From: Desulfobulbaceae bacterium
GTDB taxonomy: Bacteria; Desulfobacterota; Desulfobulbia; Desulfobulbales; Desulfocapsaceae
DNA length: 64,000 nucleotides
Assembly: GCA_026988015.1 (NCBI GenBank)
Contig: JALSMA010000016.1
Location: 1 to 64,000, forward strand
Reading direction: 5' to 3'
Part shown: in pieces, positions 1 to 64,000 of the stretch
How positions within the stretch are numbered: position 1 is the stretch's first letter
Layout: each line of letters begins with the position of its first letter
Position numbers and translations under genes: made by a program
Notes under the pieces: generated by a model
The model's database searches: none
What the model was told of the DNA's origin: nothing
Seen by the model: only the letters and a program-made list of their open reading frames with translations

Positions 1-93
1 TGATTTTATTAGATTTTTCGCAAAACCCAATATATCAAAAAGCGAGAGGCTTTTCACGTTAATATGTAATTAATTTAGGTGGTTGTCATGTTT

Positions 94-552
94 TTATGGC
101 TGCTGTCGATTAAGTCCGAAACTTGAGCTGTATTTTTCCCTGGGCCTTCCGATATCAGCTTCTTTCTCAATGGGTGAATTAAACAAGTACGCATAGACGT
201 GTGCCGCTTCAGCAAGCTTTATAATTGCCGGGCCACGCTTTTTGAAATTTTGAAATACTATGGCATCTACCTTGTCTGGCCCTGAAATCGCCTCTTCCAC
301 CTGCTTGACCATGAGGAAATGATTACTTTTGGCATCGTAGACTCGCAAATCGACATCAAGGTCATCTGCTGCTGCCTCCATAAAATTTGTAACCAGATTC
401 CAGAATGAGCTCTGTCCGGGAATGAACAGGGCCACTTTGAAGCTTTTGGCGTTAGCTGTTACAGGGAGTAACAAAACAACCAGTAGCCCCAAAAAGACAA
501 CCCCTCCAGCGACCCTGTCACAGAATCTCAATGTGATGGCTGAAAAAGCCAT
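94..552 (-). pseudogene. Truncated LuxP-like periplasmic sugar-binding protein
   Basis: The 152 residues carry an N-terminal hydrophobic signal segment (about residues 15-35, ending in ANA) followed by the first lobe of a periplasmic binding protein of the LuxP/ribose-binding type: FKVALFIPGQSSFWN, then an AIVFQNFKKRGP strand-turn and a GRPREKY stretch. Family members run to about 320-380 residues, so roughly two thirds is missing. After REKYSS the reading frame ends within about ten residues, and neither other frame resumes the family. It starts in a TAATG overlap with the stop of the upstream omptin gene, so the two were probably co-transcribed. I read it as a decayed gene broken by an insertion or deletion near position 115-125; the left window edge hides the rest. 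Confidence 0.6.
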
Positions 553-1544
553 TAGAAACGGTACCCCAGAGAAAAATACCCTGTGGTCTGGCTGCTTTCC
601 GCCTCTTCCCTCTCTGTCAGGACATAAATACCATACACTGAAATATCAATTTCCCCATCGACCTCGATTTTTGTATAGCAGACCCCTCCCTCTACAAACC
701 AGGAAGACTCAAATTCGTAGTTACCTGATAAATCTATCATATAGGCGTCTCCATCCATATCACCTTTGGCAACTCTGCTTCTCAGCAGATGGTCATCCCT
801 ATCCTCTGCCGTGACAAGGGGGGAATATGCAAGGCTGCCAGTTATAATAAAGGCAGGTGTAATCTGGAATTCAGTACCAACAAGCAGATATGGCATACTG
901 TAGGTCATCTCATAATTCGTGGTAACAACCCCGTTTCCAAAATACTCATATCCGAATTGACCAGATGGTGAATACTGGTGCACCAAACTCCCGTCATATT
1001 CATACTTTTGATACTGATACCCTATTCCGGTAAAAAGACTCCAAGAGTGCCGCTGCATAAAGGTCCACTCCACATCTACATCAAAAATAAATGCCGAAAA
1101 ACCGGAAATGTCAGATGTAGAGTACACATCCAGCTGCCTAGGGTTAGAAGCATGAAGCCAGTCCCGATCTGTCATCGGATCGTTTGGATCTGTAATATCA
1201 GTTTTAACCACACCGTTTATGCGCCAGTTCTGTCCAACATCCAGTCTCGCAGATACCCTGGCCAACCATATATCAAGAGGCCACTCAAGTTCACTCAACG
1301 GAAAGTATCCCTGAGCAGAGTTTCCATCAGGAAAACGGAAAGGTGCCCCTACGGAATATTTTGTCTCACCGGTCATCATTTCTATTCCGAGTGTGATTTC
1401 AAAACCACTCCGGGCAGCGGCAGGGATATCGGTCTGGTTTGCCTGCGGGTTTCCAATAACAGCGTATACCGTTCCGGAACACAAAATCCAACAACCTGCC
1501 CCCAAAACAACAACATGAGCCATCTTGCTCCCCGTCTGCCCCAT
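552..1544 (-). CDS. Omptin-family outer-membrane aspartyl protease
   Basis: This 330-residue protein matches the layout of OmpT/Pla: a signal peptide, then a ten-strand beta-barrel with alternating aromatic strands and a C-terminal SLGYRF ending typical of outer-membrane proteins. The catalytic residues known from omptins are present: the DxD pair in MTDRDW (D126 and D128) and the D-x-H pair in DRDDH (D250 and H252). The segment DWLHASNP parallels DWMDSSNP of OmpT. The ATG at 1544 was chosen because AGGGAG lies six bases upstream; the frame itself opens 11 codons earlier. Omptins cleave peptides at basic residues on the cell surface and need rough lipopolysaccharide. Substrate here is unknown. 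It overlaps the truncated binding-protein gene downstream. Confidence 0.8.
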   Translation of the reverse strand: MGQTGSKMAHVVVLGAGCWILCSGTVYAVIGNPQANQTDIPAAARSGFEITLGIEMMTGETKYSVGAPFRFPDGNSAQGYFPLSELEWPLDIWLARVSARLDVGQNWRINGVVKTDITDPNDPMTDRDWLHASNPRQLDVYSTSDISGFSAFIFDVDVEWTFMQRHSWSLFTGIGYQYQKYEYDGSLVHQYSPSGQFGYEYFGNGVVTTNYEMTYSMPYLLVGTEFQITPAFIITGSLAYSPLVTAEDRDDHLLRSRVAKGDMDGDAYMIDLSGNYEFESSWFVEGGVCYTKIEVDGEIDISVYGIYVLTEREEAESSQTTGYFSLGYRF

Positions 1545-1767
1545 CTGATTCTCCCTGTAATATATGACTGAACACAAGCAAATCTCTTTCCTAAAAAGAC
1601 CTATGACACCTTTGTTGCAGCGATTGCAGGACTACTGACACGAAGACAATACCTGCCTTACTGAACAGGATAAACAATTTACCTCAACAAATCAAAGACA
1701 TATTACTTTACAAAACCACAGCATCTTCTTGCAACACTTTTGTATCCATGGATCATCTACGATTTAT

Positions 1768-3690
1768 TCAGGGTTCAACAAGCCGAACTTGAACAATCCC
1801 ACGTACGGAATTACAGCAAAAAAGGGCTTTTGCCCGCCGAATATCCTCAAGGTCAAGTACCTTCTCCTGAACCTCCGGGAAAGGGTTGGAGAGAATTTCT
1901 GCCCGCATGGTGCCTGCCAGCAGTCCTGCGGAAACCGGTGGCGTATAATAATTACCGTCTAAAAATACTATCAAATTTGTAATGCATCCTTCTGTGATCT
2001 CCAAACGCTCATTTTGAAAAATCACATCAAACAACCCTTGCTCTCTCGCACGTTCAAATTCCCTGCCAAACAGAGAACGTTCACTGGTTTTGTGATAAAA
2101 CCACACCAGGGAGGATTGCACCCCATATGGGGAAAGACCTACGACTGGCAGCTCGTCATGACTGGCTGCCGGGGATTCCGGTAAAACCTGAAGTGCTGGA
2201 GCTTCGCATACTCTGCTTGTAATTTCCACCACACCATCTTTTGCCAGTGTCAGCCGGACCAGCTGGTACTCAGAGGCGCTGTGTTTCGCAGGCTCAACAG
2301 AATCCAGTGCGGCCAGGATCGTATCAGCCGAGAAAGCAAAACTGAAATAGTATGCAGATTTCCTAAGTCGGTCAAGATGATTATCAAGTAGAAAATATTG
2401 TTTTTGCGGGTCTCTTAGCAGTGTTTCCAGCAACACAAACTCCGGAATGGATTTAGTCAGAAACTCCGCCTTTAAAAGGCATTCCTGCCACTCCTGTTCC
2501 GGTATGGAATCGTGAACTATGCCTGATCCTATCCCCATCTCTCCTCTGTTTCCCTTCAGACGAACCGTGCGGATAGGTACATTGAATGTTCCAGTACCAT
2601 CAGGAGCAAAGTAACCTACAGCACCTGTGTACACGCCCCTTGGAGCAATCTCAAGTTCCCGGATTATCTCCATTGTCCTGATCTTTGGAGCACCGGTGAC
2701 AGAGCCGCATGGGAAGAGAGCTTTTAGAACATCAAGTATGGCTACACGATTAAAAACACTCCTGTCAGTCACAGCTGAAACTGTGGATGTCATCTGTAAA
2801 ACACTCTCAAACCTCTCCACATCGAAAAGGGATTCTGTAACAACTGCGCTATCACCCAATTGTCGACAGAGGCGGGCCAGATCATTCCTGAGAAGATCAA
2901 CAATCATCACATTTTCACTACGATTTTTCTCATCCAGTCTCAACATCTCACACTGTTCCTGATCTTCTCTCCAGTCCAGCCCCCTTTTCATTGTTCCCTT
3001 CATGGGACGAACAAGGATACGATCAGTGTCAGCTTTAAAAAACAGTTCCGGAGAAAGTGAAAGAATATGTTCACCAGCAAGGTGGATCATCGCCCCGTAC
3101 GCCACCGACTGGTTGCGACGTAGTTTTCGATAAAATGCCTCCGGAGATCCGGAAAAGTCAAACAAGAGTTTCAGGGTATAATTCACCTGGTAAGTGTCCC
3201 CTGCTGCGATATAATCTTTTATTTTTGATATTGCCCTGAGATAGCTGGCCCGGTCCTGACTGGGGCGAATATCATTAACTGTAAAATCGGATAATTCCCG
3301 GGTAGCCGCAGTAAAGGGGAAATTTGTCATTCCGCTTTTATGGTCACAAAAAAAAGGCTGCTTAAACACCCCGAAAGATGCCAGCACCGTTTTATTATTA
3401 AGAAGGTCTTGCGGCAGCAGATCCACAAGACGGCTCTCCAGCAGATACCCAAACTCATAGCTCATCCAGCCTGCAAGGTAGGAACCAGTTGCGAGAACCT
3501 CCTCCATTCTGGAGACAAACAGAGCCGGATCATCCCCCCCTCTGAAATCAATTCTTTCCAGAGGCTGAACAAAAAGATAGGAATGCCTGTTTCTCGCATC
3601 GCTGCGTGCCGTATCGAGAAAAACATACTCTTCCTCATCCTCCAATGCATCCAGCAGGGAGTCCAGTTGCTTCTGTTTCAATGGCTTCAT
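1768..3690 (-). CDS. pabB: Fused aminodeoxychorismate synthase component I / class IV aminotransferase-like lyase
   Basis: A 640-residue two-domain protein of folate (p-aminobenzoate) synthesis. The first ~430 residues are a chorismate-binding enzyme: YLAGWMSYEFGY near residue 100, GDTYQVNYTLK, the RPMKGTMKRG motif carrying the lysine typical of PabB, and PCGSVTGAPKIRTMEI. The remaining ~200 residues form a class IV PLP aminotransferase fold as in PabC (4-amino-4-deoxychorismate lyase), with the lysine in FYHKTS and the LEITEGCITNLIVF segment. One chain could therefore turn chorismate (with a PabA glutaminase) into p-aminobenzoate. The ATG follows AAGAGGGTGC. No PabA is seen nearby. Such PabB-PabC fusions are known in many bacteria; the lyase activity of the C-terminal part is inferred. 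Confidence 0.88.
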   Translation of the reverse strand: MKPLKQKQLDSLLDALEDEEEYVFLDTARSDARNRHSYLFVQPLERIDFRGGDDPALFVSRMEEVLATGSYLAGWMSYEFGYLLESRLVDLLPQDLLNNKTVLASFGVFKQPFFCDHKSGMTNFPFTAATRELSDFTVNDIRPSQDRASYLRAISKIKDYIAAGDTYQVNYTLKLLFDFSGSPEAFYRKLRRNQSVAYGAMIHLAGEHILSLSPELFFKADTDRILVRPMKGTMKRGLDWREDQEQCEMLRLDEKNRSENVMIVDLLRNDLARLCRQLGDSAVVTESLFDVERFESVLQMTSTVSAVTDRSVFNRVAILDVLKALFPCGSVTGAPKIRTMEIIRELEIAPRGVYTGAVGYFAPDGTGTFNVPIRTVRLKGNRGEMGIGSGIVHDSIPEQEWQECLLKAEFLTKSIPEFVLLETLLRDPQKQYFLLDNHLDRLRKSAYYFSFAFSADTILAALDSVEPAKHSASEYQLVRLTLAKDGVVEITSRVCEAPALQVLPESPAASHDELPVVGLSPYGVQSSLVWFYHKTSERSLFGREFERAREQGLFDVIFQNERLEITEGCITNLIVFLDGNYYTPPVSAGLLAGTMRAEILSNPFPEVQEKVLDLEDIRRAKALFCCNSVRGIVQVRLVEP

Positions 3691-3919
3691 GCACCCTCTT
3701 CTATCAATTCAAGGAGGAATTTCAACTAAAAACGTCAAAAGATATATCCCCTTCTCTGTAAAAGGGAACCATTCAGCTTGCGCAGGAAACAAAAATATTC
3801 TATATTAGCTGATTCTGCGACACTATTTCTGTATCAGAGATTAAACAGGCAGCAGAGCTTCGATCTGTCAGCACTGTCATTACACACTTTTTATCACCTG
3901 CATCTTACAAGGAGGCCCT

Positions 3920-4600
3920 ATGTTAATTAAGGACTGGATGGCAACCACCATACTTACGGTGGACGCCAACACCTCGGTCATGCGAGCCGGAAGGACAATG
4001 AAAGACAATAACATCAGGCGATTACCTGTTGTCTCTCAGGGAAAACTTGCAGGTATTATCACCGATCGAGATCTCAAGGAAGCCTCACCATCTTCCAAAA
4101 CAGATATGGATCTGCATGAGATGTACTATCTTCTGTCTGAGATGAAGGTCAAAGATGTCATGACAGAGGCTCCCATTCGTCTCAGTCTTGACGACACTCT
4201 TGAAAAAGCCGCCCTTGTGATGCTGAATGAGAAAATTTCAGGTCTCGTCATTGTAGATGAAGAAGAGAATCTGGTGGGTCTGCTCTCAGAGTCTGATGTT
4301 CTTCGTGGCTTTATCCATGCCACCGGTATCCAGGATGGTGCCTTCCAGATCGTTATGGATATGTCTGATGCCGGAGGCTCAGTATCACAACTCATCGATG
4401 TGCTGCGTCAGAATCGGGCCAGAGTCCTTTCCATCCTCACATCTTTTGATGATGCTCCGGCTGGATCTAAAAGGGTTTCTGTACGTATCATGCCATATAA
4501 CGGTGAGGTGGAAGACCTCGTTAAAGAACTTGAGGCAATGGAAGGATACACCATCGTCAGTCAGGGAATTGATGACTTAAAAAACCTACCTAAAAAGTAA
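3920..4600 (+). CDS. CBS-domain pair protein with C-terminal ACT-like domain (AcuB type)
   Basis: The 226-residue cytosolic protein has two CBS repeats: one from residue 5 (DWMATTILTVDANTSVMRAGRTM ... GIITDRDL) and one from about residue 76 (KVKDVMTEAPI ... GLLSESDVLRGF), followed by an ACT-like region of about 75 residues. This order resembles AcuB. CBS pairs usually bind adenine nucleotides and act as energy sensors; the ligand here is not readable. The start is firm: ACAAGGAGGCCCT precedes the ATG. It is divergent from the pabB fusion and sits upstream of pyruvate:ferredoxin oxidoreductase in the same direction, but an inverted-repeat element separates the two, so co-transcription is doubtful. 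Confidence 0.8.
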   Translation: MLIKDWMATTILTVDANTSVMRAGRTMKDNNIRRLPVVSQGKLAGIITDRDLKEASPSSKTDMDLHEMYYLLSEMKVKDVMTEAPIRLSLDDTLEKAALVMLNEKISGLVIVDEEENLVGLLSESDVLRGFIHATGIQDGAFQIVMDMSDAGGSVSQLIDVLRQNRARVLSILTSFDDAPAGSKRVSVRIMPYNGEVEDLVKELEAMEGYTIVSQGIDDLKNLPKK

Positions 4601-4640
4601 CACAACAACAGTAACAATCTCGAAAAAAACTATAATAACC

Positions 4641-4793
4641 GATGGCTAAGTAAAAAACCTCAGATGCGAGGAGCGTATTTTTTATTTAATTCCGGTGTAC
4701 CAGGGTACGGCGAAATTAAATAAAAAATGTACCCCAAAAGGCACTTCCGGAGGGACGCCTTACGAAGCTGGTGAAAAGTTTTACGACGCCATC
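4641..4793. repeat. MITE-like inverted-repeat element with a large internal hairpin (copy 1)
   Basis: A 153-base block bounded by related inverted ends: GATGGCTAAGTAAAA on the left and, read on the other strand, GATGGCGTCGTAAAA on the right. Inside, 4677-4691 (ATTTTTTATTTAATT) pairs exactly with 4714-4728, and the inner bases close around GTACC-AG-GGTAC, giving a hairpin of about 25 pairs. The 3' part recurs in degenerate form near 52.36 kb, and both ends recur at 54.45-54.55 kb. It separates the CBS gene from the oxidoreductase gene and may act as a terminator of the first or supply leader sequence to the second. Confidence 0.6.
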
Positions 4794-4838
4794 AACAGTT
4801 ACTAAACACTACAGACAAACAACAAAGGAGAAACACCT

Positions 4839-7800
4839 ATGTCGAGAAAAATGGTCACTATTGATGGTAATCAGGCATGCACTCATGTTGCCTACGCCAC
4901 CAGCGAGGTAATCACTATCTACCCCATTACACCTTCTTCACCAATGGCTGCCGAGGCTGACACCAAAGCAACCGCCAATCAGGAAAACATCTGGGGTTCC
5001 ATTCCAGTTGTAACCCAGATGCAATCTGAAGGTGGTGTTGCAGGTGCCCTGCATGGATCCCTTGCTACAGGCGTTCTCTGTACCACCTTCACCGCATCTC
5101 AGGGTCTACTCCTGATGATCCCAAATATGTACAAGATTGCCGGTGAGCTCACCCCTACCGTCTTCCATGTAACAGCCCGTTCCATCGCTGCCCAGGGACT
5201 CTCCATCTTTGGTGATCATGCAGATATTTATGCTGCCCGCCAGACCGGTTGGGGTATGCTCTGCTCCAAGAATGTTCAGGAATGCATGGATATGGCACTG
5301 ATCGCCACTCAGGTGTCTCTGGCCTCCCGTATTCCTTTCATACACTTCTTCGACGGTTTCCGTACCTCCCATGAGATACAGAAGATCGAGGAACTGACCA
5401 AAGACGATATGGCTGCAATGATTGACGAAGATCTCATCATCGCCCACCGCAAGCGTGCCCTCACTCCTGACAGTCCCAGCATCCGTGGAACTGCCCAGAA
5501 CCCAGATGTTTATTTCACAGGACGAGAGACAGTAAACAAATTTTACGCAGTTACACCCAAAATTGTCCAGGATACCATGGACAAATTTGCAGGTATCACC
5601 GGTCGTCAGTATCACCTCTTCGACTACTACGGTGCCCCTGATGCAACAGACGTAATTGTGATGATGGCCTCTGGTTGCGAGACCGTTTCCGCCACCATCG
5701 ACCACCTGGTTTCCGAAGGAAAAAGTGTTGGTCTGGTAATCGTTCGTCTCTTCAGACCTTTTGACTGCAAGGCAATGGTTAACGCCCTTCCTTCTTCTGT
5801 TGAGCGTATCACTGTAATGGACAGAACCAAAGAGCCCGGTTCTGCTGGCGAGCCACTCTACCTTGACGTTCGCGCCGCAGTTGGTGAGGCCACTGAATCG
5901 AACACCTCGGCCTACCAACCTGTTATCCTGTCAGGACGCTATGGACTTGGTTCAGCCGAGTTCACTCCTACAATGGTTAAAGCCATTTTTGACAACATGG
6001 AATCCATGGCTCCCAAAAATCATTTCTGTGTTGGTCCAAATGATGATGTCACTGGAACCAGCCTTGACTACGACCCGGATTACTCCATTGAAGGTGACGA
6101 CGTATATCGTGCCATGTTCTATGGTTTAGGATCTGATGGTACTGTTGGCGCCAATAAAAACACCATCAAAATAATTGGTACCGAGACTGACAACTCTGCC
6201 CAGGGCTACTTTGTTTATGATTCCAAAAAATCCGGCTCCATTACCACATCACATTTGAGATTTGGTAAGAATCAGGTTGTTGCACCGTACCTTATCAACA
6301 AGGCCAATTTCATTGCATGTCATAACTTTACCTTCCTTGATCAATACGACATGCTCCGCAACCTTGAAGAGGGTGGAACCTTCCTTCTCACCACCAGCTT
6401 TAATGCTAAGCAGATCTGGAAGGAACTGCCACGCAATGTGCAGAAAGACCTTATTAACAAAAAGGCAAAATTCTACATCATTGACGCCCTGTCCCTTGGC
6501 CAGACTCTTGGTCTTGGTGCCCGTATCAATATGATCATGCAGACTGCCTTCTTCCTTATTTCTGGGATCATTACCGAGAAAGAAGCCATCACCGCCATTA
6601 AAAATGCCATCAAGAAAACCTATGGCAAGAAGGGTGACAAGGTTGTCAACATGAACTATGACGCTGTTGACGCTGCTGTAAAAAATATTGTCAAAGTAAA
6701 ACTGAGCAAGAGCATAAACGGCCACGAGATGCCTCCCACCGTTCCTGAGTCCGCTCCTGACTTTGTTAAAAATGTCACTGCTAAAATGATTGAAGGCAAA
6801 GGTGACCAGGTGAAGGTTTCCGAAATGCCTAATGATGGAACCTGGCCAACTGCCACCACCCAGTACGAGAAGCGTAACATAGGTGTCCATGTACCTGAGT
6901 GGCTTGAAGAAAACTGCATCCAGTGTGGTCAGTGTTCTCTGGTTTGTCCCCATGCCGCAATTCGTATGAAAGTTGGCAAAATGCTAAAGGCTCCCAAAAG
7001 CTTTAAATCCATCCCTGCCGTTGGCAAAGCGTTCAAGGGTTCGGATTTTGCCATCCAGGTATTCACCGAAGATTGCTGTTCATGTACCCAGTGTATGGAC
7101 GTGTGTCCCGGCAAGAAAGGCAACAAAGCTCTGCAGATGGTCGCCAACAGTGAAAAAATTCGTACCACTCAGGCCAGGAACGTGGAATACTTTCTCGGTC
7201 TTCCTGAGGCCTCATCAGCCGATGTCAACCCTGCCACCATCAAGGGGAGCCAGTTGCTCCGCCCCTTGTTTGAGTTCTCTGGTGCCTGCGCAGGCTGCGG
7301 TGAGACCCCGTACATCAAACTTGTAACCCAGATGTTTGGCGACAGAATGCTGATTGCCAACGCGACAGGATGCTCATCCATTTATGGTGGCAACCTGCCG
7401 ACAACTCCATACTGTCAACGTGAAGACGGACGTGGACCTGCATGGGCCAACTCTCTGTTTGAGGATAATGCAGAGTTTGGACTTGGTATGCGTGCCTCTG
7501 TTTCCAAGCTCGGTTCCCAGGCTCTAGAACTCTTGGACAAAGCAGTTGCCGAGAAACTGATTACCAAGAAAATGGCCGGTGATATCGCAAAGGCAACCCA
7601 GAAAAGTCAGACTGACATCGAGGCTCAGCGTGGTCGTGTTGCCAAACTGAAAGCCAAACTGGAAGGAAGCAGCAATGTCATAGCCAAGCGTCTTCTTGCC
7701 TGTGCCGACTACCTTGTGAAAAAATCAGTCTGGATCTTCGGTGGTGACGGCTGGGCATATGATATCGGATATGGTGGACTTGATCATGTCCTTGCTTCAG

Positions 7801-8378
7801 GTGAAAACGTTAATGTTATGATCCTTGACACCGAGGTGTATTCCAACACCGGCGGCCAGATGTCTAAATCCACTCCACGTGCAGCTACCGCACAATTTGC
7901 AGCAGGTGGGAAGAAAATGCCAAAGAAAGATATCGGCATGATCTTCTCCACATACGGTAATGTTTATGTTGCCAAGATCGCCATGGGCGCCAACCCCACT
8001 CAGGTGGCAAAGGCTATTGCAGAAGCAGAAGCCTATGATGGACCATCACTCATCATAGCTTACTCACACTGCATCAACCATGGTATCAATATGACCAAAG
8101 GCCTGCATCAGCAGAAAAAAGCAGTTGCTTGTGGTCACTGGCCTCTGTACCGCTACAATCCGGAGCTGGAAGAAGCCGGTAAGAATCCTCTCTCCATCGA
8201 CTCTAAAGAGCCCACAATGAGCTTTGAAGAGTATGCAATGGGCGAGAATCGCTACCGTATGCTGAAAATGATGAATCCAGAGCACGCTGATGAGCTTATG
8301 GAACAGTCTCAAAAAGATGTTACCAAGGGCTGGAAGTTCCTTAAGGCACGTGCTGCATCACTCGATCCTGAGAAATAA
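4839..8378 (+). CDS. nifJ: Pyruvate:ferredoxin (flavodoxin) oxidoreductase, single-chain
   Basis: At 1179 residues this is the full-length homodimeric enzyme that oxidises pyruvate with CoA to acetyl-CoA and CO2 and reduces ferredoxin or flavodoxin. Domains in order: N-terminal pyrimidine-binding domain (TIDGNQACTHVAYATSE, YPITPSSPMAE-like), transketolase-C-like domain near 270-380, gamma domain and EKR linker, a two-cluster ferredoxin domain with CIQCGQC...CP at about 692-703 and CCSCTQCMDVCP at about 745-757, then the TPP domain with GACAGCGET near 817, GGDGWAYDIGYGG and DTEVYSNTGGQ. The extra C-terminal cysteines ligate the proximal cluster in known members. The start is preceded by AAAGGAG. 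Codon choice looks highly expressed, fitting a central catabolic enzyme in an anaerobe. Confidence 0.96.
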   Translation: MSRKMVTIDGNQACTHVAYATSEVITIYPITPSSPMAAEADTKATANQENIWGSIPVVTQMQSEGGVAGALHGSLATGVLCTTFTASQGLLLMIPNMYKIAGELTPTVFHVTARSIAAQGLSIFGDHADIYAARQTGWGMLCSKNVQECMDMALIATQVSLASRIPFIHFFDGFRTSHEIQKIEELTKDDMAAMIDEDLIIAHRKRALTPDSPSIRGTAQNPDVYFTGRETVNKFYAVTPKIVQDTMDKFAGITGRQYHLFDYYGAPDATDVIVMMASGCETVSATIDHLVSEGKSVGLVIVRLFRPFDCKAMVNALPSSVERITVMDRTKEPGSAGEPLYLDVRAAVGEATESNTSAYQPVILSGRYGLGSAEFTPTMVKAIFDNMESMAPKNHFCVGPNDDVTGTSLDYDPDYSIEGDDVYRAMFYGLGSDGTVGANKNTIKIIGTETDNSAQGYFVYDSKKSGSITTSHLRFGKNQVVAPYLINKANFIACHNFTFLDQYDMLRNLEEGGTFLLTTSFNAKQIWKELPRNVQKDLINKKAKFYIIDALSLGQTLGLGARINMIMQTAFFLISGIITEKEAITAIKNAIKKTYGKKGDKVVNMNYDAVDAAVKNIVKVKLSKSINGHEMPPTVPESAPDFVKNVTAKMIEGKGDQVKVSEMPNDGTWPTATTQYEKRNIGVHVPEWLEENCIQCGQCSLVCPHAAIRMKVGKMLKAPKSFKSIPAVGKAFKGSDFAIQVFTEDCCSCTQCMDVCPGKKGNKALQMVANSEKIRTTQARNVEYFLGLPEASSADVNPATIKGSQLLRPLFEFSGACAGCGETPYIKLVTQMFGDRMLIANATGCSSIYGGNLPTTPYCQREDGRGPAWANSLFEDNAEFGLGMRASVSKLGSQALELLDKAVAEKLITKKMAGDIAKATQKSQTDIEAQRGRVAKLKAKLEGSSNVIAKRLLACADYLVKKSVWIFGGDGWAYDIGYGGLDHVLASGENVNVMILDTEVYSNTGGQMSKSTPRAATAQFAAGGKKMPKKDIGMIFSTYGNVYVAKIAMGANPTQVAKAIAEAEAYDGPSLIIAYSHCINHGINMTKGLHQQKKAVACGHWPLYRYNPELEEAGKNPLSIDSKEPTMSFEEYAMGENRYRMLKMMNPEHADELMEQSQKDVTKGWKFLKARAASLDPEK

Positions 8379-8386
8379 AAACCTCA

Positions 8387-8423
8387 CTCTTGAGTTGACC
8401 TGCTTTACAGGTCAACTCAAGAG
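8387..8423 (+). terminator. Perfect 16-bp hairpin after nifJ
   Basis: Positions 8387-8402 (CTCTTGAGTTGACCTG) are exactly complementary to 8408-8423 with a five-base CTTTA loop. It lies nine bases after the nifJ stop. There is no long T run directly behind it, so it may serve as a transcript-end protector or pause hairpin as much as an intrinsic terminator. Confidence 0.6.
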
Positions 8424-8465
8424 CCGAGTTATTTTCCAGAAACTCCTGGGAGGATAACAGACAAA

Positions 8466-8501
8466 AAAAGGGTATTGGAAGAATTCTTCCAATACCCTTT
8501 T
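8466..8501. terminator. Bidirectional terminator between convergent genes
   Basis: A perfect 36-base palindrome centred on GAATTC at 8481-8486, with AAAAGGG... on one side and ...CCCTTTT on the other. Each strand ends in a T run after a GC stretch. It sits between nifJ (plus) and the YkgJ-type gene (minus), the expected place for a shared terminator. Confidence 0.75.
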
Positions 8502-8546
8502 GTGTATTCCTCCACAATAGCTATTCAGCTATCAACCCATTCTCTA

Positions 8547-9497
8547 TTACAGATCAGGATCGACCTCTTCACCTCTGGCCTTTTTAATCTCTTTGTAATC
8601 ACTGATGGATTGTGTGACTGAGTCATCCTGACGCTGCTTGATCTCAGCTACTTTTGCCTCAATCTTATCCTGACGGATAGAAAGCCCCTCCGCACCAAAC
8701 AGGGCGTTGGCAAGATACTTAAAAGAGAAAAGCATCAACTCCACGTCATCGGTCTTGAGTGTTTCAAGGGTTTCATCGTCAATGATATAGGTGTCCAGAA
8801 ATGAACTCTCCAGGACGAACCGGCGAAAGTGATCCAAGTCCGTTGAGGCCATAAAGAACATACGCTTAGCCTGCTCAGAAAGAGCTGCCTGGTGACCATA
8901 TGATTTACGCCGCATAACCAGTCGTAACCAGTCTTTGTTCATCTCGTCACGAACATCAACTCCCTGATCAGCACGCCATTCGGCAACAGTCCATTCCTTA
9001 TCTTCAAGGAAGCCCTTACAATGATCCTCCTTCACAATAAAAAAGAACTTCTCTTCATCCTTGTGATCAGCACCTTCCCCCATAGTCCCCTGTCCCTCAT
9101 GGAAATCAGCCATACCAACAGGGTAGTATCGACACGCAGAGGGACGATCAGTATAAACTGTACAACCCTCGGGTGTCACAAATGGGCATTTATTATCATC
9201 TTCACGGAGCTTCAGCGCAACACCCGGCATATCTGTCTGCTCAAGGTAAACGGGAGTTGTGTATTGCTCCAGAAATTCATGGGCTGGTATTTCAAGGCGT
9301 TTTTTGAGCATTAAAATATCATAGGGAGTCAGAATAATTTTAATTCCTCCGCAACAGGCGGTAAAACATTCCACCACGGGGTGACAACGAAATTTGATCT
9401 TTGACTCCAAGGTCAACTTCTGGGGAAGAATATTGGAAGGATTCAAACCCTTGCCAAATAATGTTTTCTCCTTTCCTGACATATCCTGCTCACTCAT
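8547..9497 (-). CDS. YkgJ-family cysteine-cluster protein
   Basis: The 316-residue protein has the YkgJ (CxxCxxCC-type, putative zinc or iron-sulfur chelating) signature: CHPVVECFTACC near residue 40, then CPFVTPEGCTVYTDRPSACRYYP near 100-125. The second half, about 190 residues, is acidic and helical and extends beyond the minimal YkgJ domain, ending in a charged tail. The frame opens at a GTG two codons earlier, but the ATG at 9497 has AAAGGTG at a better distance. Function in the family is not established. It converges on nifJ across the shared palindromic terminator. Confidence 0.7.
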   Translation of the reverse strand: MSEQDMSGKEKTLFGKGLNPSNILPQKLTLESKIKFRCHPVVECFTACCGGIKIILTPYDILMLKKRLEIPAHEFLEQYTTPVYLEQTDMPGVALKLREDDNKCPFVTPEGCTVYTDRPSACRYYPVGMADFHEGQGTMGEGADHKDEEKFFFIVKEDHCKGFLEDKEWTVAEWRADQGVDVRDEMNKDWLRLVMRRKSYGHQAALSEQAKRMFFMASTDLDHFRRFVLESSFLDTYIIDDETLETLKTDDVELMLFSFKYLANALFGAEGLSIRQDKIEAKVAEIKQRQDDSVTQSISDYKEIKKARGEEVDPDL

Positions 9498-9737
9498 TGA
9501 CACACCTTTTTTTGCTATAGTTATATCGTTCTATCTCATTATAGAGAAAAATTTCACATTCGATGAATCGTATATAATAAACACATACTAGGTCAGTGTC
9601 AAACCTATTTCCCATTAGGATTCCCGCATTTCAGTTTCCACTTAATTTTTAATCAATTTTGTTGCGGTTTAGAGAGAATATACGTATAGTCCGGTTTCGT
9701 AATTTAGCTATTTTCTTTTTTACCCCGGATATAATGT

Positions 9738-9932
9738 ATGAAACTTTTCGTTCGACCTGTTGATTTTTCCAGGGTTCATACCCTGGTATACCATCTCCCT
9801 GAAGGCCCGACTCTTTCTCTGCCACCTGATGGCATAGAGGAATTCCTTGAACTTGAGCTGAACATTGGCCATGTCTGTGACACATCAGATATTGATGGAG
9901 TGGTTCACTTCTTCCCCAAGGGCAATGCCTGA
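9738..9932 (+). CDS. Hypothetical small protein (64 aa)
   Basis: An unrecognised 64-codon frame directly upstream of the PHP gene, same strand, 24 bases between stop and next ATG. Codon choice looks coding (GAT/GAG/CTG/GGC-rich with few rare codons) and the product is acidic in the middle (GIEEFLELELNIGHVCDTSDIDG). No Shine-Dalgarno stands before the ATG. There is no signal or membrane segment and only one cysteine. It could be a real small cytosolic protein co-transcribed with the phosphatase; conservation would decide. Confidence 0.4.
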   Translation: MKLFVRPVDFSRVHTLVYHLPEGPTLSLPPDGIEEFLELELNIGHVCDTSDIDGVVHFFPKGNA

Positions 9933-9956
9933 GCAACCATTCCTGGTACTGCTTCC

Positions 9957-10742
9957 ATGAAAGATCTGTCGTTAAAATCCGACGGCCACATCCACACCAG
10001 CTACTGTCATCATGCCACTGGTGAAATGGAGGAGTATGTTCTTGCCGCCATTGCATCTGGACTTCAGGAGATTGTATTTCTCGAACATATGGAAGCGGGA
10101 GTCCACTACTTTGAAAGTACCTGGCTCACAGAGGATGATTTTGATATCTATTTCGCGGAAGGAAAACATCTACAGGATAAATATGGTGACACCATAAAGG
10201 TATCCCTCGGCGTTGAAGTCGGATACAGTCCAACACACAAAGAAGAGTTACGTGAACGACTGGCCCGACGCTCCTGGGACAGGATTGGGATATCCTACCA
10301 CTTCATGCCTCACCCCGACAGTAGTCAATACCACCTCAACCTGGTGAGCAGAAAAGAGAGGAACATACTCGCAATAAAAAAACTCGGATGTGACTTTGTT
10401 CTGGAAAACTACTTCAAGACTCTCACCGAAGCCGTGGAATTTCTTCCAGGTACTGTGCTCTGTCACCTCGATGCTGCCCTGCGCTTCCAGCCCGGATTCT
10501 CCATAACCCCCAGCCATCGTGAACAGATCAGACCACTTCTGAAAGCTCTGCAATCAAAAGACATGGGGCTTGAGGTGAATACCTCAGGTTTCAGTATCAG
10601 AAAAACCCCCTTTCCCGCCCCGTTCATTATTCACGAGGCTATGGCGTTGGATATCCCGCTGATACCAGGTTCTGACGCCCACAGGCCGGAACATGTCGGC
10701 AAAGACTTCGACCGGCTGCCTGCCTACCTGGATTTCCCGTAA
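9957..10742 (+). CDS. PHP-domain phosphoesterase, histidinol-phosphatase (HisK) type
   Basis: The 261-residue protein shows the four PHP metal-binding motifs in order: DGHIHTSYCHHA at residues 9-20, FLEHM near 42, GVEVGY near 87, and the C-terminal GSDAHRPEHVG near 240-250, with CHLD near 165 and the EVNTSG segment near 205. This arrangement fits the PHP-type histidinol phosphatases, which hydrolyse L-histidinol phosphate in histidine synthesis using a trinuclear metal site. No other his gene is nearby, so another phosphoester substrate is possible. The small frame upstream may be in the same transcript. Confidence 0.75.
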   Translation: MKDLSLKSDGHIHTSYCHHATGEMEEYVLAAIASGLQEIVFLEHMEAGVHYFESTWLTEDDFDIYFAEGKHLQDKYGDTIKVSLGVEVGYSPTHKEELRERLARRSWDRIGISYHFMPHPDSSQYHLNLVSRKERNILAIKKLGCDFVLENYFKTLTEAVEFLPGTVLCHLDAALRFQPGFSITPSHREQIRPLLKALQSKDMGLEVNTSGFSIRKTPFPAPFIIHEAMALDIPLIPGSDAHRPEHVGKDFDRLPAYLDFP

Positions 10743-10749
10743 GCTTTTA

Positions 10750-10766
10750 CCTGAATCCATGACGGC
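10750..10766 (+). repeat. Copy of the CCTGAATCCGTGACGGC intergenic repeat
   Basis: CCTGAATCCATGACGGC, one mismatch from the copy at 40913-40929, eight bases after the PHP stop codon. The following bases CGTCA extend it into a short palindrome (TGACGGCGTCA). Confidence 0.4.
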
Positions 10767-10880
10767 GTCACAACTTTTTTGGTAACATATCGATACGGCT
10801 TACCAGAAGCAGCGGTTAAAAAACAAGCAGTATCATCATCAAACGCATACGGGTTCTGCACTTACCCAATCCCTGCAATA

Positions 10881-12500
10881 TCACCCAATATACTCACCCA
10901 TGGCTTCCTTCAACAGGGCTGCATTAAAAGGCTTTTGAATAACCTTATTTACCCCTGCGGCATAGGCAGCATCATTATCATTCACCTCGTTCTGAGTAGT
11001 TACCATAATAATGGGTAACTCTTTGGGACCATATTTTTTTCTTATTTCACCGGCAAGCATCACTCCGGTAATTTCCGGCATATTCAGATCAGTGAGAACC
11101 ATAGCCGGTTTTTCAGTCTGCAACCACTCAATGGCGGTGGCTGGAAACTCAAAGAGAACAGGTTCATAGCCCAACTCATGGAGGGTTGCCTTGTAAATAC
11201 TGAGAATCATCCGCGAATCGTCGACTGCAACCACCTTGACCTTATCCTCAACCTCATCATCCCCTTTAAGTTTTTTGGCAAAATCCTTAAACCCATTTTC
11301 CTCAAGGAGTTTGACATAATGCTCCTTTGTATCTTTATGGACATGGGGAAGATAGATCAGAGACAACTCCTGAAAAAAATCCTCGCCAACAAGACTCATA
11401 AATACTTTATCAACCTGGGCATTTACGATGATTTTGGTGATATGCCTAGCCTCATCATCCTTATTACGCAGGAGATTTTTAATACCGGCTGTGAGAATTT
11501 CGGAGTAGTTCTGATCAATGGCCCTGGCTGCTGCGACACAGACATGATCTTCAGGATCCGTCAGCCCTGCAGTCAGTGTGTAAGCACCTTTGCGCAGTGG
11601 GAGAAGAGCCAGGGCTTCGTAAGCCGCAAAACGAACGTTGGCACTCTTGGGCTCCTTTCCGAGTAGTTTTCTGATGGGCATAATAGCCGAGTCATCACCA
11701 ATATCTCCAAGCACATTCAAGGTATGGATAATAAAGTCAGGATCGTCCTGAAGCAGGTTACCTATGAGGGCAGGAACAGCCTTGGCACCAATACGTACCA
11801 ACTCCTGTTTTGCATAGATACGCATATGCGCATAATGCGACGCCAGGGTGTCGTTCAATTTTTCAAGGGAAACAGGGTCCTGAACATCGGCAAAAATAGA
11901 GAGGATCATATAATCCATCTCGTTGTCGGTTCCCATCCGTTCGGCAAGGCGATGCATGGCAGACTGCGTTCCCACCTGACCAAGGGCCTGAATAGCAGTA
12001 ATAATGAGATCTCTATTTGCAGCATAAAGGTAATCAGTGAGCGTGTTAATTGCCTGAGGATCACCTATCATTCCAAGGGTTTCAATGATCAACTTAATTT
12101 CAGATTCATCCTGCGAATTGGCTACCAGATACAAAAGAGCAGGAACAGCCTCTTCAAAACGCAGCTCTCCGGCAACATTGATCAGGTGTGTTTTATCCTT
12201 AATGGAGGAATCTGAAAGAAACTCTATGAGCAGCTCCGGATACGCAAGCAGATTAGACAGCAACGTCTCTTTGATAATCGGTAAATTATCTACTATATCC
12301 ACATGCTCCGTCATCAGGTGCAGCAAAATCGGTACTGTAAATTTGACATCACCACGTGACAGTTCGTAGATCAACCTGTTCTGGGTCTTCATATCTACAT
12401 CTGGAAGGTGGGCCAGAACAAGCTTTGTCTTCAGAGTATCCCCGGTCTGAATATTATCCCGAACCTCATCTATCATATGTTGAGTATTTAATTCTGCCAT
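10881..12500 (-). CDS. HEAT-repeat protein with C-terminal response-regulator receiver domain
   Basis: 539 residues. The first ~400 consist of tandem two-helix units of HEAT/PBS-lyase-like type (EAVPALLYLV, DPQAINTLTDYL, KAVPALIGNLL, DSAIMPIRKLL), which usually form a curved protein-binding scaffold. From about residue 418 a CheY-like receiver follows: VDDSRM acidic pocket, phosphoacceptor D471 in LTDLNMPE, and VTT...KPF. No DNA-binding or enzymatic output domain is present, so phosphorylation probably alters what the HEAT scaffold binds. The second ATG (12500) was chosen because GATGAGG sits at proper distance from it and too close to the first. The cognate kinase is not adjacent. Confidence 0.8.
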   Translation of the reverse strand: MAELNTQHMIDEVRDNIQTGDTLKTKLVLAHLPDVDMKTQNRLIYELSRGDVKFTVPILLHLMTEHVDIVDNLPIIKETLLSNLLAYPELLIEFLSDSSIKDKTHLINVAGELRFEEAVPALLYLVANSQDESEIKLIIETLGMIGDPQAINTLTDYLYAANRDLIITAIQALGQVGTQSAMHRLAERMGTDNEMDYMILSIFADVQDPVSLEKLNDTLASHYAHMRIYAKQELVRIGAKAVPALIGNLLQDDPDFIIHTLNVLGDIGDDSAIMPIRKLLGKEPKSANVRFAAYEALALLPLRKGAYTLTAGLTDPEDHVCVAAARAIDQNYSEILTAGIKNLLRNKDDEARHITKIIVNAQVDKVFMSLVGEDFFQELSLIYLPHVHKDTKEHYVKLLEENGFKDFAKKLKGDDEVEDKVKVVAVDDSRMILSIYKATLHELGYEPVLFEFPATAIEWLQTEKPAMVLTDLNMPEITGVMLAGEIRKKYGPKELPIIMVTTQNEVNDNDAAYAAGVNKVIQKPFNAALLKEAMGEYIG

Positions 12501-12688
12501 TGTCATTCCTCATCCGATTCCAGCCAATACGAGGCAAGTTTACTCTCACCACTGGAATAAAGTAATATTGTATCTCCCTGTGAACATGCTGATTACCTGA
12601 TACAAATTCAGGATATCATAAAAACAAGAATTATGTCTAGGAGCTTGTGCAGAATAGATAGATTTTTAGAAAAGGAAATGGAGACAGG

Positions 12689-12717
12689 TGCAGGAGAGAG
12701 AAAATTCCTCTCCTGCA
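12689..12717 (-). terminator. Hairpin downstream of the CoADR-rhodanese gene
   Basis: TGCAGGAGAG (12689-12698) pairs with CTCTCCTGCA (12708-12717) across a nine-base loop. It lies about 70 bases after the stop of the minus-strand flavoprotein gene. No clean T run follows on either strand, so its role as terminator is moderate. Confidence 0.4.
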
Positions 12718-12785
12718 GAAAGCTACTACCGGTACAAACAGTATATTCCTACATCCCATCCGCTGACCTGTGACGCATCCAGGTA

Positions 12786-14513
12786 CTATTTGGATGGGTA
12801 CCAGTCCACACCAATGTGCCGCAACATATTAAAGCCACCGCCAAGAACCAGACTGTCAGCACGCCCCTCACTATCAAGAAAACTCTGAATCTCAAACGAC
12901 CGTGTCCCGGAATCACAGAGAATAATCAGAGTTTTTTCCTCGGGAAGCTCTGTAAAACGTTCTCGAATTTCATTGTAGGGAACGGCAATCCACTTATCTG
13001 TTCCAAATTTTTCCACAAAGGGGGCAGCTTCCTGGGGGTGCCTGATATCAAGGGCAACCCACTCTTCTTCCATTGAAAAATCATCCATCCAGTCAAGGAA
13101 GGATTCAATACTCACTTTTCTCAGACGACCATCACAAAGATTGTCTGCGACATAGGCCAAGGCGTTGATGGTATCAATAGCCGCAGAGAATGGCGGAGCG
13201 TAGGCCATTTCAAGGGTTCCGAAATCATCCAGGGTGGCGCCATTTGTTATGTAGGCCGCCGCAGCATTAATTCTTGCGGAGATTCCATCACCCATAGGTC
13301 CGAAACCCTGAACACCAAGAACCCTTCTGGTACGACGATCAAAAACCATCTGAAAACAGACAATAGCCTCCGTAGGAAAAAAATGAGCCCGATCCGCAGG
13401 AGCAGTAAGCGCCACATCTGCATCAAATCCTTCTGCAAGTGCCACTTCAAGACTGAGCCCTGTGGCACCGATACACACATCAAATGCCTTCATGATAAAA
13501 CTCCCCACAGCCCCTTTGAAGGTGGAAGGAATGCCGGCCATGTTATCACCGGCAATACGGCCCTCCTTATTGGCCAGGGAACCCAGCGGTGCATAAAATT
13601 TCTTCCCGGACACCAGATGCATGACCTCAATACAATCACCTGCCGCATAAATAAAGGGATCAGATGTCTGCATTCGCTCATTCACTACAATAGCACCCAT
13701 TGGTGAGGTTACAAGTCCCGCATCCACGGCAATCTCAGAGCGGGGCCTGACGCCAGCAGCCATGATGACAATATCAGCCTCGATGGTTCGATTGGCTGTC
13801 CTCAGGCCTGTCACCTTGCCATCTTTTCCGGTAATCTCAGTCGCTCCTTCTCCAAGAAAGACGTCAACATCATTATCCCGTAGATGTTTGGTAAGCATGG
13901 AGGCCAGTGGAAAATCTACAATGCGCGGTAGGACCTGAGGCATAAACTCAACAACTGCAGTTTCAACTCCCCAGAGGTCTTTAAATGCCTCTGCCATCTC
14001 AAGGCCAATGGCACCACCGCCAATCACAACCGCCTTGCTAACTTTCCCCTTGGCAATTCTATCTTTGATTTCAATAGCCTTATGGAGATCTGAAATGGTG
14101 AAGACACCATCAAAATCGGCACCAGGTATGGGAAGAACAAACGGTTTGGAGCCGGTGGCAATCATCAGGACATCATAGGCAACATCCTCTTTGTCACCGC
14201 TTGCCACATCCTGGGTCTGAACCGTTTTATTTTTACGGTCAATTCCAAGTGCCCGGGTTCCGCTTTTAACAATAACTCCTTTCGCATCCCTGAAAAATGT
14301 TTCATCTCGAACCATATGGAAACTGGTGGAACGTAACTCGGTTTCATCGGAGACATCACCTGAAACATAGTAAGGAATTCCACAGCCGCCGTAGGAAAAC
14401 AGAGTATCCTGTTCAATAATGGTCACCTCTGCATCCTGAATCAGCCGTTTCACACGGCACGCTGCCTTCGGACCTGCAGCAACACCACCAATAATTACTA
14501 TTTTTTTTGTCAT
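12786..14513 (-). CDS. CoA-disulfide reductase-like FAD/NAD(P)H oxidoreductase fused to rhodanese
   Basis: A 575-residue fusion. Residues 1-450 are a pyridine nucleotide-disulfide oxidoreductase: IIGGVAAG FAD motif at the start, the single redox cysteine C44 in SYGGCGIPYYVSG as in CoA-disulfide reductases, the NAD(P)H motif VVIGGGAIGLE near 165, and YAAGDC for the FAD ribityl. Residues ~470-575 are a rhodanese-like domain with active-site C533 in LCDSGTRS. This architecture is known from CoADR-RHD and from NADPH-dependent polysulfide/persulfide reductases, so the likely job is reduction of CoA or thiol persulfides in sulfur metabolism. GGAGG precedes the ATG at 14513; the frame opens 13 codons earlier. 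It appears monocistronic. Confidence 0.85.
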   Translation of the reverse strand: MTKKIVIIGGVAAGPKAACRVKRLIQDAEVTIIEQDTLFSYGGCGIPYYVSGDVSDETELRSTSFHMVRDETFFRDAKGVIVKSGTRALGIDRKNKTVQTQDVASGDKEDVAYDVLMIATGSKPFVLPIPGADFDGVFTISDLHKAIEIKDRIAKGKVSKAVVIGGGAIGLEMAEAFKDLWGVETAVVEFMPQVLPRIVDFPLASMLTKHLRDNDVDVFLGEGATEITGKDGKVTGLRTANRTIEADIVIMAAGVRPRSEIAVDAGLVTSPMGAIVVNERMQTSDPFIYAAGDCIEVMHLVSGKKFYAPLGSLANKEGRIAGDNMAGIPSTFKGAVGSFIMKAFDVCIGATGLSLEVALAEGFDADVALTAPADRAHFFPTEAIVCFQMVFDRRTRRVLGVQGFGPMGDGISARINAAAAYITNGATLDDFGTLEMAYAPPFSAAIDTINALAYVADNLCDGRLRKVSIESFLDWMDDFSMEEEWVALDIRHPQEAAPFVEKFGTDKWIAVPYNEIRERFTELPEEKTLIILCDSGTRSFEIQSFLDSEGRADSLVLGGGFNMLRHIGVDWYPSK

Positions 14514-14627
14514 CCCAAACCTCCGAATCTGAACATGAGAATGCTCCAACATAATGGAGCTATTTAATTTTTCAATGATACTGACAGAACAATAAAAACA
14601 GGGAAATTACAAGCAGAAAAGGATGGT

Positions 14628-15434
14628 TCAAGGCTGTTTAGCACTGCTGAGGCAATCTAATACCAGCCGTTGCCTGTCATCAAAAAGACGCCTGCTGATC
14701 AGCCAAATAGCGCTGAGTACACCAAAGCCGGTTCCTGCAGCAATAAGAAACATGATCAGGATTTGATATTTTACGGCATCAAGGGGTGACGATCCTCCCA
14801 GAATCTGTCCTGTCATCATACCGGGCAGGCTGACCACACCAGCCGCTGCCATGGAATTTATGATTGGAATCATCCCGGTGCGCATGCAGTCACGCCTGAT
14901 CTCACCACTCGCCTCCTGCCAGGTATGCCCCAGGAGCAACCGCTGTTCGACCATTCCCTGCTGATTATATATTTCGGTGGTCAATCTATCAGAAGCCAAA
15001 GCCACTCCATTCATAGTATTACCAAGCAGCATCCCAAGTAGAGGAATCGCGTACTGCGGCAGATACCAGGGATCAGCCCCCACCATGACAGTAAGTGCCA
15101 GAATAGTCACTGTGAATGAAGAAATCAGCATGGAGCCGGTACTAATCAGATAACCGGCTGCCCCACGCAATTTGCGCTTCTGCCTGGCCCACACCTCATA
15201 TCCTGCAACAAGCAGCATACAAAGGGACATCAACCCCACAAAAGGAAAGCTGACACTGGCAAAAAGTGCCTTTAATACCATACCGATAAGCAGTAACTGC
15301 ACTGTCATGCGAACACCGGATATCACAATCCGTTTTTCAAGGCCCAGCCCAATACGCAGACTGGTTGCTGCAAGAAGGAGTAGAAGACAGGCGGCCAGAG
15401 AGAGATCAAAACTACTCAGAGATATCACATGCAT
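14628..15434 (-). CDS. fetB: FetB-type ABC transporter permease (UPF0014)
   Basis: 268 residues with about seven hydrophobic spans and the family segments LGMLLGNTMNGVALASDRL and GMMTGQILGGSSPLDAVKYQI, diagnostic of the YbbM/FetB permease. In E. coli FetAB contributes to iron homeostasis, probably by iron export; the substrate here is inferred from that. The gene begins inside the last ten bases of fetA, so both subunits are translationally coupled. It is the last gene of the minus-strand run that descends from the dcw cluster. Confidence 0.85.
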   Translation of the reverse strand: MHVISLSSFDLSLAACLLLLLAATSLRIGLGLEKRIVISGVRMTVQLLLIGMVLKALFASVSFPFVGLMSLCMLLVAGYEVWARQKRKLRGAAGYLISTGSMLISSFTVTILALTVMVGADPWYLPQYAIPLLGMLLGNTMNGVALASDRLTTEIYNQQGMVEQRLLLGHTWQEASGEIRRDCMRTGMIPIINSMAAAGVVSLPGMMTGQILGGSSPLDAVKYQILIMFLIAAGTGFGVLSAIWLISRRLFDDRQRLVLDCLSSAKQP

Positions 15435-16093
15435 CGTTGTTTCTCCTCTGATAAACCATTCCCCTCAACACGATAAACCCTGGTTGCCACCCGGAAGAGC
15501 TGCTCGAGATCATGACTTACCCAGAGACAAATACACTGATTGCTGGCACAGATATCAACAACTATGGCCTCAACCGCCGCAGCCATTTCCCTGTCCAGTG
15601 CCGATGTGGGTTCATCAAGAAGAAGCACCTGGGGCTCATTCATGAGGGAACGAACTAAAGCCAGGCGCTGCCGTTCACCCGTGGAGAGCCTGCTAATCTG
15701 CCACCTCATAACATCCGCACTAAAACCCAGTTTCTTAAAGAGAACCTGCAATGCCGTTGCCGGACTCTTATTATCAAAATGGGCTCCGACAGTATCATAC
15801 CACCAAAATGATTCTGCAGGCACCATGGCCACCCTTTTTCTCCACTCGGGAGCTGCAACCGATGAGCAGGCGTCATCGCCCAGAAAGCAGTCCCCTTCGT
15901 GAGCGATTACGTCAGCAATTGCTCTTAACAGTTGCGTTTTTCCGACTCCTGAACGCCCTGTCAGGCCGACACATTCCCCTGGCCCAATATCCATACTATA
16001 GGGACCATTGCCGAGAAAAGTGAGCCGAGATAGATGTAATCCTATCGCTGCTCGGTTCTCAGGGCAGATTGATGGTAAAGGTGCTTCCTTCAT
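15425..16093 (-). CDS. fetA: FetA-type ABC transporter ATP-binding protein
   Basis: 222 residues with a complete ABC ATPase set: Walker A LTGRSGVGKTQLLRA near 49, Q-loop region AMVPAESFWW, signature LSTGERQRLALVRSL near 143, Walker B LLLDEPTSALD and the switch histidine in WVSHD. It pairs with FetB downstream. The start overlaps the 3' end of the sensor kinase gene by 35 bases, an unusually long overlap, with AAAGGA just before the ATG. No later convincing start exists, because conserved sequence already begins by residue 20. Confidence 0.85.
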   Translation of the reverse strand: MKEAPLPSICPENRAAIGLHLSRLTFLGNGPYSMDIGPGECVGLTGRSGVGKTQLLRAIADVIAHEGDCFLGDDACSSVAAPEWRKRVAMVPAESFWWYDTVGAHFDNKSPATALQVLFKKLGFSADVMRWQISRLSTGERQRLALVRSLMNEPQVLLLDEPTSALDREMAAAVEAIVVDICASNQCICLWVSHDLEQLFRVATRVYRVEGNGLSEEKQRCM

Positions 16094-17537
16094 TTTCCTT
16101 TGAACTCACTGAGATAGTACCATGGTGCTGATCGATGATATTTTTAGTGATGGCAAGACCAAGTCCTGTCCCCCGGTTTCTATCAGTATAAAAAGGTTTA
16201 AAAATTTCTGTTTTCTTCTCTTCACTCATCCCAACGCCACTATCTTGAATGGCGATAAATACAGAACCATCTGACCTGACCACTCCCGTTGTAACCTTGA
16301 GCTGCCCACCAGTGGGCATAGCCTGTATTCCATTCACCAGAATATTCAACAGGGCACGATAAAAAAGATCAGGATCAATAGTAATTTTACCCACATTTTC
16401 TGAGAGTTCAACCTGTAGCTCTATATCTTTCCCCTTGAGTTCTGGTTCGATGAACTGAAGTGCCTGGGTAATGGAATTATTAATGGCAACAGGATGCAGC
16501 TTAGCTTTTTTGGGACGGGCAAAATCGAGAAATTCGAGGACTATATCATTGAGTCTGGTGGTCTCTGCGACAATAATCTCCGCCAGGTTCTCATTACCTG
16601 GAGCCACTTTTTTGATCCTCTTCACTAGAATTTCAGCCGTCGAACGAACAATCCCTAGGGGGCTTTTAATCTCATGCGAAACAGTGGCCACCATAGTGCC
16701 CAGATGTGCCAGGCGCTGGGCATGGCTGAGTTTTTTCTCAAGACTCAAACGTTCACGAACCCTTTTTTCCATAATCCTGTCAGCTCTGGTAACAATGACC
16801 AGAAGGACAAGGAAGAGAATGGTCATCACCAGGGAGGAAACAAGAATAACCCGCCACTGCAGCTCAACGATTGCCTCGTATTCCCTGGACAAATCCTGGG
16901 TGATTTCGATTACCCCCATAATAGGCCCATCCCCACTGGCATCTTCACGCACCTGGCGAAAGGGAATAAAAGTTTTCAGCTGACAGTGTACAGCCTGAGT
17001 TCCCGGAAAAAGATTAAAGATATTGCCACTGGATAAAATCTGAGAATTCGGAGCTCCGGAAAGAGCCTTTTCATACTCGATGCCCCCCATATTTTTTTTT
17101 CCAACAAGCTCTCTGTTGGTCGAGTATGAAATGATGTTGACGCTGGAGTCATAGATGGTAACTGCCTCCATCTTCATACTGTCAGTTGCATTGCGGACAA
17201 TCCTGTCCAAGAGCTGGAACTGTTCTGGATTGGAAAGGGCAATTTTCCCATAACTGATAACAGTAGGAAGCACAAAGCCCCTGAATACCTGCTGATTGAG
17301 GTTTTCAGCAAGAAGCAGAGAATAGGCCTCACTCTGGTCAAGCATTACATCGCGGGCATGTCTGGAAATAACCCAGGAGAGGATAAAGGTAAAGATGAGA
17401 ATTACTCCAAGACTTGTAAATGAAAAATATTTTACAAGCTGAAATGGCATAAGACCGGCTCGAAGCCGCTCGAGATGCTCCGGGTCATCCACTGCAACAG
17501 ATTTAGAATGGAGTCCCTCTGATCTCTTTTCAGTCAC
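16059..17537 (-). CDS. Membrane sensor histidine kinase
   Basis: 492 residues. A transmembrane helix at about 38-58, a periplasmic sensing region of ~165 residues (PAS/Cache-like, with NSQILSSGNIFNLFPGTQ), a second helix at about 228-250, then HisKA with phosphoacceptor H288 in VSHEIKSPLG and a HATPase domain (NILVNGIQAMP, DSGVGM, GTGLGLAITKNIIDQH). The arrangement resembles ZraS/NtrB-like kinases that partner sigma54 activators. No response regulator adjoins it; the NtrC-type regulator at 59.5-60.8 kb is one conceivable partner. The start overlaps the radical SAM gene by eight bases and the end overlaps fetA, so kinase and transporter are co-expressed, perhaps linking a metal signal to export. 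Confidence 0.85.
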   Translation of the reverse strand: MTEKRSEGLHSKSVAVDDPEHLERLRAGLMPFQLVKYFSFTSLGVILIFTFILSWVISRHARDVMLDQSEAYSLLLAENLNQQVFRGFVLPTVISYGKIALSNPEQFQLLDRIVRNATDSMKMEAVTIYDSSVNIISYSTNRELVGKKNMGGIEYEKALSGAPNSQILSSGNIFNLFPGTQAVHCQLKTFIPFRQVREDASGDGPIMGVIEITQDLSREYEAIVELQWRVILVSSLVMTILFLVLLVIVTRADRIMEKRVRERLSLEKKLSHAQRLAHLGTMVATVSHEIKSPLGIVRSTAEILVKRIKKVAPGNENLAEIIVAETTRLNDIVLEFLDFARPKKAKLHPVAINNSITQALQFIEPELKGKDIELQVELSENVGKITIDPDLFYRALLNILVNGIQAMPTGGQLKVTTGVVRSDGSVFIAIQDSGVGMSEEKKTEIFKPFYTDRNRGTGLGLAITKNIIDQHHGTISVSSKENEGSTFTINLP

Positions 17538-19332
17538 CGCAGACTCCGCAGCGTCTGCAGACAGATGTATCGCAGGGAACAGTGGTCTCTGCCTGAAAGC
17601 TTTTCTGATATTCGGTCCATAGGTAGCTCTGTTTGATGGAATGATCTATAATATTCCAGGGGAGATAATCGTTAACGCCATACTGATGAACAGCGTAAAA
17701 TTCAGAGGTTAACCCTTCGTGACGCATTGCCTGTTTCCAGGGTAACCCTTTTGCTGCCATCAAGGCAAGAACATTGGCCAGTCTGCGATCACCCCTAGCC
17801 AGAACTGCCTGAAAAAGAACATTATCAGGCTTATCGTGATTCATCCGCACATTGGCCTCATGCCGCAGTGACTTTTTCAGAAAATCGATTTTTTTATTCA
17901 ATGACTTCACTGCACCAGCAGCTGAGTTATCATCTTCTGAAACTGCACCTCCGCCACCAAAAGGGTGAAACTGAAAAGGAGTCCAGGGTTTCGGTGCAAA
18001 ACAGTTCACCGACAGGCTGATCTCGCAGAGCCGCCCCCTTGCCCTTCCAAGAGGAAGCATAACAGCTTTGACCCTCCTGATCAACGTAAGCATTTCTTCC
18101 AGATCTTGGTAAGTTTCTGTGGGAAGGCCTATCATGAGGTAGAGTTTTAACTTATAGAGGCCCACTCCAGCCAAACGTTCTGCCGCGAGAAGTATATCGC
18201 TTTCCGTGAGATTTTTGTTAATGACGCGACGAAGTCTTTCTGATGCCCCATCAGGTGCAATGGCCACACTTTTCAATCCACTGTTTGCCAGAAGTTTCAG
18301 TAGCGGACCTGATATACGATCTGCCCGAAGTGATGAAAAGGAGAGTGAACAGCCACTGTCAAGAAGGTATGATGAGAGGTTTTCAAGTTCATCCTGATCC
18401 GCCATTTCCATACCAAGCAGACCAATTCGACGAACAGCAGCATTTCGTTCTTCAACCCCCTTAACCACAGCATCTGCATCCCATAGTCGTGGGGGCCTAT
18501 AGATAAAACCTGCTGCACAGAACCTGCATCCACGCGAACATCCACGTCCGAGTTCAGTCACATAAAGATTTGAGAACTCAGCTGCCGGGCTGAGGATCTG
18601 GGAATGGGCTGCTTTCTTTACTGTTGGAACAATGACCTTGGTAACTCTGGCGGATATACCACTCACAGCAGTACTGGTAAGAAGTCTGCCGCTGCTCTCA
18701 TCATACCGGGGTGTATACAAAGCTGGCACATACGCCCCCTTAACCTTTTTCTGGATAGTAAGAAGCAGCTCGGCCCTGGTCATATGGGGCAGATTTTTCA
18801 AGAGAATTGAAAGCAGGGATGGAAGTATCCCTTCAGCCTCACCAAGCAGGAAAAGGTCGGTAAATGGAGCTAAGGGTTCGGGGTTCATAAATGTTGCAAC
18901 CCCGCCTCCAATGACGAGCGGACTGGCTGAAGAGACAGGCCCGTTCTCACGACTCTCTGCAAAAAGCCTGATACCCGCGGAGAGCAGTAAACGTGCAATA
19001 TTTACATAATCATGCTCAAAACTTATTGAATAGAAAAGGAGGGGGAATTCATCGAGTCCTCTGCCGGATTCAAAGGAACGCAGAGGGGAGTGAACATCTT
19101 CCGGAAGAAAAAAGCGTTCACAAACCAAGTCATCAGGGTCGTTCAACAGAGAATAAACCAGTTGAAACCCAAGACTTGAAACACCAACACTATATTTATT
19201 TGGATAAAGTAAAGCTACTGGAAGTTTTCCTGTCCATTTTTTCAGATAGGTACCACTTTCCTGGTCGAGAAGGCTTACTTCCCGGACTGCTGCTCGTTTT
19301 TTTCTCTGCTTTCCTCTACCCAAATGTATCAC
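17530..19332 (-). CDS. B12-binding-type radical SAM protein
   Basis: 600 residues. The N-terminal ~200 residues look like the Rossmann part seen in cobalamin-binding radical SAM proteins (LLYPNKYSVGVSSLGFQ, PLVIGGGVATFMNPEP), followed by the radical SAM core with the cluster motif CSRGCRFC near 270 and SFSSLRAD, GLPTET segments. The C-terminus has four more cysteines (CDTSVCRRCGVC) that could hold an additional metal site. Close relatives (TIGR03960-like) are of unknown function; some sit beside TIGR03936-type proteins acting on RNA. Initiation appears to be a GTG without a clear Shine-Dalgarno; a stop lies 20 codons upstream. It follows ftsZ by 83 bases. Confidence 0.75.
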   Translation of the reverse strand: MIHLGRGKQRKKRAAVREVSLLDQESGTYLKKWTGKLPVALLYPNKYSVGVSSLGFQLVYSLLNDPDDLVCERFFLPEDVHSPLRSFESGRGLDEFPLLFYSISFEHDYVNIARLLLSAGIRLFAESRENGPVSSASPLVIGGGVATFMNPEPLAPFTDLFLLGEAEGILPSLLSILLKNLPHMTRAELLLTIQKKVKGAYVPALYTPRYDESSGRLLTSTAVSGISARVTKVIVPTVKKAAHSQILSPAAEFSNLYVTELGRGCSRGCRFCAAGFIYRPPRLWDADAVVKGVEERNAAVRRIGLLGMEMADQDELENLSSYLLDSGCSLSFSSLRADRISGPLLKLLANSGLKSVAIAPDGASERLRRVINKNLTESDILLAAERLAGVGLYKLKLYLMIGLPTETYQDLEEMLTLIRRVKAVMLPLGRARGRLCEISLSVNCFAPKPWTPFQFHPFGGGGAVSEDDNSAAGAVKSLNKKIDFLKKSLRHEANVRMNHDKPDNVLFQAVLARGDRRLANVLALMAAKGLPWKQAMRHEGLTSEFYAVHQYGVNDYLPWNIIDHSIKQSYLWTEYQKSFQAETTVPCDTSVCRRCGVCGD

Positions 19333-19415
19333 ACCGACAAACAGCAGGAAAACCGGGAAAAGTGCCCTTTGCTGATCATCCTAGCTTGACCTGCCAGGAG
19401 ATAATCAGCAACACA

Positions 19416-20648
19416 CTAATTAGCCTTTTTCCTGAGATATGTAGGTGTCTCCATATATTCCTCATTCCATGGCTTGCGCTCCTTACCAGACGGTCGAGGC
19501 TCACTGGTGGTAATACCATGATTTTCAAATCCCTTGAAGTTGGATGAGGAAAAAATGGAGCTTCCAGATGGCTGGTTAGGTGGTGCCTGAGTTGGATTTC
19601 CGGGTCTGACGTCATCTTCATGGGTCTCCCGGGCAGCAACGGTCTTGGCAGGAATATTCACCTGCACCATATCCTTCTTCTTTGGGGCTGATTCGCCAAC
19701 GCCTGTAGCGATAACTGTCACATGCAGCTCATCACCAAGGGCTTCGTCATAAAGTGCACCAATAACCACCTTGGCCTCATCATCGACCTTATCCTGGATA
19801 AGGGCAGATGCTTCCATGAACTCCGCCATGGTGAATGACTCTTCAGAGGCGGAAATATTTATGAGAAGGCCACGGGCACCATCGATTCCCACATCTTCAA
19901 GTAACTGGTTATCAATTGCACGGTTAGCAGCCTCCGTGGCACGATTTTCCCCAACAGCAAAACCAGTTCCCATGATGGCAGGTCCAACCTCACGCATCAC
20001 AGTACGCAGATCAGCAAAGTCAGCATTCATAAGTCCTGCAACATTTATAAGATCTGTGATACCTTTCACGGCCTGCAGCAGAACCTTATCAGCCATACTG
20101 AGCATATCAGACAGCTTGGAGTTTTTCTGCATCAGAGAAAGTAGTCTATCATTGGGAACAGTGATAATTGTATCGGCATACTTGCGCAGCTCTTCCCAGC
20201 CCTGCTCAGCATTACGCATGCGGAACTTCCCCTCAAAATGAAAGGGTTTGGTAACCACCGCTACGGTTAAGGCGCCCATTTCCCGAGCTGCTTTGGCAAC
20301 GATAGGTGCTGCACCGGTACCCGTTCCACCACCCAATCCGGCAGCGACGAAAACCATATCAGCCCCTTTAAGGCTGTCTGTGATCTCATCAATTGATTCA
20401 AGGCCTGCCTGTTCACCTGTTTCCGGATCGGCACCCGCCCCAAGTCCCTTGGTAATTCCAGGGCCAATCTGAAGACACACATCAGCGCGCGACTGATCCA
20501 GCGCCTGTTTGTCTGTATTTGCTGTGATGAACTCAACACCCTGCAGGCGGTTTTCCACCATTGTGTTAATGGCATTACCACCTCCGCCACCGACACCAAT
20601 GACTTTAACAACCGCAACCCCTTCTGTTTCCGCCATTCTAAACGGCAT
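19416..20648 (-). CDS. ftsZ: Cell division GTPase FtsZ
   Basis: The tubulin-like GTPase that polymerises into the division ring. The 410 residues hold the nucleotide-binding sequence VIGVGGGGGNAIN near 16, the tubulin signature GGGTGTGAAP near 105, the synergy-loop segment NADFADLR near 205, and a disordered linker from about 310 ending in the conserved C-terminal peptide ETPTYLRKK, which in other bacteria binds FtsA. The ATG at 20648 was chosen for the adjacent GGGAGAGG; the frame opens 11 codons earlier. It is the last dcw gene here, after ftsA. Confidence 0.96.
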   Translation of the reverse strand: MPFRMAETEGVAVVKVIGVGGGGGNAINTMVENRLQGVEFITANTDKQALDQSRADVCLQIGPGITKGLGAGADPETGEQAGLESIDEITDSLKGADMVFVAAGLGGGTGTGAAPIVAKAAREMGALTVAVVTKPFHFEGKFRMRNAEQGWEELRKYADTIITVPNDRLLSLMQKNSKLSDMLSMADKVLLQAVKGITDLINVAGLMNADFADLRTVMREVGPAIMGTGFAVGENRATEAANRAIDNQLLEDVGIDGARGLLINISASEESFTMAEFMEASALIQDKVDDEAKVVIGALYDEALGDELHVTVIATGVGESAPKKKDMVQVNIPAKTVAARETHEDDVRPGNPTQAPPNQPSGSSIFSSSNFKGFENHGITTSEPRPSGKERKPWNEEYMETPTYLRKKAN

Positions 20649-20709
20649 ATCCTCTCCCATGTTCACGAAATCTGCAGACACATACGCAACATTTCCATAA
20701 AATTTAAAC

Positions 20710-20750
20710 AGATAAATTATACCATTTACCGTCTCTCACTGAAACATTTT
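20710..20750 (-). promoter_or_regulatory. Possible internal promoter in front of ftsZ
   Basis: In the 120-base gap between ftsA and ftsZ the minus strand carries TATAAT (plus-strand ATTATA at 20716-20721) preceded at 17-18 bases by GTTTCAG, a weak -35. The gap is the widest within the cluster, consistent with extra transcription of ftsZ. The -35 match is poor. Confidence 0.35.
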
Positions 20751-20770
20751 TCTGCGAATATCTAAAAATA

Positions 20771-22039
20771 TCACATTATCTTACGTAACCAGTCTTTCAT
20801 CCGGCCGACCATCGAACTTTCGCTGTAGCGATTGTCCAGCTGATGCTGACGCCCATACATCACGAGCCCGACGCCGGTAGTACACCTTGGGGTATTCACC
20901 TCAGCCACTTTTCCACCGATCTGGGCTGGATATCCAATACGAACAGGCAGGTCAAATATCTGTTCCGCAAGATCAGCAAGGTTGGCAAGTAATGAAGTTC
21001 CGCCAGTTATCACCACGCCGCCGTTTATTTTATTTTTGAGGCCGCAGTTTATCAGATCCTGGTTGACCATCTCAAGGATCTCAACCATTCTTGCCTGAAG
21101 AATATCAACCAGTACCTTCTGGGTTACCTTACGCGGTTCACGATCACCAACCGTCGGTACATCAACTACATGATTCGGTTTAACCACAGACGAGAGGGCA
21201 CAGCCAAAATCCTCTTTCAACCGTTCAGCATCCTGAAGCGGTGTGCGCAATCCCACAGAAAGATCATTAGTGAGGTTATGACCTCCAAGACCAATCTCAC
21301 AGGTATGGCGGATGGTTCCATCACAAAATACAGCCAGGTCTGTGGTACCACCACCTATATCGAGCAATGCCACCCCGAGCTCCATTTCATCAGTACCCAG
21401 CGTTGCATGAGCCGAGGCAATTGACTCAAGCACCATATCAGCAACTTCAAGCCCCGCTTTGTCACAGCAGGTGTACAAATTATGCACAGCACCCATGTCA
21501 GCTGTTACGATATGAACATTGGTAACCAACCTCACCCCTGTCATACCTAGCGGGTTCTGTATACCGGTATGATCATCGACCATATACTCCTGAGGGAGGA
21601 CATGGATAATCTGTTGGTTTTCTGATATTTTCACAGTCCGGGCAGCGACAATAACATCTTCCACGTCACCTTCTTTAATTTCCCGACCATTTATAGCCAC
21701 AATACCTGGGCTGTTAAACCCCTTAATATGATTCCCGGCAATTCCAACATACACGGTATGCAAATCACACTGTGCAGATTTTTCAGCATCAGTCACGGCT
21801 TTACGAATTGATTTCACGGTAGATTCAATGTTCACGACCACCCCTTTTTTCAAGCCAACTGAAGGGGCTGTACCAATACCGATTATATCAATCCCATCTT
21901 CAAAAACTTCACCAACCACACAACATATCTTAGTAGTTCCAATATCCAGACCGACTACTAACTCACCTGGTTCTCTGGCCTCTTTGACCTGCTCCAGTTC
22001 AACATCTCCAATCACCTCTTTTTTCTCTATCTCATCCAT
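20771..22039 (-). CDS. ftsA: Cell division actin homologue FtsA
   Basis: 422 residues, an actin-like ATPase that tethers FtsZ to the membrane. GLDIGTTKICCVVGE starts the phosphate-1 loop near residue 29, ALLDIGGGTTDLAVF the phosphate-2 region near 220, and GGVVITGGTSLL the adenosine motif near 345. The C-terminus MKDWLRKIM is the amphipathic membrane-targeting helix. An acidic N-terminal extension of about 25 residues precedes the fold. It starts four bases after the ftsQ stop region. Confidence 0.95.
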   Translation of the reverse strand: MDEIEKKEVIGDVELEQVKEAREPGELVVGLDIGTTKICCVVGEVFEDGIDIIGIGTAPSVGLKKGVVVNIESTVKSIRKAVTDAEKSAQCDLHTVYVGIAGNHIKGFNSPGIVAINGREIKEGDVEDVIVAARTVKISENQQIIHVLPQEYMVDDHTGIQNPLGMTGVRLVTNVHIVTADMGAVHNLYTCCDKAGLEVADMVLESIASAHATLGTDEMELGVALLDIGGGTTDLAVFCDGTIRHTCEIGLGGHNLTNDLSVGLRTPLQDAERLKEDFGCALSSVVKPNHVVDVPTVGDREPRKVTQKVLVDILQARMVEILEMVNQDLINCGLKNKINGGVVITGGTSLLANLADLAEQIFDLPVRIGYPAQIGGKVAEVNTPRCTTGVGLVMYGRQHQLDNRYSESSMVGRMKDWLRKIM

Positions 22040-22043
22040 CCAC

Positions 22044-23042
22044 TCACCCTGCCAGGCTTTTAGCCACTAAAACTTTATTTTCCTGATAATCCATTCGAAT
22101 ATACGCAACACTCTCAATAAGAACTTTCCCTTTTTTCTTACGGTACAAGACTCCGAGCACGTCTCTCAACTGATAATACTTTCTTTTTATGTTCCCCTTG
22201 CCAAAATAAATGGGAAAAGGATGCTTCACCAGAAATATAACCAATTCTCCTTCTGGGGTGCAATGTATCTCTGACACATTCTGTGCCGGGAGATTAGGGT
22301 TATTCATCCTGGCAAGCTTTAAAAAAGATAGTATTTCAGATATCATTTTTTCTCTTTCCAACTCTGATGTGATACTATCAAGCCCTGTGATAACGGGAAA
22401 GTCTATATCCTGGCCTGGCGCTACCGCCGCAAAAATCTCGCCCTTTCGGTTGAGATAACGAAAACCCTTTTCCCCGTCTATTGCCACCAACGCCTGAGGC
22501 CGATGCTCCCGAATTGAAATCTCCAGCCTGTCCGGCCATATTCTTCTGATATTTGCATACTCCACCCAGGGATGCTGTTGAAGGCGAGACTTCACAGCAG
22601 CTGCATCAATGGTGAGCATATTCATCTCATAGGACATATTGGAGAATTTCCTCAACCCCCTGTCATTTGTTACTACGCAACCACTAAACTCGATATCATG
22701 GATGCGGAAATACTGAAGATCACCAAGCAGGAACTGTACCGCCCCAGGAAGCAGCAAACCGCACCCAAGCAGCAACAGACCTGCCAGCAGCAGAACTCTG
22801 AAAGGTTTCCCCTGGTTATTCACTTCCCTGTGCAAAACACCGAGGTTCTGTTTATGTTTTGTTTCTCCCTTTCTTCCCTGCCACTTTTCCCGCAGGCTTT
22901 TTTTTCTGCTACCTGTACTGGAATGATCTGTACCGGAATATCTTGGTGTTAATCTCGGTCCACGCCTTTGATCTTTTGCATTTTTCCGAACCATCCTTCC
23001 CAGAAGGGATTTAATCTTTTCAGATAATGTCTGCCCAGCCAT
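22044..23042 (-). CDS. ftsQ: Cell division protein FtsQ
   Basis: 332 residues: a very basic cytoplasmic tail of ~80 residues, one transmembrane helix near 83-105 (VLLLAGLLLLGCGLLLPGAV), a POTRA domain (FRIHDIEFSGCVVTNDRGLRKFS... HPWVEYANIRRIWPDRLEISIREHRPQALV) and the FtsQ beta domain. It links early and late divisome proteins. The long basic tail is larger than the ~25 residues in E. coli FtsQ. The gene sits between murB and ftsA; no ddl is present in between. Confidence 0.9.
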   Translation of the reverse strand: MAGQTLSEKIKSLLGRMVRKNAKDQRRGPRLTPRYSGTDHSSTGSRKKSLREKWQGRKGETKHKQNLGVLHREVNNQGKPFRVLLLAGLLLLGCGLLLPGAVQFLLGDLQYFRIHDIEFSGCVVTNDRGLRKFSNMSYEMNMLTIDAAAVKSRLQQHPWVEYANIRRIWPDRLEISIREHRPQALVAIDGEKGFRYLNRKGEIFAAVAPGQDIDFPVITGLDSITSELEREKMISEILSFLKLARMNNPNLPAQNVSEIHCTPEGELVIFLVKHPFPIYFGKGNIKRKYYQLRDVLGVLYRKKKGKVLIESVAYIRMDYQENKVLVAKSLAG

Positions 23043-23056
23043 ATCTTTATACCTGA

Positions 23057-23989
23057 TTACAAAAAGTGTACTTCAGGGAACAGTCGAATTCCACTATCTT
23101 TTTCAACTTTTTTGGTTACCATTTTCATCAGCCGACAAACATCTTTCGCAGTTGCTGTACCTGTATTTACAATAAAATTTGCATGAATCAGGGAGACCAT
23201 TGCCCCACCACATCGCATGCCTTTCAGACCAGAAGCCTCAATCAGCCTCCCAGCTGAATCATCTGGCGGGTTTTTGAAAAATGAACCCGCATTCTTTTCT
23301 ATTTTCGGCTGATTTTTTTTTCTCTTAGCAGTATTATCACTGCAACGTTTGCGAATAACAGTTTTTTCACCGCGTCGTAAAATCAGATCCACTGACGTTA
23401 CAATTCGTTTCGCCTTTCCAAGGCCCTGGTTACTCCAGCACCGATAGTCAAAATCCAGTTGTTGTCGCGGCAATTCCTCAACACCATTTGCAAAAGACAC
23501 CACCTCCATTGCCTCAATAATACCAGACATGTCCTCTCCGAAGGCACCTGCATTCATCAGAGCTGCTCCTCCAACGGACCCTGGTATACCTGCCGCAAAT
23601 TCAAGGCCTTCGCAATCATGTTCCACACACCAGTTGAGCAACCTGGCAAGACTGCAACCAGCGGATACCCGTACCCTGATTCCACCGGTCATAGATCTCT
23701 CAAGAAGCTTCACGCCTGACATATTCTTACCAAAAAGAAAAACCACGCCTCCAAAACCATCGTCTCCAACGAGAAGATTACTCCCCCGGCCGATAAAACG
23801 CCACGGGAGGTCATGTTCAGAAACGAAACAGATCAAACGCTGCAGTTCTGCTATACTCTCTACCTCAATCAATGCCTCTGCCGGCCCACCAATACCAAAA
23901 GATGTGTATGGTGCAAGGGAGCAATTCCAAAGAACCTCTCTCTCTGTTATATGCCTCAGCCCTTCTCTCAATTTCTGAGAAATGATCAT
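23057..23989 (-). CDS. murB: UDP-N-acetylenolpyruvoylglucosamine reductase
   Basis: 310 residues. FAD-dependent, NADPH-using reduction of UDP-GlcNAc-enolpyruvate to UDP-MurNAc. Visible: SFGIGGPAEALIEV near 30, the FAD-binding RGSNLLVGDDGFGG near 65, GIPGSVGGAALMNAGAFG near 130, and NAGSFFKNP with the catalytic serine near 238, placing it with the shorter type II MurB enzymes. The ATG overlaps the murC stop as ATGA, so translation is coupled. Confidence 0.95.
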   Translation of the reverse strand: MIISQKLREGLRHITEREVLWNCSLAPYTSFGIGGPAEALIEVESIAELQRLICFVSEHDLPWRFIGRGSNLLVGDDGFGGVVFLFGKNMSGVKLLERSMTGGIRVRVSAGCSLARLLNWCVEHDCEGLEFAAGIPGSVGGAALMNAGAFGEDMSGIIEAMEVVSFANGVEELPRQQLDFDYRCWSNQGLGKAKRIVTSVDLILRRGEKTVIRKRCSDNTAKRKKNQPKIEKNAGSFFKNPPDDSAGRLIEASGLKGMRCGGAMVSLIHANFIVNTGTATAKDVCRLMKMVTKKVEKDSGIRLFPEVHFL

Positions 23990-25374
23990 ATCTGCTGTTT
24001 TTCCAGAAGAAGTTCAACCAATACCTCTCCAGCGCGTACAATATTTCCAGCACCAAGAGTCAAAACCAGATCACCTTCTCTCAACTCGGGTAAAAGTGCT
24101 TCAGCAAGACCTTCGACCCGTGAAGCAAATTTGGTTTTTCGCTGACCATGCTTCTTTACTTCATCAAGCAGGATTTCACCTGAAATATTTGGATCAAGAG
24201 GTTCACTTGCCGCATAAATTTCTGTCATCACCAGGTAATCAGCCTGATGAAAACAGGTCCTGAACTCTTCAAGCAGAGCCAGAGTTCTGCTGTAGCGATG
24301 GGGCTGAAAAAGCACCACCAATCGTTTTTCAGGCCAGCCTTCTTTAATGGCTGCCAGTGTTGCCCGGATCTCTGTGGGATGATGACCGTAGTCATCGATA
24401 ACAGTAACACCCTGTCCCTCGCCCTTGAGCTGCATCCTGCGCTGCACCCCCTGGAAACCTGCCAGCGCAGTACTTATGGTTTCAAAGGGTATCTCCAACT
24501 CCAACCCCACGGATATTGCTGCCAATGCATTATAAACATTATGTTTTCCTGCAAGGGCCAGGTCAATGCGCCCCAATTTTCTACCGCGGTTAACGACATC
24601 AAACTTCACCCGCCCACTCACCGCCTCGATCTGTTCTGCTGCGAGATCGGCCTGTGCTGTAAAACCATAGGTCAGTTTACGTTTCTTTATTCGTGGCAAA
24701 ATGTCTGCCACATTAGGATCATCAAGACAGATGATAACCGCACCGTAAAATGGAATTTTATCAATAAATTCTAAAAATGTATTTTTGATATGTTCTATAT
24801 CATCATAATGATCCATATGTTCCAGATCAATATTTGTAACCACCTCAAGCACAGGAGCAAGCTTCAGAAAGGACCCATCACTCTCATCAGCTTCTGCAAC
24901 AAGAAACTCACCTTCTCCAAGCTTTGCATTTCCACCAAGACTATCTACCTTCCCACCGACCACAATGGTGGGATCGAGCCCAGCTACATGCATCATCCAG
25001 CTGACCATGGATGTTGTGGATGTTTTGCCATGGCTGCCAGCGATTGCAATACCAAATTTCTTCAACCGCATAAGTTCAGCCAACATCTCCGCCCGCTGAA
25101 TCACCGGAATTTCTGCAGCAAGAGCTGTAACTACTTCTGGGTTATCGTCACGTATAGCAGATGACGTGACCACAACATCCGCTCCTTTCACCCAGCGCCC
25201 GTCATGCCCTTTGTGAATAAGACCACCGAGAGCCTGCAGGTTTCTTGTTATGGCTGAATCACCAAGATCCGAACCGGACACTTCATAGCCAAGGTTGAGA
25301 AGAAGCTCAGCAATGCCACTCATTCCAATGCCGCCTATTCCAACAAAATGTATTTTCTTTGTTTTATTATACAT
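23986..25374 (-). CDS. murC: UDP-N-acetylmuramate-L-alanine ligase
   Basis: 462 residues, the ATP-dependent ligase that adds L-alanine to UDP-MurNAc. The N-terminus IHFVGIGGIGMSGIAELL is the MurC signature; the P-loop is GSHGKTSTTSM near 110, followed by EADESDGSF and the C-terminal DDYGHHPTEI. The ATG at 25374, with GGGGA just upstream, overlaps the end of murG; the frame opens ten codons earlier. Confidence 0.95.
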   Translation of the reverse strand: MYNKTKKIHFVGIGGIGMSGIAELLLNLGYEVSGSDLGDSAITRNLQALGGLIHKGHDGRWVKGADVVVTSSAIRDDNPEVVTALAAEIPVIQRAEMLAELMRLKKFGIAIAGSHGKTSTTSMVSWMMHVAGLDPTIVVGGKVDSLGGNAKLGEGEFLVAEADESDGSFLKLAPVLEVVTNIDLEHMDHYDDIEHIKNTFLEFIDKIPFYGAVIICLDDPNVADILPRIKKRKLTYGFTAQADLAAEQIEAVSGRVKFDVVNRGRKLGRIDLALAGKHNVYNALAAISVGLELEIPFETISTALAGFQGVQRRMQLKGEGQGVTVIDDYGHHPTEIRATLAAIKEGWPEKRLVVLFQPHRYSRTLALLEEFRTCFHQADYLVMTEIYAASEPLDPNISGEILLDEVKKHGQRKTKFASRVEGLAEALLPELREGDLVLTLGAGNIVRAGEVLVELLLEKQQI

Positions 25375-26497
25375 TGTTTCCCCGGCCCCTATTTCCATTT
25401 TCAAATGGGTAATTCATTAGACGAAGACACTCATCAACAATTCGTTCAGCAGCCTGTGGAAATGCTCTCTTTCGCATGGACTCAGCCATTTCCTCAAGCT
25501 GAGATGTGTTGGATAGCAGTTCTGTGATCTGTTCCGCAAGAATCTCAACGGTGAGATCCTTTTCCACAAACATCAGGGCTCCTCCACCTTCCACATAATA
25601 TTGAGCATTTTGCTCCTGATGGTTATCAGCAGCATGTGGATACGGAATAAGGATAGCTGGCTTTCCAAGGACAGCCAGCTCTGCAAGGGTTGTTGCTCCT
25701 GCCCGTGATACCAGCAGATCAGCTTCTCGATAAACAGATGCCATATCATTGAAAAATGCGACAACTGTGGCATCAATCTTGTGCTCTCGATAGACGGCCT
25801 TCACTTCTTCCAGATCAGCTTCCCCAGTCTGATGGATTACCTTAACTCCAGCAAGGGATGTTTCACATCCTGCAAAGACCCCACTCACCAATTGATTAAT
25901 CCGGTGCGCCCCAAGACTTCCACCCAGTACCAGCAACGTAGGCTGAGCCCCCAGTTCTTTATTTTTTTCAGAAAGCTTGAGGATGGCCTGCCGAACTGGA
26001 TTTCCGGTGAGGACAGTTTTTTTCCTATCAAACCACCTTTCACTTCCCGGTAAAGAGATACAGATTCTGCTCACCAGACGTGACAGCTTTCTGTTAGCAA
26101 GGCCGGGAATTGAGTTCTGTTCATGGATAAGGGTTGGGCGCCCAAGGAGCCTGGCCGCTGCAACCACAGGCCCTGTCACATACCCCCCGACGCCAACAAC
26201 CAGATCCGGCTTAAAGCGAAGAATCTGATACATTGCTTGAAAACAGGACAACGGCAGCACCAGCACACCCTGAAGCATACTTAGAAAGTTTTTACCCTTC
26301 AATCCTCTGGAGTTTATGGAACAAGTGGCATAGCCGTACTGTTTCAGGCTACTCTTGTCCATCTTACGCTTTGTCCCCACAAAGAGAATCTCACTTCCGG
26401 GGAGTCTTCGACATATTGCCTCTGCAGTGGCAATGGCGGGAAACAGATGCCCACCCGTCCCTCCTCCTGTAAACATGAGTCGCACTGCCCTGCTCAT
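25367..26497 (-). CDS. murG: UDP-GlcNAc:undecaprenyl-PP-MurNAc-pentapeptide GlcNAc transferase
   Basis: 376 residues. MurG makes lipid II from lipid I on the inner membrane face. The GT-B fold is clear: FTGGGTGGHLFPAIA at the N-terminus, GVGGYVTGPVV near 90, HEQNSIPGLANR near 115, and the donor-site segment SRAGATTLAELAVLGKPAILIPYPHAADNHQ near 270-300 (quoted here only as landmarks). The ATG was set at 26497 because it overlaps the murD stop as ATGA. This direct murD-murG junction leaves no room for ftsW. Confidence 0.95.
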   Translation of the reverse strand: MSRAVRLMFTGGGTGGHLFPAIATAEAICRRLPGSEILFVGTKRKMDKSSLKQYGYATCSINSRGLKGKNFLSMLQGVLVLPLSCFQAMYQILRFKPDLVVGVGGYVTGPVVAAARLLGRPTLIHEQNSIPGLANRKLSRLVSRICISLPGSERWFDRKKTVLTGNPVRQAILKLSEKNKELGAQPTLLVLGGSLGAHRINQLVSGVFAGCETSLAGVKVIHQTGEADLEEVKAVYREHKIDATVVAFFNDMASVYREADLLVSRAGATTLAELAVLGKPAILIPYPHAADNHQEQNAQYYVEGGGALMFVEKDLTVEILAEQITELLSNTSQLEEMAESMRKRAFPQAAERIVDECLRLMNYPFENGNRGRGNNV

Positions 26498-27885
26498 GAA
26501 ATTGCCCCCAATTCCTTCCTGTCCTGCAACCCGCACACCGCAGCCGTAAATACATCACCACGTTGACCATAATCACCAAACATGTCAAAACTTGCGCAGG
26601 CTGGGGCCAGAAGAACCGTGTCTCCACTACTGGCACACCGTGCGGCCATAACAACTGCATCATCCATTGTTCCTGCAAACTCTATATCAACGATATTCTC
26701 CATAACATCGGCTATGTTCCGAGCGGCCTCACCTATCAGGATCAGTTTTTTTACTTTTTCCCGAACCGGTTCTTTCAGTACAGCATATTCCTCACCCTTA
26801 TCACGCCCACCCGCAATAAGAATAACATTTCCAGAGAATGAGGCGAGGGCACTGCATACAGCACCGGTATTAGTCGCCTTTGAATCATTGTAATAATCCA
26901 CACCCTCTGACGTTTTGATATATTGGAGACGATGTTTTTCCGGAACAAAACTCTCAAGCCCTTGCTGAATAGCATCGTCATCACATCCGGACAGAAAAGC
27001 AGCAAGTGATGCTGCGCTGGCATTGAGAAGACCAGTATGTGACTCCAGGGCAGTACCAGTAATGCTCACTGCTACAGTTACTCCAGCATGGTTGATTGTG
27101 ATTTCAGTACCTTCCACCACCGTAGCGCACCCACTTCCTACCCCACCAAAGCAGAGAACCTCCCGATCACCGGGCAATGACTTAACCTGCTGGCAAAATG
27201 AATCTTCTCCACTGATAATTGCGACATCACCTACTTTCTGATGCCGGAAAAGCCGCATTTTTGCAGCAATATATGCACCCATGGTCTTGTGACGATCCAG
27301 ATGATCCGGAGTAATATTTAACAATATCCCAATATCAGGACGAAAGGTACCTGCTGATTCCAGCTGGAAGCTGGACAGCTCAAGTACCAGGAACCCCACT
27401 CTCTCACTCCGCATGAGATAATCCAACACCGGAGTTCCAATGTTTCCACCCACAAAAACCTTTTTCCCGGAAGCACGGAGTAACTCAGCGATCAGCGCTG
27501 TCACCGTGGTCTTCCCATTGGTACCTGTTACAGCAATCACCGTCTCAGTTAGATATGGAGCAGCCAGTGCCAATTCGCCAAGGATCGGTATATCCCTCTC
27601 CCGCACCTCTGATAGAATTGGCAGATCTTTTGGCACTCCTGGGCTGATGGCGATAAAGTCAGCATGAAGTATAGCTCCTCGCCCCTCTGCAGGAGTCATA
27701 AAAGATACCCTGTTCTGGGTAAGATAGGTCCGTTCTTCACTTGAAAGATCTGTGAAATCACGATTATCAACCACCGCCACCAAAGCCTTCTTACTGAGCA
27801 GAAATTCCACCATAGCACGGCCGGAAATTCCCATCCCTAAAACAACTGCCCGAAGACCGGGCTCTATTTTTTTGTTCCATTCCAT
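26494..27885 (-). CDS. murD: UDP-N-acetylmuramoylalanine-D-glutamate ligase
   Basis: 463 residues. Adds D-glutamate to UDP-MurNAc-L-Ala. VVLGMGISGRAMVEFL marks the N-terminal Rossmann domain, VTGTNGKTTVTAL the P-loop near 115, ITPDHLDRHKTM and NDSKATNTGAVCSAL the central domain, and LLAPACASFDMFGDYGQRG the C-terminal signature. The ATG at 27885 forms TGATG with the mraY stop; the frame opens 19 codons earlier. Its stop overlaps murG. Confidence 0.95.
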   Translation of the reverse strand: MEWNKKIEPGLRAVVLGMGISGRAMVEFLLSKKALVAVVDNRDFTDLSSEERTYLTQNRVSFMTPAEGRGAILHADFIAISPGVPKDLPILSEVRERDIPILGELALAAPYLTETVIAVTGTNGKTTVTALIAELLRASGKKVFVGGNIGTPVLDYLMRSERVGFLVLELSSFQLESAGTFRPDIGILLNITPDHLDRHKTMGAYIAAKMRLFRHQKVGDVAIISGEDSFCQQVKSLPGDREVLCFGGVGSGCATVVEGTEITINHAGVTVAVSITGTALESHTGLLNASAASLAAFLSGCDDDAIQQGLESFVPEKHRLQYIKTSEGVDYYNDSKATNTGAVCSALASFSGNVILIAGGRDKGEEYAVLKEPVREKVKKLILIGEAARNIADVMENIVDIEFAGTMDDAVVMAARCASSGDTVLLAPACASFDMFGDYGQRGDVFTAAVCGLQDRKELGAIS

Positions 27886-28964
27886 CAGCGCAATTTCAGA
27901 GTTGCTATGGCAAAAAGGCCAAGAATAATAGAAACGATCCAAAATCTGACAACCACCTTCGGCTCATGCCAGCCTTTTTTCTCAAAGTGATGGTGAAAAG
28001 GCGCCATGAGGAATATCCGTTTTCCATGGGTAATTTTAAAATATCCTACTTGGAGAATCACCGAAAGTGCCTCCATTACAAATATTCCACCCACAATGGC
28101 TAGAAGAATTTCCTGCTTGATTATGATTGCGACACCGCCAAGGGCACCACCAAGGGCAAGAGACCCCACATCACCCATGAATATCTGGGCAGGGTAGGCA
28201 TTAAACCAGAGAAAACCGAGACAGGCACCCACCATGGCACCACAAAATACTGCAAGCTCACCGGCCCCCTGAACATAAGGAATCTGTAGATACTCAGCCA
28301 GCACTGCATGACCCGCCAGATATGAAAAAACAAGATACACCGATGCCGAAATGACGGTGGGGCCAGCCGCAAGACCATCCAAGCCATCGGTAAGATTCAC
28401 TGCATTTGAAGAACCAACTATTACAAAGATTGCAAATATTACGTAAAACCAAGAAAGGTCCGGCTGGATATTTTTAAAAAACGGAACACTGAGCTGCCCG
28501 TCATAACCTGGATACAAAAGGACAAAGAGCCCCACCACAGAGGCACCAAATATCTGGAGAAAGAGTTTACCACGAGCGCTGAGACCAGCGCTTGTCATTT
28601 TTTTTATCTTCTGGAAATCATCAATTCCACCAATAAAGCCAAAAAAAAGGAGCACAAAAAGCAGCAACCAGACCAGAGGATTGTCCAGCCGTGCCCACAA
28701 CAGCGTTGAGAGGCTGATGGATGAGAGGATAAGCACTCCGCCCATTGTGGGGACTCCCTGCTTGGCAAGATGAGTCTCCGGTCCGTCATCACGTACCACC
28801 TGCCCGATCTGATGCTGCTTCAGCTTACGAATAAACCACGGCCCTATAATCAGCATGATGAGAAAAGCAGTCACCGCTCCCCCAATGGAACGTACTGTAA
28901 TGTATCGAAAAACATTAAAAGCACTAATACTGTTATGCAGTGGATAAAGAAGATGATAGAGCAT
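27885..28964 (-). CDS. mraY: Phospho-N-acetylmuramoyl-pentapeptide transferase
   Basis: 359 residues with ten membrane segments. Transfers phospho-MurNAc-pentapeptide to undecaprenyl phosphate, giving lipid I. Family motifs: [19 protein letters not shown] near 40-58, [15 protein letters not shown] near 185 with the catalytic aspartates, [12 protein letters not shown] near 255, and [19 protein letters not shown] near 315. It begins two bases after the murE-murF stop (GGGGAACAATAAATG). Confidence 0.96.
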
Positions 28965-31900
28965 TTATTGTTCCCCGATAAAACGTTCAACAAGACTTTC
29001 CAAGTGCATGCCACGCGAGCCCTTCACCAAAATATAACTTCCCGACTGAATCTCACCTCGTCCAGACATTTCTTTTAACCAGCACAGACATTCTTCCTGT
29101 TCTTTGAAAATCTTAACTCGTTCCTTTTTCATTCCCTGTTTAAGTGCACCGGAAGCTGTGCAAGAGGCAAACTCACCAAGTACTGCCAGATAATCAATAC
29201 CGCATTCGGTAACATATGCACCTATTTTATTATGCAAAATATCACTTTCAGAACCGAGCTCCAGCATATCCCCCAACACTGCGATTCGACTGGAGTTGCC
29301 GAGATCCCTCAGAGTTGCGATACCTGCCTTCATGGATTCAGGATTTGCATTATAGGTGTCGTTTATTAAACGAGAGCCCCCTGGGCCTGAAAGAATCTCC
29401 ATCCGACGATCTTCGGGCCTGAATGCCATTAGTCCCCTTGCAACTGTCTCAATTTCAATGCCTGCAGCGACCCCAATGGCTGCAGCTGCCAAGGCATTTG
29501 AAATATTATGGCGGCCTGGAACCTGTAGCACAATAGCTGCTTTTTTCTCATACACATGAAGGATAAACTCAACGTTTTCCTCACCACCAGACGTTGTTTT
29601 AGGAACTGAATACACTTCAGGTACGGCGGAATCCCCACCATTTAAGCCGAAAAAGATCTTTTTCTGATCACAAGTTTTTGCAATTTCAAGCACCCTCGCA
29701 TCGTCACTATTTACAACCAGGGTGGTTCCCCGTCCACACCCCTGAAAAAGCTCAGCTTTTGCCCTGGCAACTCCCTCGATATCACCTAAGCCCTGGAGGT
29801 GGGCTCCATGGACATTTACAATACAGGCAATATCGGGATCAGCAATCGCTGTAAGTCTTGCTATTTCACCCGGCACATTCATTCCCATTTCAAGAATCGC
29901 TGCAGAGTGCCTTGGTGACAGGGGAAGCAATGACAAAGGAAGGCCAATAAGGTTGTTAAAATTTCCTTTTGTTTTAAGTACTCTTCCCTGTGCAACATCA
30001 GGGCCATCAGGCCACTGTTCCCTGAATATTGAGGCGCACATCTCCTTGACCGTTGTTTTACCACTACTGCCTGTAACAGCAGCAACACGTGGTGAGCTCA
30101 TCTCTTTAATAACAGCGCGCCTGTAACCCGCAAGATCCCCCAGTGCCTTTTCAGTATCCTTAACCAGCAACACCGGAATCGGGAAGGCACCATCGGGCGC
30201 ATCTTCAAGAACAAGACAGGCAGCACCGGCAGCTACAACCTGAGAAACATACTGATGGCCATCAAAGCGATCGCCTTTGAGAGCAACAAAGATATCACCC
30301 GCCTCAATTGTCCGCGAATCTGTGTTGATGGCACCTGATACTCTTTGCTGTTTCGACTCGCACTGACCAATAAACTCTCCTCCAGTGGCACGTATCAGGG
30401 AGTCAACGTTCCAGTTACAAAGTGCCTCCGCTGCTTCAAGGCTATCGTCAAAAAACTTTTTGCCGTTATTGCCCAACTGATAATTTTCGTGTCCTTTTCC
30501 TGCAACCAGAACGATATCATCCCCGGTTGCCGCCAGTATTGCAGCTGTTATAGCCCGGTTCCGATCAGGTATCACAACATACCCGGTTTCAGATTCAGCC
30601 TTTGAGTCGAGCCAGCCCACGGGATGCTGCCTGCTGCTCATGCCCCTTTCAATGTCCCGAAGGATACTATCCGGATCCTCACTTCGCGGGTTGTCACTTG
30701 TAAGAACAACAACATCTGAATATTTTTCAGCAATTCCCGCCATCAAGGGTCGTTTTCCTGCATCCCTGTCTCCACCACACCCAAAAACGGTGTACAGCGT
30801 GCTATGGGGAAGCTGTTTCACAGAACGAAGCACCTGCTCAAGGGCATCAGGGGTGTGGGCATAATCCACAAAGACAGCAGGTCTAAAGGATATTTCATTC
30901 CGAGCCACTCGCACCTGTTCCATGCGCCCTGGTGCTCCTGTTGCAGTTTTCAAAGCATCACATATTATAGTGGTTGCAATGCCTGTACACCTGGCCATCG
31001 CAAATGCTGTCTGTAAATTTGCGACATTAAACTCCCCGATCAGAGGCGACTCAAGAATGCACTCCCCCTCCACCGTGTGAAGCCGGACTTTGGTTCTTCG
31101 CTGCTCTGTTACCACCGAGAGAGGATAGATATCACTCCGAGACAGCTCACCGCAACTCAACACTTCAACTCCATTCTGGCGACAATACCGCAACAACTTT
31201 TCACTCCAGATCCTCTCTTCTGCCGAAAAACTGACAACTGCCCATCCATGAGGACGCATATGATTGCTAAAGAGAAGTTTTTTGGCACAGAAATAACTCT
31301 CCATATCGAGGTGATAATCAAGATGATCACGGCTGAGATTTGTAAAAGCCGCCACATCAAATGTAATTCCTCCGATGCGGTTTTGCTCAAGTCCGTGCGA
31401 AGATATCTCCATCACAATGGAATCGACCCCACTGTCTGCCATCAGACGCAGAGTCTGCTGGAGAAGAAAGGGTTCCGGGGTCGTAAAAGCAGATGGAAGT
31501 TGAATACAATTCCCTTCAGCATCAAAATAACGATAATTAATAGTTCCGAGGACACCAGGTTGCTTTCCAGCACCAAGCAATACCGACTCAAGGAGATAAC
31601 TGACACTGGTCTTGCCATTTGTTCCAGTGACCCCAAACATTGTCATCACCTGTGACGGATATGAGAAGAGCATCGCAGCCAGTTCGGCGTAAGTCCACCT
31701 GGTATTGGCAGCCACAAGAATACAAATATCATCTTCGGGAATGTCAACCTGCGTTATCCTTCCCTCCTCAACAAGAATTGCGGCACAGCCAGCTGCCCTG
31801 GCCTGGGTGACAAAATCATGGCCATCACTTGTTGTTCCTGAAATTGCAATAAAGAGAGAGCCGGGAACGACTTTACGGGAATCAACGGTTACCCTGTTGA

Positions 31901-32054
31901 AAGAACAGGTGGACGCATCTCCCGACAACAGGGAGATCCCCGGAATAGCAGCAATGATGGCTGCAACATCAATGCTGGCGGAAGAACACACAACAGTTCC
32001 GGGATGGTCACATATCCAGTTATTGCCTGTGTGAGTTTCCAGCTTTGCCGCCAT
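28965..32054 (-). CDS. murE-murF: Fused MurE-MurF: meso-DAP-adding and D-Ala-D-Ala-adding ligase
   Basis: One chain of about 1029 residues holds two complete Mur ligases. MurE part (about 1-550): VTVDSRKVVPGSLF, P-loop GTNGKT at 144-149, SSHGLEQNR, and DNPR at 454-457, the motif that marks meso-diaminopimelate specificity, then GKGHENYQ. MurF part (from about 553): NTDSRTIEAGDIFVAL, P-loop GSSGKT at 662-667, KGNFNNLIGLPL, EMGMNVPGEI, NDTYNANPESM and KGSRGMHLE near the end. No stop, frameshift or long linker separates them. Start: the ATG at 32054 has the purine-rich AGGGAAGAAG in front; an in-frame ATG at 32075 without a Shine-Dalgarno is the alternative. The gene lies between the ftsI-like gene and mraY, the normal murE-murF position. 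Confidence 0.94.
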   Translation of the reverse strand: MAAKLETHTGNNWICDHPGTVVCSSASIDVAAIIAAIPGISLLSGDASTCSFNRVTVDSRKVVPGSLFIAISGTTSDGHDFVTQARAAGCAAILVEEGRITQVDIPEDDICILVAANTRWTYAELAAMLFSYPSQVMTMFGVTGTNGKTSVSYLLESVLLGAGKQPGVLGTINYRYFDAEGNCIQLPSAFTTPEPFLLQQTLRLMADSGVDSIVMEISSHGLEQNRIGGITFDVAAFTNLSRDHLDYHLDMESYFCAKKLLFSNHMRPHGWAVVSFSAEERIWSEKLLRYCRQNGVEVLSCGELSRSDIYPLSVVTEQRRTKVRLHTVEGECILESPLIGEFNVANLQTAFAMARCTGIATTIICDALKTATGAPGRMEQVRVARNEISFRPAVFVDYAHTPDALEQVLRSVKQLPHSTLYTVFGCGGDRDAGKRPLMAGIAEKYSDVVVLTSDNPRSEDPDSILRDIERGMSSRQHPVGWLDSKAESETGYVVIPDRNRAITAAILAATGDDIVLVAGKGHENYQLGNNGKKFFDDSLEAAEALCNWNVDSLIRATGGEFIGQCESKQQRVSGAINTDSRTIEAGDIFVALKGDRFDGHQYVSQVVAAGAACLVLEDAPDGAFPIPVLLVKDTEKALGDLAGYRRAVIKEMSSPRVAAVTGSSGKTTVKEMCASIFREQWPDGPDVAQGRVLKTKGNFNNLIGLPLSLLPLSPRHSAAILEMGMNVPGEIARLTAIADPDIACIVNVHGAHLQGLGDIEGVARAKAELFQGCGRGTTLVVNSDDARVLEIAKTCDQKKIFFGLNGGDSAVPEVYSVPKTTSGGEENVEFILHVYEKKAAIVLQVPGRHNISNALAAAAIGVAAGIEIETVARGLMAFRPEDRRMEILSGPGGSRLINDTYNANPESMKAGIATLRDLGNSSRIAVLGDMLELGSESDILHNKIGAYVTECGIDYLAVLGEFASCTASGALKQGMKKERVKIFKEQEECLCWLKEMSGRGEIQSGSYILVKGSRGMHLESLVERFIGEQ

Positions 32055-32096
32055 CTTCTTCCCTGTTACAGCCATTGTATCTTAAAACCGACAGTT

Positions 32097-34004
32097 TTAT
32101 TTCGGCTTTGCTTCCCTTGTCTGTAAACTTTTTATCTGCATCACATTTTCCGGTGTCTTATCAGTCACAAGGGTCAAGACACATACATCCCCTTTTTTAA
32201 TTGCTTTTCCGGCCTCAAGGCTCTGAGACACAATCCGCCCCGTCCCTCTGACCGTCACCTCAACTTCCGCCCCTTGCAGGAGACGTAAGCCCCTTCTCAA
32301 ACTGAACCCGGTGAGATCTGGCATTTCCATAACCTGATCTTCCAACATCCTGTTCAGGTGGTCAGATCTGACAGTCCCCCCAGTCGTATCGCCTTGGAAA
32401 TTTTGATCCACGCCTTTCTTCATTTCAACCATATCAGCGATATTCCAGTAGACCTGCTGCAGTGCAACCATGGAAGGAATCACCTCATCAATGCCCTGAC
32501 ATAATGCTTTAGCGCCAGCGTCCCATTCCGGTGATATCTGGAGCTCTTCGTCCCTCGCGACGACAAAAAGTATCATTTCAGGATTTCTGGCAGGAATTAC
32601 TATAATGGCCATTCGATCCCGAACATAGCTTCCGCCACGAGCATTGGGAACAAGCGACACTGTCTCGCCACAAAGAGAGGATGAACCAAGTACCCCTGGC
32701 CGCCCTTGAACCACAAGTAAGGCCTGCAATTCTTCTGAAACCAGAAAGGGGAAGACATTCTGTCCCTGTGAGTTTCCTCGAAAGGCATCATAGAAATACT
32801 CCTTTTGGCCGGGTCGTTCCATAATTTTATCAAGAATATGGGGTTGTATTTTCTTCCCACCATTCAACAGGTGTGCCATCCCCAATAAAACTTTCAACGG
32901 TTTTGCTGTTGCCGGGATGGCACCGAAATCCAGCCCTGGCCGAGTTTTTTCAAACCTGGGAGTATCTGTCTGGAGTTTTTTCCCCCCCGAAAAATCAACA
33001 TTCATTTCCGTGGTCAACTGCAGACGTTCAAAAAGGCGTAACTGACTGCCAAGATCTTTTTTTGCAGATACCAGACTCCAGGGATACACCTGCGTTCCCT
33101 GCTCCCACCCGCTCTGCAAAAGAGCAGCATCTTGATAAAAGCGACGAATCTCATCAGGAATCACCATCGGGGTGAGAAACAGATTATCCAGAACCCCCTC
33201 CCGGCCCTGCCAGATCTTATTCGGGTTGTAGGTTGGATAACTAGCCCCTGCAACAATTCGCCCCTGATCGGTATCAAGAAGCAGAGAACTGATACGCTCC
33301 CTGCCATTTTTTTTTGCAAGCCCCCGCATATACTTCTCAAGGACAGCCTGGATCTTCATGTCCAAAGTCAGAACCAGATCATGTCCACGGCCCGCTGTAT
33401 AAGTGAGACCTTTCATGTCTATGGCAGGAAAGTCTTCCTGCCGCGCCCTGTCCTGACTCAAAAGCCGGTTATAATAATGCTCAACCCCGGCAAGTCCAAG
33501 ATTTTTTTCTGAGTACCCTATCAGCTGTGATGCATATTCCTGTTGCGGGTAAGCTCTTGCCACTTCTCTATGCAGATAGACTCCTGGAAGATTTAAACGG
33601 ATTACTGCATCCTCGTCCTCCTGACCAATCTCTCTCTGCAACCAGACAAGTTGTGAATCGCGTTCGATTCTAGAGATAATCTCAGATTCGGTTAAACCGA
33701 GTATTTCCGAAAGCTTTCCAGCGGTCTCTGCTATATTTATAACTTCCCTTGGCCGAACATACAGAGACACTCGTTCAAGTGTCCGAGCAAGTTCCTTAAA
33801 ATTACGATCATAAATCGTACCACGGACATTGTCTGCAACCTCACTCTCTGCTGGAAATGTCTCCTTCCAAATATCAACAATGTTTGCCAATTGTTCTTTA
33901 TAGAGAGCTCCAACGCTTGCTGTCGCTACAAGGATCAATATCAGAAAAAACCAGAGCTTTCGCCTTCCGGTATCTGTTGTTCTAAGACGAGATCTCCTGG
34001 CCAT
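32097..34004 (-). CDS. FtsI-like class B penicillin-binding protein homologue lacking catalytic motifs, with C-terminal PASTA domain
   Basis: 635 residues in the ftsI slot. One membrane anchor (about 17-35), a PBP dimerisation/pedestal region (NVRGTIYDRNFKELARTLERVSLYV; AYPQQEYASQLIGY; GLAGVEHYYNRLL), a transpeptidase-like fold (LTLDMKIQAVLEKYM; GRIVAGASYPTYNPN; MAHLLNGGKKIQPHIL) and one PASTA repeat near 565-620 (MPDLTGFSLRRGLRLLQGAE). The active-site motifs are absent. Where STFK should be, the best alignments give EIRR (285-288) or TQVY (304-307); the SxN region is shortened by about 50 residues; the KTG position reads CGETVS (445-450). A chance SAKK at 313-316 lies in the wrong context. 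No stop or frameshift breaks the frame. I infer a non-catalytic scaffold in the divisome. Confidence 0.85.
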   Translation of the reverse strand: MARRSRLRTTDTGRRKLWFFLILILVATASVGALYKEQLANIVDIWKETFPAESEVADNVRGTIYDRNFKELARTLERVSLYVRPREVINIAETAGKLSEILGLTESEIISRIERDSQLVWLQREIGQEDEDAVIRLNLPGVYLHREVARAYPQQEYASQLIGYSEKNLGLAGVEHYYNRLLSQDRARQEDFPAIDMKGLTYTAGRGHDLVLTLDMKIQAVLEKYMRGLAKKNGRERISSLLLDTDQGRIVAGASYPTYNPNKIWQGREGVLDNLFLTPMVIPDEIRRFYQDAALLQSGWEQGTQVYPWSLVSAKKDLGSQLRLFERLQLTTEMNVDFSGGKKLQTDTPRFEKTRPGLDFGAIPATAKPLKVLLGMAHLLNGGKKIQPHILDKIMERPGQKEYFYDAFRGNSQGQNVFPFLVSEELQALLVVQGRPGVLGSSSLCGETVSLVPNARGGSYVRDRMAIIVIPARNPEMILFVVARDEELQISPEWDAGAKALCQGIDEVIPSMVALQQVYWNIADMVEMKKGVDQNFQGDTTGGTVRSDHLNRMLEDQVMEMPDLTGFSLRRGLRLLQGAEVEVTVRGTGRIVSQSLEAGKAIKKGDVCVLTLVTDKTPENVMQIKSLQTREAKPK

Positions 34005-34044
34005 TGATTATTTACGATTATCCACCAGACCCCTCTGGAGGGCC

Positions 34045-34416
34045 CTAGAAATTAGGATACTGGTCAGACGTTGGTCTATGAATTGCCAGCTCACTTGAAG
34101 CCATTGTCCCCACTACTTCCGAAGAAAAAAGCTGCGCTTTTCTGGCACGAAGCAGAATATTACTTCCAACCAGTTCCGCATGACTGGCTTCAATACCTGC
34201 AATCTCCGACGCAAGCTTCTCAGCTGAGCCATTCAGAAGGCTAAAGGTTACAACAACAAACAACACGGAAGCCAGTAAGACTTTGGACACACTATACCAG
34301 AGCTGTTTTCCACCAAGCAGGACCAAACTACGAGACCGCCTGCTACTAGCACAGGTTTGATAGCGAAAAGAATTTCTACGGGGAATTATTGTGTTAGCCG
34401 AAGGATTAATAATCAT
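34045..34416 (-). CDS. ftsL: FtsL-like divisome protein
   Basis: 123 residues in the usual position between rsmH and ftsI. A basic cytoplasmic tail of ~40 residues, one transmembrane helix near 46-64 (VLLASVLFVVVTFSLL), then a short heptad-like segment (AEKLASEIAGIEASHAELVGSNILLRARKAQL) expected to form the coiled coil with FtsB. Sequence similarity in FtsL is always low, so the name rests on topology and position. The ATG at 34416 follows AGGAAGAGGTG; upstream in-frame codons overlap rsmH and are rejected. Confidence 0.75.
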   Translation of the reverse strand: MIINPSANTIIPRRNSFRYQTCASSRRSRSLVLLGGKQLWYSVSKVLLASVLFVVVTFSLLNGSAEKLASEIAGIEASHAELVGSNILLRARKAQLFSSEVVGTMASSELAIHRPTSDQYPNF

Positions 34417-34432
34417 GGTTTCACCTCTTCCT

Positions 34433-35332
34433 TTATATCTTTTCAGCAACCCGCAAGCGGGCACTCCGTGACCTTCTATTGTTTTCCCTTTCTTCCGACC
34501 CTGCAACAATGGGTTTTTTGGTCAGGACTTTCAGTTCGTCATTATCACGAAACCTTCGTTTCACCATCCGATCTTCCAGAGAGTGAAAGGAGATGACACA
34601 AAACCTAGCTCCTGGTTTCAGATACCGAACGCCATCTTCCAAAATCCCAGCCAGATTTTCAAGCTCCGTGTTTACAGCTATCCGCAGGGCCTGAAAAACC
34701 CGTGTCGCGACATGAATTCTCTTTGGATGAAATGGCCTGGGCACTGCCCGTGCCACAAGATCCGCAAACTCTTTTGATGTAGTAACAGGTGACACGACAC
34801 GCTCCTTCACAACATACGATGCAATTCTTCGTGCCTGTTTTTCCTCACCATAGTAGAAAAAAATATCGGCGAGTTCCTCTTCTGTACAGTTGGCAAGAAT
34901 TGATGCTGCTGTGACCTCCCGTCTGATATCCATCCTCATGTCCAAAGGTTCTTCTCGCTGAAAGCTGAATCCACGTTCGCCCATATCAAGCTGCAGAGAA
35001 GAAAGACCTATGTCTATGAGGATACCATCAACCATGCCGACTCCAACTTCAGCCAGACCGACACCAATTTCAGAAAAATTCCTTCTCACTATGGTCAATC
35101 GGTCACCATAGGCCTTCAGTCGCTCTCGACTCTTGTCGATGGCCATTGCGTCCCAGTCAAAAGCTACAACACATCCACCGGGCGAACTCTTCTCCAGGAT
35201 GGCCTCGCTGTGACCGCCAAGCCCCAACGTACCATCCACATACACTCCACCACTGTGAGGAGCAAGAAATTCAAGGGTCTCAGTGGGTAAGACTGAACAA
35301 TGGATCTCTGCTGCAATCTGCTGACCGCCCAT
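34433..35332 (-). CDS. rsmH: 16S rRNA (cytosine-1402-N4)-methyltransferase
   Basis: 299 residues (formerly MraW). SAM-dependent methylation of C1402 in 16S rRNA. HCSVLPTETLEFL leads into the SAM loop VDGTLGLGGHSEAIL near 32; FDWDAMAIDKSRERL, DGILIDIGLSSLQLD, ERGFSFQREEPLDMRMD and PFHPKRIHVATRVFQALRI are family signatures, and FCVISFHSLEDRMVKRRF near 245 is the C-terminal one. It starts in a TGATG overlap with mraZ. Confidence 0.96.
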   Translation of the reverse strand: MGGQQIAAEIHCSVLPTETLEFLAPHSGGVYVDGTLGLGGHSEAILEKSSPGGCVVAFDWDAMAIDKSRERLKAYGDRLTIVRRNFSEIGVGLAEVGVGMVDGILIDIGLSSLQLDMGERGFSFQREEPLDMRMDIRREVTAASILANCTEEELADIFFYYGEEKQARRIASYVVKERVVSPVTTSKEFADLVARAVPRPFHPKRIHVATRVFQALRIAVNTELENLAGILEDGVRYLKPGARFCVISFHSLEDRMVKRRFRDNDELKVLTKKPIVAGSEERENNRRSRSARLRVAEKI

Positions 35333-35802
35333 CAGAGAATCCCCAGCTTGGACAGTCCTTCATCGAAACTGTCAAAGTTCTCTCGCGTGGCCTTCAGCTC
35401 AAACTGCCAAGCCTCTTTGTCCCATATTTCAACCCAGTCGCGCATACCGGTAAGGATAACGTCTTTCCCGATTTGCAGTTCGCTGCGAAGTGTGGCAGGA
35501 AGAACAATGCGACCCTGCTTGTCAAGGTTACAGGCCGTTACTCCTGAAAAGATAAGACGAATAAAACTTGTCAACCCGGGCTGCTCCTTGCCTTGATCCA
35601 CCAGCTTATCTTCAATAATTTCCCACTCAGAAACCGGATAAACCCGCAGATGCTGCTTCCATGGAGCAATCATCAAAGTCCCGGAACCATACTGGGCAAG
35701 TACATCCCGGAACCGGCTTGGAAAGTTCAACCTTCCCTTGCCATCCAGAACGTGCTCAGACATGCTTCGAAATCTGCTTTTTATGATTTTGGTATCACCC
35801 AT
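35332..35802 (-). CDS. mraZ: Transcriptional regulator MraZ
   Basis: 156 residues with two AbrB-like SpoVT/MraZ half-domains: FRSMSEHVLDGKGRLNFPSRFRDVL near 10-35 and ACNLDKQGRIVLPATLRSEL near 90-110. MraZ binds repeated boxes upstream of its own gene and controls the dcw operon. The ATG at 35802 was chosen because FRS before the internal methionine aligns with the MraZ N-terminus (FRG...), ruling out the later ATG, while the GTG at 35823 lies inside the operator boxes. It is the first gene of the dcw operon. Confidence 0.92.
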   Translation of the reverse strand: MGDTKIIKSRFRSMSEHVLDGKGRLNFPSRFRDVLAQYGSGTLMIAPWKQHLRVYPVSEWEIIEDKLVDQGKEQPGLTSFIRLIFSGVTACNLDKQGRIVLPATLRSELQIGKDVILTGMRDWVEIWDKEAWQFELKATRENFDSFDEGLSKLGIL

Positions 35803-35808
35803 CCAACA

Positions 35809-35843
35809 CCACCCTCGATCCACTTCACTCCACTTTGAACCAC
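35809..35843 (-). promoter_or_regulatory. MraZ operator: four direct GTGG boxes
   Basis: On the minus strand GTGG occurs at 35843-35840, 35833-35830, 35823-35820 and 35812-35809, spaced 10, 10 and 11 bases, one helical turn each; two carry the fuller AAGTGG form. MraZ in other bacteria binds about three direct TGGG/GTGG repeats with ten-base period in the mraZ leader. The array lies between the promoter and the mraZ start, consistent with autorepression. Confidence 0.75.
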
Positions 35844-35853
35844 CATAATAAGT

Positions 35854-35881
35854 TTTATAGCAGGATTGTTTCGCTTGTCAA
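35854..35881 (-). promoter_or_regulatory. Sigma70 promoter of the dcw operon
   Basis: On the minus strand TTGACA (35881-35876) and TATAAA (35859-35854) with a 16-base spacer, a near-consensus pair. Transcription would start near 35847, just before the first GTGG box and about 45 bases before mraZ. Confidence 0.75.
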
Positions 35882-36314
35882 GAAATTTCACCAAAATTCA
35901 CATGGGATTCAGGGGGGTTATAACGAGGCCGCCAGGGCACTCCATATGGTAGACAGCAGGAGTATCACCACAACAGCTTGCGGCAACAGGACAGTAGCGT
36001 AGGGAAGAAGAAGACCGTTCCGCAATGACAATACCGCCGAACATGCTGATAATACGGAATGATTAAAAACGTGAAAAAAAACGTGTTCACTCTAAAAAGA
36101 AGTGAGTGGTGTAAAGTGGGGAGAAGAAACACAGAAAAAAAAACAACAGACATACCCAATGGAATCGGGTCGGAAAAGACAAATTCACAATCACAACTGA
36201 ACAAGGTACCGAAAGGAACAGAAAGGAGGTTGGACAATCAGACGAAAACAGAGAACAATAGCCCCATCAACCAGTTAGACGAAAGCGTTCTTTACCAGGA
36301 CAGGGAGTACTGCA
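35882..36314. other. Gap between panB and the dcw promoter
   Basis: About 430 bases without a credible gene. Frames on both strands are T- or A-rich and low in complexity. On the plus strand 36102-36119 has two more GTGG units ten bases apart, in the opposite orientation to the operator. A terminator for panB is not evident. Confidence 0.4.
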
Positions 36315-37151
36315 TCACAGGCCGAGAAGTTTCCGCAAATCAGATACCGAAGAAAAACTGTGCGCTTCGTCAGGGAAGATGCTGTCACGCACCTCGCTGT
36401 TATAACTGTCTACAGCCTCTTTTATCATGGGGGCCAAACTGCAGTATGACTTCACAAAACTTGGAATAAATTTATCAAACATTCCCAACATATCGTGGGT
36501 CACCAGAACCTGCCCGTCACAACCGTCTCCAGCTCCGATACCTATGGTGGGTATTGCTGTTTCTTCTGAGATAATCTTCCCCAGTTCTCCGGGGATACAT
36601 TCAAGAACAACAGCAAAGGCACCGGCCTCCTCAAGGGCCCTGGCCTCACCGATCATCTTTTTCGCAGATTCAATATCACGCCCCTGTACCTTGTAGCCAC
36701 CCAGCTGCGTAGCAGTCTGCGGGGTAAGACCTATGTGCCCCACAACAGAAATACCTGCCTGAACCAGAGCTCTCACAGTATCACACACCTCAAGACCACC
36801 CTCAAGTTTGACAGCATCACAACCCGCCTCTTTCAGGAAGCGTCCACCATTGAGGATGGCATCCCGCGTACCCGCCTGATAAGAACCAAAGGGCATATCA
36901 CCCACCACAAAAGCGCCGGGTGCACCACGCCGCACAGCTGAAGCATGATGAATCATTTCGTCCATGGTCACAGGGACCGTTGAATCATAGCCCAGCACAA
37001 CCATTCCCAGGGAATCACCCACCAGAAGAACATCCACATCAGCTGCTGCAAGCATGGAGGCCATACCGGCATCATAGGCTGTGAGCATGGTAATCTTCTC
37101 CCCCTTCTTCTTCATGGCAATAATGCCAGCTACTGTCTTGCGTTTCTGCAC
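36315..37151 (-). CDS. panB: 3-methyl-2-oxobutanoate hydroxymethyltransferase
   Basis: 278 residues, the first step of pantothenate (CoA) synthesis, making ketopantoate from 2-oxoisovalerate and methylene-tetrahydrofolate. TIM-barrel signatures: MLTAYDAGMASMLAAADVDVLLVGDSLGMVVLGY near 20-55 (metal aspartate in VGDS), FGSYQ near 107, GHIGLTPQ near 138, and IGIGAGDGCDGQVLV near 200. Initiates at GTG with AGGAGA upstream. It is the last gene of the yebC-ruvCAB-panB run, with only three bases after ruvB. Confidence 0.95.
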   Translation of the reverse strand: MQKRKTVAGIIAMKKKGEKITMLTAYDAGMASMLAAADVDVLLVGDSLGMVVLGYDSTVPVTMDEMIHHASAVRRGAPGAFVVGDMPFGSYQAGTRDAILNGGRFLKEAGCDAVKLEGGLEVCDTVRALVQAGISVVGHIGLTPQTATQLGGYKVQGRDIESAKKMIGEARALEEAGAFAVVLECIPGELGKIISEETAIPTIGIGAGDGCDGQVLVTHDMLGMFDKFIPSFVKSYCSLAPMIKEAVDSYNSEVRDSIFPDEAHSFSSVSDLRKLLGL

Positions 37152-37154
37152 GGC

Positions 37155-38219
37155 TCAGTCTCCTGTATCAAACAGAGTGGGTTGGCGTTTCATATTACCG
37201 GGAAGGGAACGGCCAAAGTGCTCATAGGCTGTCATGGTCGCCATTCGTCCCCGCGGTGTTCGCATTAAAAATCCGGATTGAATCAAAAAAGGCTCATACA
37301 CATCTTCAAGGGTGTTCTTCTCTTCACAGACAACAGTGGCCAGCGTTTCAAGCCCGATTGGCCCTCCTTGAAACTTATCAATGATGGCGAGCATAATGCG
37401 CCGATCCATGTCATCAAGACCAAAGCGATCCACATTGAGCAGATCCAGAGCTTCATCTGCGACCTTTGCAGTCACCGATGGATGACTGCAAACTTCGGCA
37501 AAGTCGCGAACCCTGCGCAGCAGCCTGTTGGCTATTCGGGGAGTGCCACGAGACCTGCGGCCAAGTTCCAGTGCTCCCTCAGGGTCGACCTTCATGCCGA
37601 GGATGGTAGCTGACCGTTCAATAATGCGGACCAGTTCTTCAGGCTCGTAGAGTTCAAGACGAAGAATCACCCCAAAACGGTCACGCAGTGGAGGGGTCAG
37701 CAGACCGGTTCTGGTGGTGGCTCCAACAAGAGTAAATCGCGGCAGATCCATTTTCACTGACCGGGCCCCCGGCCCCTGACCAATGATAAGATCCAGTTGA
37801 AAATCCTCCATTGCAGGGTAGAGAATCTCCTCCACCGCATGATTCAAGCGATGAATCTCATCAATAAAGAGAACATCCCCTTCCTGAAGACTGGTGAGAA
37901 TGGCTGCGAGATCTCCCTGCCGCTCAATAACCGGACCGGAAGTTACCTTGATCCCTGCCCCCATTTCATTGGCTATAATATAGGAAAGCGTGGTTTTTCC
38001 AAGCCCCGGATAACCATGAAAGAGAACATGATCTAGAGCTTCACCCCGCGCCCTGGCAGCCCGTATAAAGATATCCAGGCTCTTACGCAGCTGCTCCTGC
38101 CCCACATATTCATTAAGGCTTTTGGGTCTGAGCGCGTGATCCGGCGCAAACAGCTCTTCCCGTACAGGCACTGGTGCTACAAGTCTGTCGTTGGCTTTGA
38201 TTTCTTCTTCAAAGTTCAT
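37155..38219 (-). CDS. ruvB: Holliday junction branch migration helicase RuvB
   Basis: 354 residues. AAA+ motor that drives branch migration with Ruv[20 protein letters not shown] opens the domain; Walker A is [10 protein letters not shown] near 69, Walker [10 protein letters not shown] near 115, sensor 1 [10 protein letters not shown] near 165, arginine finger region PLRDRFG, followed by the winged-helix C-terminus (PRGRMAT). The start overlaps the ruvA stop by four bases (ATGC/TGA type overlap). Confidence 0.96.
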
Positions 38220-38836
38220 GCAAGTGCCCGCAGTCCTTCCCGAATAAGTTCTTCGACCTTCATAGAGTGAAACGCTTCATTGCCGAGTCGACTTTTCACC
38301 TGCCCTAGGGCCTCAGCTGCAACATTTTCAGGATAACCGAGGTTGACAAGGGCAGACAAAGCATCACCAAGGGCAGCATTACCTTCTGACTCCGCAGGAG
38401 GTTCCCCCGACAGTTCAGCTGTAGCCGTCTGCAGATCTCCGACCTTATCTTTGAGCTCCATACAAAGCCTCTCCGCCGTCTTTTTACCCACCCCTGAAAT
38501 GGTGGTCAGGGCCTTTACATCCTCCATAGAGATCGCCCGACAGAGGACATCAACCTGCATCCCAGACAAGACGGCCAGGGCGAGTTTAGGGCCAATTCCG
38601 GAAACGGTCTTCAGGGTGAGAAACATCTCTTTCTCCACACGCTCCCCAAAACCGAACAGAACAATGGCATCTTCACGCACATTGGTATGAATGTGAAGAA
38701 ATACATCCCCCCCTTTTTCCGGCAGGCGCGAAAGGCCTTCAGTGGACAAAAAAACCTCATAACCGACACCATTCACATCAACTATACATCTATCTGCTGC
38801 AATATACTGAATTTTTCCGGTGAGTGATGCGATCAT
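38216..38836 (-). CDS. ruvA: Holliday junction DNA-binding protein RuvA
   Basis: 206 residues. OB-fold start [12 protein letters not shown], tandem helix-hairpin-helix motifs ([14 protein letters not shown] and [17 protein letters not shown]), a flexible linker, and the C-terminal domain III ([19 protein letters not shown]) that contacts RuvB. Lies between ruvC and ruvB. Confidence 0.95.
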
Positions 38837-38848
38837 AACATTCGACTT

Positions 38849-39328
38849 TTATACAAGTTGATGGTTGGCATGGCAGATTGCTACTGCAAGTGCATCGGCA
38901 GCATCACTACTGGGCTCTGCCGAAAGTCCAAGAAGAGCCTTTATCATGTGCTGCACCTGAGCTTTTTCGGCCTGCCCATACCCCACAACTGCTCGCTTAA
39001 CCTTCTTAGCGCTGTAATCATTGACCCCCAGCCCGTTCTGCATGGCCGCCACCACAGCAGCGCCCCTTGCCTGGCCAAGTTTAAGTGCCGCTCCGGCATT
39101 TCTGGCCATAAACACCTCTTCCACGGCGGCCACATCAGGATTATGAAGCTGTATTACCTCGTTGATACCTTCAAAGATCTCGTTAAGACGATTTGCAAGT
39201 GGATAGCTCACCGTTGTTTTGATAACTCCGCAGGACACAAAAGCCACTGTCCCTACTCCGGAATCAACGATACCATAGCCGGTGATTCGGGAGCCGGGGT
39301 CAATCCCCAGGATGCGCTGCACCTGCAT
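38849..39328 (-). CDS. ruvC: Holliday junction resolvase RuvC
   Basis: 159 residues. RNase H-fold endonuclease resolving Holliday junctions. The acidic catalytic residues are visible: the first aspartate in LGIDPGSRITGYG, glutamate in AAVEEVFMARN near 68, and the C-terminal DAADALAVAICH. GGGGGA lies before the ATG, eight bases after the yebC stop. Confidence 0.95.
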   Translation of the reverse strand: MQVQRILGIDPGSRITGYGIVDSGVGTVAFVSCGVIKTTVSYPLANRLNEIFEGINEVIQLHNPDVAAVEEVFMARNAGAALKLGQARGAAVVAAMQNGLGVNDYSAKKVKRAVVGYGQAEKAQVQHMIKALLGLSAEPSSDAADALAVAICHANHQLV

Positions 39329-39336
39329 TCGTCCCC

Positions 39337-40086
39337 CTACGATAACTGCTCCATCAGCTCATCATTGATATCAAAGTTAGCATGGATATTCTGAACATCA
39401 TCATGGCCTTCGAGGCTGTCGAGGAGCTTCAAAAGAGCCTTGGCAGGCTTCTCTTCAGTAACCTCAACAATGGTCTGGGGAATCATGGTAAGAGATGCCT
39501 CAACAAAGGTGACCCCGGCCTTCTCAAGACCATCACGAACCTCATCAAAGTCTTCAGGTGCTGTAACCACCTGAAAATTACCTTCCTCTTCCAACACATC
39601 ATCAGCACCCGCCTCGATGGCCAGGTCCATGAGTTCTTCTTCGCTGGTACCGGATTTATCCACCAGGATCACGCCCTTCTTATCAAACATATAGGCAACA
39701 CATCCGGACTCTCCGAGGTTACCACCACTTTTGGCAAAATAGTGACGAATGTCCGCAACTGTACGATTCCTGTTATCAGTCATACACTCCACAAGAATAG
39801 CCACGCCCCCGGGACCGTAGCCCTCATAGAGGATCTCATCATACACTTCACCCTCAATCTCGCCAGTTCCTTTCTTAATGGCCCTAATGATATTGTCCTT
39901 GGGCATATTTTCTGAGCGGGCGGTGGCAATGGCACTGCGAAGCCGTGGGTTACCATCGGGATCTCCGCCACCCATTCGAGCTGCCACGGTGATTTCTTTT
40001 ATAAGACGGGTAAAAATCTTTCCACGCCTAGCATCAGCCGCCCCTTTTTTATGCTTTATATTGGCCCACTTGGAATGTCCTGACAT
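39337..40086 (-). CDS. yebC: YebC/TACO1-family probable transcriptional or translational regulator
   Basis: 249 residues. [26 protein letters not shown] opens the typical YebC protein, with [13 protein letters not shown] near 65 and [24 protein letters not shown] near 90. Family members bind DNA near ruvC in some bacteria; recent work on relatives points to relief of ribosome stalling. Its position upstream of ruvCAB is common. AGAAGGAAGATATT precedes the start. Confidence 0.93.
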
Positions 40087-40140
40087 AATATCTTCCTTCT
40101 TTTCTATAAAAAAACGTTTGGAACAGCTAGTTTAGTGTCC

Positions 40141-40264
40141 CTTGAATCCGTGACAGCTCCGCGAATGCCTTTTCAATAAGATACCGAAACACAAAAAAAA
40201 ATCAGCAATTAGATATGCAAAAAAACACTCTTCTCCCTTCGGGGTTTGCTGTCACCACATTCTG
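40141..40264. repeat. Possible inverted-repeat element upstream of yebC
   Basis: CTTGAATCCGTGACAGC at 40141-40157 resembles the repeat at 40913-40929, and GCTGTCAC at 40249-40256 is the exact complement of its inner GTGACAGC. The block fills the gap between rlmE and yebC. No open frame. Confidence 0.35.
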
Positions 40265-40284
40265 CTCCCGAAGTCATCACCACC

Positions 40285-40884
40285 TTATTTACCACGAAAG
40301 CCCATTCCCAGGACAAACACCTCGCGACTCTCCACCCTGGAACTTTTGGGTTTAACGGTTTTCACCTTATCAAATAGCTCTCCTGCCTCTTTTACAAACT
40401 CCGGATAATCCTCCCCCTGGAATGCCTTGCAGTAATAATTTCCTTTCGGGAGCAGGAGTTCTGAAGCAAGCGCCAGGGTTTGACGTACCAGTATCATTGA
40501 CTGCTGATGATCCGCCCAGCGATTGCCCGTGGTTCGAGGTGCAAGATCTGATATCAACACCCGGAAGGCGGGCCTAATCTTCCGCACCTCAACAATCATC
40601 TCAGGTTTCATAATATTGTGGCGCAACCAGATTATTTCAGAACCACCACTCCTGGGAGATGCTTCAACTTCCTGAATATCAACACCAACCACTATTCCCT
40701 TTTCACCAACCACTTCAGAAGCATACAGCGACCAACTGCCGGGACAGCAGCCAAGGTCAAGGACAGAATCACCACGTCGAATAAACTTATGTTTATTCAA
40801 TGCTTCTTCAAGTTTATAAACAGACCTCGCAGGGTACTTGTTCTTTTTGGCCTTTTTGTAATAAAAATCTTTTACCTTTCGCAC
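40285..40884 (-). CDS. rlmE: 23S rRNA 2'-O-methyltransferase (RlmE/FtsJ family)
   Basis: 199 residues. SAM-dependent methylation of U2552 in 23S rRNA in E. coli. KKAKKNKYPARSVYKLEE at the start, the SAM motif VLDLGCCPGSWSLYASE near 42, VGVDIQEV, SDLAPRTTGNRWADHQQS near 110 with the catalytic aspartate, and KAFQGEDYPEF with the catalytic lysine near 154. The K-D-K-E tetrad looks intact (lysine in YKLEE). Initiation is GTG with AGAGGC upstream. Confidence 0.92.
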   Translation of the reverse strand: MRKVKDFYYKKAKKNKYPARSVYKLEEALNKHKFIRRGDSVLDLGCCPGSWSLYASEVVGEKGIVVGVDIQEVEASPRSGGSEIIWLRHNIMKPEMIVEVRKIRPAFRVLISDLAPRTTGNRWADHQQSMILVRQTLALASELLLPKGNYYCKAFQGEDYPEFVKEAGELFDKVKTVKPKSSRVESREVFVLGMGFRGK

Positions 40885-41231
40885 ACTGCCTCTACTCTCT
40901 ATCTAAGTTTATCCTGAATCCGTGACGGCTTTATGAATTTTACTCCGGTCAGCATATTGATCTGTCATCGTAAAAACAATAACAAGCAGACCCCAAAAAG
41001 CTAACCTCTGCACCATGCATACCCGTTGCTGCCAATACCTCGAGGTCCTGTTTGAGTGCCCTGTCACAGCTACTGTTGTCAGCTCGCTAAAAAAACTGCC
41101 GCCACAACCAGTAAACACTCAGGCACCCACAATCATAAAAGCAGAATAAAATCTATATGGTTCACCACTTTTTAGCGTACTATGGCACCTTTGACAAGGC
41201 AGAATTGACTCGCCCCGGACACTAGTTGATT
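40885..41231. other. Non-coding gap with one repeat copy
   Basis: About 350 bases between the CCA-adding-family gene and rlmE. It contains CCTGAATCCGTGACGGC at 40913-40929, the clearest copy of a repeat found in several gaps of this window. The rest has no convincing frame, hairpin or RNA gene. Confidence 0.4.
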
Positions 41232-42752
41232 TCAGCAGCCGGGATCCATGGATTCCAACGTTTCTTTCACCCAGAGTAATGCCTCTTCCCGACTCCGTAC
41301 CTCCCCCTCCACCTGTACCAACTGCAAACCGTCTAGTATTTTTGAAAACTCCGGTCCCGGTTGCAGTCCAAATTGTTCGATGAGATCTTTTCCTGTCACT
41401 AGCCGCGGTCCGTGAAGAGCAGGTTCAATATCTTTTCGGTACGTTTCAAGCACCTCACAGAGCAGTTCCCCAAGCTCCTCTTCCATGGCAGCAGGCCTTG
41501 CATCCCCTTTCCCGGCAAGACTGTCTGCCATGGCAAGAAAGAAGAGTCCGATAAGATCGTCTTTTGCCCGTTTAGCAAGTTTCAGACAGGCCTTTTTACT
41601 GAGTCCCTGCTTACGCCGTACATTGCAGAGATGAAAGGGATGCATATGCATCTCAGTCAAAGAGGCTACCCGCTCCCGTTTTTCATTAGCCCAGCGCAGA
41701 TCACGGCCAAGTTTCACTACCAGATCCCTGCCGATCCCGTCATGATTGTAAAAGGTGATACGCCCTCCCTTGTCCTTCCGAATTTTCCTGGTTGCTGGTT
41801 TACCCAGATCATGGAGCAGAGCTCCCCATTTCAGCACTTCTACCATCCCCGGTCTCTTCATGTATTCGCGGAGCAGCGCTTCACACTGTGGATAGTAGAA
41901 CTCCGGGTTTTCAAGAATCTTTTCCATATTGGCAAGGGCTGCAAGGCTGTGACCGAAGACATCCAGGTGATGAGATTCCGGCTGGCTGAGCCCCACTCCG
42001 GCCCTTAGAGCCGGAATAATCTGAAACAACAATCCGGAGTCTGCCATTCCACTTATCACCTGATGCGCACGACTGGAAGCCATAATAAGATCCATCTCAT
42101 AGCTGACCCGTTCCACCGAAACCCGGGTAAGGGATGCGACATTATCCCTGATTGCAGTAAGTGTTTCAGGAGTCAGCGCAAAACCAAAACGTGCCCATAA
42201 ACGATAACCGCGCAACATCCGCAGTGGGTCATCAGTAAAAGCATCAGGGCAAACACTCAACACGCCATTCCGCAGATCCTCCATCCCCCCAAGGGGATCT
42301 ATAATCTCAAGGGCCAGGGATGGATCCATAAAAGAGCAGAAGCTGATCCCAAGCGCATTAAGAGTAAAGTCCCGCATGGACAGATCTTCAACGATCGTCC
42401 CTGCCCCCAGACGGAAACTTGAAAAATCAATGGTCAACCCTTTCCAGACCACCCTGCCGGCATCCTCCTCGGCAGTTCCAAGCGGCACAAAAGTCCCCCC
42501 CTGCAGTTTCTGTATCAAGAAACGACAACAATGAACCGCATCTGAGTCTATGGTGAAATCCAGATCATTGGGACGTCTCTGTAACAGCCAGTCACGAACC
42601 GTCCCTCCCACCAGATACATATCCCGACCGACTTCTTCAGCAACAGAGTTCAGGGCCTCAAAAAGTTCGGGAGGATAATCAGCCCTGTGATTGCGTAACA
42701 CCTCAATATCACCTGAAAGCATGGACTCTTCTCTTTTCTTTTCAGTATTCAT
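41232..42752 (-). CDS. CCA-adding / poly(A) polymerase family nucleotidyltransferase with HD domain
   Basis: 506 residues. Class II nucleotidyltransferase head: MYLVGGTVRDWLLQRRPNDLDFTID near 40-64 with the DxD metal pair, then DFTLNALGISF and DDPLRMLRGYRLWARFGF. From about 255 an HD-type region follows (LLHDLGKPATRKIRKDKGGRITFYNHDGIG near 310-340) as in bacterial tRNA nucleotidyltransferases with phosphatase/phosphodiesterase domain. It most likely repairs or adds the 3' CCA of tRNA; a poly(A) polymerase or A-adding-only role cannot be excluded from sequence alone. An alternative start is the ATG at 42722, which has a slightly better purine run. Confidence 0.82.
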   Translation of the reverse strand: MNTEKKREESMLSGDIEVLRNHRADYPPELFEALNSVAEEVGRDMYLVGGTVRDWLLQRRPNDLDFTIDSDAVHCCRFLIQKLQGGTFVPLGTAEEDAGRVVWKGLTIDFSSFRLGAGTIVEDLSMRDFTLNALGISFCSFMDPSLALEIIDPLGGMEDLRNGVLSVCPDAFTDDPLRMLRGYRLWARFGFALTPETLTAIRDNVASLTRVSVERVSYEMDLIMASSRAHQVISGMADSGLLFQIIPALRAGVGLSQPESHHLDVFGHSLAALANMEKILENPEFYYPQCEALLREYMKRPGMVEVLKWGALLHDLGKPATRKIRKDKGGRITFYNHDGIGRDLVVKLGRDLRWANEKRERVASLTEMHMHPFHLCNVRRKQGLSKKACLKLAKRAKDDLIGLFFLAMADSLAGKGDARPAAMEEELGELLCEVLETYRKDIEPALHGPRLVTGKDLIEQFGLQPGPEFSKILDGLQLVQVEGEVRSREEALLWVKETLESMDPGC

Positions 42753-42846
42753 GTTTATAATAAAAACAGTTTTCTCGTAAGACTCTTGCCATCATTGTAT
42801 AAGCTTACCACTAAAGATAAAATACCAAACACAAAATTACATAACC

Positions 42847-43344
42847 ATGGACACTCCCACCCAGCGCATTCTCAAAATCGGCAAGGCAACTATTGGTCTT
42901 ATTGGTCTGGACATAGCCTTAAACAAGGCTCTGGCCGAAAAAATCGACGTGGAGGATGTCTCCGATTTTCTCTTTCTTCGGATCAAAAAACAAAATTATA
43001 TTCCCAGCGGAATGGCAGAAAAATATAAGGCAGCACTGGAACGAGAGTACAGAAAACTACTTGGGGAAGATATTGCTGACGACGGCACACTGATCATCAG
43101 GATATTCGGAACCGGTTGTATTACCTGTAACAGCCTGCGGGATGAAGTAATTGATGCCATGATGAAGGCCGGTATCGCTGCCGACATCGACATGGTCCAT
43201 GAACCCGATGAAATAGGCCGGCACGGGATCACCGCAACCCCGGCTCTGATGATCAATGGTGATGTGAAGATTGCCGGAATCCACCCCACGCCTGTGCAGC
43301 TCGAAGGGTGGCTTCTTGAAGCCGGGGCCAGACAGAATGACTGA
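42847..43344 (+). CDS. Thioredoxin-fold redox protein with N-terminal helical domain
   Basis: 165 residues. The first ~75 form a separate helical domain (GLIGLDIALNKALAEK ... VEDVSDFLFLRIKKQNYIP) rich in charge; the rest is a small thioredoxin fold of the archaeal-mini-thioredoxin type: IRIFGTGCITCNSL with the redox pair C91-x-x-C94, then the cis-proline segment ITATPALMING near 130. No signal peptide, so cytosolic. Its stop overlaps the start of the dihydrouridine synthase, so the two are coupled. The electron donor and target are unknown. Confidence 0.75.
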   Translation: MDTPTQRILKIGKATIGLIGLDIALNKALAEKIDVEDVSDFLFLRIKKQNYIPSGMAEKYKAALEREYRKLLGEDIADDGTLIIRIFGTGCITCNSLRDEVIDAMMKAGIAADIDMVHEPDEIGRHGITATPALMINGDVKIAGIHPTPVQLEGWLLEAGARQND

Positions 43345-44272
43345 GACGACGGAGCTGATCCTGGCACCAATCCGCGGTATTACCGATTGCCATTTTCGCA
43401 CTATTTTCCAAAACTATTTCCCGGGGTTTGACTCTGCCCTGGCCCCTTTTATCAACCCCCAGCGCAGCTCTTCTTTTCAACCAAAACATCTTTTAGATGT
43501 TCTGCCGGAAAACAACCTTGAGCTCCCCATAATCCCTCAACTCCTGCACACCAATCCTGATGAATTTCTCTTTCTTGCCCACCGCCTTCTAAATCTGGGT
43601 TACAAAGAGGTGAACTGGAACCTTGGCTGCCCGGCCCCCATGGTCACAAAAAAACAAAGGGGTTCTGGGCTATTGCCCTTTCCCAACAGGATACTCTCCT
43701 TTCTGGATCAGGTTATTCCGAAACTTGGCCTCAAACTCTCTATTAAAACCCGCCTTGGGTACGAAAACCCCCATGAAATTTTTGAACTCCTGCCACAACT
43801 GGATCAATACCCGCTTGCAGAAATAATCATCCATGGTCGATTGGGCTGCCAGATGTACAGAGGCGAGGTTGACAAGGACAGTTTTGCCCGCTGTCTGGAT
43901 CTAAGCGACCATATAATAGTATACAATGGGGATATAACGACAAAAGAAACTTTCAGAGAACTGCAACAGCTGTTTCCTGCAGTACACAGATGGATGATTG
44001 GTCGAGGAGCACTTGCCAGCCCTTTTCTACCGGGTGAAATAAAGGGCATAACTGTTTCAGACTCACAAAAGCAGTTAAGGGAGTTTCACCATGAACTCTA
44101 CTGTTGCTACAGAGAACTTCTTGACGGCCCGGCACATCTTCTAGGCCGGATGAAACAGCTCTGGGTTCATCTCGCCGACTCGTTCCCGCCACAACAAAAG
44201 GTCTGGAAAAAAATAAAAAAATGCCGAACCGAAAATAAGTACCTGGAGCTGATAGAATCACTTTTGAGATAA
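43337..44272 (+). CDS. tRNA-dihydrouridine synthase family protein
   Basis: 311 residues from the ATG at 43337, which overlaps the thioredoxin-like gene by eight bases. FMN-dependent reduction of uridines in tRNA. Signatures: LAPIRGITDCHFR at the start, VNWNLGCPAPMVTKKQRGSGLL near 90-110 with the catalytic cysteine, SIKTRLGYENP, IIIHGRLGCQMYRGEV near 165 and YNGDI. The sequence resembles the shorter DusC-like branch. Conserved sequence begins right at residue 8, so the upstream in-frame codons are not part of it. Confidence 0.88.
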   Translation: MTETTELILAPIRGITDCHFRTIFQNYFPGFDSALAPFINPQRSSSFQPKHLLDVLPENNLELPIIPQLLHTNPDEFLFLAHRLLNLGYKEVNWNLGCPAPMVTKKQRGSGLLPFPNRILSFLDQVIPKLGLKLSIKTRLGYENPHEIFELLPQLDQYPLAEIIIHGRLGCQMYRGEVDKDSFARCLDLSDHIIVYNGDITTKETFRELQQLFPAVHRWMIGRGALASPFLPGEIKGITVSDSQKQLREFHHELYCCYRELLDGPAHLLGRMKQLWVHLADSFPPQQKVWKKIKKCRTENKYLELIESLLR

Positions 44273-44275
44273 ACT

Positions 44276-44399
44276 CTGAATCCGCGATATTTTATAGTAA
44301 TGTAGCCCGTTTTTTCCAAACATACCTGGCTATACATTCCACCTTTGCATTCCAAGGTATTACCTGAGCAAACTATCTCGGAGCCGTCACGAAATCAGG
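44276..44399. repeat. Inverted-repeat element, CTGAATCCG family
   Basis: Left end CTGAATCCGCGA (44276-44287); right end GCCGTCACGAAATCAGG (44383-44399), whose complement CCTGATTTCGTGACGGC matches 13 of 17 bases of the 40913 copy. About 124 bases long, filling the gap between two convergent genes. An inner segment around 44325-44370 (ATTCCACC...ATTCCAAGG) hints at internal repeats. Confidence 0.45.
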
Positions 44400-44406
44400 A
44401 AAAGTA

Positions 44407-45291
44407 TCAGGCTAGGAGGGAATCAGAATATTCAGCACCCTCCTCAATCCCCGCCCCGTCCCACACAACGCAACGACGCAGAATGGCCTGTTCCGGCATT
44501 TTAACCTTTCCAACGCAACACCAGTCTTCAAACAGCACGGAGCAGCTGGCACTGGCCGGATTTACGACAACAGAGCCTTTTATGGTGGTTGAGAACTCAG
44601 GCCACAGAGGGATTTCTTTTTTTAGCAATTTTCCGTGCAAAGCAAGATAATCCTCCACTGTCCCCATATCCGTCCAGGAACAGTCGTCTACCCGGTGCAC
44701 GGAAATGCTCTCACCCTTCTCCACAAGCAGATCCCGGTATCTGTCAATGATGGAGCACTCCAAACCAGGAGGGATGGTCTCCAATACCCACGGTTCCAGA
44801 ACATGGAGTCCGGTAAAAGCCAGCAGCGCCCCTGGCTTCTTCATTTCACCAAAGCCTGTCACAAAGCCGCCAACTGCAGAAACCTTGTTAAATCGTGGAT
44901 AATCGTGCATAGCCATGGTCACAGCAGAACGATTAACCAGATGCTCCCGATAAAGCTCAGTATAGTCAACACTGTGATAGATATCCCCGTTGGTCACCAG
45001 CAGAGGTTCGTCCTGGAGCTGTGACAGTGCCATCCGCAATCCACCACCGGTACCCAGTACAGTATCTTCTTCCTGAACAGTCACTCCCGGGATACCTCTG
45101 ACTGCATCGATGATCTGCTCTCTCAGATAATGACAGTTCACAATAATACGTTCAAAACCGCTGGCTTTCAGGTGACGGATGGTAAGCAGCAAGAGCGGGT
45201 CATTCAGGAGGGGAAAGAGCGGCTTGGGGCGAAGCTCTGTATAAGGAAGCAGCCGGGTACCAAAACCGGCGGCCAGTATCATTGCCTGCAT
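44407..45291 (-). CDS. Sugar-1-phosphate nucleotidyltransferase (MurU-like)
   Basis: 294 residues. Rossmann-type nucleotidyltransferase: MQAMILAAGFGTRLLPYTELRPKPLFPL at the N-terminus with the signature G-x-G-T-R-(x)n-P-K-P, TGGGLRMAL near 80, NGDIYHSVDY near 101, WTDMGTVEDYLAL near 207, then a short left-handed beta-helix-like tail. Relatives include MurNAc-1-phosphate uridylyltransferase (MurU) and mannose-1-phosphate guanylyltransferases. A cell-wall recycling role is suggested by a NamZ-type gene in the same operon, but the sugar cannot be read from sequence. Confidence 0.75.
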   Translation of the reverse strand: MQAMILAAGFGTRLLPYTELRPKPLFPLLNDPLLLLTIRHLKASGFERIIVNCHYLREQIIDAVRGIPGVTVQEEDTVLGTGGGLRMALSQLQDEPLLVTNGDIYHSVDYTELYREHLVNRSAVTMAMHDYPRFNKVSAVGGFVTGFGEMKKPGALLAFTGLHVLEPWVLETIPPGLECSIIDRYRDLLVEKGESISVHRVDDCSWTDMGTVEDYLALHGKLLKKEIPLWPEFSTTIKGSVVVNPASASCSVLFEDWCCVGKVKMPEQAILRRCVVWDGAGIEEGAEYSDSLLA

Positions 45292-45299
45292 TGAATTCC

Positions 45300-47108
45300 T
45301 TAATGATGTATTGCAGCATCCACTGCTTCTCCAATCTGCTGCAGCGTATAAGGTTTTTTGAGCAACCCCGCAGCTCCAAGCTTCCGTGTCCGGCCAATCT
45401 CATCATGTGTTGCATACCCTGTCACAATCAGAGCTTTCTGATCAGGCCGTATGAGAAGGATTTGTTCAAATGTTTCCCGTCCGTTCATCCCTGGCTCCAT
45501 GATCATATCGAGAATAACCAGATCCACCTTATTATAACGAAGATGTTCCACAGCCTCTTCACCACTGGCAACTGCCTTGGGTTTGTATTTCAGAAATTCG
45601 AGAAATTTACAGCCTATTTCACGTTGAAGCGCCTCATCATCAACCAGAAGAATGTGCTTTTTATCTCCCCTGCACATAATAAAGGAATCTATCTCAGTAT
45701 CACTAGTTGCAGATTTTTCCAATAACTGTTCCGCGGGAAAGTAAAGACTAAAGGTGGTTCCTCCTTTCTCATGTGTCACAATATCAATGGCACCCTTATG
45801 GTCCACAATGGTATTCCACACCACAGTCAATCCAAGGCCTGTACCACTGCGGCCCATTGCCTTTTTGGTATAAAACGGTTCGAAAATATGTTCCTGCTGT
45901 TCTGCCGAAATCCCGGGGCCATTATCCGTCACGGCTAGCATGGCATAGGCCCCCGGTACAAGGTCCAGCTCCATGGCCTGTTGTTTCTCAATATTCAACA
46001 ATTCAGTGCGGATGCTGACAACACCATTTTCACACTCGATGGCCTCATAGGCATTGAACACCAGGTTCATAATGGTCTTCTGGATGTGAATCTCAGACCC
46101 CGTAAACAGCATCTTCCGTGGTGATAGCCGTGACGATATGGAAATATCGGGATACCGTTCTTTTAAAACCTGATACTCAGGCGAATGCAGAAAATTGACA
46201 ACAAGAGTATTGAAATCCAGCACTTTCCGATTACTCGCTACTCCTCTGGCAACAGTCAGGAGATCAGCAACCACTGCCGATGCACGAAGCCCTGCATCAT
46301 GCATCGTCTTCACATGGTCCCTGAGAGGAGAATCATCGGGGAGCAAGTGCAACAGTAATTCGGGGTAACTTACAATCCCAGACAGGATATTGTTGAGATC
46401 ATGGGCAACACCTCCGGCAAGGAGCCCTACAGCCTCCATCTTCTTGGCCTGGTTTCGTGTTTCCTCACGGATTTTGCGCCTGGTAATGTCCTGAAGAATA
46501 CTGAATTGAGCAGAAGCACCACGCCATATAATCCTAGTTGTACTCAGCTGCAGCCATCGTATTTTCCTCTCTTTGGTCAAAACCTGAAATGGCCGATCCG
46601 TTATCAACTTTCCACCTGTCACCGCCTTTGTATACCATTTCAGAATCATCGCCTTATCTTCTGGATGAACAATATCAACAATCGAAAGGCTCTTTAATTC
46701 TTCTTCAGAATACCCGGTTATTTCCAAAAGTTTCGGGTTAGGAATCTCAAACATTCCATTTTGGACGACACAGGTTCCCACATTCGCATGATCCATGAGA
46801 TACCGGTATCTCTTTTCACTTTCCTGCAGTGCACTGGATACCTTTTCATTCCGTTTCCCTAGCTCTATCAATATTGCACCACTGAACAGTAATAGAAAAA
46901 GAACTCCGAGACGCGATCCTGTCTGATACGGGGATACCTCCAGAAAAAATGTATCAAAAAAGGATCTGGGAATCATAAAGAGCAGCGCATTCAGGTTCTC
47001 ATCATAAGAAAGATAGGACCAGGCGGAATCAAAACACCAGTACAAAGCAATTATCAGCAGCAGCAGGCCATAAAAGAACCTTCTTGATTTCAGAAAACTA
47101 CTGCTCAT
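45300..47108 (-). CDS. Hybrid sensor histidine kinase with PAS and receiver domains
   Basis: 602 residues. Two membrane helices (about 10-28 and 68-85) enclosing a short periplasmic loop, a PAS domain near 95-220 (YRYLMDHANVGTCVVQNG ... DITRRK), HisKA with H236 in VAHDLNNILSG, HATPase (NLVFNAYEAIE, DNGPGIS, GTGLGLTVVWN), and a C-terminal receiver with phosphoacceptor D534 in LVILDMIMEPGMNG. No output domain. The ATG at 47108 overlaps the upstream binding-protein gene by 11 bases, which suggests the periplasmic protein feeds this kinase. The frame opens 34 codons earlier inside that gene. Confidence 0.85.
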   Translation of the reverse strand: MSSSFLKSRRFFYGLLLLIIALYWCFDSAWSYLSYDENLNALLFMIPRSFFDTFFLEVSPYQTGSRLGVLFLLLFSGAILIELGKRNEKVSSALQESEKRYRYLMDHANVGTCVVQNGMFEIPNPKLLEITGYSEEELKSLSIVDIVHPEDKAMILKWYTKAVTGGKLITDRPFQVLTKERKIRWLQLSTTRIIWRGASAQFSILQDITRRKIREETRNQAKKMEAVGLLAGGVAHDLNNILSGIVSYPELLLHLLPDDSPLRDHVKTMHDAGLRASAVVADLLTVARGVASNRKVLDFNTLVVNFLHSPEYQVLKERYPDISISSRLSPRKMLFTGSEIHIQKTIMNLVFNAYEAIECENGVVSIRTELLNIEKQQAMELDLVPGAYAMLAVTDNGPGISAEQQEHIFEPFYTKKAMGRSGTGLGLTVVWNTIVDHKGAIDIVTHEKGGTTFSLYFPAEQLLEKSATSDTEIDSFIMCRGDKKHILLVDDEALQREIGCKFLEFLKYKPKAVASGEEAVEHLRYNKVDLVILDMIMEPGMNGRETFEQILLIRPDQKALIVTGYATHDEIGRTRKLGAAGLLKKPYTLQQIGEAVDAAIHH

Positions 47109-47826
47109 AATAAACACCACGGGCAATTCTAATAATGCTCTCCGGGACAGCATAGCCAATGGCTCCTGCTGTGGCACTATTAATTGAGAGGGAAAAAGGT
47201 AACTCAGCAACCTGGGTGATTTCTTGAGGCTGAGTACCTGTCAGAACGTTCTTAACACTCCGGGCATTATGCCTGCCATGACTCTCATAACCAGCATCGG
47301 CTAAGGCACTCCTTATCTGCCACGTTTTCTCAAAATCCGAGGCACTCATCACCAGAGTCGACACACTGTGACGGTCATTCACCAGATCCTCACCGGCCCA
47401 AGTGCCCATGGCAATAATTAGATCCACCTCTTTTTTCTGAAGTCTGGACAACAGATCTTTTCGTATTGCCTGGCGTTTCTTGTTATCCCAGGATGCGGAA
47501 AAACCATTTTCAGGTAGAAACTCAAGATGCTGACTTGTGGCAACTGTACAAAGCCAATCCCAATAAGGCGGATCTGAGTCAAGGCCTTCTGCTGGCAACG
47601 GAGACTCATCAATCCAGCCATTGCGCATCAGTTCTCTTATTATTTCCTTCTGAATATTGCTGTAAAACGGGATGGGACCACCCTGATAGTAGGCAATACG
47701 CCATTTCCCCCCCTTATTCAATACAGGATTTGTATTTGCAGCCAATGCAGAATCACAGCAGAACAGGCAAACCATACAAAAAAGAAAGGCTATGGCGAAA
47801 TACTGACGAGATAATATCGTATTCAT
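47098..47826 (-). CDS. Internally deleted ABC-type substrate-binding protein
   Basis: 242 residues with a signal peptide (about 1-30, ending ALAA). The first half follows a family of periplasmic binding proteins usually 350-390 residues long: KWRIAYYQGGPIPFYSN, then PYWDWL, FSASWDNKKRQ, and DLIIAMGTWAGEDL. After MSASDF the sequence jumps to what is normally the C-terminal end (KNVLTGTQPQEITQVAELPFSLSINSATAGAIGY). About 120-150 residues, most of the second lobe, appear to be missing without loss of frame. Either a recent in-frame deletion or a reduced sensor domain. It overlaps the hybrid kinase gene downstream and follows lpxI by 23 bases. Confidence 0.7.
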   Translation of the reverse strand: MNTILSRQYFAIAFLFCMVCLFCCDSALAANTNPVLNKGGKWRIAYYQGGPIPFYSNIQKEIIRELMRNGWIDESPLPAEGLDSDPPYWDWLCTVATSQHLEFLPENGFSASWDNKKRQAIRKDLLSRLQKKEVDLIIAMGTWAGEDLVNDRHSVSTLVMSASDFEKTWQIRSALADAGYESHGRHNARSVKNVLTGTQPQEITQVAELPFSLSINSATAGAIGYAVPESIIRIARGVYYEQ

Positions 47827-47849
47827 GATCCTGAACCCGTTATTCCGGG

Positions 47850-48692
47850 TTAATAGGCAAGAGTGCCGTCAGCTTTTTCTTTTACCCCAACCACCACAAG
47901 CCCGGCATCGTCGGCCGCCTGAATCATAACCTCCGGATCAAAAAGCAGTGACTGTCCGGCTTCAACAGCTAATACAGCTCCATTTACACCGGCCAGAGTC
48001 TCAATGGTTTTCACTCCGGTAGCAGGAAGATCAAAACGGAAATCCTGGCCCGGTTTTCTCACCTTAACCACCACAGCCTTCTCTTTTGCAAGTACTCCTC
48101 CTCGGACAATGGTTGCATCAGTGCCTTCAATGGCTTCAACAGCCACCACAGAGCAGTTACGAACCACAACACACTGGCCTATATCCATGGCTCCAATGGC
48201 TCTGGCATTTTTCCAGCCAAACTCAATATCAATACGCTGATTTTTGTCGGGTTTTTTTCGGGTAAGCACACCAAAGGGAAAGAGGAGGTGTTGCAGATAC
48301 AGGGTAGATTCCAGGACCGTCACACCTTCTTTCTCAAGCACCCCTGCCACTGCTCGTAAAATTGCATCATCCTGTTTAACATCTATCTTGTTCCAGAGGG
48401 TCAAGCCCTTCATGTCGGGCAGGATATCACGGAAAATACGGGTCTTGGTAATTGCTCCAACAAAGACAGTTTCCGCCACACCACAGCCCTTGAAAAACTT
48501 TATTATTTTTCCGAGCTGTCCAAGCTTTACCCAGCACACTTCATCGGCTGCTTCAGCCACCGCCTCAGAGGTTTCATTCTGATGGGCAATGAGTACTGTT
48601 TTTCTTCCAGCCTTTCTGGCGGCCTCAATAAAAAGAAGGGGAAATTGTCCTGATCCTGCAATAATACCGATTTTTTCTGGATCTGCGGCCAT
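47850..48692 (-). CDS. lpxI: UDP-2,3-diacylglucosamine pyrophosphatase LpxI
   Basis: 280 residues (DUF1009). Cleaves UDP-2,3-diacylglucosamine to lipid X in lipid A synthesis, replacing LpxH. Signatures: KIGIIAGSGQFPLLFIEAA near 6, VFVGAITKTRIFRD near 75, KQDDAILRAVAGVLEKEG near 105, then IGAMDIGQCVVVRN and FDLPATGVKTIE. Placed just after lpxA, as in many alpha- and deltaproteobacteria. The ATG at 48692 is preferred; a TTG at 48701 overlapping lpxA is possible. A small hairpin (AACCCG/CGGGTT) follows the stop. Confidence 0.93.
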   Translation of the reverse strand: MAADPEKIGIIAGSGQFPLLFIEAARKAGRKTVLIAHQNETSEAVAEAADEVCWVKLGQLGKIIKFFKGCGVAETVFVGAITKTRIFRDILPDMKGLTLWNKIDVKQDDAILRAVAGVLEKEGVTVLESTLYLQHLLFPFGVLTRKKPDKNQRIDIEFGWKNARAIGAMDIGQCVVVRNCSVVAVEAIEGTDATIVRGGVLAKEKAVVVKVRKPGQDFRFDLPATGVKTIETLAGVNGAVLAVEAGQSLLFDPEVMIQAADDAGLVVVGVKEKADGTLAY

Positions 48693-48697
48693 GGAAC

Positions 48698-49507
48698 TCA
48701 ACTTTTCTTGACGCGTTTCACCACGCCACGCTTGGAATTTCTAATAAACGCTAATAACTCCGAGACTTCCAGACACTCCCCAAGCTCCTGCTCCACCTTA
48801 TCTAGGGCTTGCTCATGAAGGAGTTCCGGCGAGTGGAAAAGAATACGATAGGCCGCATCAATCTTTGCGATGGTCTTACGATCCATGCCGTTCCTACGCA
48901 GCCCCACCTTGTTGAGACCAGATATTCTCATCTGCCCACGCTCTCCAGTTACCATGGCATAGGGCGGCACATCCTTACTCACAGCCGAGCCACCACCAAT
49001 AAAGGCAAAAGTTCCTATCCTGGAAAACTGGTGGGTGCCAGTGAGACCGCCCACGGTAGCCCTGACCCCGACTTCAGTGTGACCGCTCAAATGAGCAGCA
49101 TTAACAATGATCACATGATCCTCAATAATACAGTCGTGGCCGATATGGGCGTAAGCCATGACCATGCAACCATTCCCTATCACGGTTTTTCCGCCACCCT
49201 TCACTGTTCCTCTGTGAATGGAAACATACTCCCGAATCAGGTTCTCATCGCCGATGTGCAGTTCAGTGGGATCCCCGCTGTAACCAATGTCCTGAGGCGC
49301 GCCCCCCAAGGCCGCAAAAGAATCTATGGTGTTGTTTTCACCAATAATTGTAGGCCCGGAAATACGAACATGGGTGGCAACAGTTGTGCCAGACCCGATC
49401 TTCACACCCTCTTCTATGACACTGAAAGCACCAACCAGAACGCTCTCATGCAACAAGGCCTCTTCCGAGACCACTGCTGTGGGATGAATATTCATTTGCC
49501 CGCTCAT
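48698..49507 (-). CDS. lpxA: UDP-N-acetylglucosamine acyltransferase
   Basis: 269 residues. First step of lipid A synthesis, 3-O-acylation of UDP-GlcNAc. Left-handed beta-helix hexapeptide repeats from NIHPTAVVS onward; [16 protein letters not shown] near 62-77, [17 protein letters not shown] near 92, and the catalytic histidine in [14 protein letters not shown] near 120. The C-terminal helical domain is intact. The start overlaps fabZ as ATGA. Confidence 0.96.
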
Positions 49508-49962
49508 CCAAAAGCTGCCATAAGCTCTGCTTCAGCAACCAGTTTTCCATCAACATAGGCTTTGCCTGCCAGTTTCCAGATTCCCCGTTTCTTCTTCAAC
49601 AGCTCCACCTTATAAACCAGCTGATCCCCCGGGCCGACAGGACTTCGGAACCGCACCTTATCAAGCCCTGCAAAATAGAGCAGTTTCACCCCTACATTTT
49701 CAGGCTCTGTACAATATGCTAGGATACCGCCTGCCTGTGCCATACCTTCAAGCATCAACACACCCGGCATCACCGGTTTACCTGGAAAGTGTCCCTGAAA
49801 AAAAGGTTCATTGATGGTTACATTCTTCAGCGCCTCCACCTCTGTATCAGCAGTCACGGACAGGACCCTGTCTATCATCACAAATGGATACCTGTGTGGT
49901 AAAAGTCGCAAAATTTCCAGTATATCGATATCTTCAACGGCCACCTGTTTTTCTTCATTCAT
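49504..49962 (-). CDS. fabZ: (3R)-hydroxyacyl-ACP dehydratase FabZ
   Basis: 152 residues. Hot-dog-fold dehydratase of fatty acid elongation. [15 protein letters not shown] with the catalytic histidine near 22, [26 protein letters not shown] near 50-75 with the catalytic glutamate, and [11 protein letters not shown] near 105. The gene lies between lpxD and lpxA, balancing acyl chain supply for lipid A and phospholipid as in many Gram-negatives. Confidence 0.96.
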
Positions 49963-49979
49963 TTCTGTCCCTGCGATTT

Positions 49980-51038
49980 TTATTTTTCAGTTGCCTGTTC
50001 TTCTTTTTCTGCCTCTAAATCAGCCACATTTTTTTTTAGTCTTCTGAGATCCCGTCCCATTTCGGGAAGCTTCCCGTACTGGATAGCTGCTCTCATAAAC
50101 TGTTTCATGGGAATAGCGGGAGAGCCTCCAATCCTGGCACCCGGTTCCTGATCATTATGTATACCACTCTGTGCGGCAACCATTACCCCATCACCAAGAT
50201 TAATATGATCAGCAATCCCTGCCTGGCCCCCAAGAACCACATTGCGGCCAAGGTTGCACGACCCTGCAATACCAACCTGGGCCACAAGCAGGCTGTTTTC
50301 GCCCACAACCACATTGTGAGCGATCTGTACCAGATTATCAATCTTTGCCCCGGATTTAATGTGAGTCACACCGTAAGCTGCCCGATCAACACAGCTGTTG
50401 GCACCAATTTCTACATCATCATCAATCTGTACAACTCCGACCTGAGGACGTTTGGTATGAAAACCACGATTATCTGTAGCATACCCGTAGCCATCACTGC
50501 CAATGACACATCCCGGATAGATTATCACCCGCCTCCCCAACCGGCAGCCAGAAGCAATGGTAACATTAGCCTTTAGGATCGTGTCATCGCCAATCTCTAC
50601 ATCATCACCAATTACCACGCCTGTTTCCAGAGTAATTCGTTCCCCCAGCGTCACCCGCTCCCCAACGACAACAAAAGCCGCCATATTTATCTGTTTTGGC
50701 AGGACCGTACTGTCAGCCACGCAGGCCATCTTATGCACCCCTGTAGCAACAAAAGGTTTTTTCAGAAGCAGACCGTGGATTTTTGCAGCGGCAAGATAGG
50801 GATTTTCCACCCTGATAAGCGTAACGGGGCCCTCTTCCACGTCCATGGGCACAATCACTGCACTGCCTTCACAAGCTTGTAATTTACCCACCTCGGCTGA
50901 TTTAATAAGAAAGCTGACCTCTCCCCTTACTGCTGTTTCAAGGGGAGCGAAACCGCTTATTTCCAGGTTGAAATCACCGCTGATTTCGCCATCAACAAGA
51001 TCCGCCAGCTCTTTTATACTAAATCTATTGTCACTCAC
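49980..51038 (-). CDS. lpxD: UDP-3-O-acylglucosamine N-acyltransferase
   Basis: 352 residues. N-acylation step of lipid A synthesis. N-terminal uridine-binding domain ([16 protein letters not shown] ... [11 protein letters not shown]), then hexapeptide beta-helix with [14 protein letters not shown] near 175, [17 protein letters not shown] near 210 and the catalytic histidine in [13 protein letters not shown] near 240. Starts at GTG after GAGAGGATAAT. Follows the NamZ-type gene by 16 bases. Confidence 0.95.
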
Positions 51039-51054
51039 ATTATCCTCTCAGAAG

Positions 51055-52227
51055 TCAACTACCATACATCAGGTAGTTGCCACGCTTTTCCATAAAACTA
51101 TTCAATTTCGGCTGCCAGTCCTTCTCAATTTGAAGGAGGGCGACACCGTTTTCCAGTGCCAGACGAACATCACGGTCACCAAGTATAAGATCCATGGGAA
51201 GCCTTTTAAATTCATACTCGTAGGGTGGTTCTTTATAACAAAATTCATCTGGATAGCGCAATATAATTGCCTGCAGCAGCGCAAGGCTGGTCCGATACGG
51301 GAGAAAACGACCGACATCGGTAACGTGAATCTGAAAACCGTTACAGGGTTGCTCTGCCCACTTCCCTGAGGTCGGTTGAAACACGAGAGGCCTGAAGGAA
51401 CAGCCCGGCATCTCTGTTGCCGCCAGGTCTTTCAGTAGCTCAGCAGGGTTCCAGAAAGGTGCACCCACGAACTCGAAAGGCAAGGTTGTGCCTCGACCTT
51501 CTGAGCAATTTGTCCCTTCCCAGATCACCTGACCGGGATACACCAGAGCTGTCTCCGGGGTTGGCATGTTCGGAGATGGTGCTATCCACGGGAACCCTGT
51601 GTCCCGGAAAAGCATGGATCGCTTCCAACCCTCCATGGGAATAACCTGCAAATCAGCACCAATATGAAACTCTTTGTTAATGAAAAGTGCCAGTTCCCCA
51701 AAGGTCATACCATGACGCATTGGTATGGGATAAAGTCCCACAAAGGAGCTGCAGTCATCGTTAAGGATGTTCCCCTCAACTGCTGTGCCGCCGACAGGAT
51801 TGGGCCGGTCAAGTACCACAATTTGTTTCCCATATTCCGCAGCAGCCTCCATACAGTAAGCCATGGTATAGAGAAAGGTATAAACTCTGGTACCCACATC
51901 CACAATATCAATGAGCAATGTATCAAGGTGATCAAACATAGAGCGATCCGGTTTTCTCTTCTCACCATAAAGCGAGAACACGGGAAGCCCGCTCACCGGA
52001 TCTGTGGCATGATCTGATTCGATCATGTTATCCTGTTTTTCTGAAAAAAAGCCGTGTTGCGGTGAAAAAAGACAAGTCAGCTGTTCACCATAACGAGCCA
52101 GCAGCAGATCCCTGCTGTGATGCAGCTTTGAATCTGTGGACGCCTGATTACAGAGCAGCCCAAGACGCCGCCCTTTGAGAAAACCGTCCTTTCCCCTCAG
52201 ATTTTCAATTCCAACACTGATCTTCAT
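51055..52227 (-). CDS. DUF1343 / NamZ-type exo-beta-N-acetylmuramidase family protein
   Basis: 390 residues of the DUF1343 family. Signatures: RRLGLLCNQAS near 20, FSPQHGFFSEKQDNM near 55, PVFSLYGEKRKPDRSMFD near 80, DIVDVGTRVYTFLYTM near 105, LDRPNPVGGTAVEGN near 140 and SEGRGTTLPFEFVGAP near 245. Characterised members (NamZ of Bacillus) remove terminal MurNAc from peptidoglycan fragments. No signal peptide is seen, so the protein would act in the cytosol on recycled muropeptides. An upstream ATG at 52239 is also possible. Being in one operon with lipid A genes and a MurU-like gene is notable. Confidence 0.82.
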   Translation of the reverse strand: MKISVGIENLRGKDGFLKGRRLGLLCNQASTDSKLHHSRDLLLARYGEQLTCLFSPQHGFFSEKQDNMIESDHATDPVSGLPVFSLYGEKRKPDRSMFDHLDTLLIDIVDVGTRVYTFLYTMAYCMEAAAEYGKQIVVLDRPNPVGGTAVEGNILNDDCSSFVGLYPIPMRHGMTFGELALFINKEFHIGADLQVIPMEGWKRSMLFRDTGFPWIAPSPNMPTPETALVYPGQVIWEGTNCSEGRGTTLPFEFVGAPFWNPAELLKDLAATEMPGCSFRPLVFQPTSGKWAEQPCNGFQIHVTDVGRFLPYRTSLALLQAIILRYPDEFCYKEPPYEYEFKRLPMDLILGDRDVRLALENGVALLQIEKDWQPKLNSFMEKRGNYLMYGS

Positions 52228-52357
52228 AGACAAGCTCATAAAAAAAGTCAAAAACATGATGGACTTGCAGATACGCGTAGACTTCGAAAAATTTCATATC
52301 CCAGGCACAGAAATATCCTTTCTTGTCGGTATACTAAAGCACCTTGAAAAGATAAGA

Positions 52358-52416
52358 AATTTATGCCCCAAGGGCACTTCCTAAGGGCGTATAACGAAGG
52401 GGATGATGCGTTTTCA
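52358..52416. repeat. Partial, degenerate copy of the 4641 inverted-repeat element
   Basis: ATTTATGCCCCAAGGGCACTTCC and the following GGGCGTATAACGAAGG...GTTTTCACAA parallel the 3' half of the element at 4728-4793 (GTACCCCAAAAGGCACTTCC, ACGCCTTACGAAG). The left end and hairpin are missing. It lies just downstream of glmS. Confidence 0.45.
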
Positions 52417-52430
52417 CAAGTTCAGCATTA

Positions 52431-54272
52431 TTATTCCACGGTCACACTTTTCGCCAGGTTTCTCGGTTGATCAACATCACATCCGCGCCGTGAAGCAATC
52501 TCGTAGGAGAGGAGCTGGGCTGGTATTGTATAAAGAATAGGATTAAGCTCTTCATGCACCTCCGGTAAATAAATAACATCATCAGTAATACATTTCAAAT
52601 GTTCATCCCCTTCAGTTCCGATAAGAATCAGACGTCCCTGCCTTGCCTTTATCTCTTCAAGGTTGGAGATGGATTTCTGGTACACCGCATCTTTCGGGGC
52701 AAGCCCAAGAACAGGCATATCCTTATCAATGAGTGCAATGGGACCATGCTTCAGCTCACCCGAGGCATATCCCTCTGCATGAATATAAGAAATCTCCTTG
52801 AGCTTGAGAGCACCCTCAAGGGCAATGGGAAAATTGAGCCCACGTCCGACAAAAAGAAAATCCCGCGCATCGTAATAACTTTCTATTAATTTTTTAATCT
52901 CTTCCTGAAGACGGGGAAGCATTGCATCAATTACTGCTGCAAGATTGATAAGTTCACGCCCCAACTCCAACCGTTTATCCGCCTCCATCCTGCCACGCTT
53001 TTCGGCAAGATAAAGGGTAAAAAGAAAAAGTGCCGCAAGCTGAGAGGTAAAGGCCTTGGTGGAGGCCACTCCTATTTCAGGACCTGCGTGGGTATAGACT
53101 GTCCCGTGGGCCTCACGAGTCATGGTGGATCCCACCACATTACAGATGGTCACAATCTTTGAGCCAAGGTCCCTGGCCAGACGTATGCCTGCCAGGGTGT
53201 CAGCTGTTTCTCCCGACTGAGAAATAGAAACCGTCAGGACTTTTTCGTCAATGAGGAGCTTTCTGTATCTGAATTCAGAGGCTATATCCACTTCTACCGG
53301 AATCTTGGCCCAGCGCTCAATCCAGTATTTGGCCACCAGTGCAGCATGCCAGGAGGTTCCACAGGCAACAAGAAAGATTCGCTCTATCCCTGCAAGTTCA
53401 TCATCGCTGAGATTCATCTCCGGCAGCTCAACACTGCCAGTTTCAGGATTGATACGACCACTCACAGTATCAATGATTGCCTGGGGTTGTTCATATATTT
53501 CCTTGAGCATAAAGTGTTTAAAACCACCTTTTTCAGCCATCGCTGAATTCCATGAGATGGTTTTTACCTCTTTTTCCACCTTATCTCCGGTAACAAGCGA
53601 GTAGATTGTGTGACTGTCCCCTTTTAAAACGACAAGTTCAAGGTCATCAAGAAAAACAATCTGATCCGTATAGGGCAGCAGGGGAGGAATATCAGAAGCC
53701 ATAAAGCCCCCTTCCTCATCGTGAACACCAAGCACCAGGGGACTGTGATTGCGTGCGGCAATCAGGGTATCCGGCATTCCTGTCCACAGCACACCAAGGG
53801 CATAGGAGCCCTCAACCCGGGCAAGAGCTTTGCTTACCGCAGCGCGCAGATCATCCTCAAGATACTCTTCTATGAGATGAGCCAGCACCTCAGTATCTGT
53901 CTCGGAAGCAAAAGTATGACCTTTTTCCAGCAGCTCGTTGCGAAGTGAGTGGTAGTTCTCGATAATACCGTTATGAACAACCACCAGCTCACCTGTACAG
54001 TCACTGTGAGGATGAGCATTTTCAGTGGTAGGGGCGCCATGGGTTGCCCACCGGGTATGACCAAGTCCAATATGGGCTGGTGCACCAATGGCCTCCCCAA
54101 GGATATTTTCAAGGTTCTGGAGTTTTCCCTCACTGCGATACTTTACCAGTGCCCCGTCCTGAAGGTACACGATGCCCGCCGAATCGTAGCCTCTGTATTC
54201 CAGACGCTTTAGACCTTCCAGCACAACCGGAACCAGCATTCTTCTCCCCACATACCCTACAATTCCACACAT
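52431..54272 (-). CDS. glmS: Glutamine-fructose-6-phosphate aminotransferase
   Basis: 613 residues. Makes glucosamine-6-phosphate, the entry to UDP-GlcNAc for both peptidoglycan and lipid A. N-terminal glutaminase with the nucleophile C2 in MCGIVGYVG, GLKRLEYRGYDSAGI, HTRWATHGAPT; then two SIS domains (CGTSWHAALVAKYW, SISQSGETADTLA, GRGLNFPIALEGALKLKEISYIHAEGYASGELKHGP as landmarks) and the standard C-terminus NLAKSVTVE. It heads the long minus-strand run that goes on to NamZ, lpxD, fabZ and lpxA, though a repeat fragment sits in the 200-base gap. Confidence 0.96.
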   Translation of the reverse strand: MCGIVGYVGRRMLVPVVLEGLKRLEYRGYDSAGIVYLQDGALVKYRSEGKLQNLENILGEAIGAPAHIGLGHTRWATHGAPTTENAHPHSDCTGELVVVHNGIIENYHSLRNELLEKGHTFASETDTEVLAHLIEEYLEDDLRAAVSKALARVEGSYALGVLWTGMPDTLIAARNHSPLVLGVHDEEGGFMASDIPPLLPYTDQIVFLDDLELVVLKGDSHTIYSLVTGDKVEKEVKTISWNSAMAEKGGFKHFMLKEIYEQPQAIIDTVSGRINPETGSVELPEMNLSDDELAGIERIFLVACGTSWHAALVAKYWIERWAKIPVEVDIASEFRYRKLLIDEKVLTVSISQSGETADTLAGIRLARDLGSKIVTICNVVGSTMTREAHGTVYTHAGPEIGVASTKAFTSQLAALFLFTLYLAEKRGRMEADKRLELGRELINLAAVIDAMLPRLQEEIKKLIESYYDARDFLFVGRGLNFPIALEGALKLKEISYIHAEGYASGELKHGPIALIDKDMPVLGLAPKDAVYQKSISNLEEIKARQGRLILIGTEGDEHLKCITDDVIYLPEVHEELNPILYTIPAQLLSYEIASRRGCDVDQPRNLAKSVTVE

Positions 54273-54446
54273 ATATGCCCTCCAAACTCTTTCTTTAACT
54301 GTAACTGTGATTTCTTTTGAAGAATATTAATTACCCAGATTAACATGCCATTTTTCAATATTGCGAGTTTTTTCTTGTTCCCTTCCCAAAAATGAGTATT
54401 TTCATAGATGGAAACAGCAACAATTTTGCAAAAAGCTAAAACAAGC

Positions 54447-54551
54447 GATGGCTAAGTAGCAAAGCCCATACACCGAATGCCTTCAAATGCACCCAGAGTA
54501 CTTCATGCGGGCGTACAACGAAGCAGGTGGAGAGTTTTTACGGACACCATC
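54447..54551. repeat. Short copy of the 4641 inverted-repeat element, hairpin deleted
   Basis: Begins GATGGCTAAGTAG and ends TTTTTACGGACACCATC, matching both ends of the 153-base element, and keeps CGTACAACGAAGCAGGTGGAGAGT from its right half. At 105 bases it lacks the central palindrome. It occupies the glmS-pyrE divergent gap (54273-54586), which otherwise has no gene. Confidence 0.55.
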
Positions 54552-54586
54552 ACAATCTCCATAACACTACTCCATATACCCACAAA

Positions 54587-55144
54587 ATGACCATGGATAA
54601 CAGACAGCGCTTAAAAGAAATAATTCTTGAGAAATCATATCGTAAAGGAACGTTCACCCTTACCTCCGGTAAGACGTCAGATTTTTACGTGGACGTGAAA
54701 CAGACATCTCTTTCAGCTGAAGGAAGTTACCTCTGCGGTAAGCTTATTCTCGAACTGATGCTGCAGGCAGATGAACCCATCCTGGCCGTTGGCGGAATGA
54801 CTCTCGGTGCCGATCCATTGGTAACAGCCGTGTCTGTTGTCAGCCACCTTGAGGGCCATCCCGTTCCCGCATTTATTGTCCGGAAAGAAGCCAAAGGACA
54901 CGGTACAGAAAACTACATTGAAGGGTTAAGCAATATGCCAGCTGGCTGTAGAGTAACCCTGCTCGAAGACGTTGTTACCACTGGGGGCACACTGGTCAAG
55001 GTAATTGACCGAGTTGAAGCAGCCGGTTTTACCGTAGCTCAGATTGTCACAGTGGTAGAACGTCAGGAAGGCGGTGTGGAAGTACTTGCAAAAGCCGGCT
55101 ATAAGCTCGAAGCCCTTTTCACCCGCGAACAACTGCTCAGATGA
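54587..55144 (+). CDS. pyrE: Orotate phosphoribosyltransferase
   Basis: 185 residues from the ATG at 54587. Joins orotate and PRPP to orotidine 5'-phosphate in pyrimidine synthesis. RKGTFTLTSGKTSDFYVDVKQTSL near 17-40, GMTLGADPLVTA, RKEAKGHGTENYIEG near 98 with the mobile loop lysine, and the PRPP motif VTLLEDVVTTGGT near 122. In-frame codons upstream to 54527 lie in a repeat element and are not homologous. No Shine-Dalgarno is obvious. Followed by a mini-protein gene four bases on. Confidence 0.93.
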   Translation: MTMDNRQRLKEIILEKSYRKGTFTLTSGKTSDFYVDVKQTSLSAEGSYLCGKLILELMLQADEPILAVGGMTLGADPLVTAVSVVSHLEGHPVPAFIVRKEAKGHGTENYIEGLSNMPAGCRVTLLEDVVTTGGTLVKVIDRVEAAGFTVAQIVTVVERQEGGVEVLAKAGYKLEALFTREQLLR

Positions 55145-55148
55145 TCCC

Positions 55149-55319
55149 ATGAAATGTCGAAACTGTTCTGAAAAATTGGAAGTCCTCCGTCAGTGCCGTC
55201 GCATTCGTCTGCGCTGTACCGGTTGCAACAAAGAATATCAGATCCATGAGGTTGCAAGTGACCTCGACGAAGAAACAGAAAAAATTCTGGAGCGCTATAC
55301 AGTTATTATCTACGATTGA
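55149..55319 (+). CDS. Dual-CXXC small protein (56 aa)
   Basis: A 56-residue protein with two knuckles, C3-R-N-C6 and C23-T-G-C26, and a basic stretch between (RQCRRIRLR), then an acidic tail (EVASDLDEETEKILERYTVIIYD). It resembles small dual-CXXC (seleno)proteins found in desulfobacterotal genomes, where one cysteine may be selenocysteine; here all four codons are TGT/TGC. It probably binds zinc or acts in redox. The ATG is four bases after the pyrE stop, so it is likely co-transcribed. Function unknown. Confidence 0.6.
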   Translation: MKCRNCSEKLEVLRQCRRIRLRCTGCNKEYQIHEVASDLDEETEKILERYTVIIYD

Positions 55320-55730
55320 TAGTGCAGTAAAAACTCTTCCCCTCCTTGTTATTTGCCCCTTAAGAAGTGGGGGGGGTGAAACTATGACGACCCTATTATT
55401 CACAAACCCATTGATATAGTAACATATAATAGCTGCACTCAAAAAAAACCAGGCGGCATCACCATCGAACACCCATGGGCTTCATGAAGTAATAATAGAA
55501 TTTTTTATCATTTTTTACAAAACACCACGGAATATATAGGCAAAACAAGACGTGTATTAACAACAGGTTAGCATCAACCCCCATACAATGCCGGAAAAAT
55601 AGGTATTTATACCTATGGTAAAAAAAATTCCTAATGTTAAAATAGAGCAGGATAGTAAAAACACCAATGAAGTGTTATCTGTTCATGCTATAAAGATAAA
55701 TTTTTTTCGTCCCTCAATAAGAGGTAACTG
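55320..55730. other. AT-rich intergenic gap before the PilZ gene
   Basis: About 410 bases. CCCCTTAAGAAGTGGGG near 55356-55375 could form a weak terminator-like hairpin after the dual-CXXC gene. The right half is very AT-rich (55490-55720) and probably holds the promoter for the PilZ gene, but no consensus pair stands out. No gene seen. Confidence 0.4.
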
Positions 55731-56231
55731 GTGATGTTAAGTAATCAACAATATGGGATGAAGGTACAAAAATCTTTTGTGAAAACAAATGATACCGCAT
55801 CGATACGATGTCCAGATTGCGCTCTGGTCAAGAACATTGCCGTTGGAAAATTTCGCAACAACAAGCACACCCTTAAAACCCGATGTAGCTGCGGGTCAAC
55901 CTTTCTGGTTGCCCTTGACTTTCGCAGACATTATCGCAAGCCAACCAAAATAATCGGGATCTACTCTCTTATCGGCCCCAATTCCAGCGGTGGGGGAAAG
56001 ATGCAGGTGAACAACATCTCCCGCAGCGGAGTTTCTTTCACTGTTTCAGGCAGACACACAATTGGTGTCGGCCAGAAAGCACTGCTTCACTTCCAGCTCG
56101 ATGATAAAAACCAGACCGAACTCACCAAAAAGGTGCTGGTAAAAAACATCCGGAACAACAATAATTTCGGCTGTGAGTTTGTCAATCAGACCCAGATAGG
56201 CAAAAACCTAGGCTTCTATCTGCAACCCTGA
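55731..56231 (+). CDS. Zinc-ribbon PilZ-domain protein (c-di-GMP receptor candidate)
   Basis: 166 residues. N-terminal zinc-ribbon-like part with C27-P-D-C30 and C52-S-C54, then a PilZ domain with the RxxxR motif at R65-R69 (RRHYR) and NISRSG at 95-100, the variant of D/NxSxxG; both are the c-di-GMP contact motifs in known PilZ proteins. The two parts join without a linker. GTG at 55731 or the next ATG may start it; GAGGT fits the GTG. It converges with hflX, 12 bases apart. The output partner is not readable. Confidence 0.75.
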   Translation: MMLSNQQYGMKVQKSFVKTNDTASIRCPDCALVKNIAVGKFRNNKHTLKTRCSCGSTFLVALDFRRHYRKPTKIIGIYSLIGPNSSGGGKMQVNNISRSGVSFTVSGRHTIGVGQKALLHFQLDDKNQTELTKKVLVKNIRNNNNFGCEFVNQTQIGKNLGFYLQP

Positions 56232-56243
56232 GCACTCCTCCAG

Positions 56244-57875
56244 TCAGCTCTGCAACAACTTCCCCATCAACGATTGAGCTCTATTGAGAAACGGTCCAAG
56301 TGTGTCAATATCTAACGCGCTGATAACGATCCCCTCTTTTGCGGCCTCCATGAGCAATACTCTGTCATCTTCCACCTGATCCGCCTTATTAAAGAGTTTC
56401 AAACACGGGATCGATCCAATCTCAAGTTGCTGCAACAGTTCATCAACGACCTTCATCTGATCACGAAAGCAGGGATTAGAGAGATCTACGACATGAACCA
56501 GCAAATCAGCCTCTTCCAGTTCCTCAAGGGTTGCCTTAAAAGCTTGAAGCAGTTCAGCGGGCAGTTTTTTGATGAATCCCACCGTATCGGTTATCACAAC
56601 TTCCATATCTTTTGGGAAGCGGAGTCTGCGACTTGTCGGGTCAAGGGTGGCAAAAAGTTTATCCTCTGCCACAATATCGCTTTTAGTCAGGGTATTCAGC
56701 AGAGTGGATTTGCCAGCATTGGTATATCCCACAAGAGACAAAACAGGCAGGTCTTTTTTCCTGCGTCGCGACCTGCGCCGATAACGCTCTTTGCTTACCT
56801 TTTTCAGCTCTTTAGAGAGTCTAGCCAGGCGATCATTGATACGCCTTTTATCTATCTCAAGTTTTGTTTCTCCAGGGCCTCTTGCTCCTATACCGCCCGT
56901 CAGTCGAGACAGTGCATCATCGCGAGATGAAAGTCTGGGCAGCATATACTTCAACTGTGCCATTTCCACCTGAAGTTTTCCTTCACGGCTCAAGGCCCGG
57001 TGAGCAAAAATATCCAGAATAAGCTGCGTTCTGTCAATAACCCGAAGTTCACTGTAATCAGTGATGGAACGAATCTGGGAAGGATTCAGTTCCTGATCAA
57101 AGATAAGCAGGTTGGCTCCTAGCTGCAAAGCCTGGATAAGGATATCAGCAAGCTTTCCCTTCCCAAGAATAAGACGGGGGTTAACCTTACGTCTTTGTTG
57201 CAGTACGGTAGCCAGAACAACCACATCATCAGACCTTGCAAGTTCCACCAGCTCACGCATGGACTCTTCAGAAAGGATCTTCGATTGGCTGCTGACCCCG
57301 ATCAGGATTGCCCTATCCTGGCCGCTTGCAACTTCTTTGGCACTACTTTTTTTACTGAACTCCCCTTCCAGGGCATGAATAAAATTTTCAAAGGAATCTT
57401 TCTGATTGGCCGGGTGTACCGGAGCAAGGAAACCCCAATTTTCACCGTCACGGGTGTCGGGTAACAGGTGCACCGAATGAAGATCTTCGGGTGAACCTTC
57501 ACTGGAGACTTTCAGTACGGAAAGCATATCAAGCCGCAGAAAAAGAAGATCCATAAGATCTTCATCATTGATATCCTCACCGGCGAGATGGGTATGAACC
57601 AGTCGCAGCCCTTTCAAGCGGCCACGGCTTCTAACATGAGAGAGCTGGGGAATCATAATTCCCCTGAAATCACCAACTATAACAGCTTCAATCCTTCCAG
57701 ATCGATGCAGAAGCAGACCGATCTGCCGATTCATGTCAAAAGAGAGCTGACAGAGACTCCGGGCTGTTTCAGGGCTGATAACATCATCCCTGTTTCCCCG
57801 CTTGCCTCCAAGACGCTCCAGCTGTTTCAGCTGACTTTTTTTCAGGCCGCTGGTATTACCGCTGACAAGTGCTAT
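56244..57875 (-). CDS. hflX: GTPase HflX (apparently non-canonical start)
   Basis: Ribosome-associated GTPase. From the first ATG (57734) there are 496 residues, with GVSSQSK, RLILGKGKLADIL, DRTQLILDIFAHRA, the glycine-rich LTGGIGARGPGETKLEIDKRRI, and the G domain P-loop LVGYTNAGKSTLLN, DTVGF and NKAD. The frame continues 47 codons upstream of that ATG with typical HflX N-terminal sequence (LVSGNTSGLKKSQLKQLERL, VISPETARSLCQLS), but contains no ATG, GTG or TTG before a TGA. AGGAG at 57888-57884 stands eight bases before an ATA at 57875, which I take as the probable start. CTG codons downstream are alternatives, as is a shorter protein from 57734. Confidence 0.8.
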   Translation of the reverse strand: MALVSGNTSGLKKSQLKQLERLGGKRGNRDDVISPETARSLCQLSFDMNRQIGLLLHRSGRIEAVIVGDFRGIMIPQLSHVRSRGRLKGLRLVHTHLAGEDINDEDLMDLLFLRLDMLSVLKVSSEGSPEDLHSVHLLPDTRDGENWGFLAPVHPANQKDSFENFIHALEGEFSKKSSAKEVASGQDRAILIGVSSQSKILSEESMRELVELARSDDVVVLATVLQQRRKVNPRLILGKGKLADILIQALQLGANLLIFDQELNPSQIRSITDYSELRVIDRTQLILDIFAHRALSREGKLQVEMAQLKYMLPRLSSRDDALSRLTGGIGARGPGETKLEIDKRRINDRLARLSKELKKVSKERYRRRSRRRKKDLPVLSLVGYTNAGKSTLLNTLTKSDIVAEDKLFATLDPTSRRLRFPKDMEVVITDTVGFIKKLPAELLQAFKATLEELEEADLLVHVVDLSNPCFRDQMKVVDELLQQLEIGSIPCLKLFNKADQVEDDRVLLMEAAKEGIVISALDIDTLGPFLNRAQSLMGKLLQS

Positions 57876-57918
57876 AACAGATTCTCCTGAGGATCAAAAC
57901 ATATCACAAGACCGACCA

Positions 57919-58039
57919 GAAGCTTGTCCGACAAAAGGAACTTCTGTAAAATAAGTGCAGGCATATAACTTATATTCCAAGCATTATTTTTTTGAAATAA
58001 CGAAGACTTTTGGCGAAAGGTCATTCTCGGACAGCTTCC
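57919..58039. repeat. Inverted-repeat element between hflX and the aminotransferase gene
   Basis: GAAGCTTGTCCGACAAAAGG (57919-57938) and TTCTCGGACAGCTTCC (58024-58039) are imperfect inverted ends about 120 bases apart. The aminotransferase stop codon falls at the right end. The interior is AT-rich and non-coding. Confidence 0.4.
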
Positions 58040-59343
58040 TAGTTGCTAAGGTATTGTTTGATGGCAACAGCAATGGTTTCAAAAACTTTGCGAAAGACCT
58101 CTTCATCACGCTCCAGCAGTGTTACCCTGAACCCCTGCAGATCGGTGGCAAAAGAAGTCAGGGGCACCACACAGACCCCGGTGGCGCCCAGCAGGTAGTA
58201 AACAAAACGTTTATCCAACGATGTTCCTTCCGGGTTCACTAAAGCTTCAACCATCTCCCGTACTTCGTTGTTTTCAATGGGCAGTCTCTGGGAATGGGTC
58301 AAAGCACCATCTTCAAAGCAGACACTCATATAAAAAGCGCCATTAGGACGATTGACCAGCACCCCTTTCAAATCCTTTAATGAGTCATAGGCAATATTGG
58401 AAAACTTCTCATAACGGCGGATCCGTTCTTCAAGGTATCCCTGATACTCTGGATGTTGCACAACAGCAGGATACACAGACTGAGGCAGGGTTGTGGAGCA
58501 AACCTCAACCATTTTAGCATTGAGGATGGACTGAACATACTTGGCAAACATGGGATCTTTGTCCCCGTTATAAACTTCAATCCAGCCACAGCGGGAACCC
58601 GGCCAGGGCATCTCTTTGGAAACACCGCGCATGGCAATGGCCGGGACATCCCCTATCACATCGGAAAGGGGTGAAGTCGATGTGCCATTATAAACAATAT
58701 GATGGTACACCTCATCGCAAACGATGAACAGGTCGTACCGCTTGGCAAGTTCAACAATGGACTCGAGAATATGGGTTGGATAGACTGCCCCCGTCGGGTT
58801 GTCGGGATTAATAATCAAAATCCCGGCTACAGCAGGGTTATACTTGATGGATTTTTCAAGATCATCAAGATCAGGATACCAATGATGATTGGGATCGAGG
58901 ATGTATGTGAGCGGTTTATCTCCTGCATGTGCTGCTTCCGCTGAAGAATGGGTGGTATAGCTTGGTGTTGGAACCAAGACGCGAGCAGTTCTTTTCAGGA
59001 ACCCGAATATTTTTGAAATTGCATCACCAAGTCCGTTAAAAAACAGAATATCCTCGGGATCAATCTGGGCACCACCTCTCTTGTTGGTTTCTGCCGCAAT
59101 AAACTCACGGGTGGAAAGCACTCCCCTGGTCGGACAATAGCCATAGGTAGCATCCTGCATGACCGCATCTGAGACAATCTCCTTCATCCAGGAAGGAATC
59201 GCCTCTCCCTTCATGATGGGATCGCCTATGTTTTCCCAGTTGGTACTGAGACCGAGTTTCTGCAGTTTCATGCCAACATTCACGATATTACGAATCTCGT
59301 ATGTCAGCTCACCTGCACCTATATGGACTATATCTGTCCTCAT
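58039..59343 (-). CDS. Class I/II PLP-dependent aminotransferase
   Basis: 434 residues, fold type I. Substrate-side segment NWENIGDPIMKGE near 35, YGYCPTRGVLSTREFIA near 67, INPDNPTGAVYP near 170 (PLP O3' contact asparagine), CDEVYHHIVYNG near 200 and the PLP lysine in RGVSKEMPWPGSRCGW near 237. The family includes aspartate/alanine/tyrosine-type enzymes; the substrate is not readable. The ATG follows GGAGTAAAGTGA. It stands alone between hflX and an NtrC-type regulator. Confidence 0.85.
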   Translation of the reverse strand: MRTDIVHIGAGELTYEIRNIVNVGMKLQKLGLSTNWENIGDPIMKGEAIPSWMKEIVSDAVMQDATYGYCPTRGVLSTREFIAAETNKRGGAQIDPEDILFFNGLGDAISKIFGFLKRTARVLVPTPSYTTHSSAEAAHAGDKPLTYILDPNHHWYPDLDDLEKSIKYNPAVAGILIINPDNPTGAVYPTHILESIVELAKRYDLFIVCDEVYHHIVYNGTSTSPLSDVIGDVPAIAMRGVSKEMPWPGSRCGWIEVYNGDKDPMFAKYVQSILNAKMVEVCSTTLPQSVYPAVVQHPEYQGYLEERIRRYEKFSNIAYDSLKDLKGVLVNRPNGAFYMSVCFEDGALTHSQRLPIENNEVREMVEALVNPEGTSLDKRFVYYLLGATGVCVVPLTSFATDLQGFRVTLLERDEEVFRKVFETIAVAIKQYLSN

Positions 59344-59477
59344 TCACTTTACTCCATTTATATATCGACCAAGGCAGAATCAAGCCCTGTCAGTTCGGCT
59401 TTCTGCATTTGCATTACTCAATTACCACAACACTTCCCTGGAGTCAACCAACGCTCACAACTGTCATTCTCTTATCA

Positions 59478-60830
59478 TTATTCATCATACTTGTGCAGTT
59501 TGTTCTGCAAAGTCTTTCGAGTAATTCCAAGCCTTCTCGCCGCCTCACTCTTATTACCGCCAGTTTCTTCAAGAGTCTTCAGGATCAAGACCTTTTCCTG
59601 GGCCTGAAGCGATGATGACACACTCTCTTTCACATCCTGCCCGGGCGATGCACCCTGTTGCTGAATCGGGAGTGGCAGACTCTTTTCAGTGAGATACTCA
59701 CCCCGCATAAGAATCACGCCGCGTTCAACAGCATTCTCCAGTTCACGGACATTGCCAGGCCAGCGATAATTACACAGCAGATCCATACACTCCGGGGTTA
59801 CCCCAGCCACTTCGCGTCTATTTTTTTTCGCAAATTTATGCACAAAATGATCAACAAGTAAGGGAATATCCTCCCTTCTGTCCCGAAGTGGAGGTACCAC
59901 AACGGTGACCACGTTTAGTCTGTAATAGAGGTCCTCACGAAAATTTCCATTCCTGACTTCCTGCTCAAGATCCCGATTAGTGGCAGCAATAATTCTTGCG
60001 TCAGTATGGATGGTTTCCTCACCACCAACCCGCTGCAGTTCGTGTTCCTGAAGAACCCGAAGCATCTTCACCTGCATAGCCTGAGAAGTCTCACCAATCT
60101 CATCAAGAAAGAGAGTCCCCCCCTCTGCCTGGACAAACTTTCCTTCCCGGCGCTTATCCGCTCCAGTAAATGCCCCTTTTTCATGGCCGAAAAGTTCAGA
60201 CTCCAACAGACTTTCAGCAAGGGCGGCACAATTCACCTTAACAAAGGGCTTATTGCTCCTGTCACTGTTGTTGTGCAACTCCGCGGCGACCAACTCTTTA
60301 CCTGTCCCTGATTCACCATTGATCAGCACCGTGGCCTCCGTGGGAGCCACATAGGATATCATCTCCAGGAGCTCCTGCATCAGCGGCGAGGTACCGATGA
60401 TAGAAGAAGGTCCGAGTTCGACCTTCGTCTCCTGCACCTCATGTTTCCGCTCCTCCACCTGTCTTTTATCCACTGCACGTTCAAGGGTTAACCGTAAACG
60501 ATCAAAATCCAGGGGTTTGGTCAGATAATCATACGCACCATGCTTAATAGCCACAACTGCTGCATCCACAGAGGAATATGCCGTCATAATAATGACCGGC
60601 AGAGCAGGATGGCTGGTATGGATTCTAGAAAAGGCCTCCATACCATCCATCCTGGCCATACGGACATCCATAAGTACAGCGTCGTAAGAGAACTTCTGTA
60701 CCGCTTCAACTGCGGTCCGGCCATCATCAGCCTCCACACACTTCCATCCCCACTCCTTAAACATGGAGCAGAGCATATAGCGATGGACCTGCTCATCATC
60801 GACCACCAAAATGGTTACCTGCTTCGCCAC
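59478..60830 (-). CDS. Sigma54-dependent response regulator (NtrC/ZraR type)
   Basis: 450 residues. Receiver with phosphoacceptor D55 in VLMDVRMARMDG; AAA+ domain with Walker A GESGTGKE near 168, the sigma54-contacting GAFTGA in HEKGAFTGADKR near 217, Walker B GGTLFLDEIGE near 235 and the R-finger segment FREDLYYRLNV; and a Fis-type helix-turn-helix at the end (NKSEAARRLGITRKTLQNKLHKY). It should activate RpoN promoters. GTG start with AGGAGG upstream. No kinase adjoins; it follows the flavodoxin-like gene by ten bases, so they are one unit. Confidence 0.92.
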   Translation of the reverse strand: MAKQVTILVVDDEQVHRYMLCSMFKEWGWKCVEADDGRTAVEAVQKFSYDAVLMDVRMARMDGMEAFSRIHTSHPALPVIIMTAYSSVDAAVVAIKHGAYDYLTKPLDFDRLRLTLERAVDKRQVEERKHEVQETKVELGPSSIIGTSPLMQELLEMISYVAPTEATVLINGESGTGKELVAAELHNNSDRSNKPFVKVNCAALAESLLESELFGHEKGAFTGADKRREGKFVQAEGGTLFLDEIGETSQAMQVKMLRVLQEHELQRVGGEETIHTDARIIAATNRDLEQEVRNGNFREDLYYRLNVVTVVVPPLRDRREDIPLLVDHFVHKFAKKNRREVAGVTPECMDLLCNYRWPGNVRELENAVERGVILMRGEYLTEKSLPLPIQQQGASPGQDVKESVSSSLQAQEKVLILKTLEETGGNKSEAARRLGITRKTLQNKLHKYDE

Positions 60831-60840
60831 AAGCCGCCTC

Positions 60841-61416
60841 CTAGCCCTTCAACTGCTGCAGAGCCCAGGCAATATTCTGCCCCAGCACTTTCATGGTATT
60901 CATACCCTCTTCATCTCCGGCTACTTCTCCTTTTTCACGGCCCATTCCGATGTTCCAATAATTGGATCCAATAACTATCATCTGTCCTATAAGAAAGAAA
61001 TGATTAATAGTATCAAACACATGGATGGCACCAGCACGTCGTGCGGAAACAACAGCAGCACCAAGTTTTCGCTTAAACATATCGTCATTAGCACGACTCA
61101 CCATGCCACAACGATCCATCAGTGCCTTCATTTCAGTTGAGACATCAGCAAAATACGTGGGTGACCCCAGCAGAATAGCATCCGCACCTTTCATTTTATC
61201 CAGACAATCGTTAATACAATCTTTTTCAACAGCACAACGCCCGTCCTTCTTTTCAAAACATTGATAGCAGGCAATACAGCCGCGAACCTCAGTACCGGCA
61301 AGCTGCACCAATTCGGTTTCAACTCCCGCTGCATCAAGCTCTGCCAGGGCAGTACGCAGCAAAAGAGCAGTATTTCCATCTTTTCTGGCGCTTCCGCAAA
61401 AAGCTACAACTTTCAT
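60841..61416 (-). CDS. NADPH-dependent FMN reductase / iron-sulfur flavoprotein-like
   Basis: 191 residues, flavodoxin fold: VVAFCGSARKDGNTALLL FMN loop at the N-terminus and ILLGSPTYFADVSTEMKALMDRC near 88. Between them lies CIACYQCFEKKDGRCAVEKDCINDC (residues about 47-71), a compact cysteine group like the 4Fe-4S ligands of archaeal iron-sulfur flavoprotein. A redox-sensing or detoxifying role is likely. AGGAGCG precedes the start. It is the first gene of a unit with the sigma54 regulator. Confidence 0.8.
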   Translation of the reverse strand: MKVVAFCGSARKDGNTALLLRTALAELDAAGVETELVQLAGTEVRGCIACYQCFEKKDGRCAVEKDCINDCLDKMKGADAILLGSPTYFADVSTEMKALMDRCGMVSRANDDMFKRKLGAAVVSARRAGAIHVFDTINHFFLIGQMIVIGSNYWNIGMGREKGEVAGDEEGMNTMKVLGQNIAWALQQLKG

Positions 61417-61484
61417 ATTCTTCGCTCCTGTAATCGTTACCTTTATATTTTTTAAAACAATTTCAGCCTGCGTTTTTTATACCG

Positions 61485-61823
61485 TATCCTGAATCTTTTT
61501 TCCGAAAAAAACAGAAAAAGATTTTCACATTTGCAAAGGCCTGTGATTAAATGATTATACCTAACAATGTTTTTGATGATCGTACCTGATATTTTTCGTA
61601 ATCATAAATCCGTGAGTGTTCGATGGTGATGCAGCCTCGTTTTTTTTAAACACGTTGGCTACAGGAAACTCCATCAATAGGTTCAAAGAGAACAGGACGT
61701 GTCGGCGACAAACACCCCGAAGGGATGTGGGTAGTTTTTTCAAACATATCTGATCACCAGTTTAACATTTTATTTCAATATGTCATCAAAACAAAACTAT
61801 TGCAAATCCGTCACAGTTTCAGG
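61485..61823. repeat. Non-coding gap bounded by inverted CCTGAATC-type ends
   Basis: CCTGAATC at 61485 and CCGTCACAGTTTCAGG at 61808-61823 face each other; the complement of the latter matches CCTGAATCCGTGACGG in 14 of 16 positions. The 340 bases between hold AATCTTTTT/AAAAAGATT arms near 61491-61526 and only low-grade frames. The whole gap 61417-61849 contains no convincing gene; the promoter of the plus-strand sensor operon should lie at its right end. Confidence 0.35.
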
Positions 61824-61849
61824 GGTAATACACACAGGAGCAAAATCTT

Positions 61850-62752
61850 ATGACCAGAAAAATGAGCCTGCGATCAAAAGCCATTATCGTGTTTTTCATC
61901 ACTGTCTTTCTCATCCTTGGGGCACTTTTCGCCAGCCTTGGAGAGTTGCGTAATCAAGTTCTTCGCAATGAGGCTCAAGCAGTTGCAGACCAGGTGGTCT
62001 CTTTTAGATCCTGGGTAGCAGGGTCCGGCATGGTCTGGGTAAACAAACTCACACCCCAATTCGATGAGTACCTTGCAGTCCACGAAACTGGTGGAAACAC
62101 CCGCTTTTACGGAAAAAACCCGGCCCTCGCCACCCGTGAACTCTCCACTATCGCCAACAAGACATCAACCCGAGCATCATTTACGGTCACAAGTAATAAT
62201 GTCAGACAGAAAGCAAATACTCCAGATGAATTTGAAAAGGCTGCAATCGCAGAATTTACTGCCAACAAGGGAACACAATTTGTAGAAAAATATGAAGGAG
62301 ACTCCTATCGTTATGCCAGGCCCCTGTTTATCAAGGAAGGCTGCCTGAGATGCCATGGCGATCCCGCAAATGCTCCTGCTGCGGTCATTCAAAAATATGG
62401 TAACCAGAAGGCTTTTCATTATAAAGTTGGCGACATTCGGGGAATAATCTCAGTCAAACTCCCCTCCATCGGACCTTCAACAGCACTACAAACCCTGGCC
62501 ACCCCCTTGTCGATTGGGGCACTTATACTTGCATTCCTGATCAACTTTCTCTTTACAACCCGATTTATCTTAAACAGACTTCATAAGTTGACCAAAGACA
62601 CAAAAGCCATTGTTTCCGGAAACCTGGACACACCATTGCTCTACACACCACCTGAAGAATCCAATGATGAGGTAGATCATGTATACCACTCTGTTGATCT
62701 TTTAAAACGCAGCATGGAGCTGGTTGTCAGGAAAATCAAAAGGAAATCCTAA
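61850..62752 (+). CDS. Membrane sensor with periplasmic c-heme (DUF3365/Tll0287-like) domain and HAMP
   Basis: 300 residues. Membrane helix at about 10-30, periplasmic domain of ~185 residues with RFYGKNPALATRELS and a c-type heme site C165-L-R-C168-H169, second helix at about 219-238, then a HAMP linker (NRLHKLTKDTKAIVSGNLDTPL) and a short helical end. No kinase, cyclase or methyl-accepting domain follows, so the HAMP signal must pass to another protein. The domain pair occurs in redox and gas sensors. AGGAG stands before the ATG. The two following genes, on the same strand and close, are likely partners. Confidence 0.85.
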   Translation: MTRKMSLRSKAIIVFFITVFLILGALFASLGELRNQVLRNEAQAVADQVVSFRSWVAGSGMVWVNKLTPQFDEYLAVHETGGNTRFYGKNPALATRELSTIANKTSTRASFTVTSNNVRQKANTPDEFEKAAIAEFTANKGTQFVEKYEGDSYRYARPLFIKEGCLRCHGDPANAPAAVIQKYGNQKAFHYKVGDIRGIISVKLPSIGPSTALQTLATPLSIGALILAFLINFLFTTRFILNRLHKLTKDTKAIVSGNLDTPLLYTPPEESNDEVDHVYHSVDLLKRSMELVVRKIKRKS

Positions 62753-62782
62753 TGTTTCCTTATCGAACCGTCACAAATAATA

Positions 62783-63505
62783 ATGACTGACAAAAGACAA
62801 AACAGCGATCTCCTGCGTGGAGAAGGTGACGGAAGCATTAATGGTATTTCCATCGCCTCTTTCCTGCAAATGCTGGAACAGGAGCGTCACAGCTGCCGGG
62901 TTCAGGTCCAGTCCGTGGACAAAGTTGGATTTCTCTACTTTGAGGATGGAGATCTGATTGATGCAGAACAGGGTCACCTCCATGGAATCGAAGCCGCATA
63001 CACCGTAGTCTCCTGGGAGGAACCCAGTATTGCCCTAGGAGAAGCTATTGCACGACCAAGGCGAATAGAACACCCACTTGGCTATATCCTTCTCAATGCT
63101 GCAAAACATCAAGACGAACAGGCTGAAGAAATGACATCACCCACAATTACATACGTCTCCAGTGAAACAAAAGAGAATAACGATTACCAGACCACAATAA
63201 ACGTACTATCTGGAATTAACGGAATCCGCTATTTCTACCTTCTGAACAGAGCAGGAAAAATTGTCGTACACTCAGCTCCCAATCAGACACTTGGCGAGTT
63301 GATTATTTACTGTATAATAACCAGTAGCAATCTCAAAAAATCCCTACAGACAAAATCCCCCCGTCGAATACACATGCAGATGAAAGACGGTAGTTCATTG
63401 CTCATCATGCCGAAAACAGGAAAGATCCTTGGTATGATACTTGATGCTCACAGTTCTGCATCAGAAGTCACAAGCCAGATAAACACGGGTTTGTCTGTTA
63501 AATAA
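62783..63505 (+). CDS. PATAN (DUF4388) protein with C-terminal roadblock-like region
   Basis: 240 residues. The N-terminal ~110 match DUF4388/PATAN: INGISIASFLQMLEQERHSCRVQV and GFLYFEDGDLIDAEQGHLHGIEAAYTVVSWEEP. The remaining ~100, after an acidic linker, look like a roadblock/LC7 fold (INGIRYFYLLNRAGKIVVHSAP ... GSSLLIMPKTGKILGMIL). Such proteins scaffold small GTPases or two-component proteins in deltaproteobacteria. 30 bases separate it from the heme sensor. No Shine-Dalgarno is clear. Confidence 0.7.
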   Translation: MTDKRQNSDLLRGEGDGSINGISIASFLQMLEQERHSCRVQVQSVDKVGFLYFEDGDLIDAEQGHLHGIEAAYTVVSWEEPSIALGEAIARPRRIEHPLGYILLNAAKHQDEQAEEMTSPTITYVSSETKENNDYQTTINVLSGINGIRYFYLLNRAGKIVVHSAPNQTLGELIIYCIITSSNLKKSLQTKSPRRIHMQMKDGSSLLIMPKTGKILGMILDAHSSASEVTSQINTGLSVK

Positions 63506-63531
63506 ATCCTGCCGGGACTATTATCAATAAT

Positions 63532-64000
63532 ATGAACACAATCTTTAAGGAATTTGACATCCTACCGGGGGTACTCGGATCTTGTATATCTGTACGGGAT
63601 AATGGCATACTTTTTTCAAACCTGCCAGAATCTTTCACTGAGAAAATGGTTAATGAAACAAGCAATAACCTTGGCAGAATGATGCAGATGGCAGAAGTAA
63701 AGGGACTGGATCCTCAAACAATGTCCATTCGCTATGACAAATTTGAGATCATTGCCATGCCGCTGGATAACAATGCCACTCTTCTAGTCCTCTGCGAGCC
63801 GGGTAGTAACACCTCTCTTATTGGCACCACCGCCTACATGCTGAGGCCTGAACTTGAGAAAAGCATTAAAGAACCTATACCACAGAAGGAGGATATTGTT
63901 AGGGTGGCAACGATAGCACCGAGCAACGACCAAGAGTACATAAACAAAGAAACTTCCACCGCCCTAGATACTATAAAAAAAGCCCTGTATGACACAGTAG
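63532..64000 (+). CDS. Roadblock/LC7-like protein, partial at window end
   Basis: An open frame starts at the ATG at 63532 and runs 156 codons to the window end with no stop. The first ~100 residues resemble a roadblock/LC7 domain: DILPGVLGSCISVRDNGILFSNLP, FEIIAMPLDNNATLLVLCEPGSN and YMLRPELEKSI. The region after about residue 120 is acidic and polar. It continues the series of the two upstream genes, 26 bases after the PATAN gene. Confidence 0.65.
   Translation, partial: MNTIFKEFDILPGVLGSCISVRDNGILFSNLPESFTEKMVNETSNNLGRMMQMAEVKGLDPQTMSIRYDKFEIIAMPLDNNATLLVLCEPGSNTSLIGTTAYMLRPELEKSIKEPIPQKEDIVRVATIAPSNDQEYINKETSTALDTIKKALYDTV

Follow-up and report, generated by a model that had tools for sequence, protein, structure and literature searches.

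How does a bacterium build its division septum when the protein in the ftsI position of its dcw cluster seems unable to catalyze transpeptidation? This question is raised by a 64,000-nucleotide stretch of DNA from a Desulfobulbaceae bacterium (hereafter the window), in which the original prediction, made from the sequence alone, had proposed a non-catalytic class B penicillin-binding protein (PBP) at the ftsI locus. Before the work on C. difficile, synthesis of the septal wall was believed to depend universally on the FtsW-FtsI pair (PMC10693644).

The ftsI open reading frame (positions 32097-34004, minus strand) starts with ATG, is intact, and encodes 635 amino acids, in which Pfam, profile-profile comparison, and motif columns delineate a degenerate class B PBP homolog composed of an anchor, a PBP_dimer domain, a transpeptidase-like domain, and a PASTA domain. 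Residues 1-61 (33822-34004) form an N-terminal cytoplasmic stretch and the membrane anchor, visible as the hydrophobic segment WFFLILILVATASVGAL, and are followed by the PBP_dimer pedestal (residues 61-167, 33504-33824; Pfam, 42 bits), the transpeptidase-like domain (residues 206-500, 32505-33389; profile alignment and conservation), and the PASTA domain (residues 560-611, 32172-32327; Pfam, 27 bits), which is the best-conserved part of the family. The Pfam Transpeptidase model reaches 13 bits, below its cut-off of 22.1, and the best stretches of the NCBIfam SpoVD, PBP2, and FtsI models extend only to about residue 300. A phmmer search against the PDB matched residues 18-331 to Pseudomonas aeruginosa FtsI/PBP3 (E 1e-22), and a structure prediction based on an alignment of the window protein and one relative (L035) only gave a pLDDT of 29.5. 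The protein resembles FtsI/PBP3 in its place in the dcw order mraW-ftsL-ftsI-murE, its anchor and PBP_dimer pedestal, its full-length homology, and, as judged by profile comparison, its transpeptidase-like fold; PASTA is likewise found in many FtsI proteins of the phylum. On one side, ftsI adjoins a murE-murF fusion of 1036 amino acids (28965-32075, minus strand), assigned from the window reading frames and synteny; the same fusion occurs in most of the class loci read, whereas the two genes are apparently separate in genome G026 and several FtsW-bearing relatives. On the other side lies a small membrane protein of 154 amino acids (34045-34509, minus strand), named FtsL by position. It has no match to the Pfam FtsL model, and this may be the reason why ftsL has been reported as absent in Desulfobulbaceae.

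What sets this protein apart from FtsI/PBP3 is the loss of SxxK, SxN, and KTG, a deletion of about 35 residues around SxN, and the lack of an FtsW partner. The motifs were placed by hhalign alignment of two profiles, one built from 52 sequences of the class plus one allied family, the other from 23 active FtsI proteins of FtsW-bearing families in this phylum (probability 100, E 1.6e-96, 572 columns), the alignment running across the pedestal, the transpeptidase-like domain, and PASTA. DPGSTFKPF of active FtsI pairs without gaps with IPDEIRRFY of the window protein, which puts Glu285 at the nucleophilic serine and Arg288 at the lysine (E285-I-R-R288, 33141-33152, minus strand); of the two readings offered originally for SxxK, EIRR at 285-288 is therefore the right one, and TQVY at 304-307 is not. 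In the same profile alignment, the SSN column corresponds to G319-S320-Q321 (33042-33050, minus strand), with deletions on both sides. The predicted shortening of this segment is real, but its size had been put at about 50 residues; since the distance between the SxxK position and the conserved NGG is 97 residues in the window protein versus 131-133 in active FtsI, it amounts to about 35. In the MAFFT register, GKTG falls over G446-E447-T448-V449 (32658-32669, minus strand), so that KTG reads ETV; hhalign sets it a few residues further on, and the lysine and glycine are missing in both registers, as had been claimed. Alignment with active FtsI proteins thus confirms, as far as sequence comparison can, that the transpeptidase domain is devoid of its acylation machinery.

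The same condition extends across the class of the window genome (Desulfobulbia), which we take to include the cable bacteria. Orthologs were read at genus, family, and order level from 15 families, with BLAST-guided choice of reading frames, and in none of about 80 class orthologs were the three motifs in place. The seven catalytic columns (S, K, S, N, K, T, G) are filled in 30/30 outgroup FtsI proteins from FtsW-bearing families of the phylum, whereas in the class, tallied together with the allied family f26 (three genomes), they hold scattered residues, the serine column containing Glu in 24 sequences, Leu in 17, Gly in 12, and others in the remainder. Catalytic letters occur by chance in the SxxK columns (two serines and eight lysines), in no case with the motifs together, and where class FtsI proteins contain PGSxxK-like (two) or K[TS]G[TS]-like (four) matches, these are all out of register. 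In two single-contig genomes (G059 and G121) ftsI, and in a third (G033) rodA, appears split by a frameshift, which may be a long-read assembly error or a real break.

The partner polymerase is missing as well. In FtsW-bearing relatives the gene order is murD-ftsW-murG, with a SEDS gene between murD and murG in every such locus. In the window, murD (26494-27942, minus strand) overlaps murG (25367-26536, minus strand), both assigned from reading frames and synteny, which leaves no ftsW between them. In the window and nine of the ten class loci checked, murG comes next after murD, with no SEDS gene in between; the tenth (L204) has a rearranged cluster (mraY-murD-murG order), with murG outside the stretch read. 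The window's own genome, which is 99.8% complete, contains no second SEDS gene and no cognate FtsW, the only SEDS gene being rodA, located beside mrdA downstream of mreBCD. Two full-length SEDS genes were found in none of 145 class genomes, three of which had none detected, and the order sample agrees; genome G004, with 8% contamination, carries two, each next to a class B PBP. In the SEDS tree, class proteins group with RodA, and nine FtsW proteins form their own clade (support 1.0). The search of the own genome for another class B PBP with all motifs, proposed with the original prediction, returned MrdA of the mre operon and no second one, the only other PF00905 proteins being three class A PBPs, each of which carries SxxK and KTG; a plasmid search gave weak matches to ordinary PBPs only. 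A very long class A PBP of this genome (C42; L004, 106-3351; 1,082 amino acids as read, open frame 1,134) combines GT51, SxxK, and KTG with a transpeptidase domain that bears a large insertion, and is common in the class. This class A PBP of about 1,100 amino acids was rejected as the common replacement of FtsW-FtsI because it does not track FtsW loss, being absent from genome G009 and present in the FtsW-bearing G176 and G236.

Sequence comparison therefore shows, at its own level, FtsI orthology together with loss of the acylation machinery and of FtsW in the window lineage. On this basis we consider it probable that the window protein is a true FtsI ortholog turned into a non-catalytic divisome protein, with the septum being made by class A PBPs, possibly with RodA-PBP2. 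FtsW would have been lost first, leaving FtsI with no septal polymerase to serve, and for that reason its active site may then have decayed. The anchor, pedestal, and PASTA domain would have been retained for docking to further proteins of the divisome and for binding septal peptidoglycan; the gene in the ftsL position and FtsQ are still present in the window cluster. A role of FtsI as a PASTA-bearing divisome scaffold, with septal cross-linking by another protein, fits these data. Such a structural, catalysis-independent role has analogies among other class B PBPs, since Bacillus subtilis PBP2B supports division while catalytically dead (PMC5656894), and Staphylococcus aureus PBP1 has PASTA domains that bind peptidoglycan and are needed for septum progression (PMC9426605). 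Both cases concern laboratory mutants with FtsW, whereas the inactive state in the window lineage is natural and class-wide.

The closest counterpart is C. difficile, which divides with the class A PBP1 and uses RodA-PBP2 for elongation (PMC10693644; PMC12539705). Both organisms lack a functional FtsW/FtsI pair for vegetative division, possess class A PBPs (three here), which in the window lineage would likewise supply septal peptidoglycan, and encode RodA-PBP2 by the mre operon; this is the elongation pair in C. difficile and, next to mreBCD, the only active elongation-type SEDS-class B PBP pair in the window genome. They differ in that the dcw synthases of C. difficile are active and sporulation-specific, with the SEDS gene spoVE kept, whereas in the window lineage, which is Gram-negative, the dcw SEDS gene ftsW is deleted and the dcw class B PBP is inactive, without motifs.

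The strongest competing explanation makes RodA-PBP2 the main producer of septal peptidoglycan, serving both elongation and division, with inactive FtsI as the adaptor bringing it to the FtsZ ring. RodA-MrdA is indeed the sole remaining SEDS-class B PBP pair and occurs in nearly every class genome, and FtsI retains the pedestal, which in other bacteria contacts SEDS proteins and FtsQLB. The location of mrdA-rodA within the mreBCD operon, as expected for a dedicated elongation system, speaks against it, as does C. difficile, in which a similar inventory is divided between elongation by RodA-PBP2 and division by a class A PBP (PMC10693644). We therefore regard this explanation as possible but rather unlikely.

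That ftsI could instead be a functionless, decaying gene is suggested by the loss of the domain responsible for enzymatic activity and by the reduction of the gene to a stub in some related families. However, almost all of the roughly 80 genomes have an open frame, and dN/dS against the closest relative is about 0.12 (0.080/0.680), and 0.10 (0.074/0.723) for the transpeptidase-like part; dS is saturated in deeper pairs, so a value is given for this closest pair only. Together with the full-length homology, these values bear out the claim of an intact 635-codon protein under selection, and class-wide the gene appears, from its sequences, to be retained under purifying selection. PBP_dimer was detected in 52/52 members of the degenerate profile and PASTA in 51/52, versus 15/23 active FtsI proteins for PASTA. 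Mean conservation in degenerate FtsI is 0.56 for PASTA, 0.49 for the pedestal, and 0.36 for the transpeptidase-like domain, versus 0.35, 0.52, and 0.61, respectively, in active FtsI, values showing that conservation has moved from the transpeptidase domain to the pedestal and PASTA. With PASTA better conserved than in active FtsI, we find decay of a functionless gene highly improbable.

Retention of catalysis through a different nucleophile deserves equally little credence. Most of the fold is preserved according to the profile match, but residues 206-500 contain no serine, cysteine, or lysine conserved in at least 60% of the set, which makes a hidden alternative active site unlikely; only T214, D216, E224, D338, and H390 pass this threshold (numbering with one residue ahead of Met1), and T214 and D216 are equally conserved in active FtsI. 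A normal active site hidden by misalignment or sequencing error, for which SxxK-like stretches such as S313-A-K-K316 might be invoked, is refuted by the class-wide alignment and virtually inconceivable, because the same loss recurs in about 80 independently sequenced genomes and S313-A-K-K316, named at the outset as the stretch whose placement at the nucleophile would overturn the prediction, lies just ahead of the SxN position. Motif loss, purifying selection, FtsW loss, MrdA as the only other class B PBP, and class-wide conservation all support the proposal that the ftsI position holds a non-catalytic class B PBP; the absence of FtsW and the occurrence of degenerate FtsI throughout the class go beyond what had been proposed.

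The association of FtsW loss with FtsI decay recurs elsewhere in the phylum. Outside the order, at least two SEDS genes are present in 57 of 74 phylum genomes, and one in the remaining 17. Five of these 17 kept FtsW, as judged by synteny, and their dcw FtsI scores like the active ones; in the other 12 (families f26, f32, f35, f36, f52, f57, and f58), the SEDS gene has a PBP2-like neighbor, and no SEDS gene occurs in the dcw clusters that were read from these families. The ftsI slot holds a full-length protein without motifs in f26, a protein of 538 amino acids without a PASTA match in f58, and one of 440 amino acids in f36. In f35, which we take to be possibly Thermodesulfobacterium-like, a truncated FtsI-like frame of 340 amino acids (L238, 5153-6172) retains the dimer part and little of the transpeptidase, and murD abuts murG. 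In f32 and f57 the slot is occupied by proteins of 248-329 amino acids (L193, 5095-5895; L194, 5076-5819; L195, 4780-5766) that have a membrane anchor and a C-terminus resembling PASTA but lack a dimer domain; the f52 contig begins within murE, its ftsI lying outside the sequence covered. FtsW loss and FtsI decay coincide in all FtsW-less lineages with a readable ftsI slot. In f32 and f57, a protein of about 267 amino acids with many hydrophobic segments and no Pfam match fills the ftsW slot between murD and murG (L210, 13110-13910; L217, 12695-13501), and is perhaps a degenerate FtsW. The FtsW-less outgroup genome G234 encodes a degenerate FtsI without a PASTA match, indicating that PASTA is not required in every lineage.

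In a tree of MurB, MurC, MurG, and FtsA, f32 and f57 adjoin the FtsW-bearing f33 (support 91), and f35 adjoins the FtsW-bearing f43 (99), apart from the class (100). FtsW was probably lost independently several times; the concatenated dcw tree suggests at least three losses in the phylum, a count to be read as an estimate because the tree backbone is weak. Whether the class and several allied lineages, through separate losses, all divide without an FtsW-FtsI synthase, a class A PBP being brought to the septum by an FtsI that has become a PASTA scaffold sensing peptidoglycan, seems to us evenly poised.

The absence of ftsW from four Desulfobulbaceae genomes is already known from a survey of cable bacteria and Desulfobulbus, which treats FtsI as the active septal synthase and apparently does not mention active-site loss (PMC7873302). 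In the open-access literature, to which the search was confined, no account of a catalytically inactive FtsI from the class came to light. The assumption in work on cable bacteria that FtsI makes the septum would stand corrected. FtsW is gone from an entire Gram-negative class, with repeated separate losses in the phylum, and the active site of FtsI has disappeared while the FtsI protein has been kept. Degenerate FtsI constitutes a natural split of the structural from the enzymatic role of FtsI, and makes the needs of septal synthesis beyond the SEDS-class B PBP pair testable in cultivable bacteria that are not pathogens. With the catalytic residues of FtsI lost and FtsW gone, cells of this class would have to build their division wall by means of other enzymes.

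Follow-up and report, generated by a model that had tools for sequence, protein, structure and literature searches.

Translation of hflX in the window, by which we mean the whole stretch of 64,000 nucleotides analysed here, is predicted to start at an AUA codon (57875-57873, minus strand). This start, first suggested in the first-pass annotation, is strongly supported by comparison with relatives: ATA, ATC or ATT (together called AUH) occupies the position in 171 of 201 aligned distinct loci, and coding constraint begins there. The comparison shows that throughout the phylum selection keeps AUA, AUC and AUU where AUG would be expected, and the pattern suggests that HflX is held on a deliberately weak, possibly regulated start. 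The reading that we favour, and regard as probable, is that an AUA start, belonging to a selected AUH class, gives hflX a low and IF3-sensitive output as in infC.

Anatomy of the hflX start region

Read from ATA (57873..57875), the open reading frame of hflX covers 56244..57875 on the minus strand, corresponding to 543 codons and the stop. It is preceded in frame by a TGA (57894..57896), after which the frame runs TCC TCA GGA GAA TCT GTT ATA GCA CTT GTC AGC GGT AAT. The Shine-Dalgarno (SD) sequence AGGAG (57884..57888) is located 8 nt upstream of the ATA, a spacing that is kept in relatives. From the TGA onwards, the first ATG, GTG or TTG in the hflX frame is the ATG at 57732..57734, which encodes residue 48, lies 47 codons past the ATA and is probably unused. 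Both the head free of ATG, GTG and TTG and the AGGAG eight bases before the ATA had been described in the first-pass annotation, and both were borne out when the minus-strand frame was read again.

It is important to point out that the length of this head carries little weight by itself. With its 53 codons it is the longest head without a canonical start among the 45 ORFs of at least 200 codons in the window; in a 410-kb sample of the same genome, heads of at least 40 codons of this kind were found for 4 of 197 gene-like ORFs. With conservation set aside, the head is only mildly unusual, and it becomes significant because ATA, ATC or ATT is conserved at the start in the 171 loci. We have also considered a two-codon ORF, ATG-TTT-TGA (57902-57894, minus strand), that lies in the hflX frame just ahead of the SD sequence, as a leader or a recoded stop, and rejected it, since inspection by eye of the upstream sequences of relatives indicated that it is not conserved.

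The gene upstream of hflX (58039..59343, minus strand), identified as an aminotransferase gene by reading of the sequence, starts with ATG and was used as a negative control. The gap between the two genes contains a short interspersed repeat of about 120 bp (57924..58045), which is not part of the start signal. It is MITE-like, and the genome contains seven more incomplete copies that are 74-83% identical to it. By eye, the ends of the repeat seem to be inverted (GAAGCTTGTCCGA / TCGGACAGCTTCC).

Start codons and coding constraint in related loci

All comparisons of hflX starts were made within one phylum. At E 1e-100, 228 of the 257 genomes of the order contained a match to hflX; for the phylum, searched at E 1e-80, the figure was 328 of the 395 genomes sampled. 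The sample of loci was composed of the direct search matches, 100 stretches representing genus and family diversity, 20 more, and 6 weaker-matching long-form loci. The order contributed 40 loci from the 228 genomes with a match, and the phylum 80 from the 328, the latter chosen for family diversity among the best matches listed and with the start codon ignored. The GN..GLK motif near the N-terminus anchored 204 of 223 loci, which reduce to 167 distinct ones. Among the 19 unanchored loci, 10 (L027, L029-L037) are weak matches to other GTPase genes, with E values of about 1e-8 to 1e-10, one (L028) contains only the C-terminal part of hflX, and the remaining 8 had been missed by the motif pattern and were called by eye. 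The 201 loci thus include 34 called by hand, namely these 8, the 6 weaker-matching ones and the additional 20.

In these 201 distinct long-form loci the start codon is ATC in 84, ATA in 58, ATT in 29, ATG in 24, GTG in 3 and TTG in 1, which makes 28 canonical starts; two loci are counted as unassigned, L112, where the start is missing at a contig end, and L218. At least one AUH start of hflX is present in 48 of the 62 families, as distinguished by their codes, and 43 of the 62 have AUH only. In some loci a canonical codon is found close to the AUH codon, such as a TTG two codons upstream (L012) or an ATG three codons before the motif (L122, L126). Where a locus had both an AUH codon five codons before the motif and a canonical codon two codons after that AUH, the AUH was counted, a rule that matters for few loci, for example L050, L122 and L126. 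A stricter count is independent of this rule: among the 163 loci with a closed upstream frame, 106 lack ATG, GTG and TTG altogether from the upstream stop to the motif. L218 is one of the 106, yet it lacks AUH as well.

The first-pass annotation had named ATG at this codon in relatives, combined with a sequencing error in the window, as a finding that would speak against the start. The comparison came out the opposite way, most relatives having ATA, ATC or ATT. The genome of the window is an assembly of 3.15 Mb in 91 contigs, and this is the point in favour of a sequencing or assembly error that made ATA from ATG. However, ATA is the start in 16 of the 19 distinct hflX loci of the window's genus, in which every AUH start is ATA, and AUH is also found in named isolates (L079, L080, L088, L097), among them Desulfopila aestuarii with ATC (L080), and in families across the phylum. 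These relatives rule out an error, the probability of which we consider negligible.

The next question is whether the codon is a start or an internal isoleucine. In 166 aligned loci the start column contains I in 140, M in 11 and V in 2, one of the latter being a GTG start and the other a register shift. Four other columns with a majority of isoleucine, on the other hand, contain V in 27-49 (about 16-30%) and L in 8-51 (about 5-31%) of the 166 loci. The start codon varies as ATN, unlike the internal isoleucines of hflX, of which only 11.8% are encoded by ATA in the genus. Among 17 members of the genus, the 15 codons ahead of the ATA have a pN/pS of 0.91; the ratio drops to 0.19 over codons 2-47 and to 0.11 over codons 48-150, and purifying selection on the HflX protein, judged by these ratios, begins at the ATA codon.

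These values bear directly on the possibility that the true start is ATG 57734, the first canonical codon, and that the upstream conservation has another cause. This is the start obtained when ORFs are listed by ATG, GTG and TTG, but codons 2-47 evolve as protein. Of 32 aligned relatives, only 3 have Met at column 48 and 20 have Leu, and the position of the first canonical codon ranges from 7 to 92 codons in across the loci. Furthermore, the N-terminal domain of the HflX model draws one strand and two helices from residues 1-47, with a high pLDDT of 83-96, and since these residues are ordered parts of the fold, a start at 57734 would cut into the domain. Codon constraint, column 48 and the domain fold all contradict the downstream ATG, and we judge it very improbable as the true start.

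The SD sequences point in the same direction as the codon. A match of at least 4 bases, 5-9 nt before the codon, is found in 132 of 139 AUH loci (L084 has too little upstream sequence and was left out of this test). The pairing energy with the anti-SD sequence has a median of −8.9 kcal/mol for hflX with AUH, compared to −2.2 kcal/mol at random sites of the same genome; with the same measure, the medians are −6.6 and −6.9 for two ATG genes and −12.2 for infC. Energies of −5 kcal/mol or better are reached in 137 of 142 AUH loci. In the loci with canonical starts the SD sequence is often weak (for example L009 and L010), with 8 of 22 at −5 kcal/mol or better and a median of −2.7. Such a compensation between codon and SD sequence is clear in the raw counts but not significant in independent pairs, of which the tree supports 4; since significance is lost once kinship is accounted for, we keep it as a hint. 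Weak SD sequences with canonical starts would be in keeping with selection that holds hflX at a fixed, low output.

A tree of 164 loci requires at least 49 changes of the start codon, and at least 12 of these are between the AUH and the AUG/GUG types. Only 12 of the minimum of 49 changes thus cross this border, which means that the third bases A, C and T turn over while G is rarely taken. AUG is nevertheless tolerated at the hflX start, as the 28 canonical loci and the at least 12 switches demonstrate.

Another option considered was termination-reinitiation: ribosomes finishing the upstream gene would account for most of the hflX translation, the AUA serving as a coupled restart site in an ATAG overlap. 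The upstream ORF indeed ends within 3 nt before the start, or beyond it, in 20 of 79 loci, and the stop TAG overlaps the ATA in several genus members. However, 58 of the 79 have an upstream ORF of at least 200 codons ending within 400 nt, most with a gap; the corresponding gap in the window is about 160 nt. The upstream gene, an aminotransferase gene in the window's genus, also varies from group to group while the start stays the same, and the SD sequences are strong. Coupling to the upstream gene was consequently rejected as the reason for AUH, given that neighbours differ and gaps are common, and reinitiation as the main route seems to us improbable. As to the neighbours themselves, a putative multihaem cytochrome gene was identified by eye from the sequence upstream of hflX in L080, L083 and L098, and a gene for a SelB-like elongation factor in L130.

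Among the control genes, the start of infC is ATT or ATC in 30 of 30 loci from the same family of genomes, with a GGAGG-like SD sequence ahead; three of them (L237, L243, L246) were read as ATC one codon past the aligned position, and a few have an in-frame TTG or ATG beside or ahead of the SD sequence. The likeness to infC drawn in the first-pass annotation is therefore apt, the anatomy being the same. The aminotransferase gene, on the other hand, has ATG in 26 of 26 distinct orthologues, and glmS has ATG in 29 of 29 loci, a thirtieth, partial one being left out. We have also scanned 410 kb of the genome, consisting of the window and further sequence. The scan looked for genes with a coding signal before the first canonical start and, 12 or more codons upstream of that start, an AUH or CUG that follows an SD sequence. 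Two genes were returned, infC (ATT) and hflX (ATA). It should be noted that infC is here a positive control and not a discovery, as one of the stretches was picked for holding it.

The N-terminal domain of long-form HflX

The identity of the protein is clear from its core. Residues 188-528 (56292..57314, minus strand) match TIGR03156 (GTP_HflX) with 442 bits, compared to a cut-off of 216.75, and the Pfam domains GTP-bdg_N, GTP-bdg_M and MMR_HSR1 are present. A Foldseek search with the model returned HflXr (8uua, E 9.6e-33) and 5ady (E 1.0e-25), the latter of which we take to be the structure of E. coli HflX; the model thus matches HflX and HflXr on the 50S subunit. By analogy with the E. coli protein, HflX of the window is predicted to split 70S ribosomes.

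The first 187 residues have no match to a Pfam family at E 0.001. The first-pass annotation had called the 47 codons ahead of the ATG a typical HflX N-terminus. This stretch is indeed a genuine HflX N-terminus, although one that belongs to the long form found in this phylum and not to the short E. coli type. In the model, residues 1-165 (57381..57875, minus strand) form an N-terminal domain that is ordered from residue 1 and that resembles JAB1/MPN (JAMM) folds. Modelled alone, it has a pLDDT of 89.9, with values of 88-96 over residues 1-50. The best VIA-align row is P. furiosus JAMM1 (Z 8.2, 111 residues, rmsd 3.1 Å), and nearly all the other top rows are MPN folds; Foldseek, on the other hand, gave no match for this domain at E 0.001 or better.

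The JAMM motif is E..HxH..(S)xxD. In the 32 aligned relatives E63 is conserved in 29, H94 in 32, H96 in 30, S/T/N at position 103 in 32 and D106 in 32, and on sequence grounds these residues appear to fit the JAMM pattern. The Pfam JAB model has no match among the 32 long-form members at E values up to 1, and for this reason we call the domain JAMM-like and do not file it as a member of JAB1/MPN. If it binds zinc, a protease-like domain would be fused to a ribosome-splitting GTPase, and our guess is that the possible protease could be one reason for a low HflX level. There is also a practical consequence: as the start is AUH, gene finders restricted to ATG, GTG and TTG will truncate or mis-start HflX and cut the N-terminal domain.

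In a small sample, AUH starts are associated with long-form genes, since the six weaker-matching long-form loci all have ATA, while four short-form genes of the same phylum (L324-L327) have GTG, TTG or ATG ahead of the core. The extension reported for mycobacterial HflX is much shorter than the present domain, 39-58 residues (PMC12493154). Two side observations concern the hflX copies. Some genomes (G102, G205 and that of L108 and L123) contain two long copies, and L108 and L123 both start with ATC. In one short-form gene, L322, the frame is free of ATG, GTG and TTG from the upstream stop as far as the conserved core (AILVG).

Predicted initiation at AUA, IF3 and known systems

We now turn to how an AUA start of hflX may work. 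The good SD sequence would place the 30S subunit at the AUA, where initiator fMet-tRNA could pair with two of the three bases, and from what is established about IF3 the output of hflX is expected to be low. Since IF3 rejects AUH codons, a low ratio of IF3 to 30S subunits would then raise the output, as it does for infC. More speculatively, one signal may set both genes, such that when the anti-association factor IF3 is short, the 70S-splitting HflX would also be made. The proposal of the first-pass annotation that a weak start ties hflX synthesis to initiation fidelity is, by analogy with infC, plausible through IF3. That infC and hflX constitute a small phylum-wide regulon defined by start codons only is a bolder idea, which we regard as rather doubtful. 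If true, a shortage of IF3 relative to 30S subunits would lead to the synthesis of both IF3 and long-form HflX, and a single codon-level sensor would set the pool of free subunits.

Several published observations form the background to this scheme. IF3 represses non-canonical start codons, infC being autoregulated in this way, which is proven in E. coli, and in the case of the GTC-started SigR raised IF3 lowers and impaired IF3 raises the protein (PMC5472188). HflX of E. coli splits 70S ribosomes under stress, and IF3 keeps the subunits apart (PMC9067457); hibernating 100S ribosomes are also taken apart by HflX (PMC8579695).

The strongest competing explanation is simple attenuation with no feedback. 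According to it, AUH is used, but only to fix a steady, low output of a protein whose excess does harm, with no physiologically meaningful response to IF3. Published AUH starts mainly attenuate; AUA and AUU starts give about 10% of the AUG level in S. aureus reporters in poor medium (PMC13009471). That the AUG loci often have weak SD sequences (median −2.7 vs −8.9), as if the overall yield were kept low with both types of codon, fits this view, and so does the result that no conserved RNA structure was found at the hflX start in the 19 genus loci. Folding energies from −45 to +45 gave z values of −1.3 to 1.5 against mononucleotide shuffles, with no sign of an RNA thermometer or conserved structure, and the accessibility of the SD sequence followed no common pattern in these loci. 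However, IF3 acts on such codons generally, as described in PMC5472188, and some sensitivity would be hard to avoid. In addition, an equally low level would be reached with AUG and a weak SD sequence, but most loci have AUH, and almost all of these combine it with a strong SD sequence. We consider a constant setting a real possibility, although somewhat against the balance of our judgement, and retain an IF3-sensitive, infC-like output of hflX as the preferred reading.

To our knowledge, few bacterial genes besides infC keep an AUH start. Genes preferring non-AUG starts have been collected by Gvozdjak and Samanta (arXiv, 2020), reportedly with infC, rpoC and rnpA among them, and hflX may be listed there. 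The open-licence PMC papers searched, which cover the literature in part, yielded no report of an AUH start on hflX. As far as the literature found shows, hflX is a new AUH gene, conserved more widely than the known examples as they are described. Its occurrence in 48 of 62 families implies that a weak start codon can be long-lived, here in a gene for a factor whose work adjoins that of IF3, and it allows a direct test of the reach of IF3 beyond its own gene.

Known AUH genes are infC and pcnB (AUU; PMC1780047), ccpN (AUA), cvfC1 (AUU) and infC in S. aureus (PMC13009471), and infC and rnhC (ATC) in Listeria (PMC13068326). The closest parallel is infC, which like hflX combines an AUH start, a strong SD sequence and wide conservation with a product that acts on ribosomal subunits. 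In infC, however, the loop is closed by IF3 itself, as proven in E. coli (PMC5472188), whereas the controller of hflX would be another protein, and the SD sequence is stronger in infC (median −12.2 vs −8.9 kcal/mol). The genes pcnB, ccpN, cvfC1 and rnhC share the weak AUH start, with an extended SD sequence in the S. aureus cases, but their AUH codons are described as conserved at the level of species to genus or wider (PMC13009471, PMC13068326, PMC1780047), while that of hflX extends over much of a phylum. Streptomyces sigR resembles hflX in its conserved non-canonical start, and as a stress gene with an extended SD sequence it has a proven relation to IF3 (PMC5472188); it differs in codon class (GTC), in the gene concerned and in being confined to a single genus. 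Finally, lepA of Borrelia and Bacillus licheniformis is likewise a gene for a ribosome-associated GTPase, with a proposed AUU start that its full length requires (PMC1780047), but these are two isolated cases, whereas the AUH start of hflX recurs across the families of a phylum.
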